Shown piece after piece: positions 1 to 64,000 of a stretch of 64,000 nucleotides of DNA. How positions within the stretch are numbered: the stretch's first letter is position 1; every line of letters starts with the position of its first letter. Origin of the DNA: an uncultured Acidimicrobiales bacterium (GTDB lineage: Bacteria > Actinomycetota > Acidimicrobiia > Acidimicrobiales > SHLQ01); assembly GCA_938041035.1 (NCBI GenBank), contig CALHYX010000001.1, positions 1 through 64,000 on the forward strand, written 5' to 3'. The position numbers and the translations under genes are program-made. A model generated the notes under the pieces. It saw nothing but the letters and a program-made list of their open reading frames with translations. It was not told where the DNA came from and did no database searches.

Positions 1-800
1 CGGGCGAGCGCGATCATCTCATCGTCGGCCAGGTCGCCTTCGAGGCGTAGTTCGAGTCCGTCCGCCACCCACAGGACGACGGTCCCGGCGCGCAGGGTGC
101 GCCCCGGGGTCACCAGGACGTGCTCGCCGCTGAGCAGGTAGGCATCGTCGCCCAGGTCGTCGACCGGATCGATCGAGCCGCTTCCCAAACCCTGCTTGGT
201 TACCGGTGCCTCGTCGGGGGCGTCGGGCCGGACCCACAGGGTGAGGTCGTCGTCTGCGAACAGGATGAGCACGCCGCCTTCGGGAGGCGAACCGATCGCC
301 CGCACCTCGCGGCCGGGGATTTCCGGGATTGGTCGACCCAGCACCTCCACGGCTTCGGAACGGTCGAGCTCCAGGGCTTCGTCGCCGAGGTTGTTGTCGT
401 TCCTCGGTGGATCTTCCGCGGTATCGATCGGTTCGTCCGCGGCGTCGGCAGAGTCGAACGGGCCCGAGGCCGCTTCGCTCACGGGAGGGTCGGGGACGAT
501 CTGGGTGTTGCCGATGCCGAACCAGTCGGCGATGGCCTCGCGAGCGGGCGTGACGGCCAGCACCGAACCGGCGACGACCACGGCGATCACCGCAGCCGCC
601 ACCCGCCACCCGAGGCCGGCGGTCCGCCTCGCCGGCGCCAAGACGGGAGAATCGACGGGAGAGACGGCGGGGGAGTCGGCGAACCGCTCGCGAAGCGCCT
701 CTTCGTCGAACGTCGGCTCGCCGAAGTCGAGCGCGTCGCCCACCTCGGCCAGCAGCCCGTCGAGGCGGTCGTCGAGCATGTCGTCGGTCCACCGGGTCAT
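1..800 (-). CDS. Anti-sigma-factor-like single-pass membrane protein (3' end outside window)
   Basis: This frame is open from an ATG at 800 to the left edge, so the C-terminus is missing. The start overlaps the stop of the upstream ECF sigma gene as ATGA. About 60 acidic cytoplasmic residues come first, then one hydrophobic segment at about residues 64-83, then an extracellular part beginning with REAIADWFGIG. That last pattern is common in actinobacterial membrane proteins paired with ECF factors. I see no zinc-finger HxxxCxxC motif, so the anti-sigma role is inferred from gene coupling and topology, not from a catalytic or binding motif. The likely role is to hold the neighbouring sigma factor at the membrane until a signal arrives. 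Confidence 0.7.
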   Translation of the reverse strand, partial: MTRWTDDMLDDRLDGLLAEVGDALDFGEPTFDEEALRERFADSPAVSPVDSPVLAPARRTAGLGWRVAAAVIAVVVAGSVLAVTPAREAIADWFGIGNTQIVPDPPVSEAASGPFDSADAADEPIDTAEDPPRNDNNLGDEALELDRSEAVEVLGRPIPEIPGREVRAIGSPPEGGVLILFADDDLTLWVRPDAPDEAPVTKQGLGSGSIDPVDDLGDDAYLLSGEHVLVTPGRTLRAGTVVLWVADGLELRLEGDLADDEMIALA

Positions 801-1408
801 CGATCGCCCTCCTCGAAGGGGTCGGAGTATTCGCCCGACACGTTTGTATCGTCCGGCGCCAGCAAGGCGGCTCGAAGCCGCCCGGTCGCTCGGGACAACC
901 GCGACTTGACCGTGCCCCGGGCGCAATCCATCACGGAGGCCATCGCCGCTTCATCGAGCCCTTCAAAGTGGCGCAATGCCAGGACCAGGCGGTCGTCTGG
1001 GCCGAGCCGATTCAACGCGTCCAGTACCTCGCGGTGCTCCTCGCCGAGTACGACGAGATCGAGCGGGTCGCCGCTGCTCGGGCTACCTTGCGCGCGGGCG
1101 CGCAGTTCCATGGCTGCCCGACGACCTCGGCTGCGGTGGCGGTTCTTTGCGGTGTTCGCCACCACCTTGAGGAACCATGGTTTGAACGGCGCACCGGCCT
1201 CGAACGTCTCCAGTCGTTGCCAGCTGCGAAGCGCGGCATCCTGCATTACGTCGTCGACTCCGTCCTGGCTACCGAGAATCACCGTGGCGACGCGTCGCGC
1301 CGCAGCCTCGTGCGCTCGCAGGAGCGCAGCGAAGGCTCCGGCGTCGCCCTTGAGGGCTCGCCGCAACGTCAGCTCATCGACTGGTTCGATGTCTCGTGGT
1401 CCGATCAC
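797..1408 (-). CDS. ECF-type RNA polymerase sigma factor
   Basis: This is a 203-residue sigma-70 family protein with only regions 2 and 4, the usual ECF size. Region 2 lies at about residues 20-85 and includes the segment VDDVMQDAALRSW, which contacts core polymerase and the -10 element. Region 4 lies at about 125-190, with a helix-turn-helix ending GTVKSRLSRA that would read the -35 element. Translation starts at GTG 1408. The gene is translationally coupled to the membrane protein that follows, an arrangement typical of a sigma/anti-sigma pair. The regulon and inducing signal cannot be read from this sequence. Confidence 0.93.
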   Translation of the reverse strand: MIGPRDIEPVDELTLRRALKGDAGAFAALLRAHEAAARRVATVILGSQDGVDDVMQDAALRSWQRLETFEAGAPFKPWFLKVVANTAKNRHRSRGRRAAMELRARAQGSPSSGDPLDLVVLGEEHREVLDALNRLGPDDRLVLALRHFEGLDEAAMASVMDCARGTVKSRLSRATGRLRAALLAPDDTNVSGEYSDPFEEGDR

Positions 1409-1480
1409 CCCGTCCTACACCGCGACGGGCGGTCGGGTTCCCCAATCGAAAAAGAAGTCGGGCCGAGGTACCACTCGGCC

Positions 1481-1486
1481 TAGCAT
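1481..1486 (+). promoter_or_regulatory. Putative -10 box (TAGCAT) of a leaderless transcript
   Basis: TAGCAT fits the actinobacterial TANNNT -10 consensus. It ends 6 nt before the GTG at 1493 and no Shine-Dalgarno lies between, so transcription would begin at or next to the start codon. Confidence 0.45.
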
Positions 1487-1492
1487 TGCCAG

Positions 1493-1987
1493 GTGAGCGA
1501 CACCGACTGGACCATTATCGCCGGGCTGGCGATGCTGATCGGTCTCATCACCACCTTTGTGCCGGTGGTCCCCGGTCTCGTGGTCATCTGGGTCTCGGCG
1601 CTGATCTACGGTTTTGCCGTCGGGTTCGGCACGATCGGTATCGTCTCGATGTTCGTCCTGACGGGGCTGGTGATAGCGAGCGTGCTCTTCAGCCTCATCG
1701 TCCCCAAGAAGATGTCGGAGGATCACGGGTCGTCGCGGGCGGCTCAGTGGGGCGGCCTGGTCGGCGCGGTCATCGGCTTCTTCGTGATCCCCGTCGTCGG
1801 TCTGATCATCGGTGCGTTGATCGGCGTCATGGCCGTGGAACTTTCCGTGCACAAGGACTGGGGTGTCGCCTGGACCTCGACGAAAGGTCTGGCCAAAGGC
1901 TTCGGAGTGAGTGCGCTGATCGACATCGGCCTCGGGACCGCCATGGTGGTGGTGTGGGCGTTTTGGGCCCTCACCGTCCTGTCGTGA
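1493..1987 (+). CDS. DUF456-family membrane protein
   Basis: This 164-residue protein is almost entirely hydrophobic, with about four to five membrane segments. It has the Gly- and Pro-rich first hairpin (TFVPVVPGLVVIW) and the later glycine-zipper-like run (VGAVIGFFVIPVVGLIIGALIG) partly visible at residues 85-110, both typical of DUF456 proteins. No biochemical role is established for that family. The GTG start is supported by a -10 box 6 nt upstream and by the absence of an earlier start that fits. The next gene begins 3 nt after its stop, so the two are probably co-transcribed. Confidence 0.8.
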   Translation: MSDTDWTIIAGLAMLIGLITTFVPVVPGLVVIWVSALIYGFAVGFGTIGIVSMFVLTGLVIASVLFSLIVPKKMSEDHGSSRAAQWGGLVGAVIGFFVIPVVGLIIGALIGVMAVELSVHKDWGVAWTSTKGLAKGFGVSALIDIGLGTAMVVVWAFWALTVLS

Positions 1988-1990
1988 TGC

Positions 1991-2653
1991 GTGGCTGACC
2001 CCGTCGAGGCGCCGTGGCGGCCCGTCGCCGGCTTTCGCGTCCTGCGTTTGCGACAGCCGCTGGGGCGGCGCCTGGCCCAGCTGTTGCCCGGACTGGTGCT
2101 GTTTGGCGTGGCCCTCGCCCTGGGGGTCGAAGGCATGCTCGGGGTCAACCCGTGGACGGTCTTTCACGGCGGGGCGGCGGACAAGCTCGGACTCAGCATC
2201 GGGACCCTGGTTATCCTGACCGGCCTTGTGCTCCTCGCCTTGTCGTGGCTACTTCACGAACCGATCGGGCTCGGCACGTTGCTCAACGTTGTCGTCATCG
2301 GCCCGGCGATGGACCTGACGCTGTGGATCATCCCCGATCTCGAGTCGATCGGCTGGCGTTTGGCGGCACTGGGTGTCGCTCCGGCACTGCTGGGCCTCGC
2401 CTCGGGGCTCTACATCGGCGCCGGTTTGGGGCCCGGGCCCCGCGACGGGCTGATGACCGCCCTCGAACGGCGCGGACTGCCGGTATGGGCGGCCCGGACT
2501 GCCATCGAGGTCTCGGCGCTCACGCTCGGCTGGTTCATGGGCGGGGATGTGGGCGTGGGCACCCTGTGGTTCGCGCTGACCGTCGGCTGGTGGGTGCAAC
2601 GATTCCTCGCCCGGCTGCGCATCGACTCCGATCGATCCGACAAAGGTGACTAA
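1991..2653 (+). CDS. YczE/YitT-like integral membrane protein
   Basis: This 220-residue polytopic protein has about five membrane segments. Features of the YczE/YyaS/YitT-type family include an early NPWTVFH motif after the first helix and a [10 protein letters not shown] segment near residue 150, where the family usually has a conserved PRDGLM-like loop. Proteins of this type are uncharacterised or linked to peptide export in Bacillus. The start is GTG 1991, 3 nt after the DUF456 gene, so the pair looks like one operon. The substrate is unknown. Confidence 0.75.
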
Positions 2654-2813
2654 AGGCACCCCACCCATGTGACCGATGACCGTCGGGAAACGGTTCCCCG
2701 CAGGCAGCGAGTGCCTTACCGTAAGCCGCTGGAGCACGACGTCCCAGCCCTGCGGTTGCGGTGAACGCCCAACCTGCCATCCATCCCCCGAATCCCCCCG
2801 GAGCACGGCTGCA

Positions 2814-4346
2814 ATGTCCCCCGAAACCGCCCAGGCGACGCGCCCGCACGAGCGCGGTTTCGCCGCGCGGATGCGCGGGGAGTGGCTCGGTAATCCCAAG
2901 GCCGACCTGCTCTCGGGTCTCGTGGTTGCCCTCGCCCTGATCCCGGAGGCGATCTCGTTCTCGATCATCGCCGGCGTCGACCCCAAGGTCGGCCTGTATG
3001 CATCGTTCTCGATCGCCATCATCATCTCCCTGGCCGGAGGCCGATCGGGCATGATCTCGGCCGCGACCGGGGCCATGGCCCTCGTCCTGGTGCCGCTCGT
3101 CGAGGAACATGGCGTCGCCTACCTGTTCGCCGCCACCGTGCTCGCCGGCATCCTGCAGGTCGGCTTCGGCTACCTCGGTGTCGGCGGACTGATGCGCTTC
3201 GTGCCCCGCACCGTGATGGTCGGCTTCGTGAACGCGCTCGCCATCTTGATCTTCCTCGCCCAGGTTCCGCACATCTTCTTGTCCGACGACGTCAACGCCG
3301 ACCGCCTCCCCCTCAACCTCGCCTTCATCGCCATTGGCCTGGCGATCATCTACGGGTTGCCCCGCATCACCAAGGTCATCCCGTCGCCGTTGGTCGCGAT
3401 CGTGGTTCTCGCCGGGGCGGCGATGACCTGGAAGCTCGACCTTCCCACCGTGGGCGACATGGGCGAACTGCCGTCGGCCCTGCCGCTCCTGAGCCTGCCG
3501 GACGTGCCGTTCACCCTCGAATCGCTCCGCATCATCTTGCCGTTCTCCATCACGCTGGCGTTGGTCGGTCTGCTCGAGTCCCTGCTCACGGCCCAACTGC
3601 TCGACGACCTCACCGACACGCCGTCGGACAAGAACCGGGAATCGCGCGGTCAGGGTGTCGCCAACATCTTCACCGGTTTCTTCGGCGGCATGGCCGGTTG
3701 CGCCATGATCGGCCAGTCGATGATCAACTACCGCACCGGTGGCCGCACCCGGTTGTCCACGCTCGCCTCCGGCGTGTTCCTGCTCATCCTCGTGCTCGGC
3801 CTCGGGGACCTGGTCGCCCGTATCCCGATGGCGGCCCTGGTCGCGGTGATGATCATGGTGTCGATCGGCACCTTCAACTGGCACAGCATCAAGGTGCCGA
3901 CACTGCGCACCACCCCGCTGACCGAGACCGCGGTGATGGTCGTCACCGTCGGCATCGTCGTCATCACCCACAACCTGGCCTACGGGGTCTTCGCGGGCGT
4001 CATGCTCGCCGCCGTGTTCTTCACCCGACACGTGTCCGACCTGGTCAAGGTCACCAGCGTGGTCGACCCGGACAACGTCGAGCGCCTGTACGCCGTCAGC
4101 GGCGAGCTGTTCTTTGCCTCCACCAACGACCTGGTCAACTCCTTCGACTACGACGCGGTGGAGGTCAAGCGGGTCGAGATCGACCTGAGCAACGCCCGAA
4201 TCTGGGACACCTCAGCTGTCGCGGCCCTCGACAACGTCGTCGCCCGATTCGCCCAGCGGGGCATCACGGCGGAGCTGATGGACCTCAATCCGCACGCCGA
4301 ACGGCTCCACGCCAATACCAGCGGCCAACTCGGCGCTGACCACTAG
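2814..4346 (+). CDS. SulP-family anion transporter with C-terminal STAS domain
   Basis: This is a 510-residue SLC26/SulP carrier. The first transmembrane segments carry the motif [18 protein letters not shown], typical of SulP proteins, and about ten further membrane segments follow. The C-terminal 100 residues form a STAS domain with the DTSAVAALD segment. SulP carriers move sulfate, bicarbonate or other anions across the cytoplasmic membrane; the substrate here is not determined. I chose ATG 2814, because the open frame upstream of it to 2676 encodes low-complexity sequence with no transmembrane character. A sulfotransferase-like gene follows downstream, which makes sulfate a reasonable guess. 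Confidence 0.88.
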
Positions 4347-4378
4347 GCCGTCGCCTGGGAGATCGGCGAGTGCTGGGT

Positions 4379-4384
4379 TACTCT
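4379..4384 (+). promoter_or_regulatory. Putative -10 box (TACTCT) of a leaderless transcript
   Basis: TACTCT ends 7 nt before the GTG at 4392 and no Shine-Dalgarno is present. The spacing matches other putative leaderless genes in this window. Confidence 0.45.
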
Positions 4385-4391
4385 CGCGCGT

Positions 4392-5147
4392 GTGATCCTC
4401 GGTCCAAAGGGAACGTACCTCTTCGTCGAGATTCCCCACACGGCGACGACGGCTATCGCGGCTGAACTGGTCGATCATTACGGGGGGACCTCGATCCTCA
4501 GCAAACACACCACTGCGTTTGAGTTCAACCGCAGCGGGGTGAAGCTCGCCCCCGGGGCGCCGATCGTCGCGAGTATCCGCGACCCGTTCGACTTCGTGTT
4601 CACCTTCTACACCAAACTGCGCACGGGCCACGATGGCTTCCTCGACAGTCCGGCAGCGCAGGTGTCCGCCGGTGGTCACGTGACCCCCCGGATGCGGAAG
4701 ATGCGTCGGCGGATCGTTTCGGGGTCGCTGAGTTACTCTGAATTCCTGCTGCGCTCGTACCGGTGGCCCTACGACGCCTACGGAGGACCGAGTCTTGATC
4801 AATTCGACATCGTCATGCGCTTTGAGAATCTGCAGGCTGACTTCTCCGCCATGCTCGCCGAGCTGCGACTCGAGCAGTTGCGACCGTTGCCGAAGAAGAA
4901 CCAGTCCAATCGCGGTGAGCTCAATCTCCAGGCCGAATTCGGCGGCGACGATCGCCAGAAGGCCTCGAACATTCTCGGACCGTTGGCCCTGGAGTGGGGC
5001 TACTCGATGCCCGACGGGTTTCCGGAGCCGACCGCGTTCTCGGTGAAGACCTTCAGCGGTATTCGTGAGTTGCGCCGTCGCTCGGAGTGGGACAACCCCG
5101 CGCTCGGGGCGGCCGTACGCAAGGCCCGTTCGGGCCTCGTCGCCTGA
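4392..5147 (+). CDS. Sulfotransferase-like protein
   Basis: This 251-residue protein resembles PAPS-dependent sulfotransferases of the carbohydrate type. The N-terminal segment FVEIPHTATTAIAAEL sits where the family has its 5'-phosphosulfate loop (K-x-x-S/T-x-T), although the usual lysine is replaced by histidine. The segment VASIRDPFDFVFTFY at about residues 58-72 matches the 3'-phosphate site (R-D-P). It would transfer sulfate to a glycan in the cytoplasm. The neighbours are a SulP carrier upstream and a polysaccharide polymerase downstream, consistent with a sulfated surface polymer. Activity is uncertain because of the altered PAPS loop. Confidence 0.65.
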   Translation: MILGPKGTYLFVEIPHTATTAIAAELVDHYGGTSILSKHTTAFEFNRSGVKLAPGAPIVASIRDPFDFVFTFYTKLRTGHDGFLDSPAAQVSAGGHVTPRMRKMRRRIVSGSLSYSEFLLRSYRWPYDAYGGPSLDQFDIVMRFENLQADFSAMLAELRLEQLRPLPKKNQSNRGELNLQAEFGGDDRQKASNILGPLALEWGYSMPDGFPEPTAFSVKTFSGIRELRRRSEWDNPALGAAVRKARSGLVA

Positions 5148-5148
5148 C

Positions 5149-6648
5149 GTGTCGGGCACGCTGCGGGCGGTGCGCCGCGAGCTGTCGGTCATCTTCCCCA
5201 TCTTTGCGATCGCGGTCGCAGCCGGCGTAGCCATCTCGTTTGGCAACCTGGTCGCCGCCGGCGCTATCTCGCTACCGGCGGTCGTCGAGCTCTTCCGCGC
5301 CGCCCATCGGCGCAGTCCGGTGGGTCTGCTCGCGTTCGTCTGGGGCTTCAACGTCCTACAGACCACCTTCGTCTACCTGGCCGGCGGTGCCCTCGGACAA
5401 CTGCTCGGTTTCACCGACGAGGGCTTCGTGCTCGCACTGGGCGTCGTCATGATCCTCGAACGCACACCGATCAGCCGTCCTATCGCCGTCGCCGCCGGGT
5501 TTGGCGGCGGCATCTACGTCTTCGCCGGAGTGGTCGGCGCCGTGCTCGACTCCGCGCCAGCATTGCCCATGGTGCTGGGGACATTCGCGGCGCTGAAATT
5601 CTGGATTCTGCTGCTGTACGCCGGCACCATTCACTGGCGGACCGAGCTGCCCCGTTTCGAGCGGGTCGTTCAGGTGCTGTTCCTGTACATCGTGGCGATC
5701 GCGGCGCTGAACCTGGGCCTGCCGTCGGTCCACGATGCCATCTTCAACTTCCCCTCCGATGAACTCGAACGGGTTGGGCGGGAATCGATTCGGGGACCGT
5801 TCACCCGCCCGAACTTCCTCGCCCACGTGGCGGTGTTCACCGGTCTGTTCTGGCTCGGGCGGCTACTGAACGGCGACAAGGCCCGCTACCTGGCGATGTT
5901 CGTCGCGGCGCTGGCGATGTGCCTCTTGACCTTCCGGCTCAAGGTGGCGATGGAGATCGCTGCGGTGTCGCTCGCGGTGGCGGCCGTGTCCGGTCGGATC
6001 TTTCTCCAACGCCTCGCCATCCCGCTCCTCGCCGGTCTCGCCGTCGTGGTCTTGTTCGTGCCGGCCTTCGTCGATGCCATCGACCAACAGGTCGGGCGGT
6101 TTGTCTTCGACGAGGAGTACAACTCGCGCGACGTGCTGTACGACACGTCGGCCGCGATCGCCTCGGACCACGCACCCTTCGGTGTGGGGTTCGGTCGATT
6201 CGGGAGCGGTCCGTCCAAGAACTACTACTCGTCGGTGTATCGCGAATACGGCATCCACAACGCTCCGGGTATTCGGGAGGACCGCGGCGCCCAAACCGTG
6301 CAGGACGCCGCGTGGGCCACCATCTTTGGCGAGGCCGGGTACCTCGGTCTGGTTCCCTACGCGGCGGCGATCATCTACCTGCTCTACCGTTCATTCCTGG
6401 CCGCAAAGGCCAATCAGGGTCGGTCCTGGGCGGTGTTGTTCGGCTGGATCGCGGCTGTTGCCGTCATAACCGAGTCGTCGGGAACGCTGACCTTTTTCAG
6501 TTCGATGATGGCTACCAACCTTGCCGTGGCGTTTGCCGTGGCGTTGAGCGAATCGGATCCCCCTCCGGCCCCGGCGCCCCAGCCAATGGTGCGCCACGGG
6601 TTCTCGGCGGGACGACACCGCTCGCTTCGCCGCGCCGCGACGCGCTAG
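5149..6648 (+). CDS. O-antigen ligase/Wzy-like polysaccharide polymerase
   Basis: This polytopic protein of about 499 residues has around ten to twelve membrane segments. A large extracytoplasmic loop at residues 330-400 (SRDVLYDTSAAIASDHAPFG and on to the GIHNAP motif) resembles the conserved loop of the O-antigen ligase/Wzy family, where the sequence G-x-G-F-G-x-F recurs. Such enzymes join oligosaccharide units outside the membrane. I chose GTG 5149, one base after the previous stop; an earlier start would overlap the sulfotransferase gene. The Wzz-like gene lies downstream in convergent orientation, with the two stop codons overlapping. Confidence 0.75.
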   Translation: MSGTLRAVRRELSVIFPIFAIAVAAGVAISFGNLVAAGAISLPAVVELFRAAHRRSPVGLLAFVWGFNVLQTTFVYLAGGALGQLLGFTDEGFVLALGVVMILERTPISRPIAVAAGFGGGIYVFAGVVGAVLDSAPALPMVLGTFAALKFWILLLYAGTIHWRTELPRFERVVQVLFLYIVAIAALNLGLPSVHDAIFNFPSDELERVGRESIRGPFTRPNFLAHVAVFTGLFWLGRLLNGDKARYLAMFVAALAMCLLTFRLKVAMEIAAVSLAVAAVSGRIFLQRLAIPLLAGLAVVVLFVPAFVDAIDQQVGRFVFDEEYNSRDVLYDTSAAIASDHAPFGVGFGRFGSGPSKNYYSSVYREYGIHNAPGIREDRGAQTVQDAAWATIFGEAGYLGLVPYAAAIIYLLYRSFLAAKANQGRSWAVLFGWIAAVAVITESSGTLTFFSSMMATNLAVAFAVALSESDPPPAPAPQPMVRHGFSAGRHRSLRRAATR

Positions 6649-8366
6649 CGGCTGGAGGCTGTGAGATCGTCGCCGCGGTAACCGGGGGCCGCGTGGTCGT
6701 CGTTGTAGGCGGCGAAGCGGAACCGGCGCTGGCGCTGGGCCGGCTGGGCCCGGGCCCGGTTCAAAATGGCTCCCAGCACCACCGTGCCGGACTGATCCAG
6801 CAGGTCGAGCGACGCCTCGGTTTCGCGTCGCGTCGTTCGACCGGATCGGGCGACGAACACGGTGGCATCGCACTCCTGCCCCAGGATCAGCGCATCCGAG
6901 CTCAATTGGGTGGCGGGCCCGTCGAGCAGGACGATGTCGAACCGCTTTCGCGCGTCGGCCAGCAGGCTGCGCAGCGCCCGTTGATCGATCGCGTGCGATC
7001 GGTGGTGGGATCCGGCGGGAACCACGGTGAGGGATCGCCCCGGGCGCTGGAATCGCCGATCGGTGATGGTGACGTCGCCGGCAAGCACGTCGGTGAGGCC
7101 CTTGGCGCCGGCGCCGACATCGAATTGTTCACCCAGCGTCCCATGGGCGAAGTTGGCGTCGATCACCAGGACGTCATGGCCCATGTCCGAGAGGGTTGCG
7201 GCGAGTTGAGCGGTCGTGGTGGTCACGCCCGATGCGGAGTTGTGGCTCGTTACCTGGATGGTAGAGAGGCTGCGCAGGCGGGCGAGATAGTGCAGCGAGG
7301 TGGCGATGGAACGGTAGGCATCGGCGATGGGGTCAAGGTCCCGGCGACCGATCGGGTCGGCGGGGGAGGGGAGCGGCCACGCACGGGGGACGCGTCCCAG
7401 GGACAGAAGCCCGAGCTCTTCGAGGTCGGCTTCGGCCGCCATCCGGGGGTCGCTCAGGGTCTCGCGGGCAACGACCGCGGCGAAGGCGTACAGGAGGCCT
7501 GCGACGGTGGCCAACCCCAGATTGATCGGCAGGTTCGGCGTTGCCGGACTGCGCGGAATGCCGGTGCGATTGGTCACCGAGGCACCCGAGTCGGGCTGGA
7601 GTACGTTGCCCTCGTCCTCCAGGTGCCCTTCCAGGTCGGCGACCGCCCGCTGGAGCAAGCGGTCGATTCGATTTCGTTCGGGTTCAACGGAGATGCCCAA
7701 CAGTCGCCGCTGTTCGAGCAGGCGCTGTTGTTCCTCGATGTCGCTGCTGGCGGCTATCCGGTTGTCGATGTCGTTGAGCGGCTTGCTGACGACGAGAAGG
7801 TCCCCGAAGCGCTCGTTCACGCGCTCGGTCAGAAAATCGGTGCGATTTTCGAAGTCTCGAACGTCATCGGCGTGGCGCTCCTCGACATAGACGCTCGCTG
7901 CCAGGTTGGCGATCAACGAGGCGGTTCGGCCTTCTTCGGCCCGCACCCGGAACCGAATGTTGATCGGTTCCACCGCGTCGCGGTCACCGCCCGGCGGTTG
8001 CACCAAAGAGGCGGTCAGGTCGAACTCGGCATCGAAGTCGAGGGCGTCGCGCACCAGGTTTTCGAAGCGATCGCTGGCGACGAAGGCTCCCTCGCCACCG
8101 GCGTCGCGCAACACCAGGTTCGACGCTTCGCCCAGCCGGGGGAAGAGGGCATCGCTGTCGATGGTGCGGAACAGGACCTGGGATTCAGCCTGGTACACCG
8201 GAGTTTGCAGCTGCGTACCGACGAACGCGGCCAACACGACCGCGCCCCAGATCGCGGCCAAGAGCACCCAGCGGCGCCGGATCAGCTGTAGGTAGCTCCC
8301 GATCATGGTCGGGAAACTGATCAGCTCCTGGGCTGCGGCCCGAGCTGAACTGGCAACACCATCCAT
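6645..8366 (-). CDS. Wzz/BY-kinase-like polysaccharide chain-length protein with degenerate P-loop
   Basis: This protein of about 573 residues has an N-terminal Wzz domain (membrane segment at about residues 30-50, then coiled-coil-rich extracellular sequence, then a second membrane segment near residue 290). A cytoplasmic ParA/BY-kinase-like ATPase domain follows. The Walker A' (VLVIDANF) and Walker B (DIVLLDGPA) segments are present, but the P-loop reads SHNSASGVTTTTAQL, with valine at the position of the invariant lysine. The C-tail has only two scattered tyrosines. It probably controls polymer length together with the adjacent polymerase, but kinase activity is doubtful. The start ATG 8366 has GGAGG 3 nt upstream; ATG 8309 is an alternative. 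Confidence 0.8.
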   Translation of the reverse strand: MDGVASSARAAAQELISFPTMIGSYLQLIRRRWVLLAAIWGAVVLAAFVGTQLQTPVYQAESQVLFRTIDSDALFPRLGEASNLVLRDAGGEGAFVASDRFENLVRDALDFDAEFDLTASLVQPPGGDRDAVEPINIRFRVRAEEGRTASLIANLAASVYVEERHADDVRDFENRTDFLTERVNERFGDLLVVSKPLNDIDNRIAASSDIEEQQRLLEQRRLLGISVEPERNRIDRLLQRAVADLEGHLEDEGNVLQPDSGASVTNRTGIPRSPATPNLPINLGLATVAGLLYAFAAVVARETLSDPRMAAEADLEELGLLSLGRVPRAWPLPSPADPIGRRDLDPIADAYRSIATSLHYLARLRSLSTIQVTSHNSASGVTTTTAQLAATLSDMGHDVLVIDANFAHGTLGEQFDVGAGAKGLTDVLAGDVTITDRRFQRPGRSLTVVPAGSHHRSHAIDQRALRSLLADARKRFDIVLLDGPATQLSSDALILGQECDATVFVARSGRTTRRETEASLDLLDQSGTVVLGAILNRARAQPAQRQRRFRFAAYNDDHAAPGYRGDDLTASSR

Positions 8367-8505
8367 ACCCCTCCGACGGTACTGCCCCGACCGGGAGTGG
8401 GCGACTTCGCGAGCATCCGGGAGCGAGAGGGTGAAAATGAAGTAAACATGTTCGACCCTGGCGCGACGTGCGTCATCCCCCAGACAGGACAAAGGAACAC
8501 CACTC

Positions 8506-9195
8506 ATGGGCGTACGAGACTTCGCCAAAGATGCCGGAGCCAAGATCGGCATCGGCAAAAGCTCCAAACAGGAAAAGGCAGCCAAGGAAGCCAAGGCCAA
8601 GCGGGCCAAGCGGGTGCGCGAGGCGCAGGCCGCCCGGGCCAAGGCAAACCGCGACGCACAGCGCGCCGCCGCCCAGAAGAAGGCGGCTGCCGCCAAGGCC
8701 ACCAAGATCGCCGCCGATGCCAAGGATGCCGAGGCCAAAGAACGCGAGGCCGAGCGCAAGAAGGGCCTCGAGCTGGAGAAGTACGTGACCGGTCTTGGCC
8801 TGAAGGTAAGCGGTCTCGACGTGAAGTTCGACGACGGCGTCGCTTCGGTCAAGGGTGTCGTGGCCAACAAAGCCATGAAAGAAAAGGTCATCCTCGCGCT
8901 CGGCAACGTCCAGGGCGTGAAGCGGGTCAAGGACAGCCTTCGGACCCGGCCGGCGAAGAAGGGTGCCACCCCGGCGAGCGCGGCGGCGCGCAAAGCTGCC
9001 GCCACCCGCCGCAAGCAGGCCGGCGCCGCCCAGACCATGCACACGGTGAAGAAGGGCGACACGCTGTCGAAGCTGGCCGCGAAGTACCTCGGCGATGCCA
9101 AGCGCTATCCCGAGATTTTCAAGGCCAACCAGCCCATGCTCACCAATCCGGATCAGATCGACGTCGGTCAGGTCCTGCGAATCCCGAAGGCCTAG
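8506..9195 (+). CDS. BON and LysM domain protein
   Basis: This 229-residue protein has three parts. Residues 1-88 are a highly charged Lys/Ala-rich helix with likely coiled-coil character. Residues 90-145 form a BON domain (VSGLDVKFDDGVASVKGVV). Residues 178-228 form a LysM domain (HTVKKGDTLSKLAAKYLGDA ending QVLRIPKA). The same BON plus LysM architecture occurs in E. coli Kbp/YgaU, a cytoplasmic potassium-binding protein. There is no signal peptide, so a cytoplasmic location is likely despite the LysM domain. ATG 8506 has AGGAAC-type upstream sequence, and a strong terminator follows the gene. Confidence 0.85.
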   Translation: MGVRDFAKDAGAKIGIGKSSKQEKAAKEAKAKRAKRVREAQAARAKANRDAQRAAAQKKAAAAKATKIAADAKDAEAKEREAERKKGLELEKYVTGLGLKVSGLDVKFDDGVASVKGVVANKAMKEKVILALGNVQGVKRVKDSLRTRPAKKGATPASAAARKAAATRRKQAGAAQTMHTVKKGDTLSKLAAKYLGDAKRYPEIFKANQPMLTNPDQIDVGQVLRIPKA

Positions 9196-9236
9196 CTCTT
9201 CGACCGAACCTGCGGGTGAAGCCGCGAGTTTCGATG

Positions 9237-9284
9237 CCCCAGGTCACCCACTTTGGCGGGTTGACCTGGGGTTCGGTCGTTTTT
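9237..9284 (+). terminator. Rho-independent terminator after the BON-LysM gene
   Basis: A perfect 10-bp stem (CCCCAGGTCA at 9237-9246 with TGACCTGGGG at 9262-9271) is extended inward by CCC/GGG. Five T residues follow at 9280-9284. The hairpin lies about 40 nt after the stop at 9195. Confidence 0.8.
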
Positions 9285-9346
9285 GCGACTCGGGGTTTCT
9301 CGTTCCGTATGGTTAACTGCGGGTCGTGCGGGGCCGACGTATCGGT

Positions 9347-10099
9347 ATGGAACTGCGCGATTTCTCCGATGTGGAGACCCCTGATTTCCTTCAGGATGAC
9401 GAGGTCGAGGAAGCAGGTGGCGATGGCGTCCGCCTCGCCTTCGTGCTGATCGGGGGCCTGGCCGCGGTTGCTTTCGCCGTCGCGATCATTTTCGCCGGTT
9501 CGCCTGTCTTTGGCGGCGATGAGGTCGCTCAACCCGGCCCGCCCGTCGCGCGCGACATTCCGCAGGCAGACCTCTCCGCCGCGCCCGTTGACGGCTTTGC
9601 CCGGTTCAAGGACGGCAAGATCTACCTCGAGGGTTCGGCGGCGACGCCGGAACTGGTCGAGGAAGCGGTACAACGCGCTGCCGCCATCATTGGCATCGAC
9701 AACGTCGTGAACAACATGACGATCGACCCTCGGGTCCAGGGCGAGACCGATGGCCGGGTCGTGATCGACGACGCCGCCACGTTCGCGAGCGGTAGCGCTG
9801 AGCTTCGTCCGCAGGTCGAGGCCCTGGCCGAGTTGGCGCTCGACGTTCTCGAACGCAACCCGGAGGTCGGCTTGCACATCAACGGTCACACCGACTCCGT
9901 GGGAAGCGATGCCTACAACCTCGACCTCTCCGAACGTCGGGCCGCCGCCGTCTCGGCCTGGCTGCAGGAGCGGGGCATCGGTGGGGAACGCATCACCGTG
10001 ACCGGTCTCGGAGCGAGCGAACCGGTGGCCGACAACGAGTCTGAAGAGGGCCGAAGCCGCAACCGGCGCATCGAGTTCGAGTTCGTCGGCTTGTTCTAG
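9347..10099 (+). CDS. OmpA-family membrane protein with BON-like domain
   Basis: This protein of about 250 residues has a short acidic N-terminus and one membrane segment (VRLAFVLIGGLAAVAFAVAI). A BON-like stretch follows (KIYLEGSAATPELVEEAVQR), then a C-terminal OmpA domain with the motif NGHTDSVGSDAYNLDLSERR and the closing SRNRRIEFEF. OmpA domains bind peptidoglycan non-covalently, so the protein probably ties the cytoplasmic membrane to the wall. ATG 9347 was chosen; GTG 9326 would add seven residues. Its stop overlaps that of the convergent regulator gene. Confidence 0.85.
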   Translation: MELRDFSDVETPDFLQDDEVEEAGGDGVRLAFVLIGGLAAVAFAVAIIFAGSPVFGGDEVAQPGPPVARDIPQADLSAAPVDGFARFKDGKIYLEGSAATPELVEEAVQRAAAIIGIDNVVNNMTIDPRVQGETDGRVVIDDAATFASGSAELRPQVEALAELALDVLERNPEVGLHINGHTDSVGSDAYNLDLSERRAAAVSAWLQERGIGGERITVTGLGASEPVADNESEEGRSRNRRIEFEFVGLF

Positions 10100-10710
10100 G
10101 GCTCCGACGAGCACGTGAACGCCCGCCGATAGCGGGTTGGGGTGGTGTGCACCACCCGTTGAAAGTGGTTTCGCAGGTTCGTCGCCGAACCAAACCCGCT
10201 GTCGGCTGCTATGCGCTCGACCGACTCATCGGTGGTTTCGAGCAAACGCTGCGCATGGTGCACCCGCTGCCGGGTGAGCCAATGGTGGGGGGTGGTCCCG
10301 GTGGTGGACTTGAATCGTCGCGCGAAGGTGCGAGGGCTCATGGCGCTGCGCTGGGCGAGGTCGTCCACGGTGATCGCCTCGGCCAGGTTGGCCTTTGCCC
10401 ATTCGAGCGCGTCAGCGAACATGTCGGCACCCTCCAGGGTGTCGATCGGCTGGTCGACGTACTGGGCCTGGCCGCCATCGCGGTGAGGTGGCACAACCAT
10501 GGAACGCGACGCGGCGTTGGCCACCTCGGCGCCGTAGTCGAGGCGAACGAGGTGCAGGCACAGATCGATGCTCGCCGCGCTGCCGGCCGACGTGAAGATG
10601 TTGTCGTGCTGCACGTACAACACGCCCGCGTCGACGGAGACGGCGGGGTAGCGGCTGACGAGTTCCTCGGTGTGCTTCCAGTGGGCAGTGGCATACGTGT
10701 CAATGGTCAA
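10096..10710 (-). CDS. GlxA-family AraC-type regulator lacking the N-terminal half (probable remnant)
   Basis: The 204 residues match only the last two thirds of GlxA-type regulators. The end of the DJ-1/PfpI-like domain is present (VLYVQHDNIFTSAGSAASID and VVPPHRDGGQAQYV), followed by a complete AraC helix-turn-helix pair (TVDDLAQRSAMSPRTFARRF and ERIAADSGFGSATNLRNHFQ). Family members are about 320 residues, so roughly 120 residues are missing. The frame begins at a TTG, and an in-frame TGA lies about 24 nt upstream. A plus-strand gene occupies the place where the missing part should be, so this looks like a deletion remnant, although the DNA-binding domain could still fold. Confidence 0.8.
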   Translation of the reverse strand: MTIDTYATAHWKHTEELVSRYPAVSVDAGVLYVQHDNIFTSAGSAASIDLCLHLVRLDYGAEVANAASRSMVVPPHRDGGQAQYVDQPIDTLEGADMFADALEWAKANLAEAITVDDLAQRSAMSPRTFARRFKSTTGTTPHHWLTRQRVHHAQRLLETTDESVERIAADSGFGSATNLRNHFQRVVHTTPTRYRRAFTCSSEP

Positions 10711-10783
10711 TGGGAGGGAACGGGCGGATCATGGGGTGGTGACACCGCGTCGGCGGCGTCCACAACCCAGGAAAGGCCGCACC

Positions 10784-11416
10784 ATGTACCACGACCGTGA
10801 AGCCGACTCTTTGCTCACCATCACCCACGGCCGTCTGGCGGTGTTCGAGCGTTGGGCCGATCTCGTTCGCGGCCACCACGCGGAGCGCAGGGGTGAGCGC
10901 GGCCGGCGCCGCGCCCGGCCCTCCGGTGGGGGAGAGGTCGGGGATTCCGGCGTGGTGCCGCGAGCACCGTCCCCGCTCGCCGGTCTGGGGGCGGCGATGG
11001 CCGCCGTTCCCATCGACGTGCTCGATCGGCAGGGCAACGACCTGTTCGGAGAGTTGTTCGCGGTCCTGCGGCTGGCGGTAGAGGAGTGCGAGGACTCCCG
11101 TGGTCCTCTCGTCGGCGATGAGGAGCTGCGCGTTTTGGAACGCCCGGCCGGTGAGCCGGCCGTCGTCTCGCTGCAGACGTTCGCCGTCATTGCGAACCGC
11201 CTCGCTTCGACGGTGCTCGGTGGTGAGACCGAGCACCGACTTCGGGAACTCGAGCAGCGCTTTACCGCCCTGGTGCGGGCCGAGCCGCCGGAGGGCATGG
11301 CTACGGTTCGCGCCGCACACGCGACCCTCGTCCGTCGGGCGCCGATCCTGGACGGTGGCGGCGCCGCCGGCCGACTGGACCGCTCAGCTCGGAAGGCGCA
11401 ACCGCACCATGGCTGA
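10784..11416 (+). CDS. Hypothetical protein
   Basis: This is a 211-residue protein I do not recognise. ATG 10784 is preceded by GGAAAGG about 7 nt upstream. The reading frame shows the G/C-biased third positions of real genes here. Residues 33-60 are Arg/Gly/Pro-rich and probably disordered; the rest looks helical, with charged segments such as LRELEQRFTALVRAEPPEGM. There are no membrane segments and no known motif. It lies divergently from the truncated GlxA gene and just upstream of the oxygenase gene. Confidence 0.5.
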   Translation: MYHDREADSLLTITHGRLAVFERWADLVRGHHAERRGERGRRRARPSGGGEVGDSGVVPRAPSPLAGLGAAMAAVPIDVLDRQGNDLFGELFAVLRLAVEECEDSRGPLVGDEELRVLERPAGEPAVVSLQTFAVIANRLASTVLGGETEHRLRELEQRFTALVRAEPPEGMATVRAAHATLVRRAPILDGGGAAGRLDRSARKAQPHHG

Positions 11417-11455
11417 GCAGCTCGCGTGCTGGCTGAATGCGATCGGGTGGTGCGG

Positions 11456-11461
11456 TACCGT
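11456..11461 (+). promoter_or_regulatory. Putative -10 box (TACCGT) for the oxygenase-oxidase pair
   Basis: TACCGT ends 7 nt before GTG 11469 and no Shine-Dalgarno is visible. It supports the downstream GTG over the ATG at 11409 as the start of the oxygenase gene. Confidence 0.4.
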
Positions 11462-11468
11462 TCGATCC

Positions 11469-12500
11469 GTGGTCGACCCCAACAGCTTTGATGCGGCGGC
11501 GAAAGCGTCGGAGCTCACCGCGGAGTCGCTTACGTGGGATACCCGGCGACCCGTCGAAGCCGGTCCCGGCGACATCCCGACCGTGGACGTCGGGCCCTAC
11601 TTCGCGACCGGCGCCCGGTCCGATCTCGACAGCGCCGCCGCCGTGCTGCGCGATGCGCTCGAGCGGGTCGGCTTTCACCAGCTGGTCGGGCATGACATCG
11701 ACCCCTCGCTCCGCGACGCGATCCTCGAACAAACCCGTCGCTTTCACGACCTCGACGGGGCGTTGAAGCGTTCGATTGCGATCGATCAGCCCGACCATCC
11801 GGTGGGTGCGGTCGGCTACATGCCGGTGGGCGCCCGCAAGCTCCCCACCCGCGAGCGGGGCAACCCCAACGAAGCGTTCCTCGTGAAGTCCGACGTCGGC
11901 ATCGGCTTCGACGACAACCGGTGGCTACCCGATGAGGTCCTCCCCGGCTTTCGCTCCGTGGTGCAACGCTACGCGATGGCGATGGAGGCACTCGCGCGGC
12001 GACTGCTGCCCGTGTACGCCGTCGCGCTCGAGCTCGAACCCGACTTCTTTGCCACCGGCTTTACCGACCCGTTCTGGCGTCTCCGGATGACCCACTATCC
12101 GGCCAACCCGGCGCCCGCCGACGAGGCCGAACCGCTGGGGGATGTGGGCATCCCGCCCCACGTCGACACGACGTTCCTCACCCTGTTGCTGCCCGACAGC
12201 CCGGGCCTGGTCATCTTCAGTCAGGCTCGTCAGGAGTGGATCATCGCCCCCGTCGTCCCCGGCGCATTCATCGTGAACGCCGGGGAGCTGCTGCGGCAAT
12301 GGTCGAACGACCGCGTACTCAGCACCCGCCACTTCGCCAACAACCTGACCGAGCGGAGCCGCTATTCGGTGCCCTTCTTCTTCAACGCCAACGCCGATTA
12401 TCCAATGCACTGTTTGCCGTCATGTCACGGCCCCGACAATCCGCCCAAGTACCCGCCGATCTCCTACCGCGAGAGCCAGGGCGTGGTTCAAGGCGAATGA
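11469..12500 (+). CDS. Isopenicillin-N-synthase-like 2-oxoglutarate/Fe(II) dioxygenase
   Basis: This 343-residue enzyme has the N-terminal DIOX_N region (IPTVDVGPYF, then LERVGFHQLVGHDI) and the C-terminal double-stranded beta-helix. The iron ligands are visible as HVD in IPPHVDTTFLTLL and the distal His in VLSTRHFANN, and RSRYSVPFFF supplies the Arg-x-Ser that binds 2-oxoglutarate. The substrate is unknown. GTG 11469 follows a -10-like box by 7 nt; ATG 11409 is an in-frame alternative adding 20 residues unlike the family. The stop overlaps the start of the flavin oxidase gene (ATGA), so the two probably act on related small molecules. Confidence 0.85.
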   Translation: MVDPNSFDAAAKASELTAESLTWDTRRPVEAGPGDIPTVDVGPYFATGARSDLDSAAAVLRDALERVGFHQLVGHDIDPSLRDAILEQTRRFHDLDGALKRSIAIDQPDHPVGAVGYMPVGARKLPTRERGNPNEAFLVKSDVGIGFDDNRWLPDEVLPGFRSVVQRYAMAMEALARRLLPVYAVALELEPDFFATGFTDPFWRLRMTHYPANPAPADEAEPLGDVGIPPHVDTTFLTLLLPDSPGLVIFSQARQEWIIAPVVPGAFIVNAGELLRQWSNDRVLSTRHFANNLTERSRYSVPFFFNANADYPMHCLPSCHGPDNPPKYPPISYRESQGVVQGE

Positions 12501-13708
12501 CCTCGTTCTCCGACCCGGCCGCTCGCTATGACCTGATCGTGGTCGGCCTCGGTGCTATGGGTTCCGCGGTGGTGTACCACGCCGTGCAGATGGGGATGCG
12601 GGTGCTGGGCATCGATCGCTACGACCCGCCGCACGACCGCGGTTCCACCAAAGCCGAGACGCGCATCACCCGACTCGCCGTAGGGGAGGGGTCGCAGTAT
12701 CTGCCGTTCGTGGCCCGATCGCACGAGGTGTGGCGCGACCTGGAGCGGCGGTCGGGCGTGGAGCTGTTGCACCAGTGCGGCGGCTACATCGTGTCGCCCA
12801 TCCACTCGGCCCGAGGTGAACGCTGGGGTGATTTCGTGCTGGCGACGGCGGAGATCGCCGCCGAGGCCGCTATCGAGTTCGATGTGGTCGACCACGACGC
12901 GTTCGCATCCCTGCACCCCGACATCCGGGTCGCGTCCACCGAGCGCATCGGGTTCGAACCAACCGCCGGGCTGGTGATGGCAGAACGCGCCGTCGCCGTA
13001 CAGCTCACCCTGGCCCGCGCCGACGGGGCGGAAGTCCGCACCAACGAACGGGTGGTCTCGATCGACCAACGCCGCGACCATGTGGTGGTCGAGACCGAGC
13101 GCAACGCCTGGACCGCCGGCTCGGTCGTGGTGGCAACCGGGCCCTGGATGCCCGAGCACTGGGTCGACTCGGCCGAGCCCGAAACCGGCCCGGCGGCGCT
13201 GACGGTCACCCGCCAGGTTGCGGTCTGGTACGAGGTCGACGACCTCGAGCGTTTCAGCACCGATCGCCTCCCGTTCTTCATCTGGCCGGGCGAAACCATC
13301 GACGACTACGTCGGCGCCTTTCCGCGTCCGCCCGGGGGAGTGCTCGGGATGAAGTTCGTCAGCGAGCAGTTTCACGAACGCACCGATCCGGACGCGGTCG
13401 ACCGGGTGGTTTCGGCGGCCGAGGCCCAGGCGTTTCACCGCGATCTCGTCGCCTCACGGTTTCCGACCGTGAGCGACCGTGCGGTCCACGCTGCGGTCTG
13501 CCTGTACACCAACACTCCGGACGACCACTTTCTGATCGACACCGAATCCGGCGCCGACCGGGTCATCTATCTGTCGGCATGCAGTGGTCACGGCTTCAAG
13601 CACTCGACCGCGCTGGGCGAGTCGGTGGCCCAATGGGTGGCGAGCGGAAACCGTGGGGGAGCGTTGGAGCCCTTTCGTCGCAGTCGGCGCCCGCTGGCCG
13701 GCGATTAG
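12497..13708 (+). CDS. SolA/MTOX-family FAD-dependent amine oxidase
   Basis: This 403-residue flavoprotein is of the monomeric sarcosine oxidase/N-methyltryptophan oxidase type. The N-terminal dinucleotide fold is VVGLGAMGSAVVYHAVQMG, followed by the family's RGSTKAETRITRLA stretch. The cysteine in CLYTNTPDDHF corresponds to the residue that binds FAD covalently in this family. The closing ACSGHGFKHSTALGE segment is also typical. Such enzymes oxidise N-methyl amino acids, releasing formaldehyde and peroxide; the substrate here is not known. It is translationally coupled to the upstream oxygenase, which could supply or share the substrate. Confidence 0.87.
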   Translation: MTSFSDPAARYDLIVVGLGAMGSAVVYHAVQMGMRVLGIDRYDPPHDRGSTKAETRITRLAVGEGSQYLPFVARSHEVWRDLERRSGVELLHQCGGYIVSPIHSARGERWGDFVLATAEIAAEAAIEFDVVDHDAFASLHPDIRVASTERIGFEPTAGLVMAERAVAVQLTLARADGAEVRTNERVVSIDQRRDHVVVETERNAWTAGSVVVATGPWMPEHWVDSAEPETGPAALTVTRQVAVWYEVDDLERFSTDRLPFFIWPGETIDDYVGAFPRPPGGVLGMKFVSEQFHERTDPDAVDRVVSAAEAQAFHRDLVASRFPTVSDRAVHAAVCLYTNTPDDHFLIDTESGADRVIYLSACSGHGFKHSTALGESVAQWVASGNRGGALEPFRRSRRPLAGD

Positions 13709-14406
13709 CGGCGGCGCTTGGACCGCACGACGAGGGCGACTCCGACGATGGAGGCGCCGGTGAGGCCCACCAGAGCCAGCCAGGGCACCGCTGTCGCGCG
13801 CGAGATGCCGAGTTGGGTGAGGGCCTCGGTCTCGGCGGCCTGGTTGCGGTCGATGGCGACGGGGTCGCCGAACAGTCCGGTCAAGACGTCGGTCGGATCG
13901 GTATCGTCGATGCGCAGCCCGATCGATCCGCCGTCGGCGGTGGCGAGGCGAACGACCTGCGTGCCCTCCTCCGGTGCGTCGGTGGCACCGCACTCGTCGG
14001 CCGGTTCGGGCTCCCGTACGACGACCGGGGCCACGTCACCCGAAACCTCACCCCAGGACTCCGTGTGCACCAGAACCGCGCCCCGGGTAAAGGAGTTGCT
14101 CGGGCCGACGTCGGCGATCGACCTTTGGGACCAGGCGCCGACGATGTCGCTCCACGGCTCGGACTCGCCGCTGTGTCGCTGATAGTCGGCGTGGGCGAGT
14201 GCGAGCGCGCTGTCGGCCCGATTGAGATCGCGCAGGCTCATGCCCGAGATGTCGGCCAGGTCGGCGCTGAACGGCAACAGGATCGAACACGCTGATGCCG
14301 GTGCCGCCGGGGCGACGACGGTACCGACGATGACGAAACTCGCCAGGGCGAGGGCGGCCGCCAGCGTACGAATGGGGGATCGGTGAGTCATGAGGGACTG
14401 GTTCAT
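13705..14406 (-). CDS. Secreted protein with signal peptide and C-terminal membrane anchor
   Basis: This is a 233-residue protein of unknown function. Residues 1-40 form a Sec signal peptide (basic start, hydrophobic core ALALASFVIVGTVVA, then APASA before Cys). A C-terminal hydrophobic segment (ALVGLTGASIVGVALVV) is followed by the stop-transfer RSKRRR. The extracellular middle part has two cysteines besides the one at the cleavage site and no recognised domain. The architecture suggests a type I surface protein. The lipobox is weak, so lipid attachment is not claimed. Its stop overlaps the stop of the convergent oxidase gene. Confidence 0.65.
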   Translation of the reverse strand: MNQSLMTHRSPIRTLAAALALASFVIVGTVVAPAAPASACSILLPFSADLADISGMSLRDLNRADSALALAHADYQRHSGESEPWSDIVGAWSQRSIADVGPSNSFTRGAVLVHTESWGEVSGDVAPVVVREPEPADECGATDAPEEGTQVVRLATADGGSIGLRIDDTDPTDVLTGLFGDPVAIDRNQAAETEALTQLGISRATAVPWLALVGLTGASIVGVALVVRSKRRR

Positions 14407-14492
14407 GGCTCTATGACGACCGTGGGCCCTTCCGTTTCTCCCGCCCGGTGTGGGGAGCGCACCCCTGTGGCCACCACGGCGCGAGTTGCGGG

Positions 14493-15671
14493 TTACCTGC
14501 GCAAATGAGGATTTGCCTTCACCTCGTCGCGGTATCGCCAGTACTCGGCGCTCATCGTTGCCAGCATCACGACCGTGACGAGCAACACGACGAGTTCGGC
14601 CTTGATCGTGAGCACCGCAGCCATCAGGGCGATGATTCCGACACCGATGACTCGTTCGTAGGTGAACTGGCCCCACGCCCGGTACGTCGCGAGTGCCTGG
14701 GCCAGAAAGTACATCGCGACCGAGGTCGCCAACATCCATCGGGTGAACCCGGTGAGCGGTTCGTCCGGGTGCAGAAACGCTTCTTCGAGGGCTACCGCGA
14801 AGAAGACGATGCCGGTGATCATCGGGTAGTGCAGCAACGTGTACAGGTCGCGGGCCACCCGACCTGCGGTCGCGGCATCGGCCTCGTGCAGTCGCACTTC
14901 CCAGATCGTCTGCATCTTGTCGAAGTAGGCCCACCACATGGCCGCCACTCCCGCCAGCCCAACACCGAGACGCCACGCGAGTGCGGTGCTGATGGAAGCG
15001 TCGTCACCGGCTGCTGCGGTAAGCGCCACGCCGACGGCGATGATCGCCTCCCCGAGCGCGATGATCATGATCAGACCGTGTCGTTCCGCAAAATGGGTGG
15101 CGTCCACGTGCCATTCGGCCTGACCCGCGATCAGTACGGCGCCGACCTCGATCGCCAGCGCGGCCAGCCAAATCCACGGCCGGGCCGATTCCCCAGCGAA
15201 GGCGCCGATGATCAACACGGCGGGCGCGATGAGCGAGATCGGTACATAGCTTCGTATCGATGCGTGCTCAATGGCGTCGTGCAGCGTGCCGAACCACATG
15301 ACCGCCAGCGCGAGCAGCCGTGATCCCAGGTATCCGGCGACAAACCAACCGCCGTCGACGCCAAAGGCCGTCGGGACGGCGTAGCCCATCAAGAAGATGA
15401 ACATCATCGAGACGAGAATCATGAGGCGGCGCAACCGGTTGGTGAGATCGACCGCATTCATCGACCAGGTCCACGTGCCCCAGCTCCACCACAACAAACC
15501 CAACAGCAGCGCCCCCTTGAGGGCGCTCTCGAGGTTGTGATCGTGAACGACGAAACCCACGACACGGGTGAAGGCAAACACGTAGACGAGATCAAAGAAG
15601 AGCTCTATTGGATGGGCGACTTTGCCTTCGTCGGGCCCCGCCGCCAAGTGGTCTGAATCTGCACTACCCAT
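14493..15671 (-). CDS. LtrA-family (low temperature requirement A) membrane protein
   Basis: This 392-residue polytopic protein has about ten to twelve membrane helices. The N-terminal motif VAHPIELFFDLVYVFAFTRV is the hallmark of LtrA proteins, and the later LTFAERHGLIMIIALGEAII-like stretch (here THFAERHGLIMIIALGEAII) is also conserved. LtrA was first linked to cold growth in Listeria; its biochemical role is unknown. The start ATG 15671 is preceded by TAGAGA 8 nt upstream, compatible with a leaderless transcript, and no better upstream start is seen. Confidence 0.88.
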   Translation of the reverse strand: MGSADSDHLAAGPDEGKVAHPIELFFDLVYVFAFTRVVGFVVHDHNLESALKGALLLGLLWWSWGTWTWSMNAVDLTNRLRRLMILVSMMFIFLMGYAVPTAFGVDGGWFVAGYLGSRLLALAVMWFGTLHDAIEHASIRSYVPISLIAPAVLIIGAFAGESARPWIWLAALAIEVGAVLIAGQAEWHVDATHFAERHGLIMIIALGEAIIAVGVALTAAAGDDASISTALAWRLGVGLAGVAAMWWAYFDKMQTIWEVRLHEADAATAGRVARDLYTLLHYPMITGIVFFAVALEEAFLHPDEPLTGFTRWMLATSVAMYFLAQALATYRAWGQFTYERVIGVGIIALMAAVLTIKAELVVLLVTVVMLATMSAEYWRYRDEVKANPHLRR

Positions 15672-16116
15672 GCGCTCAGTCTCTACCACGCCCGCGAAGC
15701 AGGCGCGTATCCGCTGGTCTGCCGGCAGGGGCAAACGTTGGGTGGTGGCAGCAGTACCAACCACACCCTGGCCGGTTCTCTGACAGTACTTTACATAACG
15801 AAGATTTCCGGCGGCCCATGGGGTTTTCCGGGGTGGGGCCTCTCGGGTTCTTCGGGTCCATCGGATTTCGGGATCTGCCGGGCCGCTATCGCGCCCCTCT
15901 CGGGCTGCCCGCGCTGGGCGGCCGTCCCTTGTTCGTGGTCGGTTCTTGCGTGGTCGTCGACTCGGTGCACGGGCCGGGCCGCCTTCGCTGGGGACGCCCG
16001 AACGGTTGACGCCGGCAGCCCTTTGCGAGTCCCAATGGTGCTCGTGTCCGCCCGGGTCGCGCGCAGCGCCCGGCGCCCCTGCTCGACAAACTACATCGAC
16101 GTAATTTGGTCTCCGA
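15672..16116. other. Gene-free stretch between two minus-strand genes
   Basis: These 445 bases contain only short open frames with no recognisable product, no start with a ribosome site and no good hairpin followed by T residues. The left end must hold the promoter of the LtrA gene. The stretch around 15775-15805 is the most A/T-rich part, but I cannot assign it a function. Confidence 0.5.
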
Positions 16117-17718
16117 TCAGTTCGGCCAGATGACGGTGACCCGGCCGCCGATGGCCTCGACGACGACCACCGGTTCGTGGCGGACGTGTTCGGTGTCGCC
16201 GACCCGCAGGGTGGTGATGCGGACCCCCTCGATGCGCACGAGGGGCGAACCGTCGTAACGACGGCCCTCCCGTTCGGTCTGGAAGTGCAGCGGCGGATTG
16301 CGGAGAAGCGACGGTGCGGGCGCGACGTCGTGGGTGGACAGGAGAAACCGTCGGAGCACGTCGACCCGCTCCCCTCTCGGCGGCACGGCCAGGGAGGCTT
16401 CGAGTTGCTCGAGATCGGCGAACGACTCCAACGCCAGCACGGCGTCGATCGTCGGAGCGGTGGCGGCACCGTAGGCGCCGACGAGCGGCTCGGTCGGACC
16501 CAGATCGAGCGCGCTGAAGGCGAACACATCATCGAAGGGCGAGAAGTCGGCTGGGCGCAGGTGAAACCGGTTGCCGTCGGCGTCGATGCCGTCGAAGTGG
16601 TACCGATACACCAGCGGACCGTCGAACCAGACCAGGACAGGGTTGTGAAACAGCGTCGGTCCCAGCACCACGGCGACCACCGCCACCGCCGCGGGACCGA
16701 GGCCGAACGCCGGCCGCGACCAGTCCCGACCGCGCCGGCCCATGAGGAGCCCGATCAGACAGAGTTCGACGATCACGAACTCCAGGAACACGAAGCCGAG
16801 CGCAGCGAGGACGGCGGCGTGGAAACCGATCGCCACGAAGAGCCAGCCGATCAGCCAACGGCGTCGCACCAGCGCGACGATGCCACCGAGCTCAAAGAGC
16901 AACGTCAGCAGGACCAGTGCCGGTTCGACGGCGGAGATCGCATCCGACTGTGCCTCGGCGAACCGGCTCGAACCGGCGAGCCAGCCCTGGGAGTGCCCCG
17001 CGAGCGGCAAATGCGCCAACTGGTTGTCGAGCCACCCCACCCGCAGCTTGATCCGGCCCGGGTAGAAGAAGTTCGCCGCAATGACCGCGGCGAGCATCGG
17101 CAGGGAGGCTGCGCTACTGGCCGAGCGCCACCGCCCCACGATCATCGCGGCCGCGGCGAGGATGATCACCGACTGCACGGCGAGCTCATCTATCTCAAAC
17201 CCGGGCGAGATGAACGGTGTCGCCCGGACGCTCTCCTGAAGGAGACGGGCCTCGATGACGAACGGGATAAGCGCGGCCGGCCGCCAGACCGCAGCCACCG
17301 CCAGTAGCCCGAGAAGGAGCCGGTCCGGCGTGTACCACTGGCCAAACCAAAAATTCTGATCGGTGGTAACGATGCGCCAGGCGATCACCGTGACGAGCAT
17401 CGCGGCCACGATGCGCACCCGGTCACCGTTGTCGAGGTCGGTCCATCGAACGTTGACCATCGCCCGGACTCGGGCGGAGGCCACGGGCAGGGCGGCGAGG
17501 ACCACGATCGCGGCGATGACAACGGGCTGAGTGGCCACGAAGGCCCAGGCGAGGAATGGCCGTTCCAGGGTTTCATCCGGCAACGCGACGAGCCGCCGGG
17601 TCGTGGTTTCGAGCAGCCAGTAGGCGACGACGACGGCGACCGAAGCCCGAGCCACGGGGGTGTCGACGCGACGAAGAAGGGTGACAACCACTCCCCTGCC
17701 CGAACGTGTACCCGCCAA
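16117..17718 (-). CDS. Polytopic membrane protein, possibly HTTM-like
   Basis: This 533-residue protein has about ten membrane segments in residues 20-370 and a soluble C-terminal part of about 160 residues, probably outside the membrane. The stretch NFFYPGRIKLRVGWLDNQLA with a following GFHAAVL resembles the HTTM domain seen in gamma-carboxylase-like and actinobacterial membrane proteins, but the match is loose. No catalytic residues can be assigned. The first possible start is TTG 17718, preceded by TAGGGA 6 nt upstream; GTG 17691 is an alternative. Confidence 0.6.
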   Translation of the reverse strand: MAGTRSGRGVVVTLLRRVDTPVARASVAVVVAYWLLETTTRRLVALPDETLERPFLAWAFVATQPVVIAAIVVLAALPVASARVRAMVNVRWTDLDNGDRVRIVAAMLVTVIAWRIVTTDQNFWFGQWYTPDRLLLGLLAVAAVWRPAALIPFVIEARLLQESVRATPFISPGFEIDELAVQSVIILAAAAMIVGRWRSASSAASLPMLAAVIAANFFYPGRIKLRVGWLDNQLAHLPLAGHSQGWLAGSSRFAEAQSDAISAVEPALVLLTLLFELGGIVALVRRRWLIGWLFVAIGFHAAVLAALGFVFLEFVIVELCLIGLLMGRRGRDWSRPAFGLGPAAVAVVAVVLGPTLFHNPVLVWFDGPLVYRYHFDGIDADGNRFHLRPADFSPFDDVFAFSALDLGPTEPLVGAYGAATAPTIDAVLALESFADLEQLEASLAVPPRGERVDVLRRFLLSTHDVAPAPSLLRNPPLHFQTEREGRRYDGSPLVRIEGVRITTLRVGDTEHVRHEPVVVVEAIGGRVTVIWPN

Positions 17719-17724
17719 GGTCTG

Positions 17725-17730
17725 TCCCTA
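17725..17730 (-). promoter_or_regulatory. Putative -10 box (TAGGGA) before a TTG start
   Basis: On the minus strand TAGGGA ends 6 nt before TTG 17718. The final T of the consensus is missing, so this is weaker than the other cases, but the spacing is the same. Confidence 0.3.
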
Positions 17731-17884
17731 GTTGTTGTGTGACCGCCGTGTACCGCCGCGTCGTGTCACCGCCCCTCCCGCAGGGGTTCCCGGTCACCGT
17801 AACCCATCGACCCGGGCCACCGACGAGCGCCGCGCCGAGGTGGACTACGGCGGTAAATCGATCTTTGGTCAACGGGCGGACCGC

Positions 17885-17890
17885 TAGCGT
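17885..17890 (+). promoter_or_regulatory. Putative -10 box (TAGCGT) of a leaderless transcript
   Basis: TAGCGT ends 6 nt before GTG 17897 and no Shine-Dalgarno is present. Confidence 0.45.
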
Positions 17891-17896
17891 CGCTCC

Positions 17897-19093
17897 GTGG
17901 CCGACCCCCAACGCATCTTCCTCGCCAACGGCATCCTGCGCCGGGCATTGATGACCGGCGGTTGGCTTCCCCTGTCGATCCGTATCGTGGTCGAACTCGA
18001 CTTCAGCGCCACGCAGCTGTTGTTGATGGGCACTGCGATCGAAGCCGCGATTCTGCTCGTCGAGGTGCCGACGGGCGTGGTGGCCGACGTCTTCAGCCGC
18101 AAGTGGTCGGTGATTATCGGTGGGCTGCTGCTCGGCGTGGCCCAATTCGCCTCAGGCATCGTCGACCAGTGGGTCCTCTTCCTCGTGACCCAGTTTGTCT
18201 GGGGGGTGGGCTGGACGTTTCTCAGTGGGGCCGAGATCGCCTGGGTGACCGATGAGGTTGGCTCCACGACCGACGTCGAGCCACTCCTGTTGCGCCGCGG
18301 CCGACTGCAGTTGGTGGCCACCAGTATCGGCATCGTCGTGTTTGGGCTGTTGTCCTTCGTGTCGGTAGCCGGCGCGGTGATGCTGGCGGGTGGCATCGGG
18401 ATCATCTGGAACCTCTGGTTGATGGTGGCGATGTCCGAACACGGCTTCGCTCGGTCGACCGAGAACCACTGGTCGACCTTTGTCGCCACGATGAAGCAGG
18501 GGGCGGCATTCACCTGGGCCACCAGAGGGCTTCGGGTGTTGGGCATCGCGCTGGTGGCGGCGGGTATGGCGGCGGAAGCGATCGATCGACTCGGGCTCCG
18601 GCGACTCGTCGATATCGGCCTCTCCGGCGAGACCTCCCCGATCGCGGTTCTCGCCGTCGTGATGTTCGCCCAGTCCGCGATCGCCGCGCTGCTTCTCTGG
18701 CGCTTCGAACAACGGGTGGCCGGGCGCCTGGTGGTCGCCGCCTTCGCCGCGCTGTTCGGAAGCGTGGCGGTGTTCACGCTTGCGCTGGCGGGCGTGCCGG
18801 CTCTGGTCTTCTCCATCGTCGCGCTCATCGCGGTGGGTGCGCTGCTCGATCTCAGCGAGCCGCTTATCGACACCTGGACGAATGCGCTCGCCCCCGATGA
18901 TGCCCGCGCGACGGTGCACTCGTTTATCGGCCAGACCCGTGCGCTCGGCGAGGTGCTCGGTGGCGTCGTGCTCGGAGCCGTGGCCGGCGTCTTCACGTTG
19001 CCGACCGCCTGGGCGGTGGCCGGGGGCCTCTTTGGCTTCGCGGCTCTGGTCAGCTGGTCGGGCCGGCGGCACTGGCCGGCCGGTGGAGGCTGA
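17897..19093 (+). CDS. Major facilitator superfamily transporter
   Basis: This 398-residue integral membrane protein has about twelve predicted helices. The loop between helices 2 and 3 reads EVPTGVVADVFSRKWSVIIG, an MFS motif A variant (G-x-x-x-D-x-x-x-R-K). The second half has the less conserved repeat around helix 8. It resembles the group of MFS carriers annotated as multidrug or tetracycline-type exporters; the substrate is unknown. GTG 17897 is the only start that fits the -10 box. The next gene is convergent, 3 nt beyond the stop. Confidence 0.85.
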   Translation: MADPQRIFLANGILRRALMTGGWLPLSIRIVVELDFSATQLLLMGTAIEAAILLVEVPTGVVADVFSRKWSVIIGGLLLGVAQFASGIVDQWVLFLVTQFVWGVGWTFLSGAEIAWVTDEVGSTTDVEPLLLRRGRLQLVATSIGIVVFGLLSFVSVAGAVMLAGGIGIIWNLWLMVAMSEHGFARSTENHWSTFVATMKQGAAFTWATRGLRVLGIALVAAGMAAEAIDRLGLRRLVDIGLSGETSPIAVLAVVMFAQSAIAALLLWRFEQRVAGRLVVAAFAALFGSVAVFTLALAGVPALVFSIVALIAVGALLDLSEPLIDTWTNALAPDDARATVHSFIGQTRALGEVLGGVVLGAVAGVFTLPTAWAVAGGLFGFAALVSWSGRRHWPAGGG

Positions 19094-19096
19094 GAC

Positions 19097-19525
19097 CTAC
19101 TCGAGGCGACCGAGCCGGTGCATCGAGGTCAACTGGAGCACCGTCGCGATGGCGTTGCGTACTTCCGCGGCCACCGCGCGGTGATCGTGGTCGCGCCACA
19201 CTCGGTCCTTCCAACCTGGTGCCGGGGTCGTCACCTCCCGCAGCTCGGGTGAATCGACCAGGTCGACGAGGGTCAGGAGCGCAACGGCGAACTCTTCGCA
19301 TCGCCGCGCCGCACTCTCGGCATCCTGGGCGGTGGAGGTCCTCGCCGGTCGCTCCCCTGACCTGGTGGCGAACGAGATCATCATCATGAAGTCGGTCCAC
19401 TGCCACTTCGGCTTCTTGACGGTGAGGCGATGCAGCGCGTCCCGGGCTGCGATCCCGGCATCGGCCGCAATGGCCAGGGCGGTGCCCCGGCCCGGGGTGG
19501 CGGAGCCGCGCTGCGGGCTGGTCAT
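19097..19525 (-). CDS. Hypothetical helical protein
   Basis: This is a 142-residue protein I do not recognise. It is predicted to be mostly helical and soluble, with a central PKWQWTDFMMMISFATRSG segment and a cluster of acidic residues after it. No metal- or nucleotide-binding motif is visible. ATG 19525 is preceded by TAGCGT 8 nt upstream with no Shine-Dalgarno, the pattern of other putative leaderless genes here. It sits between two membrane-protein genes, convergent with the MFS gene. Confidence 0.6.
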   Translation of the reverse strand: MTSPQRGSATPGRGTALAIAADAGIAARDALHRLTVKKPKWQWTDFMMMISFATRSGERPARTSTAQDAESAARRCEEFAVALLTLVDLVDSPELREVTTPAPGWKDRVWRDHDHRAVAAEVRNAIATVLQLTSMHRLGRLE

Positions 19526-19664
19526 GAAACGAGACGCTATAGCGGACCCTTGCCGGTCACCGGATCGTGCGGGCCGCCGCGAACACGCCGGAGTAGCAAG
19601 GTGCGCCCGGACCGACCTCCCGCTACGGTGTCGCCGCGGTGGATCAGGGGTGGAGGAGCAAGCG

Positions 19665-21212
19665 GTGAACGCAGGAAGTGGGTCCGGGCGACGTCTCGAC
19701 GCGCGCGTGCGACCAAGGTTGGCGATCGTCGCTGGCGCCGTCGTCCTGGCCGGAGCGTGGGCGGCGGACCTGACGGGTGTCATGGCGACCGTCATCCCCG
19801 CGATCACTGCGGTGGCCGCGGCGGGGTTCGCCCGGCGGGAGGGCAACCTCACCTGGGCGGCGATTGCGTTGTTCTCCGCCGTCACCGCGGCGAACACCCT
19901 GGCGTGGCAGGTCGACCCCGCCGCGGCGCACGCGTTCACGGTCGCGTTCACCCGAATCACGCTGGCCGGAGCCGCAATCAGCGCCGGGGTGGTGTTCTGG
20001 TTGGCCGCCCGCCCGTTCCTTTCGTCGACTCGTTCTCGCCGGCGAACACTGGCCGGCGGCAACGCCACGGTGGTTGCCATCGTGGGAATTCTGGCCCTGG
20101 ACGCCGGCCGGGGCACCGCTGGGATCCCGTCGGCGGCCGGTGTTGCCCTCGTGGTCGTCGGCGGACTCGCGTTCGTGTGGACCGCGGCATCGACATTCCG
20201 GGTGTTCACCGAACTCGGCCGGACCGCCGAGCAGGCGTATCTGCTGGTGATCCCGGTGCATATCGCCCTCCATTCCAGCGGGTTGTTCCTCGCCGACGAC
20301 CGTCTGGTTCATGCCGCTCACCACCTGACCGCCTTCGCCGGTCTGTACGCGCTGGCCAGCGCCGGCGCCGACCGGGTCGGGCGCACGCTGGAGCCGGGCG
20401 ACATTTTGCTGCGGTGCCGCGTCTGGCCCATCGGGTTGGCGTTGTCCCTGGCCATGATCAGCCACGGGGGTCTGCTGCGCGACGGTTTTGGTGCCCTCAC
20501 GGTGGCGGTCGTGATTGCTACCACAATCATGTTGGTGTTCGCCGGGCGGGAGTTCGCCGGTGCCGGCAAGCCCCTGCTCGTGCCGTTCAGCGCTCGAGAA
20601 CGAGCTCTCCACCGGGTGCCTTCGGCCCTCCTCAACGGCGACGTGCGGTTGGTGGGGCGGGCAGTGCATCGCACCTCCGATGGGGCGATCGTCGGTATTG
20701 AGACCGAACCGGACTGGGCTCACGGTCAGCGGCTCTCCTACCCCCTGGCCCGGTCCGCCGCCGAAGCCGGTCTCGCCCCGTTGCTCGACCAGGTCACGGT
20801 TCGCCTCGCCCAAACCCACCTCCCGGCCGTGCTGCTCAGCATCGACGCCGACGAGCCCTGGCTCAGCGTTCCGGTGAGCGAGTCGGTGTTCGCCGCCCCC
20901 ATGCTTGGCGAGGGAGCCGAGGTCGAGGGCCTGGCACTGCGGGTTCAACCCGCCACGGTGACGAACGAATCGCTCGAGGAGCTCCGCGAACGGGGCGCGA
21001 TGATTCAGGCCACGACCGAGGATGCCGACCGATTGATGGCCGATCTGGTCAGCGTCAGCGCCGAACCGGTACGGCCGACGGCCGCGTTGACGGTCGGTCG
21101 GTCATCGAGCGCCGAGTGGCGCAGTGGTCCGGCCGGACCCCACTTCCTCGTCGACGACAACAAGGCGCCGACGAACCTGGCCGAGATCCTCGGACGAATC
21201 TCGTCGGAGTAG
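19665..21212 (+). CDS. Multi-TM protein with degenerate EAL-like C-terminal domain
   Basis: This protein of about 515 residues has nine or ten membrane segments in residues 20-310. A soluble domain of about 170 residues follows, whose start (ALLNGDVRLVGRAVHRTSDG, then AIVGIETEPDW) parallels the opening of cyclic-di-GMP phosphodiesterase EAL domains. The glutamate of the EAL triplet is kept as IET, but the downstream metal and catalytic acidic residues are not evident, so the domain is probably a sensor or scaffold. The start GTG 19665 is preceded by GGAGGA at a good distance. The ligand sensed by the membrane part is unknown. Confidence 0.6.
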   Translation: MNAGSGSGRRLDARVRPRLAIVAGAVVLAGAWAADLTGVMATVIPAITAVAAAGFARREGNLTWAAIALFSAVTAANTLAWQVDPAAAHAFTVAFTRITLAGAAISAGVVFWLAARPFLSSTRSRRRTLAGGNATVVAIVGILALDAGRGTAGIPSAAGVALVVVGGLAFVWTAASTFRVFTELGRTAEQAYLLVIPVHIALHSSGLFLADDRLVHAAHHLTAFAGLYALASAGADRVGRTLEPGDILLRCRVWPIGLALSLAMISHGGLLRDGFGALTVAVVIATTIMLVFAGREFAGAGKPLLVPFSARERALHRVPSALLNGDVRLVGRAVHRTSDGAIVGIETEPDWAHGQRLSYPLARSAAEAGLAPLLDQVTVRLAQTHLPAVLLSIDADEPWLSVPVSESVFAAPMLGEGAEVEGLALRVQPATVTNESLEELRERGAMIQATTEDADRLMADLVSVSAEPVRPTAALTVGRSSSAEWRSGPAGPHFLVDDNKAPTNLAEILGRISSE

Positions 21213-21247
21213 CCGTCGGCGCGGTAATCGAGCGGCCGCGCGGGTCC

Positions 21248-21253
21248 TATCAT
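21248..21253 (+). promoter_or_regulatory. Putative -10 box (TATCAT) of a leaderless transcript
   Basis: TATCAT, close to the ideal TATAAT, ends 6 nt before GTG 21260. This is one of the best matches in the window. Confidence 0.5.
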
Positions 21254-21259
21254 GGGAAC

Positions 21260-21505
21260 GTGAGCGAGTTTGGAATCTCCGATGAGACCGCGGCACCCGC
21301 CGACGAGCCGGTCCCGCGCCGCGCCCCAACGACGAAATCCAACTCCGGATTCGCCGGGGCGGTCGTGGCGGCAGCACTCATGGGGCTGGGAGAGGCGCTG
21401 GAGCCGGACCGGACATCGGTGGACATCGAGGAGGTCGGCGAAGCCCCCGACGGCGCGGATCTTCTCCACGACCTCTACTTCGGCGATCTGCCCCCGCTGA
21501 CCTGA
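21260..21505 (+). CDS. Small hypothetical protein with one hydrophobic segment
   Basis: This protein of 81 residues has an acidic, Pro/Ala-rich N-terminus, a short hydrophobic stretch (GFAGAVVAAALMGLGEAL) at about residues 30-47 and an acidic tail (DLLHDLYFGDLPPLT). I do not recognise the family. The frame is supported by the G/C-biased codon use and by the TATCAT box 6 nt before GTG 21260. It could be a small membrane-associated protein, as the hydrophobic stretch is marginal for a full membrane helix. Confidence 0.6.
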   Translation: MSEFGISDETAAPADEPVPRRAPTTKSNSGFAGAVVAAALMGLGEALEPDRTSVDIEEVGEAPDGADLLHDLYFGDLPPLT

Positions 21506-21605
21506 CCTGACCGGCGCCTGTCGCATCGTGCGGCTGACAGGGGTTTGCCCGGTGCCGAATCCGCTGTCGTACGATGAGGCGAGTCGACGAGTGAACGGGT
21601 TCGGT

Positions 21606-22760
21606 GTGAGCGACAATCCGGTGCCGGGGTGGTACCCCGATCCCGCAGGACAGGGCCAGCTTCGTTGGTGGGACGGTTCTCAGTGGACCGATGCCACCCA
21701 GCCCGTGCCGGAGACCGCGGCGCCGGGTGCGCCGGCCGACACCGGTATTTCGCCACCCGTGTCGCCGCCGGTCCCACCCTACGGAACGGCACCCGGCGTG
21801 CCTCCCGGCTACGGGGTGCCCCAACCGCAACGCGCTCGCCACGGCATGCGCGACATCTCCGCCTGGTTCAGCCAGATGTTCCAGTCGCTGGGTTCCCGGG
21901 TCGGCCACCTGCTCACCATCACGGTGGTCACCATCGTCCCGGTTTCCGTCCTGGCGGGTGTGCTGGTCTACGCATCGGTCGAGGGCGTGGTGTTCGTGGA
22001 CCAGTCGGTGGAAGGGTGGGACTCCTCGAAGCTGGTCTTCATCCTGATCGCGGTCGGCGCCTTCACGCTCATGTCGCTGTGGTTCAACACCTCGGCAGCC
22101 CACCAGGTCTGGTCGGCGATGGATGAGCATTCCGCGTCGTGGTCCGAGTCGCTGAAGGTCGGCTTGTACCGGTTGCCGTCGTACCTGTTCTGGTACTTCC
22201 TCAGCCTGTTGCCGATCTTCGCGCTGGCCATCGCCATCGCCTTCCTCGCCGCCGGGTTCGGCGTCGGCCTGCTCGCTCTTTTCGTGCTGCTCATCCCGCT
22301 GTCGGTGCTGTGGTGGCTCAAGACCAGCTTCTTGCCGGTGACCGCAGTCGTGCAACCCGCCGCCGGCGAGTCCGGCAACCCGCTGGCCCGCTCCTTTCGG
22401 GTCAGCCGGGATCGGGTGTGGCCGGTGATCGGGCGGCTGCTGCTGGCCACCCTGGTGGCCTTTGCCGGATCCACTGCGGTGAGTGCGGTCACGACGCCCA
22501 TTACCGCGTTGTCGGGCGGGGGCGGGTTCGGCGTGATCGCCGACAGCGATCTCGACGGGCAGATCGACGACTTTGCGTTCGCCGACCTCTTTGGCAACGT
22601 CGGCCTCGCCGTGCTGGTGCTGCTGGGCAACGGCATCGGCCGGGCGGTCAGCACCAGCATGACTTTGGCCGGGACCGCCTCGATGTATCGAGACGTGCGA
22701 TTTGCCGAATATGGCGACGAAACCCAAACCAGTGCGGGGACCGACGGCCTGACCCACTAG
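21606..22760 (+). CDS. DUF2510-domain membrane protein
   Basis: This 384-residue protein begins with a DUF2510 domain (GWYPDPAGQGQLRWWDGSQW), a short actinobacterial module seen at the N-terminus of many membrane proteins. A Pro/Gly-rich linker of about 50 residues follows. Five or six membrane segments come next and cover residues 105-365, in a pattern resembling DUF975-like or glycerophosphoryl-diester-type membrane domains (paired helices with LARSFRVSRDRVWPVIGRLL). The function is unknown. The start is uncertain between GTG 21606 and GTG 21591; I used the one directly before the conserved domain. Confidence 0.7.
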   Translation: MSDNPVPGWYPDPAGQGQLRWWDGSQWTDATQPVPETAAPGAPADTGISPPVSPPVPPYGTAPGVPPGYGVPQPQRARHGMRDISAWFSQMFQSLGSRVGHLLTITVVTIVPVSVLAGVLVYASVEGVVFVDQSVEGWDSSKLVFILIAVGAFTLMSLWFNTSAAHQVWSAMDEHSASWSESLKVGLYRLPSYLFWYFLSLLPIFALAIAIAFLAAGFGVGLLALFVLLIPLSVLWWLKTSFLPVTAVVQPAAGESGNPLARSFRVSRDRVWPVIGRLLLATLVAFAGSTAVSAVTTPITALSGGGGFGVIADSDLDGQIDDFAFADLFGNVGLAVLVLLGNGIGRAVSTSMTLAGTASMYRDVRFAEYGDETQTSAGTDGLTH

Positions 22761-22773
22761 CGTAGGCAGCCGT

Positions 22774-24318
22774 ATGGCCAGGCGAATCGAAGTAGAACTC
22801 ACCAGCAGCCGCGACGACGGAACGTGGACATGGCGTGCTGCCGGTGCCAAACAACCCAAGGGCGACCTCAACGGCACCCTGTTGTTTGAAGGGGCGGCGG
22901 TCGGCGATGTCGTGAAGGTGGATGCCGAATTCCTCCTCGACGGTATCGAGATCACTGCGGTGCATCCGCCGAAGAACAAGACGCGCAATGAACCGGAGCG
23001 CCTCGAGCTGCTCGGTTCGGGTTCGAATTTCGAACCGGTGACGACCCAGCTGGTCGGCAAGCGCGGCCGAGGTGATCGCGGCGATCGAGGAGATCGCGGC
23101 GGTCGCGGCGGCCGCGACGATCGCGGCGGCCGAGGTGGTCGGGGCGGTGGTCGTGGCGGACGCGACGATCGCGGCGGCGGCCGAGGCGGCTCCGGCGGCC
23201 GTGGGAGCGGGGATCGCAACCGCAACGACCGGGGTGGCCGAGACGGCCAGTCGCGCCCGCGACGTCGTCCCGAGGCTCCCAGCCGACCCAAGCCCAAGCG
23301 ACTGAAGGCGCAACGCAAGCATCGCGCAGCAGCCGTGGCCGCCCTCCCCGAGGAGCAGCGACCGATCGCCGATGTGTTGTTGCGCGGCAGTATCCCCGCA
23401 GTGCGCACCGCGGTCGAAAAGCAGAACGAACTGGCCGAGGCGGCCGGGCGGCCCAAGGTCCCGGTGGAGACGCTGGTGGCGTTCTCCGAGAAGATCCTCC
23501 CCGCCCTCGAGACCGCCAAGTGGCACGACCGAGCCGAAGCCGCCCTCGCCGGGGTAGGCGAGCTCGACCTGCGCGACCTGCGCTCGGTGGTCGTGGCCGC
23601 CGACAGTGCCGCGAAAGATGACGAGACCCGGGCCCTGGCCGAACAGCTCAAGGCTGCGGTCGCCACTCGGGTCGAGACCGAGCACAACAACTGGTTGGCC
23701 GAAATCGCGGAAACGCTCGCCGATGGCCGAACCGTGCGGGCCCTGCGGCTGAGTTCTCGGCCTCCCAAGGCCGGTTCGCCGCTGCCGACCGACATGGCGG
23801 CCCGCCTGGCCGCGGCGGCATCGGCCAGTCTGACCGCCGATACCGGACCGGATCGTTACGCCACCGTGCTCGACGCCGTGGCCTACTCGCCGGTTCGAAC
23901 CCAGGTGAAACCCGAGGGAATCCCCGGCAAGGTCACCGACGAGCTCACGAAGGCCATCACCCGCCTCTCGAGTCGCATTCCCGAGATCGCGGCACTGTTC
24001 GGTATCGCACCCACGAACCCGCCCCGTCAGAAGCGGTCGCGCGGTGGTCGGGGTCGGGGCAAGGGATCGACCCCACCGGTCCCTCCCCCACCGAACCCGC
24101 CCACGCCGGCGGCCGAAGCGGCGCCTGCCGCGGAGACATCGGTGGCCGAAGCGGCTGCTCCGGTGGAGGAAGCCGCTGCTCCGGCGGCCGAGTCGCCCAG
24201 CGAGCCGGAGTCCGCGACGGGGGCAGCCACCGCCGATTCACCGGCGGAACCAGCCGCACCGGAGGGTCCGGACGACGCTGCTGCCCCGGACGATGCTGCC
24301 GGCCCGAACGATACTTAG
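22774..24318 (+). CDS. RGG-box protein with conserved globular core (putative RNA-binding)
   Basis: This 514-residue protein has a layered design. Residues 1-85 form a small beta-rich domain (EFLLDGIEITAVHPPKNKTR), possibly of TRAM/OB type as it speaks of a nucleic-acid contact surface. Residues 95-155 are a run of RGG, RGD and GGR repeats typical of RNA-binding RGG boxes. Residues 170-410 are a helical core with conserved-looking segments such as EEQRPIADVLLRGSIPAVRTA. The last 100 residues are a Pro/Ala/Glu tail. RNA binding is inferred from the RGG run only. ATG 22774 lies 13 nt after the upstream stop, with TAGCGT or TAGGCA nearby. Confidence 0.65.
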   Translation: MARRIEVELTSSRDDGTWTWRAAGAKQPKGDLNGTLLFEGAAVGDVVKVDAEFLLDGIEITAVHPPKNKTRNEPERLELLGSGSNFEPVTTQLVGKRGRGDRGDRGDRGGRGGRDDRGGRGGRGGGRGGRDDRGGGRGGSGGRGSGDRNRNDRGGRDGQSRPRRRPEAPSRPKPKRLKAQRKHRAAAVAALPEEQRPIADVLLRGSIPAVRTAVEKQNELAEAAGRPKVPVETLVAFSEKILPALETAKWHDRAEAALAGVGELDLRDLRSVVVAADSAAKDDETRALAEQLKAAVATRVETEHNNWLAEIAETLADGRTVRALRLSSRPPKAGSPLPTDMAARLAAAASASLTADTGPDRYATVLDAVAYSPVRTQVKPEGIPGKVTDELTKAITRLSSRIPEIAALFGIAPTNPPRQKRSRGGRGRGKGSTPPVPPPPNPPTPAAEAAPAAETSVAEAAAPVEEAAAPAAESPSEPESATGAATADSPAEPAAPEGPDDAAAPDDAAGPNDT

Positions 24319-24722
24319 GCGATCGTGTCGAGAATGTCGTGATCGACGAGGAACTCGATCAATCCGTCCACGACGGCGAGATCGCTGACCTCATCGAGCG
24401 ATACCCAGGCGGCGTTAGCCGCATCGGAACCAGCCTGGAGCTCGCCGCCGAGCGACGTGGCGGCAAAGTCGAAGATCACGAAATGGTGGTCGGCCGAGAT
24501 GCGTTCGACCCACCCCACCAATTCGCCGCAGACCACGTCGAGGCCGGTCTCCTCCCTCACCTCTCGCACCACGGCCTCAACCATCAGTTCGCCTCGTTCG
24601 ACCCGCCCACCGGGTAACGACCACTGGCCCTCGCCGGGTGGACTGGCGCGCTCGATGAGGAGAAGCCGTCCGAACTGCAGTACGACCGCCCCGACGCACA
24701 CTTCGGGCCGCAGGGTGCTCAT
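24315..24722 (-). CDS. Nudix hydrolase
   Basis: This 135-residue protein carries a complete Nudix box: G-x5-E-x7-R-E-x2-E-E-x-G (from GGRVERGE through REVREETGLD at about residues 38-61). Nudix enzymes hydrolyse nucleoside diphosphates linked to another group, using Mg2+ held by the box glutamates. The substrate is not predictable from this sequence. The gene overlaps the upstream acetyltransferase gene by ATGA, and its stop overlaps that of the convergent RGG gene. Confidence 0.92.
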   Translation of the reverse strand: MSTLRPEVCVGAVVLQFGRLLLIERASPPGEGQWSLPGGRVERGELMVEAVVREVREETGLDVVCGELVGWVERISADHHFVIFDFAATSLGGELQAGSDAANAAWVSLDEVSDLAVVDGLIEFLVDHDILDTIA

Positions 24723-25207
24723 CGCTCGTCGATGAGCGAACGGTGCACGGTCAGGGCGCGGGCTTTGAGGCCGAAGGTCTCGAAAAAGTTCTTCGTCTGA
24801 CGGTCTCCGGGGAGCGCGATGCTGTCGATCCCGATGCAGCCGTTCGACACGGCGAACGCCACCAGTGCGTCCATGAGCGCCTCGCCGACGCCGACGCCGC
24901 GCCCCTCGGGGTGCACATACACGTGGTCGACGACGGCGAGCAGATTTCCTGTTCGCAGCTCCTCGATCCGCAGCCGGCCATAGCCGACCACGACATCATC
25001 GATGGTGCCCACGAGGAGCTGTTGGCGAGCATCGCCCAGCGCGGCGGCAAACTCGTCGGCCACCGGCAGTTCGGGGCCTTCGTTCTGCGACCAGACGTCG
25101 CCGCCGCGCAGCGGGATCATCTCGGTGACGGCGGCGGTGGCCAGCTCGTCGATGACGGGCAGGTCGTCGGCGGTAGCGGGGCGGGCGGCCTCGTCGATCT
25201 TGATCAT
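24719..25207 (-). CDS. GNAT-family N-acetyltransferase
   Basis: This 162-residue protein has the GNAT fold. The acetyl-CoA pyrophosphate loop (motif A) is HPEGRGVGVGEALMDALV at about residues 98-116, matching R/Q-x-x-G-x-G/A. The preceding strand VVDHVYVHP and the closing NFFETFGLKARALTVHRSL also fit the family. The acceptor substrate is unknown. It starts at ATG 25207 and is translationally coupled to the Nudix gene. Confidence 0.88.
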   Translation of the reverse strand: MIKIDEAARPATADDLPVIDELATAAVTEMIPLRGGDVWSQNEGPELPVADEFAAALGDARQQLLVGTIDDVVVGYGRLRIEELRTGNLLAVVDHVYVHPEGRGVGVGEALMDALVAFAVSNGCIGIDSIALPGDRQTKNFFETFGLKARALTVHRSLIDER

Positions 25208-25221
25208 GGCCGTGCTCCTGG

Positions 25222-25719
25222 TCAGTCGCGTAGTTGGGCGACCCGATTGAGGATCGTCACCCGGCCCCGGCCGGCGGATTCGTACGCCGCCACCGCCTCC
25301 AGCTGGCCTTGGTCGAGCGCCTTGAGCTTCTTGACGATCTCAGAGGCGGTCAGCTCGTCGTAGGAGGCGATCGGCTGGTCCGGCCCGATATCGGTGTCTC
25401 CGGAGCTGTCGTCGGTGTCAGAGGCCCTCGCAGCGGCCTCGTCGGCCCCGGCGCCGGTCGGCGCCACGACATCGCGGAGGCCGTCCGCGGCGGACTTTAC
25501 GAACTTTTCCGCCTCGTTCTGGCCCTTTTGGGCGGCAAAGCGGCCCAGAACCCGCGCGATGGCGACCTGGCTGCGACCTCGTTCGGCGAGTTTTGGCAAC
25601 TGTTCACGGGCTTCGAGGGCTATCCCGATTGGGATGTAGACGAACAGGTCGAGCAATTGCTCGACCGGGTCGGTCCCGTCGTCGTCGGCGTTTCCGTCGG
25701 AGGCGCTGGATCCGGTCAT
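25222..25719 (-). CDS. Hypothetical protein with C-terminal Rho-N/SAP-like helical motif
   Basis: This 165-residue protein has an acidic start, an amphipathic middle part (LFVYIPIGIALEAREQLPKLAERG) and a C-terminal motif, SYDELTASEIVKKLKALDQGQL, followed by YESAGRGRVTILNRVAQL. The C-terminal motif resembles the small helical module at the end of some actinobacterial lipid-droplet-associated proteins and of Rho-N/SAP-like domains; the family assignment is tentative. The amphipathic segment could bind membrane or lipid surfaces. ATG 25719 was taken as the start; an in-frame start at 25752 would add 11 residues. Confidence 0.55.
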   Translation of the reverse strand: MTGSSASDGNADDDGTDPVEQLLDLFVYIPIGIALEAREQLPKLAERGRSQVAIARVLGRFAAQKGQNEAEKFVKSAADGLRDVVAPTGAGADEAAARASDTDDSSGDTDIGPDQPIASYDELTASEIVKKLKALDQGQLEAVAAYESAGRGRVTILNRVAQLRD

Positions 25720-25776
25720 GGCGTCATGATGGCCGAAATCCCGGCCGCGCACGATGGCGCCGGAGTGGTGACGGAG

Positions 25777-26253
25777 TTAGCCCTCGTAGGGCATGTCGCA
25801 GTGCGGGCAGACCGGGGAACCCGAGGCATCGCCGGCAAAGATGAGAAAGCACGACATACAGGTGAGCTCGTCTTCGCGCTTGGGCTCGACGTCGGTTTCG
25901 CTCTTCTTCGGCGCAGCGACAACTTTCGGGGCGTCCTCGTCGTCGTCTTCTTCGTCTTCGTCATCGCCCGCAGAGATACGCTCGCGCAAGATGGTGTCGA
26001 GGTCTTCCTCGACGTCGTCGGGGTCGGGCTCGTCGTCATCGTCGTCGTCGGCACCGGCCCGCTTCTTGGGCCCGGCTTCGTCGTCGTCCTCATCGTCGTC
26101 AAGGTCATCGTCGTCGCCAAGGTCATCGTCGTCGTCATCGAGCGCATCGATGTCTTCGATGTCGTCTCCATCGAACTCCTCGTCGAGGTCGTCGCCGGCT
26201 TCGGCGTCTTCCACCTCGTCTTCAAGATCTTCTACGTCTTCTACGTCTGCCAT
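25777..26253 (-). CDS. Acidic DUF4193-like protein with C-terminal zinc ribbon
   Basis: This 158-residue protein is extremely acidic. Residues 1-110 are mostly Asp and Glu, with runs of five or more Asp. The C-terminus carries a zinc ribbon: CMSC, a spacer of about 15 residues, then CPHC. The layout resembles DUF4193, an actinobacterial family with an acidic body and the segment TCxSCFLxF, which is visible here as TCMSCFLIF. The role is unknown; an acidic tail plus zinc ribbon suggests contact with a basic partner such as a nucleic-acid-binding protein. ATG 26253 has a GAGG site 5 nt upstream. Confidence 0.75.
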   Translation of the reverse strand: MADVEDVEDLEDEVEDAEAGDDLDEEFDGDDIEDIDALDDDDDDLGDDDDLDDDEDDDEAGPKKRAGADDDDDDEPDPDDVEEDLDTILRERISAGDDEDEEDDDEDAPKVVAAPKKSETDVEPKREDELTCMSCFLIFAGDASGSPVCPHCDMPYEG

Positions 26254-26563
26254 GGTGTCCTCGGGTAACTCTGACTCGCGGCCGCATAGTAGACACGTCG
26301 TCAGCCCGATAGTTGGCAATCGGCAGAAAATTCTTCCGATCCAGTGACGGGCCACCCGCGTGGACGGCTGCGAAAGGTGTAGCCGATGGCGGCACTCGTT
26401 GCCAACGGCTCGGCGTCGGCCGCCGCGCATCGGCCCCACGGGCCGGAAAAACGCCGATCGCGGCGCCCGGCGACGTCGGCGAGGTGAGTGAACCGGTTCA
26501 CTTCGCCAACGCAGCTGGACGCCGCGATCGATTCCCCCTGATGCGGGTGGTTGTCCCGGCCGA
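26254..26563. other. Gene-free stretch
   Basis: These 310 bases separate the zinc-ribbon gene from the end of the LysM gene, both on the minus strand. They hold the ribosome site and presumably the promoter of the zinc-ribbon gene. I see no RNA gene, no clear terminator and no supportable open frame. Confidence 0.5.
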
Positions 26564-27427
26564 TCAGCCAGGAATGTTGATGTAGGCGCCCACAACCAGC
26601 TGGGTCGGGTCCCGGAAGTCGTTGGCGTCGAGCAGCGCCTGGGCGCCGATGCCGAACTGGGCGGCAATGCCGTCGATGGTGTCGCCGCTACGCACCTTGT
26701 ACAGCGTGGTGATGGTCGGCGTAACGATCGGCGGGGTGGCCGGAGCGGTCGCTGGGGGTGCGGTCGCAGGCGGTGCCGTAGCCGGTGGGTCCGTCGCCGG
26801 CGGTGCGGTAGCCGGTGGTTCGGTCGCCGGCGGCTCGGTTGCGGGCGGTTCGGTCGCCGGCGGCTCTTCGGCGGCGGGCGGCTCGGTGGTCGGCGGCTCG
26901 GTGACGGGCGGCTCTTCGGCGGCGGGTTGCTCGATCGGGACCGTCACGGCGGGCACGGTTACGGGCGGGGCCTCGCCGGCGTTGACGATGAGCACCTGGC
27001 CGACCCGAATGTAGGTGGCCGAGGGCAGTCGGTTGACCGTCACGATGGCTTCGACCGAGGTGGCGTAGGTGCGAGCGAGGCTGAATAGGGTGTCGCCGGG
27101 CACCACGGTGTGAACGGTGTCGTCGGGGCCCGGCACGGGAGCGCCGGGTACCTCGAGGACCTGGCCCGCGACGATCAGGTCCGGGTTGGCGATGCCGTTC
27201 ATCGCGACGAGGTCGTCGACCGTCGTCATGTGGGTGCGGGCAATCTTGGAAAGGGTGTCACCCCGTTGCACGGTTACCGAGCCCGTGGCGAGCTGTGCTG
27301 CCACGGTCGCGCCAACCAGGGCGGCGGCTCCCAACCGGCGGGTTCTCGCCCGACGCGACTGGTTTGGTGTACGGGGGGACTGCAGAGAAGACACAGAACG
27401 GCCTTTCAACGGCCTACTCCGACCCAT
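26564..27427 (-). CDS. Secreted protein with three LysM domains and a Pro-Thr-Glu-Ala linker
   Basis: This 287-residue protein has a basic N-terminus and a hydrophobic segment at about residues 30-48 (LGAAALVGATVAAQLATG) that could act as a signal or anchor. LysM modules follow at about 50-92 (VTVQRGDTLSKIARTHMTTV), 103-150 (HTVVPGDTLFSLARTYATSV) and 240-286 (YKVRSGDTIDGIAAQFGIGA). Between the second and third lies a linker of about 75 residues made of PPATE- and PPATA-type repeats. LysM modules bind peptidoglycan, so a wall-bound location is likely. There is no catalytic domain, so it may be a wall-binding adaptor. Confidence 0.85.
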   Translation of the reverse strand: MGRSRPLKGRSVSSLQSPRTPNQSRRARTRRLGAAALVGATVAAQLATGSVTVQRGDTLSKIARTHMTTVDDLVAMNGIANPDLIVAGQVLEVPGAPVPGPDDTVHTVVPGDTLFSLARTYATSVEAIVTVNRLPSATYIRVGQVLIVNAGEAPPVTVPAVTVPIEQPAAEEPPVTEPPTTEPPAAEEPPATEPPATEPPATEPPATAPPATDPPATAPPATAPPATAPATPPIVTPTITTLYKVRSGDTIDGIAAQFGIGAQALLDANDFRDPTQLVVGAYINIPG

Positions 27428-27533
27428 TGCCGATGCAGACTCTAGCGGCCGCGCTGTGCACTCCCAACGCCACCCAACGCGCGATTTGTCACACCTACCT
27501 GCGCCGCTCCCCCGCCCCAGCCCCCGAAACCCG

Positions 27534-27572
27534 CCGCGACCGCTCTGGTGCCTGGCACCAGAGTGGTCGCGG
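27534..27572. terminator. Near-perfect 39-nt palindrome at the end of the thyX-like gene
   Basis: A 19-bp stem (27534-27552 against 27554-27572, one G-T pair) surrounds a single centre base; the inner part reads CTCTGGTGCC / GGCACCAGAG. It lies 13 nt beyond the stop of the minus-strand gene at 27585. There is no T-run on either side, so it may act as a terminator or as mRNA 3'-end protection. Confidence 0.6.
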
Positions 27573-27584
27573 GTGAGAAACGGG

Positions 27585-29210
27585 TCAGGCGCTGGCGTCG
27601 GAGGCGCGGGTGGCCTGGCGGCGTTCGGCGTCGAGCCGGCCGAGGACCGGCTCGGGGGTGTGATCCACGAACGTCATCATTTCGGCGATGGCCTTGTGGC
27701 CGGCCCGCTCGGCGATCAGCGTGTGCATGGTCTGGCAGACCGACCGGTATGCCGGATGACCCTGCGGGGTCGTGCGGAGCTCGAGCATGTGCATGGCCTC
27801 GCGGGCGTTCATGTGCATCATGTAGCGAATCTTGTAGGCCAGCGACACGGCGTAGGAGGCCTGGTCGGGAAAATGCTCGGCGAGCACGTCGTGCAACAAC
27901 GCCGAGCGTTCCATGGCTGCATCGAATGCGCCGGCCTGGCCGGCCGCGTCGACCTCGGGTGGCCGGGTGTAGCCGTGTATCGGGCTCAGCGTCTGCCATT
28001 CGACCGTCAGCATCCGATGGCGCTGGAGATCGCGAAACGCGCCGTAGTCGGACAAGATGTCGAAGCGATATGCCGGACGTTCGAGCGCCCGGCCGGGACG
28101 ATGGCGGCGGTTGCCCCGCCGGCCCTGGTAGGCCTTGATGACCGCCAGTCGATCGTCGACCGACATTGCCCGCACCCGTTGCTCGATCTGGGTCTCGGGG
28201 AGGTCCAGGTGGCTGTACAGCATGCTGGCGACCAGCTTGACCTCGGCGTCGGGGTCAAAATCCACCAGCTCGACCTCGGGGGCGTCGGCGGGCTCGAGGG
28301 TTTCGGGGAACAGGTCCATCGCCACCGCGTCCATGGCGTCGCGGTTGTCCTCGAGGTAGTGCGAGGTGATGACACCGCGATCGGGCAGGTCGACCCGCTT
28401 CAAGAAGCTGGGAATGACCTTGCGCAGTTCGGTCAGCATCAGGTCGGCGTACGCCCGACTTTCGGGCAGCGGCAAGGCTCGCATCCGCAACAACAACGCC
28501 TCATAGGCCTGGCCGGTGCCGTAGATCCCGACGTTGGATAGCGCCGCCGCCGGCAAAATGCCCCGGACGGCGTCGAAGGCTCGCGCCCGAATGGCGGTGT
28601 GGTACACGGTGTCGGGATCGCTGGGGTCCTTGGGCATCTCCGCCCGGAAGAACTCCTGCATCGCCGGTACGAGTTCGCTGTAGCTGTCGAACAGACGGTC
28701 CATGTCGCCGACGTAGCGGGTTCCGAGCGCCGAGTTCAGGATTTCCGGGTCCCGGTAGTAGCGGTACCGCCCACCCAGGCGCTTGTCGTAGGCGATGTAG
28801 CGGGTCGACTGCTCGAGATAGGAGGCCAGCCGGCCCCACTCGAGCACCTTGGTCAAGATGTTGGAGGCCTGCTCGCAGGCGAGGTGCACGCCGCCCAGTT
28901 GGGCCACGCTGTCGTCGCCGTACTGGAAAAAGACCCGGTCGTAGAGTTCCTCGGCCCGGCGAAGCCCGACCGTGGCGTCGATGGTCTCGTCGCCGCTGAT
29001 GTCGAGATCGCCGACAAATTCCTTCAGGAACAGCCGGCGCAGGCTCAGGGGCGAACGGGAGTAGCGGGCGAAAAGTGCGCCCTTGACGACTTCGGGCAGG
29101 TTGACCAGCGCAAACACGGGCTGGTCGAGGTTCGTGAAATAGCGGCGAAGAATGTCGGCCTCATCCGAAGTGAATTCTTCGGTGATGTACGTCGTCACAG
29201 GCGCAGACAC
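27585..29210 (-). CDS. Double-length ThyX-family protein (FAD-dependent thymidylate synthase-like)
   Basis: This 541-residue protein is about twice the length of classical ThyX (about 220-250 residues). The first half has EWGRLASYLEQSTRYIAYD at residues 124-142, resembling the end of the ThyX signature (S-x-x-x-x-S-x-R-Y). The second half has the start of the signature as RHRMLTVEW at 397-405, and the closing part includes NAREAMHMLELRT. So the signature R-H-R-x7-S-x-R-Y appears split between two related halves. ThyX methylates dUMP using folate and FAD, but activity of this long form is uncertain. A large palindrome follows the stop codon. Confidence 0.8.
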   Translation of the reverse strand: MSAPVTTYITEEFTSDEADILRRYFTNLDQPVFALVNLPEVVKGALFARYSRSPLSLRRLFLKEFVGDLDISGDETIDATVGLRRAEELYDRVFFQYGDDSVAQLGGVHLACEQASNILTKVLEWGRLASYLEQSTRYIAYDKRLGGRYRYYRDPEILNSALGTRYVGDMDRLFDSYSELVPAMQEFFRAEMPKDPSDPDTVYHTAIRARAFDAVRGILPAAALSNVGIYGTGQAYEALLLRMRALPLPESRAYADLMLTELRKVIPSFLKRVDLPDRGVITSHYLEDNRDAMDAVAMDLFPETLEPADAPEVELVDFDPDAEVKLVASMLYSHLDLPETQIEQRVRAMSVDDRLAVIKAYQGRRGNRRHRPGRALERPAYRFDILSDYGAFRDLQRHRMLTVEWQTLSPIHGYTRPPEVDAAGQAGAFDAAMERSALLHDVLAEHFPDQASYAVSLAYKIRYMMHMNAREAMHMLELRTTPQGHPAYRSVCQTMHTLIAERAGHKAIAEMMTFVDHTPEPVLGRLDAERRQATRASDASA

Positions 29211-29286
29211 TACGTGCTCGCCGCCGTTGTGCCGCGGACCACCGGGCGTGCTCCGCGCCGGCCGAACCGGTTGGTTGCGCAGGGCA

Positions 29287-30465
29287 TCACGAAGCGGATT
29301 CGGAATGAGCGGTCTGGGCGGTACTGAGCAGCTCGCGATCGAGCCAGAGATCGACGATGGTCATCGCCATCACCTTGGCGCCGTCGAGTACCGCCTGATC
29401 GCCGAGCGGTGACCGGGCGTGCACCGCGAACTCCGGTGTGTGAATCGGCGAACCGTCGGGTGCCACTTTGATCATCGGGTGGATCGAGGGCACCTCGTAG
29501 CTCACGTTACCCATGTCGGTGCTGCCCACGACGGCGGCGTTGGGATCCGGCGCCTGGGGTTCGCGGCCGATCGCCCGCGCGTTCTCGGCGTACCGGCTGA
29601 GCAGCGGATCGTTTTCGACCATGTCGGCGTAGGGCGGCTCGATCCACTCGTGCTCCATCGTGCAGCCCGCTGCGTCGGCGCCGGCCTGCAACGCCCGCAG
29701 AACCCGTTCCTTGAGCGGCTGAAGCGACTGCAGCGTCGGCGATCGGACGTACCAGTCGGCGGCCGCTGACTCGGGCACGATGTTTGGCTTGTCGCCGCTG
29801 TCGGTGAAGATGCCGTGCACCCGTTCGAACGGGGAGATGTGTTGGCGCAAAGCCGCGACGTTGTTGTAGCCGAGCACCGCGGCGTCGAGCGCGTTGCGGC
29901 CCTCTTCGGGGGCGGCGGCGGCGTGGGCGGCGCGACCGGAGTAACGAACGGTCAGCCGGTGGATGGCGATGGTGGTCATCCCCAGCAGTTCGTGGTTGGC
30001 CGGGTGCACCATCATGGCGGCGTCGACGCCGGCGAAGGCGCCGCGTTCGATCATGAAGACCTTGCCGCCGCCTCCTTCCTCGGCGGGGGTGCCCAGTATG
30101 CGCAGGCGGCCGCCCAGCTCCTCGGCCACGGTGGCGGCCGCAAGCCCGGCGCCCAAGCCGGCGGCGGCGATAATGTTGTGGCCGCAGGCGTGGCCGAGGC
30201 CCGGCAGGGCGTCGTACTCACAGCACACCGCAATGGTGGGCCCGTCGGTGCCGACGTCGGCGACGAACGCGGTGGACAGGTCGTAGGCGCCGCGGACCAC
30301 GCTCAGGCCGTCGGCCTCGATCTCATCGGTGAGGCGGGCGTGGGCGTGTATTTCCTCGAACCCGAGCTCCGGGTGGTCGTGAATGTCGTGCGAGACCGCC
30401 AGTAGGCGATCGGCGCGCGCCTCCACGGCAGCACAAACTACGGACTTGGCCTCCGACCGCTCCAT
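29287..30465 (-). CDS. M20-family metallopeptidase/amidohydrolase
   Basis: This 392-residue enzyme is of the M20D amidohydrolase type (AbgB, IAA-amino-acid hydrolase-like). The motif HDHPELGFEE at residues 29-38 and the metal site GLGHACGHNIIAA near residue 90 are typical, and the catalytic glutamate pair is in GTPAEEGGGGK at about residue 125. A dimerisation domain occupies the middle and returns to metal ligands near STDMGNVSYEVPSIHP. It would hydrolyse N-acyl or p-aminobenzoyl-glutamate-like bonds in the cytoplasm. ATG 30465 is the chosen start. No cotranscribed partner is evident. Confidence 0.88.
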   Translation of the reverse strand: MERSEAKSVVCAAVEARADRLLAVSHDIHDHPELGFEEIHAHARLTDEIEADGLSVVRGAYDLSTAFVADVGTDGPTIAVCCEYDALPGLGHACGHNIIAAAGLGAGLAAATVAEELGGRLRILGTPAEEGGGGKVFMIERGAFAGVDAAMMVHPANHELLGMTTIAIHRLTVRYSGRAAHAAAAPEEGRNALDAAVLGYNNVAALRQHISPFERVHGIFTDSGDKPNIVPESAAADWYVRSPTLQSLQPLKERVLRALQAGADAAGCTMEHEWIEPPYADMVENDPLLSRYAENARAIGREPQAPDPNAAVVGSTDMGNVSYEVPSIHPMIKVAPDGSPIHTPEFAVHARSPLGDQAVLDGAKVMAMTIVDLWLDRELLSTAQTAHSESAS

Positions 30466-30601
30466 GGAGGCGAGCCTACTCCGCGCCCGGGGCTACGGCG
30501 TACTGGCCGGTGTCCCGGTGGTGTTCGCCGGCCGCGTCAACAACCTCGAAGGGACACCACTTCTATCGCCACTGCTATCACCACTCCTACCACCAGGAGG
30601 C

Positions 30602-31225
30602 CTACACCACCACGAGCAGAGCTTCGGGTTCGACCCGGCCGACCAGCCGGCGCACGCGACCGACCCGCTCACCGTCGAGATACAGCGTCGCGGGGCGGGC
30701 GAGATCGATCGCGAAATCCGCGCGCCGGCGCACCGAGATGTCGGGGTGCGGCAGGTGATCCCCGGTGATCAATCGAGACCGGGCCAGGGTGCGTTGGCCG
30801 GTCGGCATGGTGACGTCGAGGATGTCGAGTCGGCCGTCGCCCGGGTGCGCCCGCGGCGCAGGGTTCCAGGAGCCGTAGTGGGCGGCGTTCAAGATGGCGA
30901 CGATGCGACCCCACCACCACCCGACCGGGCTGCCCCGGCGGGCGACCGCGTGGGCGAGAAACACCCGCTCGACGCCGTCGACCTCGATCAGGCCAACATC
31001 GACGACCGCTCGGGTGGCGTGGTCGCTGCGCACGCTCGCGGCGCTGCCCCGGCCGCCGAGCGTCGATCGGAGATCCCCGCCGACGAGCCCGACCGCAGGC
31101 GGGTCGACCCCGGCGTCGCGTGCGGTCTGCACGATGCGGGCGGCCTCGGCGTCGGTGTGGGCGATGACGCCGTCGTCGGGCAGGGGGCCGGATGTGCCCC
31201 AGTCCTGGCCGCGTTCGACGGTCAC
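30602..31225 (-). CDS. Diacylglycerol-kinase-like C-terminal domain protein (no kinase half)
   Basis: This 207-residue protein resembles the second half of YegS/DgkB-type lipid kinases. It has DGRLDILDVTM near residue 130, the GDHLPHPDISVRR stretch, and LYLDGERVGRVRRLVGRVEP, the equivalents of the substrate-side beta domain. The ATP-binding GGDGT motif is absent, and about 100 N-terminal residues of a full kinase are missing. It could be a lipid-binding or regulatory protein. GTG 31225 overlaps the stop of the helicase gene (GTGA), so the two are translationally coupled. Confidence 0.65.
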   Translation of the reverse strand: MTVERGQDWGTSGPLPDDGVIAHTDAEAARIVQTARDAGVDPPAVGLVGGDLRSTLGGRGSAASVRSDHATRAVVDVGLIEVDGVERVFLAHAVARRGSPVGWWWGRIVAILNAAHYGSWNPAPRAHPGDGRLDILDVTMPTGQRTLARSRLITGDHLPHPDISVRRRADFAIDLARPATLYLDGERVGRVRRLVGRVEPEALLVVV

Positions 31226-33897
31226 GGCAACGGCGCCTCGTCGTCGGCTTCAACCGCCCCCGAGGAGACGACCACCCCGCGATGCAGTGCGTCCGCGGCG
31301 GCCCGGGCCGTCATCGCCGTGTCTCGGAGCGAGGCCGAATTCCCCACCTGGAAGAGGAGGTCGATCAACTGCTTGATGTTGCGGACGAAGTCGCCGCCGC
31401 TGAGCCCCTCGTCCTCCAGAAGCGAGTCCAGGTCCTGGCCGGACGCCCAGGCATAGGCGAGGGCAAACAGCGTGGCGTCGGGGGGTCGGGTGGGATCGAG
31501 TTTGTGCTGATCCTCCATCGAGTTCAGGTCGGTTGCGATCTGTTCGATCTCTCGGAACCGGTCGTGCACCTCTCGGTTTGGGAACCAGGGGTCCGGCGGC
31601 GGCTCCTTGCTGCGATGCTCATAGGTGAACACCGAGACCATGCCCGCCATCGTGGGGGTGTCGAGATCGTCGAGCAGACCGCGGCCGATGACCTCGGCTA
31701 TCAGCAGGTCGGACTCGTGGTAGATCGAGATGACCCGCTCCCCCGCCTCGGTGAGCTCCCACCCGTCGACGTGGTTCCAGGCCCGCAGGATGTGCAGCAC
31801 CGACCGGAACCGCTCGGCGATCGAACCCGTGCGGTTGGAGATCCGGCCTTCCAAACGGGCCAGGTCGGCCTCGAGTCGCTCCAGCTCCGCGAGCAGGGGC
31901 AACCCGGCGTCGATGTCGTGAAGATCCTCGTCGGTGAGCTCCTCGACCGGCGGAGCCGCCATGCCGCGGCGCTCGCGGGCGCGGTGTAGGCGGGCTCGTC
32001 GCAGGTTGTCGGCCGCCTTGTTCTGGAAGCGGCGAGAATTCGGGTTGAACGGCTCGGGAAGCTCGATCTGGCCGACGGTGAACGGCACGGCGCTCATTCG
32101 GTCCTCGTTGATGTCGACGACGTGGCCGGTGGGGGTGACCACCTTCAGTCGGATCCGCCCGCCCTTGCGGTAGGCGACGGAAAGGACCGCCGCCCGTTCG
32201 AGGTCGGGCAAACCCACGACGACATCGCCGGGGCTCAAACGACTGAGCGCATCGGCAATCCGGTCGAGCCCGTCGCCCTCGTCGTTGACCGTGGCGTCGG
32301 CGGACTGCATGGTCGCCAGACTGGAACGGAGTTCGCGCAGCCGCTCGACGTCGTCGCCCAGCCGGCGGTGAATGTCGTCGATGTCGGCCTGGCGCTTGCG
32401 AGCGCGCCGGTGGAGCTTCTGCATCGCCCGCTCGGTCTGAAACTGAGCGAACGATTTGGCCAGAAGCTCATAGACCGCGGCCTCGTCATAGCGCCGCACC
32501 AGGTTGGCGGCCATGTTGTAGGTCGGACGGAAGGCGGAGCGCAGCTCGAAATGGCGGCTGCTCGCCAGGCTCGCCACCTCGTCGAAGCCGATGAACGGCG
32601 ACCACAAGACGATGGCGGTGCCGTGGTCGTCGATGCCGCGTCGTCCGGCGCGGCCCGTCAGTTGGGTGTACTGACTCGGCGTCAGCACCTCGTGGGTTTC
32701 GCCGGTGAATTTCGAGAGTTTCTCGATCACCACCGAGCGGGCCGGCATGTTGATGCCCAGCGCCAGCGTTTCGGTCGCGAACACGACCTTGATGAGCCCC
32801 TCGACGAAGCAGGCTTCGACGATCTCCTTGAACGCGGGCACCATGCCGGCATGGTGGGCGGCGACGCCGCGTTCGAGGCCGCTGAGCAGTGTGGCGAAGT
32901 CCAGGACCTCGAGATCTCCGGGGCTGAGCACCGAGATGCGTTGGGTGACGATTTCGTGGATCCGATGCCGTTCCTCCTCGGTCGTCAGGCGAACCCCCGC
33001 ATCGATCAGTCGTTCCATCGATTCGGTGCAGGCCGCCCGGCTGAAGATGAAGTAGATCGCGGGGAGCAGATCCTCCTCTTCCAGCCGGTCGACGACGGCG
33101 AGACGGCGCGGCGTGACGAAGTTTCGTCTTCCGCTGCGGGAGCGCCCCTTGTCCCGGCCCCGGGCGTCGTTTCCGCCTCGGCCCCGGGATTTCGATCCCT
33201 TCGCGCCTTTCGCCCCCAGGTCGAACTGGTAGCCCTCTCGGTTCGGGGTGCCGCGATACAACGTCGGGATCAGCAGGGCCGTGGCGGAGTTGCGGTCGCC
33301 GACCATGTAGAGGTTTGTCAGTTCGACCGGGCGTTCGGTTTCGACCACCGTCGCGGTGGGGCCGCGGACGCTCGCGATCCAGTCCGAAAGTTCGTCGGCG
33401 TTGGAGACGGTCGCGGACAACCCGACCAGGCGAACGCTCTGGGGGAGATGAATGATGACTTCCTCCCAGACCGGCCCGCGGTACGGGTCCTGGAGGAAGT
33501 GCACCTCGTCGACCACGACGTAGCGCAGGCCGTGAAGCGCGTCGGCGCCGCCGTAGACCATGTTGCGCAGGACCTCGGTGGTCATCACGACCACCGGGGC
33601 GTCACGATTGATGGCGTTGTCGCCGGTGAGCAACCCGACCCGGTCGGCGCCGTGGCGGGCGGCGAGATCCCGGTACTTCTGATTCGACAAGGCCTTGATC
33701 GGCGTGGTGTAGAAGACCTTCTCCCCCGCATCCAGCGCCTCGGCGATCGCATACTCGGCTACGACGGTCTTCCCCGCACCCGTCGGGGCGGCGACGAGCA
33801 CGGACTGGCCGTCGCGCAGGGCGTTGACGGCGTCGGTCTGGAAGCGGTCGAGTTCGAAGTCGTACCCGAGGAGTTCGGACAACTCCGCCGGGGTCAC
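31222..33897 (-). CDS. helY: HelY-type superfamily 2 RNA helicase
   Basis: This 891-residue Ski2/Mtr4-like helicase has Walker A AAPTGAGKT at residues 37-45, the DEVH box at 130-133, the SATVSN motif III and motif VI QLTGRAGRRG. A C-terminal DSHCT-type domain fills the last 200 residues. Such enzymes unwind RNA with ATP in RNA turnover. It follows tatA and tatC with GTGA overlaps, the same order as in mycobacteria (tatA-tatC-helY). A basic insert near residue 225 (KGSKSRGRGG, then RGRDKGRSRSGRR) is an extra RNA-binding patch between the two RecA domains. Confidence 0.93.
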   Translation of the reverse strand: MTPAELSELLGYDFELDRFQTDAVNALRDGQSVLVAAPTGAGKTVVAEYAIAEALDAGEKVFYTTPIKALSNQKYRDLAARHGADRVGLLTGDNAINRDAPVVVMTTEVLRNMVYGGADALHGLRYVVVDEVHFLQDPYRGPVWEEVIIHLPQSVRLVGLSATVSNADELSDWIASVRGPTATVVETERPVELTNLYMVGDRNSATALLIPTLYRGTPNREGYQFDLGAKGAKGSKSRGRGGNDARGRDKGRSRSGRRNFVTPRRLAVVDRLEEEDLLPAIYFIFSRAACTESMERLIDAGVRLTTEEERHRIHEIVTQRISVLSPGDLEVLDFATLLSGLERGVAAHHAGMVPAFKEIVEACFVEGLIKVVFATETLALGINMPARSVVIEKLSKFTGETHEVLTPSQYTQLTGRAGRRGIDDHGTAIVLWSPFIGFDEVASLASSRHFELRSAFRPTYNMAANLVRRYDEAAVYELLAKSFAQFQTERAMQKLHRRARKRQADIDDIHRRLGDDVERLRELRSSLATMQSADATVNDEGDGLDRIADALSRLSPGDVVVGLPDLERAAVLSVAYRKGGRIRLKVVTPTGHVVDINEDRMSAVPFTVGQIELPEPFNPNSRRFQNKAADNLRRARLHRARERRGMAAPPVEELTDEDLHDIDAGLPLLAELERLEADLARLEGRISNRTGSIAERFRSVLHILRAWNHVDGWELTEAGERVISIYHESDLLIAEVIGRGLLDDLDTPTMAGMVSVFTYEHRSKEPPPDPWFPNREVHDRFREIEQIATDLNSMEDQHKLDPTRPPDATLFALAYAWASGQDLDSLLEDEGLSGGDFVRNIKQLIDLLFQVGNSASLRDTAMTARAAADALHRGVVVSSGAVEADDEAPLP

Positions 33898-34727
33898 GTG
33901 GCCGACTCGGCGCGCTTGCGCTGTCGACGCATCCGGAGCCAGCCGAAGGCGATGGCTCCCTCGTAGAAGATGTACATCGGGATCGTGAGTACGCCGAGCG
34001 TGAACGGGTCACCGCTCGGGGTGATGACGGCGACGAGGATGACGATGCCGACGATGGCGTAGCGCCGGTTGTTCCGCAGCGTCTTGTTCTCGAGCACGCC
34101 GATAATCTGGAGGAACGCGAGCAGCAGCGGGAACTGAAAGCCGAATCCGAAGGCCAACATCATCTTCACCACGAAGTTGAGGTAGGGCTTGGGCGAGAAC
34201 AGCGAAACCAGGTTGTCGCCGCCGATCGTGGTGAGCAGTTCGAGCGCCCGGGGGATGCTCCAGTAGGCGAGGCCGGCGCCGAGGGCGAAGAGGGAGGCGC
34301 CGAGGCCGACGAACGGGATGGCGTACCGGCGTTCGTGGGGGTACAGGCCCGGCGTCACGAATTTCCAGACCTGGAACAAGATGATCGGGATGGCAAACGC
34401 CAGACCGGTGTACGCGCTCACCGAGATACGGGTGGAGAACTCTTCGAGCGGCTCGGTGACGAACAGAGCGCAGCTCTCGGTGGTCAACAAGCCAACGTCG
34501 TCGTCGGTGACCTCGTCGGGCGTGGGCAGCACGTTGCAGTACGGCTCGATGAGCCAGGCGAAGATCTGGTCGTAGAAAATCCAGGCCACGATCGCGCCGG
34601 CGGCGACGGCGATTGCGATGCGGATCAGGCGGGTGCGCAGTTCGGTGAGGTGGTCGATGAGGGACATGCGTCCCTCGGTCGGCGCCGGCTCCTCGTCGAC
34701 GGGTTCGTCCTCCTCGATGGCGGTCAC
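33894..34727 (-). CDS. tatC: Twin-arginine translocase subunit TatC
   Basis: This 277-residue protein has six membrane helices. The conserved N-terminal motif is SLIDHLTELRTRL at about residues 22-34, and the FVTPGLYPHERRY segment at about 125 is also diagnostic. TatC binds the twin-arginine signal of folded exported proteins. It overlaps tatA upstream and helY downstream as GTGA junctions, so the three are one transcription unit. GTG 34727 is the chosen start. Confidence 0.96.
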   Translation of the reverse strand: MTAIEEDEPVDEEPAPTEGRMSLIDHLTELRTRLIRIAIAVAAGAIVAWIFYDQIFAWLIEPYCNVLPTPDEVTDDDVGLLTTESCALFVTEPLEEFSTRISVSAYTGLAFAIPIILFQVWKFVTPGLYPHERRYAIPFVGLGASLFALGAGLAYWSIPRALELLTTIGGDNLVSLFSPKPYLNFVVKMMLAFGFGFQFPLLLAFLQIIGVLENKTLRNNRRYAIVGIVILVAVITPSGDPFTLGVLTIPMYIFYEGAIAFGWLRMRRQRKRAESAT

Positions 34728-35500
34728 CCGGGATCCGTTTCATCGAGAATCTCCGCGACCTGTTTGGCTGCCCTCTGTTCAGCGGCTTCGTAGCCGTTGC
34801 GCAGGCCGGGAGCCATCGGGGCCGCGCCTCCGTCGGCGCCGGCGTTCTGGTCGCCGCCGGGGCCGGCGGCGGTATCGATCTGATCGATCCGTTCGAGCTC
34901 GGCGCGGTCGGCCTCATCTCGGGCGGCGAGCTCTCGAGCCGTGGCCGCCGCGGCGAGGGCCTGGCTGGAGTTCGCCGCCGCAACCGTATTGGTGGGTACG
35001 GCTGGCGCTGTGTCGTTCGGTTCGGTGTCGTTGGTCTCGGTGGTGGGCTCCGGCGGGCGCGGGGCGGCCGAGGAAATCCCGCCGATCATGGCCTGGCCGG
35101 TGGCCCGGGCCTTGCGCTCGACCTCGTTCTCTTCCTCGGACTGGTCGTCGGCGAACGCGGCGAGGACCGCTGGGTCCGCGACGTAGCCGGAATCGTTGCC
35201 GGCGTCGGAATCGGCACCCGGGCCGGTGTCGGCCACTCCTGCGCTGTCGGCTGTCTTGTCCGCCGTCTTGTCCGCCGTCTTGTCCGCCGTGGGGGTCGAC
35301 TTTTGGCCGGTGATGTCGACCGCGGCCTCGACCTCGTCGAGGGCCGACTTCATCTCCGCCTGGAATCCGGACGACAGGCGGCGCAGTTCGCCGTACGCTC
35401 GCCCCACCTGACGGGCGGCTTCGGGCAGTTTGGTGGGGCCGAGGACGATCAACGCCACCAACAAGATGACGAGAATCTCGCCTCCACCAACAGAACCCAT
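34724..35500 (-). CDS. tatA: TatA/TatB-family translocase subunit with long acidic tail
   Basis: This 258-residue protein starts with the TatA/B hairpin: one membrane helix (GGGEILVILLVALIVLGPTKL), the GPxKLP hinge and an amphipathic helix to about residue 60. The rest, about 195 residues, is acidic, Ala/Thr/Asp-rich and probably disordered. It contains three copies of the tetrapeptide ADKT, coded by a 12-bp tandem repeat. The length favours TatB-like rather than TatA-like function. No second TatA-like gene is in the window. It is translationally coupled to tatC. Confidence 0.9.
   Translation of the reverse strand: MGSVGGGEILVILLVALIVLGPTKLPEAARQVGRAYGELRRLSSGFQAEMKSALDEVEAAVDITGQKSTPTADKTADKTADKTADSAGVADTGPGADSDAGNDSGYVADPAVLAAFADDQSEEENEVERKARATGQAMIGGISSAAPRPPEPTTETNDTEPNDTAPAVPTNTVAAANSSQALAAAATARELAARDEADRAELERIDQIDTAAGPGGDQNAGADGGAAPMAPGLRNGYEAAEQRAAKQVAEILDETDPG
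35255..35290. repeat. 12-bp tandem repeat in the tatA tail
   Basis: Three perfect copies of CTTGTCCGCCGT (plus-strand view) lie in frame and code three repeated ADKT-type units. The copy number could vary without breaking the frame. Confidence 0.9.
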
Positions 35501-35554
35501 AGCAGGGCAGTCTACCGACCGGATCGACCCGATACGGCAGCAGAGCCGCGACGG

Positions 35555-35890
35555 CTAGGCCTGGTCGAGGCTTTCGAGCGCTTCGGTAAGGAGGTCATCG
35601 TTGGCGAGCACATCGTGGAAATCGATGATGTCGTCGTGGTTGATCGGCGCACCGATCGTCGGCCGCTCGTGCAGTTCGAGCGGCAACGTCCAGGTGTCCA
35701 GATGTACTCCGGACGCCACGAGTAGGTCTACCGTCCGAGCTTCAGCCGGCTTGACGACGGTCATCACGCAGATCGGGCAGCGAAACGAATATTCGCCGCG
35801 ATCGTCGTCCAGACAGACGCGTACCCGCACGTCGTTTGTCGTCAGCTCTACGTCCCCGCAGGTTGGGCAAGTTGCCCGAATCGTTGCCAT
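35555..35890 (-). CDS. Small zinc-ribbon protein of unknown function
   Basis: This 111-residue protein has two Cys pairs, CPTC near residue 8 and CPIC near residue 38, that would form a zinc ribbon. An acidic C-terminal part follows (NHDDIIDFHDVLANDDLLTE). The ribbon resembles those that recognise nucleic acid or partner proteins, but no family name is certain. It sits directly upstream of tatA on the same strand. Its 5' leader carries a 24-nt motif shared with the leader of the XRE-type gene in the proteasome cluster, which suggests common control. Confidence 0.75.
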   Translation of the reverse strand: MATIRATCPTCGDVELTTNDVRVRVCLDDDRGEYSFRCPICVMTVVKPAEARTVDLLVASGVHLDTWTLPLELHERPTIGAPINHDDIIDFHDVLANDDLLTEALESLDQA

Positions 35891-35925
35891 CTTGGTGATG
35901 GTCCTCCTCGTGTCTCTACATTGAT

Positions 35926-35949
35926 CGGCACGACGAAGCCGTCCCTTAA
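35926..35949 (-). promoter_or_regulatory. Shared 24-nt leader motif, copy A
   Basis: On the minus strand this element contains CGGCTTCGTCG and then TGCCG. It lies 35 nt before the ATG of the zinc-ribbon gene, and 21 of 24 positions match the element at 42107-42130. CGGC and GCCG can pair as a small hairpin with an 8-nt loop. Confidence 0.5.
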
Positions 35950-36121
35950 CGGGTCGAACGACTCCTTTGGCTCCCTGGGGTACAGGTCGGGAGGCCCAAC
36001 GCAGCAGCCGAGGGACCTATGTTCCGGTCGGGCATCGACGTTATGCGCCCGTTGGTTGCAACAAGGGCGGGGCGATCCGCCGGTTTGGCCATGGCGGGCA
36101 GACTTGGCACGATGGCAGGCC

Positions 36122-36841
36122 ATGGGTCCCCGATTGCCGCCGCTGGTAGACGTACCGATCATGTTCGCCCACCGCGGGGCCCGGGCCCATGCCCCCGAAA
36201 ACACCCTCGAGGCCTTTCGATTGGCGGCCAAGCTGGGCGCTACGGGCATCGAAAGCGACGTGTGGATCACCGCGGACGGTGTTCCGGTGCTCGACCATGA
36301 CGGTGTGGTCGGCAAGCTGCTGCGGCGGCGCCCCATCAGCTCGGTGCCGCGCCACGAGCTCCCGCCCCACATTCCATCGCTGGCCGAGTACTACCAGGCC
36401 ATGGGTACCGAGTTTGAGCTATCGCTCGACGTGAAGGATGCCGACGCCGTGGGTGCGGTTATCGACGTGGCGCGCACGTTTGGGCCCGATGCACTCCCCC
36501 GTCTGTGGCTGTGTCACCCGGACTGGAAGCTCGTGGCGGGGTGGCGGGCAATCGACGACGCCGTCCGACTGGTCGATTCCACCCGCTTCAAGCACTTCGA
36601 GCAGGGCCCCGAACGCCGCGCCGCGGACCTCGCCGAGGCGGGTATTGACGCCATCAACATGCACCACAGCGACTGGTCCGGCGGGTTGACCACGATGTTC
36701 CACCGATTCGGTGTGCGGGCGTTCTCGTGGGATCTGCAGTTCGAGCGAACCCTCGATGAGTCGCTGCGAATGGGTATGGACGCGGTGTATAGCGACCATG
36801 TCGACCGCATGGTCGACCGGGTCAAAGCCTTCTACGGTTAG
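36122..36841 (+). CDS. Glycerophosphodiester phosphodiesterase
   Basis: This 239-residue enzyme has the GDPD signature at its start (FAHRGARAHAPENTLEAFRLA), where His-Arg-Gly binds phosphate and the Glu-Asn pair binds metal. The second metal and catalytic histidine region is ESDVWITADGVPVLDHDG, and the C-terminal WSWD-like element appears as AFSWDLQ. It hydrolyses glycerophosphodiesters to glycerol-3-phosphate and an alcohol. It is the only plus-strand gene inside the long minus-strand cluster. ATG 36122 has no strong ribosome site. Confidence 0.9.
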   Translation: MGPRLPPLVDVPIMFAHRGARAHAPENTLEAFRLAAKLGATGIESDVWITADGVPVLDHDGVVGKLLRRRPISSVPRHELPPHIPSLAEYYQAMGTEFELSLDVKDADAVGAVIDVARTFGPDALPRLWLCHPDWKLVAGWRAIDDAVRLVDSTRFKHFEQGPERRAADLAEAGIDAINMHHSDWSGGLTTMFHRFGVRAFSWDLQFERTLDESLRMGMDAVYSDHVDRMVDRVKAFYG

Positions 36842-36870
36842 GCCGTGTCGGACCGGCGCGGAGTTGGCGG

Positions 36871-38115
36871 TTACAGGCGGCCGAACTTGCCGGGGGGCCA
36901 GACCAGGACTACCGCGCGGCCGACGACGAGCTCGGAGTCGATGGGTCCAAAGCTGCGGCTGTCGGTTGAGTTACCGCGGTTGTCACCCATCATGAACAGA
37001 TGCCCCTCGGGAACGGTGCACGACGCGCCGTCGCCCTGTGGGTTCGCGCAGCTGGCGGTCCACACCGAACCGCCGGACCGGATGCCTTCGCCCAGGTAGG
37101 GCTCGACCAGGAGTTCGTCACCGATGAGGACCTGGCCGTTGCGGATGGTCACGGTCTCGCCGGGAAGGCCGACCACCCGTTTGATCAACTCGTTGACGTC
37201 GCGGGCCGTCGATGTCGGCGGTCGCTCAAACACCAGGAGATCGCCGCGCTCGGGGTTGTCGTCGAGCTTGTTGACCAGAATGCGGTCGTTGCGTTCGAGG
37301 GTGGGCTCCATCGACTCCGACGGAATGTAGAACGCCTGAAAGAAGAACGTCTTGATGATGAGGGCGACGACGAGGGCGCCGACGATGACGGCTGCCCATT
37401 CGATAGCGGATCGCAGCCACTGATCGGTGGCGTTGGTCTCGCCGGCGGCATCGAGTTCGCCGGCTTCGGCGTCGCCATCGTCCGGGCGTTCGTCGGTGTC
37501 GCCGAAGAACTGGTCCAGCGTCTCGTCGTCGGCCACCACGGCCTCGTCGTCGGCGAACCGCGGCTGTTCGGACAGCCGGGCGGCGGTCGATGTGGACTCC
37601 GCGGCGACGCCGGCACCCACCAGTGGTGCGGCGGCGTTCGCCGCTGAGGATGGGGTAGCTGTCGGCGAGCCCGCTGCGGGTGATCGCAGTCCGGCCTCGG
37701 ATGGTTGGGCGAGGCGGGCCTCCTCGTGCTCGAGCCACGCCGGTCGCCCCGAGGCGGTCGGGGGCCCGGCTTCGGGCGCCGCTGCTGCGCGAGCAACGAA
37801 CTCGGTGGGACTCGGAGTGGCGGGCGGTGCCGGGGAAACCGGCGTGGGTGCTGCATCCGGCGTTGCCGGCGCACCGGTCGACGGCAGCGCGGCCGGCGTT
37901 GTCGGAGGCGGTGTCATCAGGGGGGTGGCCGGCGGCGGTGTCACCGTCGGTGGCGCGGTGGATGGCGGCGGGGTCGACCCGCCCGGCTGGTCGCGAAGGC
38001 GCTCCGCGGCCCGCTCGCGCGCCCGGGCCGCCATCTTTGCCGCGAAATCCGGATCATCGAGATCCGGCACGTCGCCGCGGTTTGGTTCGGTGGGGTCAGC
38101 GCCCTCGGTGGTCAC
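36871..38115 (-). CDS. lepB: Signal peptidase I with long disordered N-terminus
   Basis: This 414-residue protein has the S26 signal-peptidase core in its last 155 residues. One membrane helix (about 238-260) is followed by the catalytic serine in IPSESMEP (Ser268) and the lysine in ELIKRVVGLPGE (Lys312), and the closing GDNRGNSTDSRSFG also fits. The roughly 235 residues before the helix are Pro/Ala/Thr- and acid-rich and would lie in the cytoplasm. GTG 38115 is preferred because TAGGGT lies 8 nt upstream; a frame opening at 38142 would add nine residues. It cleaves signal peptides of Sec and Tat substrates and lies near the tat genes. Confidence 0.92.
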   Translation of the reverse strand: MTTEGADPTEPNRGDVPDLDDPDFAAKMAARARERAAERLRDQPGGSTPPPSTAPPTVTPPPATPLMTPPPTTPAALPSTGAPATPDAAPTPVSPAPPATPSPTEFVARAAAAPEAGPPTASGRPAWLEHEEARLAQPSEAGLRSPAAGSPTATPSSAANAAAPLVGAGVAAESTSTAARLSEQPRFADDEAVVADDETLDQFFGDTDERPDDGDAEAGELDAAGETNATDQWLRSAIEWAAVIVGALVVALIIKTFFFQAFYIPSESMEPTLERNDRILVNKLDDNPERGDLLVFERPPTSTARDVNELIKRVVGLPGETVTIRNGQVLIGDELLVEPYLGEGIRSGGSVWTASCANPQGDGASCTVPEGHLFMMGDNRGNSTDSRSFGPIDSELVVGRAVVLVWPPGKFGRL

Positions 38116-38123
38116 AACTGCCG

Positions 38124-38129
38124 ACCCTA
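38124..38129 (-). promoter_or_regulatory. Putative -10 box (TAGGGT) for lepB
   Basis: On the minus strand TAGGGT ends 8 nt before GTG 38115 and there is no Shine-Dalgarno. It is the promoter-like element nearest the chosen start. Confidence 0.4.
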
Positions 38130-38191
38130 CCTTCCGTACCAAAGCCAGTTGTGCTCATCAGCGGAAATAACTGTCTCAACGTCGCAAGAAA

Positions 38192-39142
38192 TCACCGGGG
38201 GTACCGGGCCAGGACTCGGGCCGCAGCGTCGGCGGTGAACGTCCCGCCGAAGCGGGCGTCGCCGCCGACCACGCGGGCCGCGGGCCCCAACCGCAGTAGG
38301 AGCCGTTCCAGCCACGGATCGCCCGTCACCGCCAGGGTGAGTCGGAATGCCCCGTCGTCGAGGTCCTCCAACCGGTCGTACGGGTAGGTGTCGGCGACCC
38401 AGCGGGCGCTGGCGTCGATCTCGAGCACGACCCGGGCAACGTCGGCGGCTGCATTGAACACGGTGGGAGCGCCCGCGGTGTCGGGGGCGGTGAAGGTGCC
38501 GTCGCGCAGGGTGGCCGACCGAATCCGGTCGACGCGAAAGACGCGTGGAGCCCGGGCGAGCTGGCAGAACGAATCGACGTACCACTGGCCGAGATCGGCG
38601 TGCAGCCGATGCGGTTCGATCGTGCGCGTCACCCGCTCGTCGCGGCTGAACACGTAGTAGTCGAGTTCCACCTCCCGGTTCTCGGCGACCGCGGTCCGCA
38701 GCGTCGCCAGGATCTGCTCGGAGGCGGCACCGATGCGGACGTCGATCGCGCCGTGGGCATCGACACCGATCGCTGTACCCACCTTCGTGAGCGCGCGCAG
38801 CAGTGGGCCGTCCTCGTCCTCGCCGCTGATCTCGAGCATCGATTGCCCGGCCGCCAGCAACGCCAGCCCCTTGTCGGCGGGTAGGCGCAGTGGCTGGGAG
38901 AACCAGTCGGCGTATCGAATCGACACCGTGTCGTCGTCGAGCTCCACCTCGACGAGTGCGTCGGGCGTGAACGGATACACGCCCACGAACGGGACCACGT
39001 CCTGCAGGTCGTTGACCAGCCGCTCGCGCGGGTACCCGAATCGCTCGGCGACCTCGTCGAGGGTCACCTGCTCCTGCTCGACCACCCACGGAATGATCGC
39101 GAGCAGTCGGGTGAGCCGCTCGGTCGAGGTGAACCGGCTCAC
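38192..39142 (-). CDS. pafC: WYL-domain transcriptional regulator PafC
   Basis: This 316-residue protein has an N-terminal winged helix (RLTRLLAIIPWVVEQEQVTL, with DEVAERFGYP) and a WYL domain (the motif appears as QWYVDSFC at about residue 200). PafB and PafC act together as DNA-damage-responsive activators in mycobacteria. It starts at GTG 39142, overlapping the pafB stop as GTGA, and it follows pafA and pafB in the same order as in Mycobacterium. Confidence 0.9.
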   Translation of the reverse strand: MSRFTSTERLTRLLAIIPWVVEQEQVTLDEVAERFGYPRERLVNDLQDVVPFVGVYPFTPDALVEVELDDDTVSIRYADWFSQPLRLPADKGLALLAAGQSMLEISGEDEDGPLLRALTKVGTAIGVDAHGAIDVRIGAASEQILATLRTAVAENREVELDYYVFSRDERVTRTIEPHRLHADLGQWYVDSFCQLARAPRVFRVDRIRSATLRDGTFTAPDTAGAPTVFNAAADVARVVLEIDASARWVADTYPYDRLEDLDDGAFRLTLAVTGDPWLERLLLRLGPAARVVGGDARFGGTFTADAAARVLARYPR

Positions 39143-40053
39143 GTTTGGGCTTCCAGCCACTCGATGAGGTCGGTTCGCAGTTCCGGTGGGGCGAGGACCT
39201 CGGCCCGGTCGAGAAACGTGAGAACAAATGACCGGAACGCCTCGACGTTTCGCACGGACAGCGTGGCGTCGATGCTGCCGTCGGCGTGTTCGATCACTTC
39301 GGCGTCCGGGCCGAGGTGAGCTCGGGCCCACATGCTCAGGTCGGGGTCGATGCGGATCGTCGCCTCGACCGGCTCGTCGTCGCCCATCTCCCATGCGGGT
39401 CGCCGAGCGGCATTGCTGCTCGGACGTTCGGGGCGATCCACCACCGCGGGGCCGCCGACGGTGACCTCGCTCGCAAACCGGTCTACCCGATAGAGCCGTT
39501 CGGCCTCGCGGACGTGATCCCACCCGTTGATGTACCAGTGCCCGCGGTGAAACGAGAGGTGCCACGGCTCCACCCGCCGCACCATGTCGCCGTAGCGAAA
39601 CTCGACCTGGCGTTTTGCTCTGGTCGCTTCGAACAGGGGGCCGAGCTCGTCGTGGGCCGGCAGTTCGGCCAGCACCTCGTCGTCGCCCTCGACCGATCCC
39701 CCACCGAGGGTCTGCATCACGCCGGCCCCATCGATGCCTTCGAGCCGTACCTTGGTGGCCGCCAGGTGTAACGCCGCGAGTTCATCGGGTTCGAGTTGGG
39801 GGTCCACGCCGCCGTAGTCGCCGGGATGAATCCGGTAACCGGACCCGGGCGGATCCGTACCGTGAATAGGTTCCACCGAAATCGGGATGCCCATCAGGCG
39901 GAGTGACTCCTTGTCGCGTTCGAAGGCGCGCCGAAAGGCGTCGTCGCTGTCGGAGTAACCCTCCAGCCGAACCCGCAGCTCGTCCACCGGCAGGGGCCGT
40001 TCGGTAGCGAGGAGGGCGGCGGTCAGGTTCAGGAGTCGTTCGAGCTTGGTCAT
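39139..40053 (-). CDS. pafB: WYL-domain transcriptional regulator PafB
   Basis: This 304-residue protein has an N-terminal helix-turn-helix (RLLNLTAALLATERPLPVDE, then a recognition part near LMGIPISVE) and a WYL domain with GHWYINGWDHV near residue 175. In mycobacteria PafB works with PafC as a transcription factor for DNA-damage genes. The gene lies 57 nt after pafA and overlaps pafC. No DNA-binding site for it can be identified in this window. Confidence 0.9.
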   Translation of the reverse strand: MTKLERLLNLTAALLATERPLPVDELRVRLEGYSDSDDAFRRAFERDKESLRLMGIPISVEPIHGTDPPGSGYRIHPGDYGGVDPQLEPDELAALHLAATKVRLEGIDGAGVMQTLGGGSVEGDDEVLAELPAHDELGPLFEATRAKRQVEFRYGDMVRRVEPWHLSFHRGHWYINGWDHVREAERLYRVDRFASEVTVGGPAVVDRPERPSSNAARRPAWEMGDDEPVEATIRIDPDLSMWARAHLGPDAEVIEHADGSIDATLSVRNVEAFRSFVLTFLDRAEVLAPPELRTDLIEWLEAQT

Positions 40054-40110
40054 CGCAGCGGGTTGGTTACAGCCAGGATCGTTCGTTGCAGCAGCGCATC
40101 AAGGTGCTTA

Positions 40111-41469
40111 CTACAGGCTGGCGATGAGCTTCTCCACCCGCTCGTCGTAGGCCTTGAAGGGGTCCTTGCAGAGCACGGTGCGCTGTGCCTGATCGTTGAG
40201 CTTCAGATGTACCCAGTCGACGGTGTAGTCCCGTTTGCGTTCCTTCGCCCGGCGGATGAACTCGCCGCGCAGCCGGGCGCGGGTCGTTTCCGGCGGCCGT
40301 TCGACGGCTCGGCTGATGTCGGAATCGAGACAGATCCGTTCGACGAGTCCCTTGCGCTGCATCATGTAGTACAGCCCGCGGTCGCGGTTGACGTCGTGGT
40401 ACTGGAGATCGAGCAGCGCGACCCGAGCGTCGGCCAGCGGCAGATCGCCGCGTTCTCGGTAGGCCTCGATCAGCTTGTGCTTGATCACCCAGTCGCATTC
40501 GCGGTCGAGCTTGAGCGGGTCGTCCTCGATGGTGGTGAGGCAGTGTTCCCACATCGCCAGGGCCTTCGACTCGAGCGGGCTGAGTTCGTGGTGCTCGGCA
40601 TAGCGAAGCGCCCGGCTGAGATACTCGCTCTGGATCTCGAGGGCCGAGGCCTCGCGCCCGTTGGCGAGGCGCACCCGGCGGCGACAGGTCATGTCGTGGC
40701 TAATTTCGCGGATGGCCCGGATCGGGTTCTCGAGCGTCATGTCGCGCAGCACGACCTTGGGCTCTTCGAGCATCCGCAACATGATGCTGGCTGCTCCGAC
40801 CTTCAGGAACGTGGCGTACTCGCTCATGTTGGAGTCGCCCACGATGACGTGGAGCCGGCGGTAGCGCTCGGCGTCGGCGTGCGGTTCGTCTCGGGTGTTG
40901 ATGATCGGCCGGGACCGGGTGGTGGCGCTCGAGACGCCCTCCCAGATGTGTTCGGCGCGTTGGGACACGCAGTACATGGCGCCGCGCGCGGTCTGGAGTA
41001 CCTTGCCGGCCCCGGCATAGATCTGTCGGCTCACGAGGAACGGGATGAGGACCTCGGCGTAGGATCCGAAATCGTCTCGGCGGCTGGTGAGGTAGTTCTC
41101 GTGGCAGCCATAGGAATTGCCGGCGGAATCGGTGTTGTTCTTGAACAGATAGATGTCACCGCGGATCCCCTCTTCCTGGAGACGCTGCTCGGCGCTGGCC
41201 AACAGCTGCTCGAGGATCCGCTCGCCGGCCTTGTCGTGCACGACGAGGTCGTAGATGGAATCACACTCGGGCGTCGCGTACTCGGGGTGACTGCCGACGT
41301 CGAGATACAGCCGGGCACCGTTCGCGAGGAAGACGTTGGAGCTTCGCCCCCAGGAGACGACCCGACGAAACAGGTACCGGGCGACCTCGTCGGGGCTCAG
41401 GCGCCGCTGGCCGCGAAAGGTGCACGTGACGCCGTATTCGTTCTCGATACCGAAGATGCGTCGCTCCAC
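40111..41469 (-). CDS. pafA: Pup-protein ligase PafA
   Basis: This 452-residue ligase belongs to the glutamine-synthetase-like PafA/Dop family. It begins with [20 protein letters not shown], the Mg-ATP site start, and has [13 protein letters not shown] at about residues 114-126 and [22 protein letters not shown] at about 190-211 (only parts cited), all shared with Dop. It joins the C-terminal glutamate of Pup to lysines of substrates with ATP. The length and the absence of the Dop-type internal loop (present in the gene at 44049) separate it from Dop. It lies between an XRE-type gene and pafB. Confidence 0.96.
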
Positions 41470-41491
41470 CAGGGCGACCCTAGCGGCAAAA

Positions 41492-42076
41492 TCAGTCGCT
41501 TCCGGATTCGTCCGGGGTCACGTGCAGATGGCTGCGCAGTGTGTCGGCGATTCCGGCGAAGTCGCCCTCGGCCCCGGCGAGCCAATAGGCGAAGCGCTGT
41601 TCGAGGTGGGGGTCGTCGAGGTTGAGCAGCGGGGCCAGGCCGGGCTGGTCGGCAGTGCGCAGGTGAACCCGGCCGGTCTCGGCCATGTTGCGCATCTCTC
41701 GCACGGCGCGGGCGTAGGAGCGCAGCAGGTAGTCGTTGTCGTGGTCGGGGTTGCGGTGCGGGGCGTAGTCGACGGTCAGCCAGCTCACGTACAGGGTGCC
41801 GGTGGCGGCGTCGTAGCGCAGCGGCTCACGTTCGGTGATTTCCCGGTTCGGGAGGGCCGTCGGAGAGATGCCGTACAGGTTGGCGAGGTCGTCGATCAAC
41901 GACGGTGACGGGTCGCCGAGTCCGGCTTCCACCTCGCGAAGACGGTCGGTGGAGATGCCGACGCACGAGGCGGCCGCCTCCACGGAAAACCCGACGCGGG
42001 TGCGGGCCTTGTTGAGCGCTTCGCTCAACGGGACCGGGGTGTTGTCTTCTGCAAGCTGGGTGATGAGGACCGACAT
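41492..42076 (-). CDS. XRE-type helix-turn-helix protein inside the proteasome cluster
   Basis: This 194-residue protein has an N-terminal helix-turn-helix at about residues 18-75 ([20 protein letters not shown], with [12 protein letters not shown]), the pattern of XRE-family DNA-binding domains. The following 120 residues are unknown, with a charged segment ([17 protein letters not shown]). It may regulate the surrounding genes, but no target is known. It sits between prcA and pafA on the same strand and has the 24-nt leader motif. The start is ATG 42076, with GGAG at a workable distance upstream. Confidence 0.8.
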
Positions 42077-42106
42077 GGCGGGATGATCTCCTTGTTGATC
42101 TCTTTT

Positions 42107-42130
42107 CGGCGCGACGAAGCCGGCCCTTTA
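42107..42130 (-). promoter_or_regulatory. Shared 24-nt leader motif, copy B
   Basis: On the minus strand the element contains CGGCTTCGTCG and then CGCCG, with TAAAGGG ahead of it. It lies 30 nt before the ATG of the XRE-type gene and matches 21 of 24 positions of the element at 35926-35949. Confidence 0.5.
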
Positions 42131-42170
42131 GGCCCGGACCCCGGGCTTGCACACCATTCGAGCGGGGCGG

Positions 42171-42845
42171 CTAGAGCAGGCCGGTGAGTTCGTCGCCCTC
42201 GACGCGGCGGAAACAGCGTCGGTCGCTACCGCGGTCGAGCAGGGCGACTTCGAGGTCGTCGGCGCTCAGCGAGCGTTCACCGTTGGCCAGCGCCCCGACC
42301 GCGAGGGCGAGGGCCCCGGCGACGTCGAGCCCGGGCGAATAGCCCTCCGATACGGCCACCCGGATGGTGTCGGCGTCGCCGCCCAACACCACGAAGTCGT
42401 CGTGGTCGCTGACGGAACCGTCGTACAGGATGTGGAACAACCGGTCGTCGACGCTGTCGTGGCCGATCTCGGCGACCAGGATCTCGACCTCCATCGGCTT
42501 CATCTCGTGGGTGAAGACCTGGCCGAGGATCTGGGCGTACTGATTGGCGAGGCTGCGGGCGTCGACATCGTCGCGGCTGTAGCTGTAGCCCTTGAGATCG
42601 GCGTGGCGAATACCGGAGATGCGGAGTTGGTCGAACTCGTTGTACTTGCCGACACCGGCGAACCCGATGCGGTCGTAGATCTCGGAGACCTTGTGGAGCG
42701 TGTTGGACGGGTTCTCGGCGACGATGAGGACGCCGGCATCGCACATCAGCCCGATGAGGCTCTTGCCCCGAGCGATGCCCTTGCGGGCATAGTCGGCCAT
42801 GTCCTTCATGCGCTGCTCGGGCGATACGTAGAACGGTGCGCTCAT
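42171..42845 (-). CDS. prcA: Proteasome alpha subunit PrcA
   Basis: This 224-residue protein begins with the alpha-type gate segment FYVSPEQRMKDMADYARKG, as in other actinobacterial alpha subunits. GSLIGLMCDAGVLIVAE-type strands (here KSLIGLMCDAGVLIVAE) begin the beta-sandwich fold. It lacks the catalytic N-terminal threonine, as expected for an alpha subunit. Seven copies would cap the beta rings of the 20S core. GGAGG lies upstream of ATG 42845, and a 14-codon reading frame bridges the prcB stop and this start. Confidence 0.95.
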   Translation of the reverse strand: MSAPFYVSPEQRMKDMADYARKGIARGKSLIGLMCDAGVLIVAENPSNTLHKVSEIYDRIGFAGVGKYNEFDQLRISGIRHADLKGYSYSRDDVDARSLANQYAQILGQVFTHEMKPMEVEILVAEIGHDSVDDRLFHILYDGSVSDHDDFVVLGGDADTIRVAVSEGYSPGLDVAGALALAVGALANGERSLSADDLEVALLDRGSDRRCFRRVEGDELTGLL

Positions 42846-42886
42846 CGGTGGCCTCCGCGGCTCGAGGGGTTCAGGGGGTTGTTCAT
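42842..42886 (-). other. 14-codon mini reading frame bridging prcB and prcA
   Basis: An ATG at 42886 overlaps the prcB stop (TATGA), and the frame ends with a TGA overlapping the prcA ATG (ATGA). It codes about 14 residues, starting MNNPLNPSSRGG. It contains the prcA ribosome site. This could couple translation of the two subunits, or be chance. Confidence 0.3.
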
Positions 42887-43719
42887 ACCTGCGTGCTCTC
42901 CGAACTCAAGGCGTTGCCTCCGTCGTCGCCGGCGGCACTGGTGTACTGAGCGATGAGCGCGGCGGTGCGTTCTTCGAGTTCGTCATCGCCGACCCGCTCG
43001 AAGCCGTTGGTGTCGATGGTGGCGACGACGGGGTAGATCCCGCGGATGAGATCCGGCAGGCCGCTGGCCGAATCCTCGTCGGCGGCCTGGAAGAGGGCCT
43101 CGATGGCGAGGTTGACCGCCGAGTCGCGATCCATGTCGTCGCGGAAGCGGATCTTGATCACGGTTCCCGCGTGCAGGCTGCCCGAACCGGAGGTCGCGTA
43201 GTCGCGTTCCTCGTAGCGGCCGCCGGTGATGTCGTATTGAAACAACCGGCCTTCGGCCCGCCGCTTGTCGTATCCGGCAAAGATCGGTACGACGGCGAGG
43301 CCCTGCATGGCCGCGGGCAGGTTCTGGCGCAGCATTTGGGAGAGCTGGTTGGCCTTGCCTTCCAGGCTGAGCGCGTTGCCCTCCACCTTCTCGTAGTGCT
43401 CGAGCTGAAGCTGGAAGAGCTTCACCATGTCGACGGCCGGCCCGGCCGCGCCGGCGATGGCGATGGCGGAGTGCTGGTCGGCGGGAAAGACCTTTTCGAT
43501 CGAGCGATGGCTGATGATGTGGCCCGAGGTCGCCCGCCGGTCGCCCGCGATGATGGCCCCGTCGCCGTAGCGCAGCGCGATGACGGTGGTGCCGTGGGCG
43601 AGTTCGAACTGCTCGGCAACGTCGCCGTCGGGCACGGGCGGAGCCAGACCGGCGGAGCGTACGAGGTTGGTGAAGCTGCTGCCGGGATCGGAACCCGGCT
43701 CGAAAGTCGAAGGAGTCAC
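42883..43719 (-). CDS. prcB: Proteasome beta subunit PrcB
   Basis: This 278-residue precursor has a propeptide of about 43 residues ending HG, directly before the catalytic threonine at Thr44 (AHGTTVIALRYGDG). The GDRRATSGHIIS and AIAGAAGPAVDMVKL segments carry the family's lysine and fold residues. Autocleavage would leave Thr44 as nucleophile. Beta rings provide the peptidase activity of the 20S proteasome. The gene lies 17 nt after pup and before prcA, the standard actinobacterial order. Confidence 0.96.
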   Translation of the reverse strand: MTPSTFEPGSDPGSSFTNLVRSAGLAPPVPDGDVAEQFELAHGTTVIALRYGDGAIIAGDRRATSGHIISHRSIEKVFPADQHSAIAIAGAAGPAVDMVKLFQLQLEHYEKVEGNALSLEGKANQLSQMLRQNLPAAMQGLAVVPIFAGYDKRRAEGRLFQYDITGGRYEERDYATSGSGSLHAGTVIKIRFRDDMDRDSAVNLAIEALFQAADEDSASGLPDLIRGIYPVVATIDTNGFERVGDDELEERTAALIAQYTSAAGDDGGNALSSESTQV

Positions 43720-43736
43720 GAAGAAGACGTTACCCG

Positions 43737-43931
43737 CTACTCGCCGCCCTTTTGGATGTAGCTCTTGACGAAATCTTCGGCATTCGTTTCGAGGACGTCG
43801 TCGATTTCGTCGAGTAGTTCGTCGAGGTCGCTCTTCAGCTTCTCGCCCGTCTCCGAGCTCGCCGGCGTGGCGGCGATCTCTTCGTCGGCTTCTGCCGGGG
43901 ATGATTTCTTAATCTGCTCCCGTTCAGCCAT
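43737..43931 (-). CDS. pup: Prokaryotic ubiquitin-like protein Pup ending in Gly-Gly-Glu
   Basis: This 64-residue protein is acidic and probably disordered, with the Mpa-binding helix LKSDLDELLDEIDDVLETNA and the tail YIQKGGE. Ending in GGE rather than GGQ means PafA can ligate it without prior deamidation by Dop. ATG 43931 has GGAGG 6 nt upstream. It lies between dop and prcB. Dop would still be needed to remove Pup from substrates. Confidence 0.97.
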   Translation of the reverse strand: MAEREQIKKSSPAEADEEIAATPASSETGEKLKSDLDELLDEIDDVLETNAEDFVKSYIQKGGE

Positions 43932-43973
43932 GGTTCCTCCGTGTAAGTCGAGTTGTTGCCGTTCGTACTCGTG

Positions 43974-44001
43974 GCGGGCGAGTTCGTTGCGGGCGAGTTC
44001 G
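43974..44001. repeat. 13-bp direct repeat between dop and pup
   Basis: Two perfect copies of GCGGGCGAGTTCG lie 15 nt apart in the short non-coding stretch upstream of pup. They could be a regulator-binding site or slippage product. Confidence 0.45.
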
Positions 44002-44048
44002 GGTTGTGTGCGTCTGCGTCAGGTGTGGCCGCCGGGCACCGGTGGGGG

Positions 44049-45557
44049 TCACTGGTCCAGCAGTTCCAACAACTGTGCCGGCGTTTCACTTTGTTCCAAC
44101 AAGGTACCCACATGTTCACGGGTGCCGCGAGTCGGTTCCATCATCGGGACCCGCCGCAGCGGGTCGGTGCCGACGTCGAAAACCAGGGAATCCCAGTTGG
44201 CGGCCACGATGCTGGAGCTGAATTTCTTGAGGCACTCGCCGCGGAAGTAGGCGCGAGTGTCCTCGGGCGGGTCGGCCATCGCGGACCGGACCTCGTCCTC
44301 GTCGACCAGGCGCTCGGCGCCCAGCCGGGCGAAGAGCGACTTCTCCGGCCGAAGGTCGTGATACTGGATGTCCATCGCGGCGAGCCGGGCATCGTCCCAC
44401 CCGAGTTGGTGGCGGTCGCGGTAGGCCTCGAGAACCCGCATCTTGGTGACCCAGTCGACCTGGCCGGCGAGTTTGGCCGGGTCGCTTTCGAGGGCCGACA
44501 ACACCGACTCCCAGCGGAGCATGACGTCGAGAGCAACGTCGCCGCCGATGGCTTCGGTACCGCGCTCGTCGACGTAGCGGCGGGCGTTCTCCAACAGGGC
44601 CCACTGCACTTCGAGGGCCGTGGCGGCGGTGCCATCGACCAGCGGAAGGACCTCGGCGAGCGACAGGTCATAGGACACGGCCCGCATGGCCTGCACCGGT
44701 GCGTCGAACACGAAATCGCGATCGATGAAATCGTCCTCGATCATCGCCAGGACGATGGCGGTGGTGCCGACCTTCAGGAACGTCGCCACCTCACACAGGT
44801 TGGCGTCGCCGACGATGACGTGCAGCCGACGGTACTTCTGAGCATCGGCGTGGGGTTCGTCACGGGTGTTGATGATCGGGCGCTTGAGGGTGGTTTCGAG
44901 CCCGACCTCCTCCTCGAAGAAGTCGGCGCGCTGGGTGATCTGGTACGGCACGTCCTCGCCGGTCAACCCCATGGCCTCGGTCCCCACCTTGCCGGCCCCG
45001 GTGAAGATCTGGCGGGTGATGAAGTGAGCGGTGGCGTGGGTCACGATCCGGCCGAACGGGGTGGCCCGATCCATGAGGTAGTTCTCGTGACAGCCGTAGG
45101 AATTGCCCTTGCCGTCGGAGTTGTTCTTGTAGACCACCAACTCCTGTTCGGGAGGCAGGATGGACCTGGCGGCGCGCATCGATGCGATGGCGATCTCCTC
45201 GGCCGCCCGGTCGTAGCGAACGATCGCACGAGCGTCGATGCATTCCGGTGTCGACAGTTCGGGATGGGCGTGATCCACGTAGTACCGGGCGCCGTTGGTG
45301 AGGACGGCGTTGACGAGATGGGTTTCCACCTCGGGGGGCAGCGAGCCGACCGGCGCCAGCCCGCGAGCGTCGTTGGCCGGGGATTCGTCCTCGAAGTCCC
45401 AGCCGACGCGGGCCTGGGTGTGGTGGCCTTCGTTGTCCACCGCGCTGAGGTACGCGTTGATGAGCAGCGATGAAGCGGCAATCGGGTTCGATTCCTCACC
45501 GCCGCGCTGCACGATGCCGTACTCGGTCTCAATGCCGAGGGTTTTGGTAATCGCCAT
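44049..45557 (-). CDS. dop: Depupylase Dop
   Basis: This 502-residue protein is of the PafA/Dop family. The start MAITKTLGIETEYGIVQRGG has the Glu residues of the metal site, and the Dop-specific insert follows at residues 40-70 (NEGHHTQARVGWDFEDESPA and on), a feature that separates Dop from PafA. Further shared motifs are [13 protein letters not shown] and [13 protein letters not shown]. Dop removes Pup from substrates and, where Pup ends in Gln, deamidates it; here Pup already ends in Glu. ATG 45557 is preferred over an in-frame start at 45569. Confidence 0.95.
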   Translation of the reverse strand: MAITKTLGIETEYGIVQRGGEESNPIAASSLLINAYLSAVDNEGHHTQARVGWDFEDESPANDARGLAPVGSLPPEVETHLVNAVLTNGARYYVDHAHPELSTPECIDARAIVRYDRAAEEIAIASMRAARSILPPEQELVVYKNNSDGKGNSYGCHENYLMDRATPFGRIVTHATAHFITRQIFTGAGKVGTEAMGLTGEDVPYQITQRADFFEEEVGLETTLKRPIINTRDEPHADAQKYRRLHVIVGDANLCEVATFLKVGTTAIVLAMIEDDFIDRDFVFDAPVQAMRAVSYDLSLAEVLPLVDGTAATALEVQWALLENARRYVDERGTEAIGGDVALDVMLRWESVLSALESDPAKLAGQVDWVTKMRVLEAYRDRHQLGWDDARLAAMDIQYHDLRPEKSLFARLGAERLVDEDEVRSAMADPPEDTRAYFRGECLKKFSSSIVAANWDSLVFDVGTDPLRRVPMMEPTRGTREHVGTLLEQSETPAQLLELLDQ

Positions 45558-45615
45558 GGTGAGCGCCAATGTAGCGGGCGCTTCGGCCTTCCGGGGGACG
45601 CTGGGCCCGGGGGTT

Positions 45616-45637
45616 CGCCGGGCGACGAGGCCCGGCG
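45616..45637. terminator. GC-rich hairpin between mpa and dop
   Basis: An 8-bp perfect stem (CGCCGGGC / GCCCGGCG) with loop GACGAG begins 4 nt after the mpa stop. No T-run follows on the minus strand, so it may be a partial terminator or a stabiliser of the upstream transcript. Confidence 0.5.
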
Positions 45638-45641
45638 GTGC

Positions 45642-47348
45642 TTACAGGTACTGGCCGGTGCCGACCCGTTCGATGGAACGGCCGCCGCCGCTGCCGTCCT
45701 CATCGTTGGCCAACAGCGTCCGCACGTACACGATGCGTTCGCCCTTCTTGCCCGAGATCTTGGCCCAGTCGTCCGGGTTGGTCGTGTTGGGTAGGTCCTC
45801 GTGCTCTTTGAATTCCTGTTTGACCGATGCGAGCAGGTCCTCGGTGCGAATACCGCGGGTGCCGCCGGCCAGGATGCGCTTGATCGCCAGTTTCTTGGCC
45901 CGGCGGACGATGTTCTCGATCATGGCTCCGGACGAGAAGTCCTTGAAGTACATGATCTCCTTGTCACCGTTCTGGTAGGTGATCTCGAGGAAGCGGTTGC
46001 GGTCGTCGGCGAGGTACATGTCGCTGACGGTTTCTTCGACCATCGCCTGGATCGCCTTGTTGCGGTCGCCGCCCCCGACGGTATTGATCACGTTCTCGTC
46101 GATCGGCAGTTCCGGCACCAGGTACCGACCGAAGATCGCGGTGGCCGCCACCTCGTCGGGGCGTTCGATCTTGATCTTCACATCGAGGCGACCCGGGCGC
46201 AGGATGGCTGGATCGATCAGATCCTCGCGGTTGGACGCACCGATCACGATGACGTTGCGCAGGGTCTCGACGCCGTCGATTTCGGCGAGGAGCTGCGGCA
46301 CGATCGTCGATTCGATATCGGAGCTGATGCCGCTGCCGCGCGTGCGAAACAACGACTCCATCTCGTCGAAGAACACGATGACCGGCCAGCCCTCGTCGGC
46401 CTTCTCGCGGGCCCGCTGGAACACGAGGCGGATCTGGCGTTCGGTCTCGCCGACGTACTTGTTGAGTAGTTCGGGGCCCTTGATGTTGAAGAAGAAGCTC
46501 TTCGCTTCGCCGTCACCGCTTGCTTCGGCCACCTTTTTCGCCAGCGAGTTGGCGACCGCCTTGGCGATCAGGGTCTTACCGCAGCCGGGAGGACCGTAGA
46601 GCAGGATGCCTTTCGGGGCCGGTAGGTCGAATTCGCCGAACAGATCCTGGTGCAGGAACGGCAGTTCGACGGCGTCGGTGATCGCTTCGATCTGGGTGTC
46701 GAGGCCGCCGACATCGTCGTAGGAGACGTCGGGAACCTCTTCGAGCACGAGATCCTCGACCTCGGGCCGGGGCAGCCGCTCGAGCAAGATGTTGGCGCGA
46801 GCGTCGACCAGCACGTGGTCGCCGTTGCGCATCTTTTCGCCAATGAGAGCCTCGGCCAGTTCGACCACCCGCTCCTCGTCGGCCCGCCCCACGATGATCG
46901 CCCGGTGGCCGTCGTCGAGCAGCTCGCGCAGCGTGGCGATTTCGCCGGTGGTCTCGTGGGCCCGGGACAACACGACGTTGAGCGACTCGTTGAGGGCGAC
47001 CTCCTGGCCGGCCACGAGTGGCTCGTCGATATCGGGGTGAACCGCGACGCGCATCTTGCGGCCCCCGGAAAACACGTCGACGGTGTCGTCATCGTTGAGC
47101 CCGAGCACGGTGCCGTAGGCCGACGGGGGCTGGGTGAGCTTCTCCACCTCTTCGCGCAGCGCGGCGATCTGCTCGCGCGCCTCGCGCAGGGTGTAGGTCA
47201 ACTTCTCGTTCTGCGAGACGGCCTGGGCGAGTTGCCCCTTGGTCTCGAGCAGCCGCTCCTCCAGGGTGCGGACGCGCTTGGGCGCGTCCTGGAGTCGACG
47301 GCGCAACGTGTTGATCTCGTCTTCGAGATCGGCGGCGTTGCGCCGCAC
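45642..47348 (-). CDS. mpa: Proteasome-associated AAA+ ATPase Mpa/ARC
   Basis: The frame codes an N-terminal coiled coil (to about residue 75), a double OB region, and an AAA+ domain with Walker [15 protein letters not shown] and Walker [13 protein letters not shown]. The last residues, RVGTGQYL, form the C-terminal QYL-type motif that docks into the 20S core. Mpa binds Pup by the coiled coil and unfolds pupylated proteins. The start shown is GTG 47348. The coiled-coil frame continues upstream for 14 further codons to a TAG and has a strong AGGAGG site, but no ATG, GTG or TTG there, so the true start is unresolved. Confidence 0.95.
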
Positions 47349-47406
47349 TTCAGCCAGTTCAGCTTCGAGACGACGTTGCTCGCTGACGACAGCTACCTCC
47401 TACTCG

Positions 47407-47424
47407 ACGATCACGGTTGATCGT
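47407..47424. promoter_or_regulatory. Inverted repeat upstream of mpa
   Basis: The 7-bp arms ACGATCA and TGATCGT flank a 4-nt loop. The element lies a few bases upstream of the AGGAGG site that precedes the mpa frame. It could be an operator or a short leader hairpin. Confidence 0.45.
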
Positions 47425-47621
47425 GGCGGTGAAACCAAGGATTTCCTAGACGGTGAACCCTACACGGGACCCTGTCGGCTGCGGTGACGCGACATGGAGG
47501 GTTCCCGAGCCACGGAACGAAAAGCCGGCAACAACACTTGTGGCGGCTTGGATTCGTCCGAAGGGATGGTGACGGAAGTACTGTTTGCCAGCAACAACAC
47601 ACCGAGAAGGGTGACGAGCTA

Positions 47622-47855
47622 ATGAAGGTATGGATCGACCAGGATCTGTGCACGGGCGACGGGCTGTGCGAGGAGATCGCTCCGGACGTGTTTGCGCTCC
47701 TCGACGATGGCCTCGCCTACGTCAAAGAAGGCGACAAGATCTTTTCGGACCCGGGCGGCCCCGAAGGCCTCGCCGTGGTGAAGGAAGGCCAGGAAGAGGC
47801 CACCATCGAATCCGCCGAGGAATGCCCCGGCGAGTGCATCTTCATCGAGGTCTAG
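47622..47855 (+). CDS. Small single-cluster ferredoxin
   Basis: This 77-residue acidic ferredoxin has the cysteine pattern CTGDGLC near residues 10-16 and CPGEC near residue 68, with the APDVFAL segment typical of actinobacterial 3Fe-4S/4Fe-4S ferredoxins. Such proteins often pass electrons to cytochromes P450, but no P450 gene is in this window. ATG 47622 lies after a GAAGGGTGACG region that could serve as ribosome site. It stands alone, divergent from mpa, and a strong terminator follows. Confidence 0.88.
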   Translation: MKVWIDQDLCTGDGLCEEIAPDVFALLDDGLAYVKEGDKIFSDPGGPEGLAVVKEGQEEATIESAEECPGECIFIEV

Positions 47856-47894
47856 TACCCCCGATGTGATCGACCGGTTCTGAAACATGTAGTC

Positions 47895-47928
47895 GGGGGG
47901 ACGTCGAGGACGTCCCCCCAGCTCGTTT
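47895..47928 (+). terminator. Rho-independent terminator after the ferredoxin gene
   Basis: An 11-bp perfect stem (GGGGGGACGTC with GACGTCCCCCC) and a 3-nt loop are followed by a TTTT stretch. It may also serve the minus-strand protease gene that ends at 47944. Confidence 0.78.
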
Positions 47929-47943
47929 TGGCGCTCGGGCGGA

Positions 47944-48765
47944 TCACGCGCAGTTGCCGGTGTCGACCGGCTGGTCGGTCGGCCCATCGAGCAGGGGTTC
48001 GAACGCATCGATGGTGATGCCGTAGCCGACGCCACCGCGGCGGGACGCGGCCCAGACCACGCCGAGCACCCGTCCGTCGGCGCCGATCATGGCGCCGCCG
48101 GAATCGCCGGGAGCCAGATCGACGGCGATGAGGTAGCCGTCGCGCTCGACCTCCCCCTGCCGGTAGATGTCGCTGGTGTTGATGGTGACCGGCCGGTCGA
48201 TCCGAAACGGGAGCCGGTGCAAGCGGTCGGTGGCAGCCGCACCGAACACGGCCCCCTCCTCCCCCGCGTCGCCGCGTCTCGTTTCCAGCGGCGCCACATC
48301 CAGCGGGGCCGAGACCAGGGCGGTGTCCTGTTCGGCGTCGATGCCGACCACCCGGCCCGTCACGGTTTCGGACAGTCCGGTGATGGTGACGTCGGTGAGG
48401 CCGGCGACCACATGGGCGTTCGTGGCGATGAGGCCGGGAGCGATGACGAACCCCGCGCCGACGTGGTCCTGACCGCACGCCCGGCCGGCGACCCGTACGA
48501 CGCCGCGACGGGCCTGGCCGATGACGGCGAGATCGAGGTCGACGTCGTCGGGCACCGGTCCCGGGTCGAGTCGATTCCGGCCGTCGCGCTCGAGGTCGGC
48601 GGCGTCGCCGTCGGAGATGTCATCGGAGAGGTCGACGGCCAGCGGGAAACGTACCGCGGTATCGGTCGGTGGTTCTTCGGCCCGGTCGACGCCGAGGACC
48701 AGCACGCCGACGGCGACGGCGATGGTGGCGGCGACGATCGTCTCCACGACCGGCCGGCGGCGCAT
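47944..48765 (-). CDS. Membrane-anchored trypsin-like serine protease
   Basis: This 273-residue protein has one N-terminal membrane helix (VETIVAATIAVAVGVLVLGV) and a trypsin-like fold. The catalytic triad can be read as His in ATNAHVVAG, Asp in EQDTALV and Ser in APGDSGGAMIG. It resembles the protease half of MarP-type actinobacterial serine proteases but lacks their four-helix CvpA-like membrane part. It probably acts outside the membrane. The start overlaps the trmI stop by one base. Confidence 0.88.
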   Translation of the reverse strand: MRRRPVVETIVAATIAVAVGVLVLGVDRAEEPPTDTAVRFPLAVDLSDDISDGDAADLERDGRNRLDPGPVPDDVDLDLAVIGQARRGVVRVAGRACGQDHVGAGFVIAPGLIATNAHVVAGLTDVTITGLSETVTGRVVGIDAEQDTALVSAPLDVAPLETRRGDAGEEGAVFGAAATDRLHRLPFRIDRPVTINTSDIYRQGEVERDGYLIAVDLAPGDSGGAMIGADGRVLGVVWAASRRGGVGYGITIDAFEPLLDGPTDQPVDTGNCA

Positions 48766-49559
48766 CAGTCGGTCGGCTGGTCGATACGGCGGGTCTGGGT
48801 GAGGAAGCCGGTGTGGGCCACCATGCGATGGTCCGGACGGACGGCCATGCCGTCGACATGCCAGCTCCGCTGGAGAATCTCGGTGGTCTCGGTCAGCCCG
48901 AACGGTAGGTCGGCCAGCGACTCGTGTAGCCGTTGGACCTGCACGATGCTCGGCGTGTACGCGACCACGATCCCGCCGGGTCGAAGTGCCGTCGCGAGGT
49001 GCGGCATGACCTGCCAGGGCTCGGGGAGATCGAGGATGGCCCGATCGAGGTTGACGGCATCAATACCGTCGTAGGCGCTGCGGATCTCGACGTGGTAGCG
49101 CTGCTCGGCCACATCGGTGCCCAGAAACGTCTCGACGTTGGCGCGGGCGCGGTTGGCGAAGTCCTCGCGGATTTCGTAGCCGATCACGTCGGCACCGGCC
49201 CGCAACAGGGTCATGGACGTGGCGCCGGACCCGACCCCGGATTCCAGGACCCGGTGCCCGGGCTGAATGTCGGCGAGCATGAGGATCGGACCGAGGTCCT
49301 TCGGGTAGATCACCTGGGCGCCGCGCGGCATCTTCAGAATGAAGTCGCTCAGCGTCGGGCGGATCGCCAGATAGGCGGCGCCGCGGGTCGACGCGACCCG
49401 GCACCCTTCGGTGCGGCCGATCAGGTCATTGTGCGCGAGGTAGCCGGCGTGGCTGTGGAACTGTCCGTCGGCCTCGAGGGTCAGCAGGTAGCGGCGCTTC
49501 TTCCGGTCGATGAGCAACACCTCATCGCCGGCGCTGAAAATTCCGGCAGTTGTGGACAT
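48765..49559 (-). CDS. trmI: tRNA (adenine-N1)-methyltransferase TrmI
   Basis: This 264-residue enzyme methylates A58 in the T-loop of tRNA. The SAM-binding site is VLESGVGSGATSMTLL at about residues 103-118, and the N-terminal cap domain begins with GDEVLLIDRKKRRYLLTL. The motif ILDLPEPW at about residue 173 is characteristic of the TrmI/Trm61 family. In mycobacteria the homologue also sits near the proteasome genes. It is 3 nt downstream of the tRNA-thiolation gene, so the two tRNA-modifying genes are probably co-transcribed. Confidence 0.93.
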   Translation of the reverse strand: MSTTAGIFSAGDEVLLIDRKKRRYLLTLEADGQFHSHAGYLAHNDLIGRTEGCRVASTRGAAYLAIRPTLSDFILKMPRGAQVIYPKDLGPILMLADIQPGHRVLESGVGSGATSMTLLRAGADVIGYEIREDFANRARANVETFLGTDVAEQRYHVEIRSAYDGIDAVNLDRAILDLPEPWQVMPHLATALRPGGIVVAYTPSIVQVQRLHESLADLPFGLTETTEILQRSWHVDGMAVRPDHRMVAHTGFLTQTRRIDQPTD

Positions 49560-49562
49560 GGG

Positions 49563-50549
49563 TCACGCTCGATCGGGTTCGCTCGGGGTACTGGGTCCAG
49601 AGCGTACCGACGTCTTCTCCCGGCGCGGCGAGAGTCGAACGGGTTGGGCGGCGGTGGCCCGTTCGGCGAGCCGACAGAAGGCACATTCCCCCGATGGGGT
49701 CGGGGCACCGCAGGTGGTGCAGGGGGCGAGCACGTCGTCGATGGCGGCATCGGAGGAGGCGAAGCGTTCGGCGGCCCGGGCGAAGAACCCGAAGACGAAG
49801 TCGAGCTTGGAGCCCGGTGACTGAAGCTCGATCTGGTTGAGCGCCTCTTTGTAGGCAATGTGTTTGTTGCCCACCGCCATCGGGCATTCCTCAAGGATGT
49901 AGTCGATGTTCTGCAGGACGCAGTACGCGGCCATCTCGCGTTCGTACAGCCGGATCAGCGGCTTGATCTTCTTCGGGAAGCCCGACCGGGCCGGGAGTAC
50001 GGGGTGCTGCCGGCCGAGATAGTCCACCTGCCAGCGCAGGGTGTTGCCGAACAGCACGGCCGCCTCGTCGTCGAGGTTGTGGCCGGTGGCGAGGGCGTCG
50101 TAGCCGCCATCGAGCGCCGCCTTGTCGAAGATGTGGCGCTTCGAGAGCCCGCACGCCGAACACGGCGCTCGTTTCGCCGCTCGCGATCCGTGGGGTACGT
50201 CGTAGCCGTACTCGCGAAGGAGGTCGACCTCGATCAGTTTGAGGTCTCGTTGGCGGGCGAAGTCGCGGGCGAAGTCACCGGACTCGTCGGAGTAGTCGCC
50301 GATCCCGAGGCCGATGTAGAGCCCGTCGGCCTGGTAGCCGAGTTCGATGAGGATGTCCCAGAGCGCGAGGGAATCCTTGCCGCCCGACACGGCGACGAGC
50401 ACGCGGTCGCCCTCGTCCAGCATGTCGAACTCTTTGATTGCCTTGGCGGTCTGGTCGCGGCACAGCCGCAGGAAGTGTTCCGTGCAGAAGTTGGCGTTGT
50501 GGCGCCGAATGTCGATGATCGCCGGTTCGCGACATACCCGACACTTCAC
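49563..50549 (-). CDS. TtuA-type tRNA thiolation enzyme
   Basis: This 328-residue PP-loop ATPase has the SGGKDS motif (VAVSGGKDSLALWDIL) near residue 55. A zinc finger at the N-terminus (CRVC ... CTEHF) is matched by a second at the C-terminus (CTTC ... CAFC), and APCSACGLSKRH sits in the active site. TtuA adds sulfur to tRNA U54 using a ubiquitin-like carrier (TtuB). The gene directly downstream of such a carrier is the expected arrangement and is seen here (GTGA overlap). GTG 50549 is the start. Confidence 0.88.
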   Translation of the reverse strand: MKCRVCREPAIIDIRRHNANFCTEHFLRLCRDQTAKAIKEFDMLDEGDRVLVAVSGGKDSLALWDILIELGYQADGLYIGLGIGDYSDESGDFARDFARQRDLKLIEVDLLREYGYDVPHGSRAAKRAPCSACGLSKRHIFDKAALDGGYDALATGHNLDDEAAVLFGNTLRWQVDYLGRQHPVLPARSGFPKKIKPLIRLYEREMAAYCVLQNIDYILEECPMAVGNKHIAYKEALNQIELQSPGSKLDFVFGFFARAAERFASSDAAIDDVLAPCTTCGAPTPSGECAFCRLAERATAAQPVRLSPRREKTSVRSGPSTPSEPDRA

Positions 50550-50791
50550 CGCCCGGCCTCCACGGCCTCGCTGATGACACTGCCGCCGCTGATGACACTG
50601 CCCCCGCTGATGACACTGCGGATCTCGACGTTCGCGTCGTCGGCCAGGCGAACGTCGCCGGGTACCAGGGCACCATCGGCGATCACCAGCACCGACTCCC
50701 GGTTCAGTTCAAGCTTATTCAACAGTTTCTGCACCGACATCCCGTGGTCGTACTCGAACTCACGGGTGGGGTTGCGCAATGTGACCTTCAC
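50546..50791 (-). CDS. ThiS/MoaD/TtuB-like sulfur carrier with duplicated Gly-Gly tail
   Basis: This 81-residue protein has the ubiquitin-like beta-grasp sequence of ThiS/MoaD carriers: KVTLRNPTREFEYD, then the ELNRESVLVIADG strand and DANVEIR. The usual C-terminal Gly-Gly is reached at residues 63-64 (SVISGG), then again at 69-70, and the chain goes on with SVISEAVEAGR. Sulfur carriers need a free C-terminal Gly-Gly to be adenylated, so the tail would have to be removed first. The repeat is coded by an 18-bp tandem duplication. It overlaps the TtuA-like gene, its probable client. Confidence 0.85.
   Translation of the reverse strand: MKVTLRNPTREFEYDHGMSVQKLLNKLELNRESVLVIADGALVPGDVRLADDANVEIRSVISGGSVISGGSVISEAVEAGR
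50570..50619. repeat. 18-bp tandem repeat at the end of the sulfur-carrier gene
   Basis: There are two full copies beginning GCTGATGACACTGC (plus view) and a third partial copy. Each full copy codes SVISGG, so the repeat multiplies the carrier's Gly-Gly motif. Confidence 0.95.
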
Positions 50792-50804
50792 GGGCCCTCC
50801 CCGA

Positions 50805-51311
50805 TTAGTCGTCGCTGTTTTGTAGCAGCACCTCGAGCGGGTGTAGCGGTGCGGGCCGGTGCTTGGTCCGACGCTTCAACTGCTTGCTCGTGAGCGCCTT
50901 GTCGGCCAGCGAAATGGTGGAGCTGGCGACCCGGCGGGCGCCGAGCTTGTTGTTGCGCCGGGCGGCCTTGCGTTGGGTTCGCAGCGCTTTGGTGACCCGC
51001 CGACGCGACGGTTTCGCATCGGCCTTGGACGCCTTGCGGGCGGCGGCCTTGTTGGCCTTGCGGGCTTTGCGGGCCTTGCGCTTCGACGGGGCGGGCTCCT
51101 CGTGCACGATCTCGAACCAGTGCCCGGCTTTGAGATCGTGGCTGAAGACCACCGGCGCGTCCTCGCCGCTCTTGGTGACCTTGCTGTAGAACTTGCCGAG
51201 ATACTGCAGGCCGAGGACACCCAACCAGAACTTGGAGCCGCCGAAGAGGCCTTTCCGGGTGGCGTTGAACGCGACGTAGCGCTTGATGGCCTTGGGGGTG
51301 ATGGGCAACAT
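50805..51311 (-). CDS. Highly basic hypothetical protein
   Basis: This 168-residue protein starts with a possible hydrophobic amphipathic part (RKGLFGGSKFWLGVLGLQYLGKFY) and then becomes extremely basic, with Lys/Arg/Ala repeats over residues 75-125 (KARKARKANKAAARKASKAD). The rest is also basic. No domain is recognised. The repeats resemble the tails of bacterial histone-like proteins, so nucleic-acid binding is a guess. It is followed 13 nt later by the sulfur-carrier gene. Confidence 0.6.
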   Translation of the reverse strand: MLPITPKAIKRYVAFNATRKGLFGGSKFWLGVLGLQYLGKFYSKVTKSGEDAPVVFSHDLKAGHWFEIVHEEPAPSKRKARKARKANKAAARKASKADAKPSRRRVTKALRTQRKAARRNNKLGARRVASSTISLADKALTSKQLKRRTKHRPAPLHPLEVLLQNSDD

Positions 51312-51316
51312 GCCCG

Positions 51317-51523
51317 TCAGATCCGCCGGATCTCGACGATGGCGGACTTTTTGACGCCGACTCGACGGCCGAGCAGGTACATCAACAGCAGCACGAGAAT
51401 GCCGCCGGCGACCGCGGCGGGAACAACCGCGCTCTTGGCGGGCCCGGTGCGCTCATCGATCCCGGTCTTGACCTCGCGGAATTTTCCCTCGAGATCGTCG
51501 CGGCTGATCTTGGCTTCGCTCAC
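51317..51523 (-). CDS. Small single-TM hypothetical protein
   Basis: This 68-residue protein has an acidic amphipathic N-terminus (EAKISRDDLEGKFREVKTG) and a membrane helix at about residues 33-50 (VVPAAVAGGILVLLLMYLLG), followed by a basic tail. I do not recognise the family. Its start overlaps the stop of the preceding two-TM gene (ATGA), and the next gene begins 5 nt after its stop, so the three small genes form one operon. Confidence 0.7.
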   Translation of the reverse strand: MSEAKISRDDLEGKFREVKTGIDERTGPAKSAVVPAAVAGGILVLLLMYLLGRRVGVKKSAIVEIRRI

Positions 51524-51819
51524 TTGTTGCTCCTCTTGATCAATAGCGCGAACGCGCCCAGCACGACGGCCCCGAACAAAATGGTGACGAGGTACGGAAT
51601 CCAGGTCAGGCTTCCGGTGACCCAGGATCCCCGGCGCTGCATGAAGCGCAGCACACCGAGGGTCAGGAACATCATGCCCAGCCCGGCGAACAGTCCGCCC
51701 GGTACGCCGAACTTCAGGTAGCCACCAAGGGACTTGAGCGGGGTAACGGTTTCCTGGATCGCGTACGCCTTGACCATGTCGATGGTCTCGCTGAGCGGGT
51801 TGCCGGTTTCTTCAGCCAT
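51520..51819 (-). CDS. Small two-TM hypothetical protein
   Basis: This 99-residue protein has a soluble N-terminus followed by two membrane helices (GVPGGLFAGLGMMFLTLGVL and LVTILFGAVVLGAFALLI). The layout is like that of small phage-holin-type (DUF1469-like) membrane proteins, but the match is only architectural. It is the first gene of a run that includes the basic protein, the sulfur carrier, TtuA-like, TrmI and protease genes. An AGAGGA site precedes ATG 51819. Confidence 0.7.
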   Translation of the reverse strand: MAEETGNPLSETIDMVKAYAIQETVTPLKSLGGYLKFGVPGGLFAGLGMMFLTLGVLRFMQRRGSWVTGSLTWIPYLVTILFGAVVLGAFALLIKRSNK

Positions 51820-51892
51820 GGGTCCTCTGTCGATGCTGATCAGCCAGAGACCCTACACCGCAGCACCCGCCGGGGCGATGCTGGGGCGTACG

Positions 51893-52546
51893 TCAGGCTT
51901 CGCCCTGCGACGGGTGGCCGAGATCCCCGGGCGGGTCCATGCCGATGCGGGCGGTGAGGAGTTCCAGTTCGTCGACCAGCAGCGCGCGGAGCAGCGCGAT
52001 CCGGTCGGCGGCGGTTTCGGCGACCAGGACGCGTTGGCGGTCGCTCGGTCCGAGCGGCGAGAACGCCGCGACCTGGTAGCTGCCGGCCGCCGGGTCGTCG
52101 TCGAGGTCGACGGTCGCGGGGACCGCGGGTTCGCCGATCTCGGTCTTGAGCGCCAGCGTTCGGCGCAGCAACCCCACGAGGGTCTGGTAGTCGCCGTCGG
52201 CGACGGTGCTCGGACCGTCGGGCCACTCGGTGACCTCGGCCTGGGGGTATGGCGCATCGTCGAACCACCGGTCGACGCGGATGCGCCGGTCGCCGACGCA
52301 CATCAGTGCCCAGCGGCCGTCGTCGAAGCGTTCGGCGTGTTCGACGCGGGCGACCGTCCCGGCGAGCGTGCGCAGGTCGCCGCCGCCGACTTCGGAGCCC
52401 CGCTCGATGAGCGTCACGCCGAACTCGCGGTCGCCGGCGAGAACATCGTCGGTGAGCTGGCGGTAGCGCGGCTCGAATACGTGCAGCGGCAACAACGCGC
52501 CCGGAAAGAGCACCATGCCGAGGGGGAACATTGCCAACTGCGCCAT
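51893..52546 (-). CDS. Lon-N-domain (substrate-binding) protein
   Basis: This 217-residue protein is the stand-alone N-terminal domain of Lon proteases. It opens with the characteristic MFPLGMVLFPGALLPLHVFE and has EPRYRQLTDD just after. It lacks an ATPase or protease part. Family members are of unknown function and may bind substrates or partner proteins. It ends 74 nt upstream of the two-TM gene's start. Confidence 0.85.
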   Translation of the reverse strand: MAQLAMFPLGMVLFPGALLPLHVFEPRYRQLTDDVLAGDREFGVTLIERGSEVGGGDLRTLAGTVARVEHAERFDDGRWALMCVGDRRIRVDRWFDDAPYPQAEVTEWPDGPSTVADGDYQTLVGLLRRTLALKTEIGEPAVPATVDLDDDPAAGSYQVAAFSPLGPSDRQRVLVAETAADRIALLRALLVDELELLTARIGMDPPGDLGHPSQGEA

Positions 52547-52587
52547 CGAAAGCAGACCTTACGGCAGGTTTGGCCGCGGGCCCGGTC

Positions 52588-54015
52588 TCAACCGTTGCTC
52601 GGCGGTTGCGGGCCCAGGGAGCCCAGGTCGGGTCCCTCCGGCCACGACACGAGCAGTTCGCCCATGTCCTGTTGCACCGCAATCGATGCCGCAGCGTCGA
52701 GTTCGGGGATGTTGGTGACGTAGGCGAAGCTGAGCACGGCCCCGTCGGCGCCAAGCGCGAAACCGGCGAGCGCCGACACCTCGTTCAGGCTGCCGGTCTT
52801 GGCCAAGATGTTGCCCCGGGTGGCGGTATCGGTGAAGCGGTCGATCAGGGTGCCGGTTTCGCCGCCGATCGCGAGACCGGTCGCCAGCACCGAATCGACG
52901 CCGGAGTCGGCCAACATGTCGACGAGGAAGTCACAGGTCAGTGAGTTGGCCGATGAGAGCCCCGAGCCGTCGGCGATCGAGACGCCCTCGGTGTCGTAGC
53001 CGTTGTCGGCGAGCACCGCGGTCGCTCGGGTCACTCCGGCAGCGGTGGCGCCCACCTGGTCGGGGCTGAGCGCGATCTCTTTGATCAACAGCTCCGCGGT
53101 GTTGTTGTCCGACGTCGCGAGCATCTGTTCGACGATGACCGACATCGGCGGGGAGCTGATCGTGGCCAGCGTCGGGAACTCCGGGGGGACCTCGCCCGAG
53201 CGCGCCGACTGGGTGATGATCACTCCCCTGGCTTCGAGCAGGTCATCGAACTGCGCCGCGGCGTCGGCGGCCGGATCGCCGGCGGCGGTCGCCAGTTGGT
53301 TCGCCGGGTTGTCGTCGGGGTAGCGGGTGAAGCCGTCATTCACCGACAGCGCCGAAAGCGGTCCGGTCTGGTTCTGGTCGGTGAATCTCGGTGGCCAGGA
53401 GTCGACGTAGCGGTCGGCGTCGTAGCGGGTCTCGTCACCGACGACGGCACCGTTGATCTCGGTGAGCCCCTGGTCGACCAGGGCGTCGGCCAGTTCGGCG
53501 AGGTCGGTGAACGCCTGCGGCTCGGGATAGCGGCCGATGTAGTCGGCTGTCGCGAGGACCGGGTCGCCGCCGCCGACGAGCCAGAGATCGCCGTCGAGAC
53601 GACCGTCGGTGATCACCGCGGATGACGCGAGCGATGTCGTGAACGTGAAGTCCGGGCCGAGGTGCTCGAGGGCCGCGGCCGCGGTGACGACCTTTTGCGC
53701 CGATGCCGGGACGAGCGGGGTTTGCGGGTTGTGTTCGAAGATTCGCTGGCCCGCCCGTTCCACTACGAGGCAGGTGTCCGGTGCGCTCGCCGCCACCACG
53801 CTTTCAAGATCGGCGGCCAATTCGTCGTCGGCCGTGTCGGCGACAAGGAGTTGGGGGACTCGCCGAGCCGACAGCACCGGGGTGATGACCAGCGCATCGG
53901 GCGGGCCGGCGGCGGGGGCAGGGCCGCGGTCGGCGTCGCTCTCCGCGCGCAGCGCGAGGAGGCCGGCGATGAGCGCGCCGACCAGAAACAGCAGGGGAAG
54001 TGCCATACGTCGCAT
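52588..54015 (-). CDS. dacB: D-Ala-D-Ala carboxypeptidase/endopeptidase (PBP4/DacB type)
   Basis: This 475-residue penicillin-binding protein has an N-terminal membrane or signal segment (LPLLFLVGALIAGLLAL) and the three active-site motifs: SAQK in VPASAQKVVTAA (SxxK), SDN in TSDNNTAELL (SxN) and KTG in LAKTGSLNEV. A large insertion between SxxK and SxN is typical of the S13 family. It trims peptidoglycan stem peptides outside the membrane. The gene is monocistronic in appearance and is divergent from the desaturase gene. Confidence 0.92.
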   Translation of the reverse strand: MRRMALPLLFLVGALIAGLLALRAESDADRGPAPAAGPPDALVITPVLSARRVPQLLVADTADDELAADLESVVAASAPDTCLVVERAGQRIFEHNPQTPLVPASAQKVVTAAAALEHLGPDFTFTTSLASSAVITDGRLDGDLWLVGGGDPVLATADYIGRYPEPQAFTDLAELADALVDQGLTEINGAVVGDETRYDADRYVDSWPPRFTDQNQTGPLSALSVNDGFTRYPDDNPANQLATAAGDPAADAAAQFDDLLEARGVIITQSARSGEVPPEFPTLATISSPPMSVIVEQMLATSDNNTAELLIKEIALSPDQVGATAAGVTRATAVLADNGYDTEGVSIADGSGLSSANSLTCDFLVDMLADSGVDSVLATGLAIGGETGTLIDRFTDTATRGNILAKTGSLNEVSALAGFALGADGAVLSFAYVTNIPELDAAASIAVQQDMGELLVSWPEGPDLGSLGPQPPSNG

Positions 54016-54206
54016 CGGGCCCCGACCTTACGCGAGGCGTTGGCCCCGCGCGGTCACCGGTCGGGCGGAGCGGTGCTCGGTCGTCGGCCCGTCGCCCGCG
54101 TGGGCAACCAACGTCGCGTAACCAAGCGGGGCCGACGCGAGTCCATACCTGGAGACCGCTACATCTTCACCAGTACACCTCACCAGCTACATCAGGAGCC
54201 CGTTCG

Positions 54207-54962
54207 TTGTTCCGTTCCATTCTGCTCGGCCTGGTGATCGGGTTTGTCCTCACCCAGATCGCCAACGGTGCCACCACCATTTATCTGCACCGGGCGCTCG
54301 CCCACCGGGCCATCACCGTTCGACCGGGGTTAGCCCTGCTGTTTCGCGTCGTGATCTGGTTCACGACGGGGATCCGACCGCGTCAGTGGGCGGCGGTTCA
54401 CCGCAAGCACCACGCCTTCACCGATACCGACGACGACCCGCACTCGCCGCTCCAGCTCGGCTGGCTCCGGGTGCAGCTGACCAACGTGATGCTGTATCGC
54501 AAGGTGGCCCGAGACCGCGAACAGGTGGTTCGCTACGCCCGCGACCTTCCCCAGACCCGGCTCGACCGTTATCTGCTCGATCACGCCCTGGTCGGCCTGG
54601 GTCTGATGACGCTGGTGCTGGTCCTCGTCCTCGGCCCCCTGGCCGGCGGGGTTGCCGCCATCTCCCACGTGCTGCTCTACCTGGGCCTGAGCGGTTCGGT
54701 GAACGCGATCGCGCACACCTTTGGGCGCCGACCCTTTCAAAATTCGGCGACCAACCTCCAGTGGCTGGCCTTCCTCACCGCCGGCGAGGGCTTGCACAAC
54801 AATCACCACGCCGCCCCGACCTCGGCCCGGTTCTCGCTGAACCCGGGCGAGATCGATCCGGCCTGGTTGTCGATCCGGGTCCTGCGTCGGCTCGGCTGGG
54901 TGCGGGTGCGCCACGACGCACCGCGGTTCACCGTGCCGCGCACCACGGCCCAGCCGACATAG
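54207..54962 (+). CDS. Membrane acyl desaturase
   Basis: This 251-residue protein has the three histidine boxes of stearoyl-CoA-type desaturases: HRALAH, HRKHH and HNNHH, which hold the di-iron centre. Four membrane helices surround the boxes. It introduces a double bond into an acyl chain with electrons from ferredoxin or a reductase; a ferredoxin gene lies about 6 kb away, without direct linkage. The start TTG 54207 has AGGAG 8 nt upstream, and no ATG or GTG fits better. Three 20-bp repeats cross its stop codon. Confidence 0.9.
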   Translation: MFRSILLGLVIGFVLTQIANGATTIYLHRALAHRAITVRPGLALLFRVVIWFTTGIRPRQWAAVHRKHHAFTDTDDDPHSPLQLGWLRVQLTNVMLYRKVARDREQVVRYARDLPQTRLDRYLLDHALVGLGLMTLVLVLVLGPLAGGVAAISHVLLYLGLSGSVNAIAHTFGRRPFQNSATNLQWLAFLTAGEGLHNNHHAAPTSARFSLNPGEIDPAWLSIRVLRRLGWVRVRHDAPRFTVPRTTAQPT

Positions 54963-55010
54963 GCACGGCGCAGCCGACATGGGCATGGCGCAGCCGACAT
55001 GAGCCCAAGC
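54951..55010. repeat. Three tandem 20-bp repeats across the desaturase stop and the next start
   Basis: The unit begins CAGCCGACAT and repeats at 54951, 54971 and 54991 with three or four differences. Copy 1 includes the desaturase stop and copy 3 contains the ATG of the DinB-like gene. Confidence 0.92.
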
Positions 55011-55535
55011 GCCGACCATCGTCCAGCCCCACCGCCGATCCCGCTGGCCGCCGGTGAACGAGAGACGCTCGAGACGTTTCTCGACTTCTATCGGGCCGCC
55101 CTCCTCGATCGGGCCTGGGGCCTTACCCACGATCAGCTCCAGATCGCCCTGCCGCCGTCGTCGTTGACGCTCTCCCGGCTAATCGGCCACATGGCGTACG
55201 TCGAGCAGGTGTGGTTCCGCGAACGTCTACTGGGCCACGAGTTCGACGGCGACTACGCCGACTTCGACTGGGACGCCGACGTCGATGCGGAGATGACGCT
55301 GGCGCAGACCTGGACCGTCGAGGAGCTGTTCACCCGCTTTCGTCACTCTGTGGAGGATTCTCGCCGCCGCGCCGTCGACCTTTCGCTGGACGCGTTGTCG
55401 GTCACCACCAACAGTGATGGCGAGCGGTGGAGCCTGCGCTGGATCCTCGTGCACATGATCGAGGAGTACGCCCGACACTGCGGGCACGCCGACCTCATCC
55501 GCGAGGCGATCGATGGCGACAACCTGTCGAGCTAG
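54999..55535 (+). CDS. DinB/DUF664-family protein
   Basis: This 178-residue protein has a four-helix DinB-like fold. The metal-binding histidines can be seen in LIGHMAYVEQVWF, where the first helix carries His, and in the closing HMIEEYARHCGHADLIRE. Members of this group are linked to thiol-dependent enzymes such as mycothiol-dependent transferases or hydrolases; the exact substrate here is unknown. ATG 54999 arises within a 20-bp repeat shared with the upstream gene's end. Confidence 0.85.
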   Translation: MSPSADHRPAPPPIPLAAGERETLETFLDFYRAALLDRAWGLTHDQLQIALPPSSLTLSRLIGHMAYVEQVWFRERLLGHEFDGDYADFDWDADVDAEMTLAQTWTVEELFTRFRHSVEDSRRRAVDLSLDALSVTTNSDGERWSLRWILVHMIEEYARHCGHADLIREAIDGDNLSS

Positions 55536-55585
55536 GTGTTGATCTCGGGGACGGTCTCGGTGGACCTGTAGGTGAGTCACCCCGG

Positions 55586-55591
55586 TAGGTT
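55586..55591 (+). promoter_or_regulatory. Putative -10 box (TAGGTT) of a leaderless transcript
   Basis: TAGGTT ends 6 nt before ATG 55598. Confidence 0.42.
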
Positions 55592-55597
55592 GGCGGG

Positions 55598-56002
55598 ATG
55601 GACATTCTCGCTGCCCTGTTCATCGACAACATCGACCTGCGCCCCGTCGCCGGGCCGGCTACCCACATCGACCTGACCGGCATCAAGTTCTCCGCCGCCG
55701 CCGACGGCCCGCTGCCGCTGAAGTGGAACCCGCATCTTGTGGTTCTCGTCCGCAACCCGCCGGACGGTAAGCCGAACGCGGCGCTCGAGGTCGTCTTTCG
55801 GTTCGGCGACGAAGAGGTCGCCCGCAACGCCCAGCCGCTGATGATCGAACCGGGAAAGTTCGCGTATCGACTCGTCCAGGCCGAGCTCGAGTTCACGGAG
55901 TACGCCACGGTTGAGGCTCACTGCCGCATCGACCAGGGCGCGGCGCTCGTCGTGCCGTTCACCATGCTGGAGCCAGAGCCGCAGACCCCGGACGCCGGAT
56001 GA
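55598..56002 (+). CDS. Hypothetical beta-rich protein
   Basis: This 134-residue protein contains alternating hydrophobic strands (THIDLTGIKFSAAADG, LVVLVRNPPDGKPNAALEVVFRFGDEE split in two). It probably forms a beta-sandwich, but I do not recognise a family. Its stop overlaps the FIST gene's start (ATGA), so the two are translationally coupled. It could be a partner or modifier of the FIST protein. Confidence 0.65.
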   Translation: MDILAALFIDNIDLRPVAGPATHIDLTGIKFSAAADGPLPLKWNPHLVVLVRNPPDGKPNAALEVVFRFGDEEVARNAQPLMIEPGKFAYRLVQAELEFTEYATVEAHCRIDQGAALVVPFTMLEPEPQTPDAG

Positions 56003-57159
56003 GACGTTTTGCGTCGGCGCTTTCGGAGCACCCGCTTCCCACCCACGCCATCGGTGAGGTGGTCGGCGACGTCTTGCAGGAGGTCGGTCCGGAGCCGGAC
56101 CTCGCCGTGTTGTTTGTGACCGCGGAACACGTGGGCGTCCTCGAGGACATGATCACCGTCGTCCGCCAGGTCCTGGCTCCGACCACCCTCATCGGGGTGA
56201 GCGCCGTCGCGGTGATCGGGAACGACCACGAAGCCGAGGAGGTGCCGGCCGTATCGCTGTTCGCCGGCCACACCGGGCCGGTGACCCCGGTCCGGCTCGA
56301 GTCGGTGCAGTCCCCCGACGGCCACGCAGTGGTGGGCATGCCCGACGAGGCGATCGAACCCGGCCGAACCGGCATCTTGTTGGCCGATCCGTTCAGCTTT
56401 CCCGCCGGAGAATTCCTGACCGCCGCCGAGTCGCAGTATCCCTATCTGCAGATCGTCGGGGGGTTGGCCTCGGCGGCGCGCGGGCCCGGCGGCAATCGTC
56501 TGGTGCTCGATGGCCACGTGTACACCGAGGGCGCGGTCGGGGTCTTGTTGCCGGCGACGCTGCCGGTGCAGACCGTGGTGTCGCAGGGATGTCGCCCCAT
56601 CGGCGAACCCTTCGTGGTTACCCGGGCCGAGCGCAACGTCGTCTATGAACTCGGCGGTGTTCCCGCCCTGGATCGGCTCCAGTCGCTGATCGATTCGGCC
56701 AGCGTCGAACAGCGCAACCTCATGGCCCGCGGTCTGCACGTGGGCATCGTGATCGATGAACACAAGCTCGAATTCGAACGGGGCGACTTCTTGATCCGAG
56801 GCGTTCTCGGAGCTGACCGTGCGGTGGGCGCGGTGGCCGTCGGCGATCACCCCGACGTTGGTTCGACCGTGCAGTTCCAGGTGCGCGACGCCGAAACCGC
56901 CGACGAGGACCTGCGGGAGTTGATCGCGGGCAACCGGGCGGACGGCGCGCTCGTCTTCACCTGTAACGGCCGGGGGATCCATCTGTTCGGCGAGGCGGAT
57001 CACGACGCCTCCATTGTGCACGGTGGCACCGGTTCATCGGCGACCGGAGGCATGTTCTGTGCCGGTGAGATTGGTCCCGTCGGCGGCAAAAACCGGATGC
57101 ACGGATTCACCGCGTCGGTTCTGTTGTTCCCGCCGGCGCCGGTCCGCGGCGACAGCTGA
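55999..57159 (+). CDS. FIST-domain signal protein
   Basis: This 386-residue protein has the FIST N domain (EPDLAVLFVTAEHVGVLEDM through TLIGVSAVAVIGNDHEAEEV) and the FIST C domain (the VEQRNLMARGLHVGIVIDE and GRGIHLFGEADHDA stretches). FIST domains are predicted sensors of small molecules, often amino-acid-like ligands. No output domain is attached, so it may act with the overlapping upstream protein. The cysteine in VSQGCRPIGEPFVVT, a conserved position in FIST proteins, is present. Confidence 0.85.
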   Translation: MRRFASALSEHPLPTHAIGEVVGDVLQEVGPEPDLAVLFVTAEHVGVLEDMITVVRQVLAPTTLIGVSAVAVIGNDHEAEEVPAVSLFAGHTGPVTPVRLESVQSPDGHAVVGMPDEAIEPGRTGILLADPFSFPAGEFLTAAESQYPYLQIVGGLASAARGPGGNRLVLDGHVYTEGAVGVLLPATLPVQTVVSQGCRPIGEPFVVTRAERNVVYELGGVPALDRLQSLIDSASVEQRNLMARGLHVGIVIDEHKLEFERGDFLIRGVLGADRAVGAVAVGDHPDVGSTVQFQVRDAETADEDLRELIAGNRADGALVFTCNGRGIHLFGEADHDASIVHGGTGSSATGGMFCAGEIGPVGGKNRMHGFTASVLLFPPAPVRGDS

Positions 57160-57281
57160 ACCTCGGCGCGGCCGCCCCGTCTCACTCCCCGGGAACTACG
57201 TCACGCCCTAGCGGGTTCGTACTGGGTAGGGTCGACGCTGGCGCCGCTCCCCGGCGGCCCGACCACCCTGGAAGGAACCTC

Positions 57282-59228
57282 GTGCACACCGAAGTTGAAC
57301 AGCGCGCCATCAGCGTCATCCGCGGCTTGGCGATGGATGCTCCCCACGCCGCCAAATCCGGCCATCAGGGAACCGCGATGGCGTTGGCGCCGCTCGCACA
57401 TGTGCTGTTCACGCGGGTGATGAACTACGACGCCGACGCACCGGACTGGGCGGATCGGGATCGGTTCATCCTGTCGCCGGGCCACGCGTCGATCCTCCTC
57501 TACTCGATGCTGCATCTCACGGGTACCTCGTTGACGCTCGAAGACCTTCGCCAGTTCCGACAATGGGAGTCCGCCACGCCGGGCCATCCCGAGGTCGGGC
57601 ACACCCCCGGCGTCGAGGTCACCACCGGACCCTTGGGTCAGGGGTTCGCGAACGGTGTCGGCATGGCCATCGCCGAGCAGCACCTGCGCAGCCGGTTCGG
57701 CCGCGAGGTCTGCGACCACTACATCTACGCCATCGTGTCCGATGGCGACCTCGCCGAGGGGGTCAGCCATGAGGCTGCCTCACTGGCCGGTCACCTCGGG
57801 TTGGGCCGGCTCATCTACGTCTACGACGACAACCACATTTCGATCGATGGGCCGACCGAAATCGCCCTCTCCGACGACGCCGCCGCCCGATTCCGCTCCT
57901 ACGGTTGGGATGTCCAGGAGCTCGGCGAAGCCGCCGACGACCTCGATGCCATGGAGGCCGCGCTTTTGGCGGCGAAAGAGGTTACCGACAAGCCGTCGAT
58001 CCTCATCCTGCGCAGCCATATCGGGGCGCCGTCGCCCGAACTGACCGACCATCACGAGGCGCATGGGTACGCGTTCAAAGACGACGAGATCACTGCGACC
58101 AAGGCCGTCCTGGGCCTCCCCGACGAGCCGTTCCACGTCCCCGACGATGTGGTCGACGCCTACCGCGAGGCCGGCCGTCGCGGTTCGACGGCCCGCGAGG
58201 CGTGGAACGCCCGCATGGCGGACTTCGACGGTGACCGCGACGCTTGGGCAGCCTGCATTCGCGGCACCGGGCTCGACGGTTGGCAGGACGCGTTGCCGAG
58301 CTGGGAACCGGGCGACTCGATCGCGACCCGCAAGGCCAGCGGCGCCTGTCTGGCCGCACTCGTCGAGGTCGTACCCGGTCTGATGGGCGGCGGCGCCGAC
58401 CTCACCGGCAACACCGGTACGGCGCTACCCGGCCAGGCTCTCCTCGCCGCCGACGCCCCCGATGGCCGCCAGATTGCCTTCGGCATTCGCGAACACGCAA
58501 TGGGCTCGATCATGAACGGCATGGCGCTGCACGGTGGCACGCTGCCGGTCGGGGGAACCTTCCTGGTCTTCAGCGACTACATGCGCGGCGCCGTCCGGCT
58601 GGCCGCGCTCTCCGGGGCCCAGTCGCTCTTCGTATGGACCCACGACTCCGTCGGGGTCGGCGAGGATGGCCCGACCCACCAACCGATCGAACACGTCAGT
58701 TCACTGCGGGCCATCCCCGACCTGCGGGTGTACCGGCCCGGCGACGCCAACGAGACCGCCGCCTGCTGGCGGGTCGGCATCGAGAGCACATTGCCGGTCG
58801 CCATGATTCTGAGTCGCCAGAACCTGCCGGTGCTCGAGGGCACAGCGAGCGGCGCCGTCGACCGCGGAGCCTACGCACTGGTGGACCCCGAAGGGGCGGT
58901 GGTCACCCTGATCGGTACCGGGTCGGAACTGTCGGTGTGCGTCGAAGCCGCCCGAGCACTCGAAGCCGACGGCATCGTGGCCCGCGTGGTGTCGATGCCC
59001 TGCGTGGAATTGTTCGACGAGCAGGACAGCGCGTATCAAGATGTCGTTCTGCCCGACCTGCCGACGTTGGCCGTCGAGGCGGGCGTCAGCCACGGCTGGT
59101 ACCGGTTTGCCGACGATGTGGTCGCCATCGACCGGTTCGGCGCCTCGGCGCCGGGCAGCGTGGTGCTGGCCGAACTCGGCATCACCGCCGAAAACGTTGC
59201 CAACCGGGCGCGCGCCCTGCTCGACTGA
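57282..59228 (+). CDS. tkt: Transketolase
   Basis: This 648-residue thiamine-diphosphate enzyme has GHQGTAMALAPLAHVLF near residue 27, the cofactor-binding segment VSDGDLAEGVSHEAASLAGH and the DDNHISIDG loop, and the GIREHAMGSIMNGMALHGG glutamate that activates the cofactor. It transfers two-carbon units in the pentose phosphate pathway. GTG 57282 has an AAGGA site upstream. Transaldolase follows 62 nt later, so the pair forms the non-oxidative branch as one unit. Confidence 0.95.
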   Translation: MHTEVEQRAISVIRGLAMDAPHAAKSGHQGTAMALAPLAHVLFTRVMNYDADAPDWADRDRFILSPGHASILLYSMLHLTGTSLTLEDLRQFRQWESATPGHPEVGHTPGVEVTTGPLGQGFANGVGMAIAEQHLRSRFGREVCDHYIYAIVSDGDLAEGVSHEAASLAGHLGLGRLIYVYDDNHISIDGPTEIALSDDAAARFRSYGWDVQELGEAADDLDAMEAALLAAKEVTDKPSILILRSHIGAPSPELTDHHEAHGYAFKDDEITATKAVLGLPDEPFHVPDDVVDAYREAGRRGSTAREAWNARMADFDGDRDAWAACIRGTGLDGWQDALPSWEPGDSIATRKASGACLAALVEVVPGLMGGGADLTGNTGTALPGQALLAADAPDGRQIAFGIREHAMGSIMNGMALHGGTLPVGGTFLVFSDYMRGAVRLAALSGAQSLFVWTHDSVGVGEDGPTHQPIEHVSSLRAIPDLRVYRPGDANETAACWRVGIESTLPVAMILSRQNLPVLEGTASGAVDRGAYALVDPEGAVVTLIGTGSELSVCVEAARALEADGIVARVVSMPCVELFDEQDSAYQDVVLPDLPTLAVEAGVSHGWYRFADDVVAIDRFGASAPGSVVLAELGITAENVANRARALLD

Positions 59229-59290
59229 ACCCGTAGGCCGGCCACCCCGACGACCCCCCCCGACGACCTGAGAGTAAGGAACCAACCCCC

Positions 59291-60382
59291 ATGACCCGTT
59301 TACACGACCTCTACGACGAGCAGGGCCAGAGCCCATGGCTCGACAACATTCGCCGGGGCTGGATCACCAGCGGCGAGCTGGCCGAATGGATCGACAAAGG
59401 GGTACGGGGCCTCACGTCCAACCCCAGCATCTTCCAGAAGGCCATCGCCGGCAGCGACGAGTACACGGAGCAGTTCACCGAACTTCTCGGTGCCGGCAGC
59501 TCGATCGAAGACTCCTACTGGAGTCTCGTCACCACCGACATCGAAGCGGCGTTGGCCATCCTGCGCCCGGTGTATGACGAGAGCAACGGGCTCGATGGCT
59601 ACGTTTCGGTCGAGGTCGATCCGGGTCTCGCCCGCGACACCGAGGGCACGGCGGCCGCGGCCCGCATGCTCGACGACCGCATCGACGAGCCCAACCTCTA
59701 CGTAAAGATCCCCGGTACCGCCGAAGGTTTGCCCGCGATCCAGACCATGATCGCCGAGAAGCGCAGCATCAACGTGACCCTGCTGTTTTCGACGCAGCGG
59801 TACCGCGAGGTGATGGAGGCCTACATCGCCGGACTCGAGGCCGCGGAGGGCGACCTGTCGGACATCTCGAGCGTCGCTTCGTTCTTCATCTCGCGCGTCG
59901 ACGTCGAGGTCGACCGGCGTCTCGACGCCATCGGCACACCCGAAGCGCTCGCGTTGCGGGGCAAGACCGCGGTCGCCAACGGGCGCATGGCCTATGCCGC
60001 TTTTGTCGAGACCTTTTCCGGGCCCCGCTGGGATGCCCTGGTCGCTCGCGGCGCCCGGGTGCAGCGTCCGTTGTGGGCGAGCACATCGACCAAGAACGAA
60101 GCCTACCCCGACACCCTCTACGTCGACACCCTGATCGGCCCGCACACGGTCAACACCCTCCCCGACTCGACCCTGGCCGACTTTCTCGATCACGGCACCG
60201 TCGCCCGCACCATCGACGCCGGAGTAGCCGAAGCCGAGGCGACGCTCGCGGCGGTCGCCGCGCTCGGCATCGATCTCGACGAGGTCACCCAGCTGCTGGA
60301 GGACCAGGGTGTGGCCTCGTTCGAGAAGGCGTTCGACGAACTGTTGACGACACTGACCGAGACGGCGGACAACCTCCGCTAG
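59291..60382 (+). CDS. tal: Transaldolase
   Basis: This 363-residue Schiff-base enzyme has the active-site lysine in NLYVKIPGTAEG (Lys139) and the conserved early GVRGLTSNPSIFQKAI. The length matches the actinobacterial type of transaldolase. It exchanges three-carbon units between sugar phosphates in the pentose phosphate pathway. A TAAGGA ribosome site precedes ATG 59291. It is cotranscribed with transketolase, 62 nt upstream. Confidence 0.95.
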   Translation: MTRLHDLYDEQGQSPWLDNIRRGWITSGELAEWIDKGVRGLTSNPSIFQKAIAGSDEYTEQFTELLGAGSSIEDSYWSLVTTDIEAALAILRPVYDESNGLDGYVSVEVDPGLARDTEGTAAAARMLDDRIDEPNLYVKIPGTAEGLPAIQTMIAEKRSINVTLLFSTQRYREVMEAYIAGLEAAEGDLSDISSVASFFISRVDVEVDRRLDAIGTPEALALRGKTAVANGRMAYAAFVETFSGPRWDALVARGARVQRPLWASTSTKNEAYPDTLYVDTLIGPHTVNTLPDSTLADFLDHGTVARTIDAGVAEAEATLAAVAALGIDLDEVTQLLEDQGVASFEKAFDELLTTLTETADNLR

Positions 60383-60403
60383 CGGCGACCCCGGTGAGGC
60401 CGC

Positions 60404-61147
<744 letters not shown>

Positions 61148-61260
61148 GGGTGAAGAAGCTACCGGGACGGATGGAGGCCTATGAGCGCCTCTGACCCTAG
61201 TGGCGAACGCTGCTCAGCTCGCGCCGGGTCAGTAAGTTGCAATTTGAAACCCACTCCCCC

Positions 61261-61266
61261 TACGTT
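61261..61266 (+). promoter_or_regulatory. Putative -10 box (TACGTT) upstream of the HxlR gene
   Basis: TACGTT ends 6 nt before GTG 61273. A GGAG lies between the two, so normal ribosome binding is not excluded. Confidence 0.4.
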
Positions 61267-61272
61267 GGAGGC

Positions 61273-61770
61273 GTGACGAGCACGGAACCATCCTCCGATG
61301 AGGCCGCCAACGCGTCGATCGACGCCCAGACCTCCGGTATTCAGGGGGCCCTGGATCTCGTCGGCGATCGCTGGTCGATGCTGATTCTGCGGGCGTCGTT
61401 TCGCGGGGTCCGCCGGTTCTCCGCCATCCAGACCGACCTCGGCATTGCCAAGAACCTGCTCGCCGACCGACTGGCCCGCCTGGTCGACGCCGACATTCTC
61501 GCCCGGGTCCCGTACCAGGACCGGCCCGTACGTCATGAGTACGTCCTCACCGAGAAGGGCCGAGACCTGTCGGCGGTGTTGATCGCCCTGATGCACTGGG
61601 GCGACCGCTGGTGCCACCACGGGTCCGCCCCGACGGTTCTGGTCCACGACGAGTGCGGCGAACCCATTGAACACTCGGTGCGCTGCCCCGCCTGCGCCAC
61701 CGATCTCTCCCCCGGCCAGATCCAGAGCCGACCGGGCCGCCGCGCCGGCCGGGAACGAACCAAACCCTGA
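61273..61770 (+). CDS. HxlR-family winged-helix regulator
   Basis: This 165-residue protein has the HxlR winged helix: ALDLVGDRWSMLILRASFRG, the recognition part FSAIQTDLGIAKNLLADRLA and the wing PVRHEYVLTEKGRDL. HxlR proteins respond to electrophiles or metabolites. A C-terminal Cys pair (CPAC, with another Cys at residue 137 or so) could bind zinc or act as a thiol sensor. The stop overlaps the fbiC start (TGATG), so it may regulate F420 synthesis or itself. Confidence 0.88.
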   Translation: MTSTEPSSDEAANASIDAQTSGIQGALDLVGDRWSMLILRASFRGVRRFSAIQTDLGIAKNLLADRLARLVDADILARVPYQDRPVRHEYVLTEKGRDLSAVLIALMHWGDRWCHHGSAPTVLVHDECGEPIEHSVRCPACATDLSPGQIQSRPGRRAGRERTKP

Positions 61771-64000
61771 TGCATCCGAACCCCGCAGAACACGAACCCA
61801 CGAACGCGAACGCAGAGGCGAACCACCCAGTGAACACGACCAACCTCGACCGGCCCGTCGCCGAGCTGATGGCCGACGCCCGCCGCGTGCGCGACCTCGC
61901 TCACGGAACCCGGGTCACCTATTCGCCGAAGGTCTTCATTCCCCTCACGATGTTGTGCCAGGACAAATGTGGGTACTGCACGTTTGCCCAACCGCCGGCG
62001 CGGCTCGACAACGTCTTCCTCGAACCCGATCAGGTGGTGGCCATCGCCCGCCAGGGAGCGAAACAGGGTTGTCACGAGGCGCTCTTCACCCTGGGTGAGC
62101 GCCCGGAACTCCGCTATCCGGCAGCCGAGGCCTGGTTGCGCGAACGCGGGTATGCCTCCACCGTTGCCTACCTGGCCGCCATGGCCGATCTGGTACTGAG
62201 CGAGACCGGGCTCCTCCCCCACGCCAACGCCGGGGCGCTGTTCGCCGATGAGCTGGCGGCGCTGCGCCGCGTCTCGCCGTCCCAGGGCATGATGATCGAG
62301 TCGCTGAACCCCGACCTCGAATGCCATCGCGGCTCGCCGGACAAGACGCCCGAGCGGCGCCTCGCCACCCTCGAGGCAGCCGGTGAGCTGGCCATTCCGT
62401 TCACCACCGGGATGCTCGTCGGGATCGGCGAAAGTCGACAGGATCGGATCGACGCCCTCGTTGCCATCGCCGCCAGTCATCGCCGCCACGGTCACGTGCA
62501 GGAGGTGATCGTGCAGAACTTTCTCCCCAAGGAGGGCACGGCGATGCATCGCTCCGCGCCCTGCCCGCCCGACGACTACCTCGAAGCGATCGCGCTCGCC
62601 CGCCTCATTCTGCCGCCTGAGGTTCACCTGCAGGCCCCGCCGAACCTGTCGGATGACTTTGGCGTGCTGCTCGACGCCGGCATCGACGACTGGGGCGGGG
62701 TGTCACCGGTCACCGCCGACCATGTCAACCCCGAGCGGCCCTGGCCCGCGCTCGACCGGCTGCGCACAGTCACCGAGGATCGGGCCATGGTGCTCGCTCC
62801 CCGACTCACGATCTATCCCACCTATGCCCTCGATCCCAACCGTTGGCTCGATGCCGAACTGCGGTTCGCGGTGATGGACCGCAGCGATGCCGAGGGACTC
62901 GGGCGCGATGACCCCGGCGCGGTGTTCCCGGAGCGGACCATGGAGAACGCCAAGGTGACCGATGGCGCCGACGTCCTCGTCATCGGCGATGAGTCGACCG
63001 CCTGGTATTCCGGCAGCGGTACCGATCCCCTGACCCTGATCCCCGGGCGGGCCGCGGCCGGCGGCGCGGTCGGCGAGGTGCTCCAGGGCGTCTCCGATGG
63101 CCAGGAGGTGGGCATCGACGAGATCGTCACCCTGTTCAGCGCCCGTGGCCCCGAGGTGGTCGCGGTGGCGGAGGTGGCCGATCAGTTGCGACGTGACGCG
63201 GTTGGCGATGCGGTGACGTGGGTGGCCAACCGCAACATCAACTACACCAACGTGTGCACGTTCAAGTGCCGATTCTGCGGCTTCTCGAAGGGGCCGCTCT
63301 CGCTCAATCTGCGGGGCACCCCGTACCTGCTCACCCTCGACGACATCGCCGATCGTACGATCGAGGCCGCCGAGATGGGGGCCACTGAGGTGTGTCTGCA
63401 GGGCGGGATTCACCCCGACTTCGACGGCGACTACTACATCGATGTCACCCGGGCCGTGCAGGACGCCGTTCCGGGGATGCATGTGCATGGTTTCACCGCG
63501 TTGGAAGTGACCGAAGGCGCCAAGCGACTCGGTGAACCACTCGACCAGTACCTCCGGCGCATGATGGACGCGGGGCTCAAGTCGTTGCCGGGCACCGCGG
63601 CGGAGATTCTCGACGACGACATTCGCGAGATCCTGTGCCCCGACAAGATCACCACCGACGAATGGCTTGATGCCCACCGCATCGCCCACTCGATCGGGCT
63701 CACGTCGAACGTCACGATGATGTACGGCTCCGTCGAGCAGCCGGTGCACTGGGCGCGCCACATCGTGCGCACCCGGGAGTTGCAGCGTGAAACCGGCGGC
63801 TTCACCGAGTTCGTCGGCCTGCCGTTCGTCCACATGGCGTCCCCGATCTATCTGCAGCGCAAGGCCCGACGCGGTCCAACCTTCCGCGAGAATCTGCTGA
63901 TGCACGCCGTGGCGCGCATCGCGTACCGCGGCGACATCGACAACATCCAGGGTTCCTGGGTCAAGACCGGCTTCGGGTCGATTCGTCAGCTCCTGCAGGC
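61770..64000 (+). CDS. fbiC: FbiC (7,8-didemethyl-8-hydroxy-5-deazariboflavin synthase), 3' end outside window
   Basis: The frame is open from ATG 61770 to the right edge, coding 743 of the usual roughly 850 residues. It is a fusion of the radical-SAM enzymes CofG and CofH. The first cluster motif is C63-x3-C67-x2-C70 (CQDKCGYC), and the second is C496-x3-C500-x2-C503 (CTFKCRFC). Together they make the deazaflavin core of cofactor F420 from tyrosine and a flavin precursor. An in-frame GTG at 61830 is a possible alternative start. The regulator upstream overlaps it. Confidence 0.95.
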   Translation, partial: MHPNPAEHEPTNANAEANHPVNTTNLDRPVAELMADARRVRDLAHGTRVTYSPKVFIPLTMLCQDKCGYCTFAQPPARLDNVFLEPDQVVAIARQGAKQGCHEALFTLGERPELRYPAAEAWLRERGYASTVAYLAAMADLVLSETGLLPHANAGALFADELAALRRVSPSQGMMIESLNPDLECHRGSPDKTPERRLATLEAAGELAIPFTTGMLVGIGESRQDRIDALVAIAASHRRHGHVQEVIVQNFLPKEGTAMHRSAPCPPDDYLEAIALARLILPPEVHLQAPPNLSDDFGVLLDAGIDDWGGVSPVTADHVNPERPWPALDRLRTVTEDRAMVLAPRLTIYPTYALDPNRWLDAELRFAVMDRSDAEGLGRDDPGAVFPERTMENAKVTDGADVLVIGDESTAWYSGSGTDPLTLIPGRAAAGGAVGEVLQGVSDGQEVGIDEIVTLFSARGPEVVAVAEVADQLRRDAVGDAVTWVANRNINYTNVCTFKCRFCGFSKGPLSLNLRGTPYLLTLDDIADRTIEAAEMGATEVCLQGGIHPDFDGDYYIDVTRAVQDAVPGMHVHGFTALEVTEGAKRLGEPLDQYLRRMMDAGLKSLPGTAAEILDDDIREILCPDKITTDEWLDAHRIAHSIGLTSNVTMMYGSVEQPVHWARHIVRTRELQRETGGFTEFVGLPFVHMASPIYLQRKARRGPTFRENLLMHAVARIAYRGDIDNIQGSWVKTGFGSIRQLLQ

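Follow-up and report, generated by a model that had tools for sequence, protein, structure and literature searches.

Among the genes on a window of 64,000 nucleotides (the whole stretch of DNA analysed in this study) from an uncultured Acidimicrobiales bacterium, two carry nearly the same 24-nt element in their leaders, which raises the question of what could link them. The first is an XRE-type gene (41492..42076, minus strand), whose product matches HTH_31 with 37.1 bits against a cut-off of 27 and which lies between prcA (42171-42845) and pafA (40111-41469). The second (35555..35890, minus strand) encodes a zinc-ribbon protein of 111 aa with no family over cut-off and is located 54 nt before tatA (34724-35500). 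The XRE copy, TAAAGGGCCGGCTTCGTCGCGCCG, occupies positions 42130-42107 of the minus strand and ends 30 nt 5' of the ATG, and the zinc-ribbon copy, TTAAGGGACGGCTTCGTCGTGCCG, occupies positions 35949-35926 of the minus strand and ends 35 nt 5' of the ATG. The copies have the same orientation, are identical at 21 of 24 positions and differ at 3, so that the element and its distances from the two start codons are real features of this DNA, as the original prediction had stated.

A 22-nt pattern drawn from the element, AAGGGNCGGCTTCGTCGNGCCG, was matched with up to 3 mismatches only by the two copies in the window, where 0.05 matches were expected, and none of 100 shuffles attained two. The core CGGCTTCGTCG, on which the original prediction had centred, is by itself a common word: the window holds 28 occurrences with at most one mismatch, where 6.4 would be expected. 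The 16-mer CGGCTTCGTCGNGCCG was found exactly at one additional site in the whole genome, within an open frame of 452 codons, with one mismatch at 18 sites, and with up to two mismatches at 329 sites, compared with 103 for the reversed control. The pair therefore exceeds chance, but the word as such is frequent in this genome, and the informative parts of the element are its two ends, TNAAGG and GCCGA, and not the core.

Homologs of the zinc-ribbon gene were matched in 43 of the 59 relatives searched. For leader comparison, the best 80 of 167 loci from named genomes were used, mostly from uncultured Acidimicrobiia or Acidimicrobiales; these loci partly overlap the 59-genome set, and the two samples are thus not independent. 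In 75 of the best 80 loci the gene is followed on the same strand, 28-529 nt on, by a TatA match. Adding the window brought the number of leaders to 81, of which 69 remained after dropping those at least 70% alike, and all pairs of 4-mers with gaps of 8-25 were then counted in an unbiased dyad search. The top dyads in this set (best 80 of 167 loci plus the window) were TCAA-N17-CCGA and CTCA-N18-CCGA, each present in 32 of 69 leaders, while the largest count for any dyad over 30 shuffles was 7. In the same set T[ACT]AA-N17-CCGA was found in 45 of 69 leaders (shuffle mean 0.2), the N16 form in 8 and every other gap in at most 2 (shuffle means 0.1-0.5), and the commonest distance from TNAA to GCCGA was 16 nt, followed by 15. 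Alignment of 44 of the 45 motif-bearing leaders (best 80 of 167), in which TNAA and CCGA are fixed by selection, showed information in the unselected columns next to them: 1.21 bits for a C preceding and 0.84 for a G following the first box, and 0.92 for a T and 1.04 for a G preceding CCGA, with 0.88 for the T/A that follows. Spacer columns 7-18 hold at most 0.25 bit each in these aligned leaders.

Minor variation was observed by eye in this gene family. The zinc-ribbon paralogues L300 (G008) and L301 (G003) show TCAA or TTAA separated by 14 nt from GCCGATAG, with an ATG some 8 nt further on, and the leaders L286 (G027), L284 (G025) and L080 (G032) have a spacer of 17, one base longer; the divergent sigma factors of G027, G025 and G032 form one clade. 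A dyad resembling GGGTC-N4-GACCC adjoins the first box in some zinc-ribbon leaders (window 35950-35963; L205, L207, L212 and L215). As a general feature such a dyad was rejected: perfect 5-bp dyads occur in 10 of 61 leaders, where shuffles averaged 4.7 and reached 10 at most, and the difference is not significant.

Each copy of the element is very probably a promoter of the sigma-28 (FliA/WhiG) type, of the form T(A/T)AAGG-N14-GCCGA. With flanking bases included, the XRE copy reads TAAAGG-N14-GCCGAAAA, all on the minus strand, with its putative -35 box at 42125..42130, the spacer at 42111..42124 and the -10 box at 42103..42110, and the zinc-ribbon copy reads TTAAGG-N14-GCCGATCA, with the corresponding parts at 35944..35949, 35930..35943 and 35922..35929 of the same strand. 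The core CGGCTTCGTCG falls at both sites entirely inside the spacer between the boxes, which is not conserved. For Rubrobacter, one study gives a rule for WhiG targets of a -35 TAAA and a -10 GCCGATAA with no more than 2 mismatches and within 200 bp of the start codon (PMC8325347); by that rule the XRE site (TAAA/GCCGAAAA) has 1 mismatch and the zinc-ribbon site (TTAA/GCCGATCA) has 2. Agreement with this box rule, fixed spacing, conserved boxes around a free spacer, and a cognate sigma factor encoded in the genome were all found. In the best explanation the consensus would be a -35 of TNAA(G), 16 nt from TNAA to GCCGA, and a -10 of GCCGA(T/A), and RNA polymerase carrying a sigma factor of the FliA/WhiG family would start about 8-11 nt past GCCGA. 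The XRE and zinc-ribbon mRNAs would then have short leaders in this genome and would be leaderless in many relatives, and transcription might read through into pafA or tatA. What joins the two loci would be a common alternative sigma factor, and not a common operator or RNA structure.

With a start downstream of GCCGA, the element itself would not be transcribed, and this bears directly on the earlier suggestion of a hairpin, RNA switch or RNA-binding site. CGGC can pair with GCCG in both window copies; however, the 4-bp stem is complete in none of 44 orthologous leaders, GCCG is part of the -10 box, the repeat sits upstream of the predicted transcription start, and the two copies show unremarkable folding (z -1.86 and -0.52). 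An Rfam search of 35500-42500 gave no match. We regard a transcribed RNA element as having a nearly negligible probability.

The spacers required separate consideration, since the two in the window agree at 12 of 14 positions, which for a single pair set beforehand has a binomial chance of about 3e-6 to 3e-5. This likeness would be expected if CGGCTTCGTCG were an operator bound by the XRE protein or another regulator, but orthologous leaders do not keep the core (no column among spacer columns 7-18 exceeds 0.25 bit in the 44 aligned, best 80 of 167), it is not common to both leaders in the four relatives compared, where XRE and zinc-ribbon spacers are alike at only 2-5 of 14 positions, and it is a frequent word in this genome. 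Binding by the XRE protein, the specific form of the idea put forward before, finds no support: G005 has no XRE match yet retains the zinc-ribbon promoter. An operator in the core is thus very improbable. A recent event that copied DNA from one leader into the other, with nothing regulatory involved, would account for a spacer likeness confined to this genome; against it, the sequences flanking the element differ and other genomes keep both boxes at each locus, and as a full account of the element it is likewise very improbable. The spacer likeness as such is peculiar to this genome and may reflect a common word, coincidence among many comparisons or recent copying. Of the original prediction, there remains a shared regulatory element present in both leaders, with its ends and their spacing kept in relatives, whereas the core or spacer is not kept and the operator and RNA readings fall away; the promoter reading is the one followed below.

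The XRE gene was matched in 19 of the 59 genomes, and 18 of these belong to a single family. Leaders were compared using the best copy per genome (n=18), with 5 paralogues counted apart. The strict promoter was present in 13 of 18 leaders, where shuffles averaged 0.16 and never exceeded 2, and 15 leaders had the relaxed form (shuffle mean 0.99), compared with 1 and 2 of the 5 paralogues, respectively. The order PrcA, XRE, PafA was found at 16 of 18 loci; at L048 an XRE match also lies between PrcA and PafA, and L038 has neither neighbour. Eight of the 13 leaders with the strict form have their first ATG or GTG 9-11 nt past GCCGA, a spacing typical of leaderless mRNAs, which would place the transcription start 3' of the element. 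The site was also considered as a promoter of pafA, and this was rejected: 17 stretches were fetched, of which 15 had a PafA match and none of these an XRE match, and no site was found in the 400 nt before pafA in any of the 15. The promoter therefore belongs with the XRE gene. By eye, pafA in such XRE-less stretches (L355-L370) is often preceded, a few nt off, by a stretch like TAGGTTGA or TACCGTGG, perhaps a housekeeping leaderless promoter.

The FliA_WhiG model TIGR02479 matched all 59 genomes at E <= 0.001, and 49 of them over the cut-off. In the genome under study two sigma genes of this family pass it. The first encodes WhiG by the equivalog model (362 vs 343 bits); its neighbours appear by eye to be dprA and xerC, with rpsB and tsf three ORFs further on, and the closest solved chains are 6pfj and 6pfv, which we take to be Streptomyces WhiG. 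The second (L126, 8035-9021 of contig C30 in the same genome) lies near what by eye look like gyrB and gyrA and is preceded by two TCAAG-N15-GCCGA sites. Its product passes TIGR02479 (196.2 vs 189.6) and fails both the WhiG equivalog (184.3 vs 343) and the FliA model PRK06986 (173.8 vs 201), and in a tree of 49 rows the WhiG and second-sigma classes separate with 100/100 support.

Leaders of the second sigma gene commonly carry the same promoter. In the core clade, T[ACT]AAG-N15-GCCGA was found in 12 of 26 leaders and a relaxed form in 22 (shuffle means 0.01 and 0.11), a count that omits G031 and the second copies of G042 and G021, and in a divergent sister group the promoter was found in 1 of 9. 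The pattern TMAAGGTN13GCCGAAA has 13 matches in the 59 genomes, with 1 for the reversed form, and 7 of the 13 precede the second sigma gene. The leaders of the divergent group were also inspected by eye; those of L158, L161, L163, L164, L165, L166, L167 and L169 often show ACTAG(T/C) some 50-90 nt before a stretch like CGGCCGAT.

Which of the two sigma factors reads the window sites was addressed by the distribution of the strict zinc-ribbon promoter, with sigma classes set by hand, fragments of WhiG in G005 and of the second sigma in G043 scored as absent, and G031 (just outside the clade) and G018 (absent from the tree) classed as core. The promoter was present in 24 of 26 genomes with the core second sigma and in 6 of 17 without it (p 1.1e-4), as against 25 of 34 with WhiG and 5 of 9 without it (p 0.42), where no clear association is seen. 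On a looser reading by eye (spacer 17 or GTCGA), leaders from some genomes lacking the core second sigma are also promoter-like. We consider the second sigma factor the likelier reader of the two window sites, with some confidence, although relatedness and incomplete genomes confound the comparison and genomes in which only WhiG was found also have matches. The competing view is that WhiG alone reads these promoters and that the second sigma gene is a WhiG target in a cascade and not autoregulated. It agrees with the promoter consensus being common to WhiG (PMC8325347) and with pattern matches in G022, G024 and G056, where only WhiG was found. Set against it are G020, a genome of one contig with no WhiG match over about 205 bits that keeps the zinc-ribbon promoter, and G005, G008 and G014, which keep it with WhiG absent or a fragment, and promoter presence tracks the second sigma and not clearly WhiG. 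We judge this view rather unlikely.

Compared with sigma-28/FliA flagellar promoters (-35 TAAA, -10 GCCGATAA, as given in PMC8325347), the sites in Acidimicrobiia are alike in boxes, order and close spacing, and a sigma factor of the FliA/WhiG family is encoded here too; unlike that consensus, their -35 is mostly TCAA(G), and they differ further in that TNAA and GCCGA stand most often 16 and next most often 15 nt apart. Flagellin_N matched 12 of the 59 genomes searched and had no match in the genome under study, and flagellar regulation was rejected there on this ground. Rubrobacter, likewise an actinobacterium, has promoters of the FliA/WhiG type, which precede c-di-GMP enzymes among others, and RsiG was reported in 3 of 4 Acidimicrobiales species (PMC8325347). 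In contrast to the Rubrobacter targets described there, those found here include the XRE gene of the proteasome cluster and the zinc-ribbon gene before tatA, and a second sigma factor of the family bears the promoter itself. The Streptomyces WhiG targets include whiH and whiI (PMC4255298); it is the first sigma factor that corresponds to this protein by equivalog, the second forming a clade apart. Among the matches listed in a search of open-licence literature, none dealt with promoters of this type in Acidimicrobiia, which is weak evidence of novelty.

We tentatively suggest that Acidimicrobiia may possess, apart from WhiG, a second sigma factor of the flagellar clade, undescribed and autoregulated, that would act as a non-flagellar lifestyle switch. 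The zinc-ribbon gene before tatA would be its most conserved target, joined in one family by the DNA-binding gene between the proteasome and Pup-ligase genes, and its wider set of c-di-GMP enzymes, TadE and sugar transferases would often have leaderless mRNAs. On the promoter reading, an odd repeat becomes a regulon that can be tested: a promoter of the flagellar type is kept across a little-cultured class before a gene that adjoins the Tat genes and has no known function, in one family it precedes a regulator within the Pup-proteasome cluster, and it points to a sigma factor without a match to any named equivalog over cut-off.

The pattern TCAA-N15/16-GCCGAT-N5-10-ATG, about sevenfold over the shifted-spacer control, offers a means of listing possible targets. 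It gave 146 matches in 21 genomes (one G021 site being included twice), against 9 for the reversed pattern and 20 with a spacer of 19-20 nt, and 4 in the genome under study, against 1 for the control. TYAAGG-N14-GCCGATA had 18 matches, compared with 5 for its reversed control. The loose pattern TNAAG-N15-GCCGA had 92 matches in the genome under study against 45 reversed, many of them within long open frames, and 30 of its loci and 20 further stretches were inspected. Seven proteins encoded behind sites were scanned, among which EAL (twice), STAS, a response regulator with GerE, and TadE were over the Pfam cut-offs, and Cache-like and AurF-like proteins were below them; inspection by eye added GGDEF, PAS, sugar-transferase and aminotransferase-like proteins. 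Individually these wider targets are unproven candidates. At many of the sites an ATG follows 6-11 nt further on, which suggests that many of their mRNAs may be leaderless.
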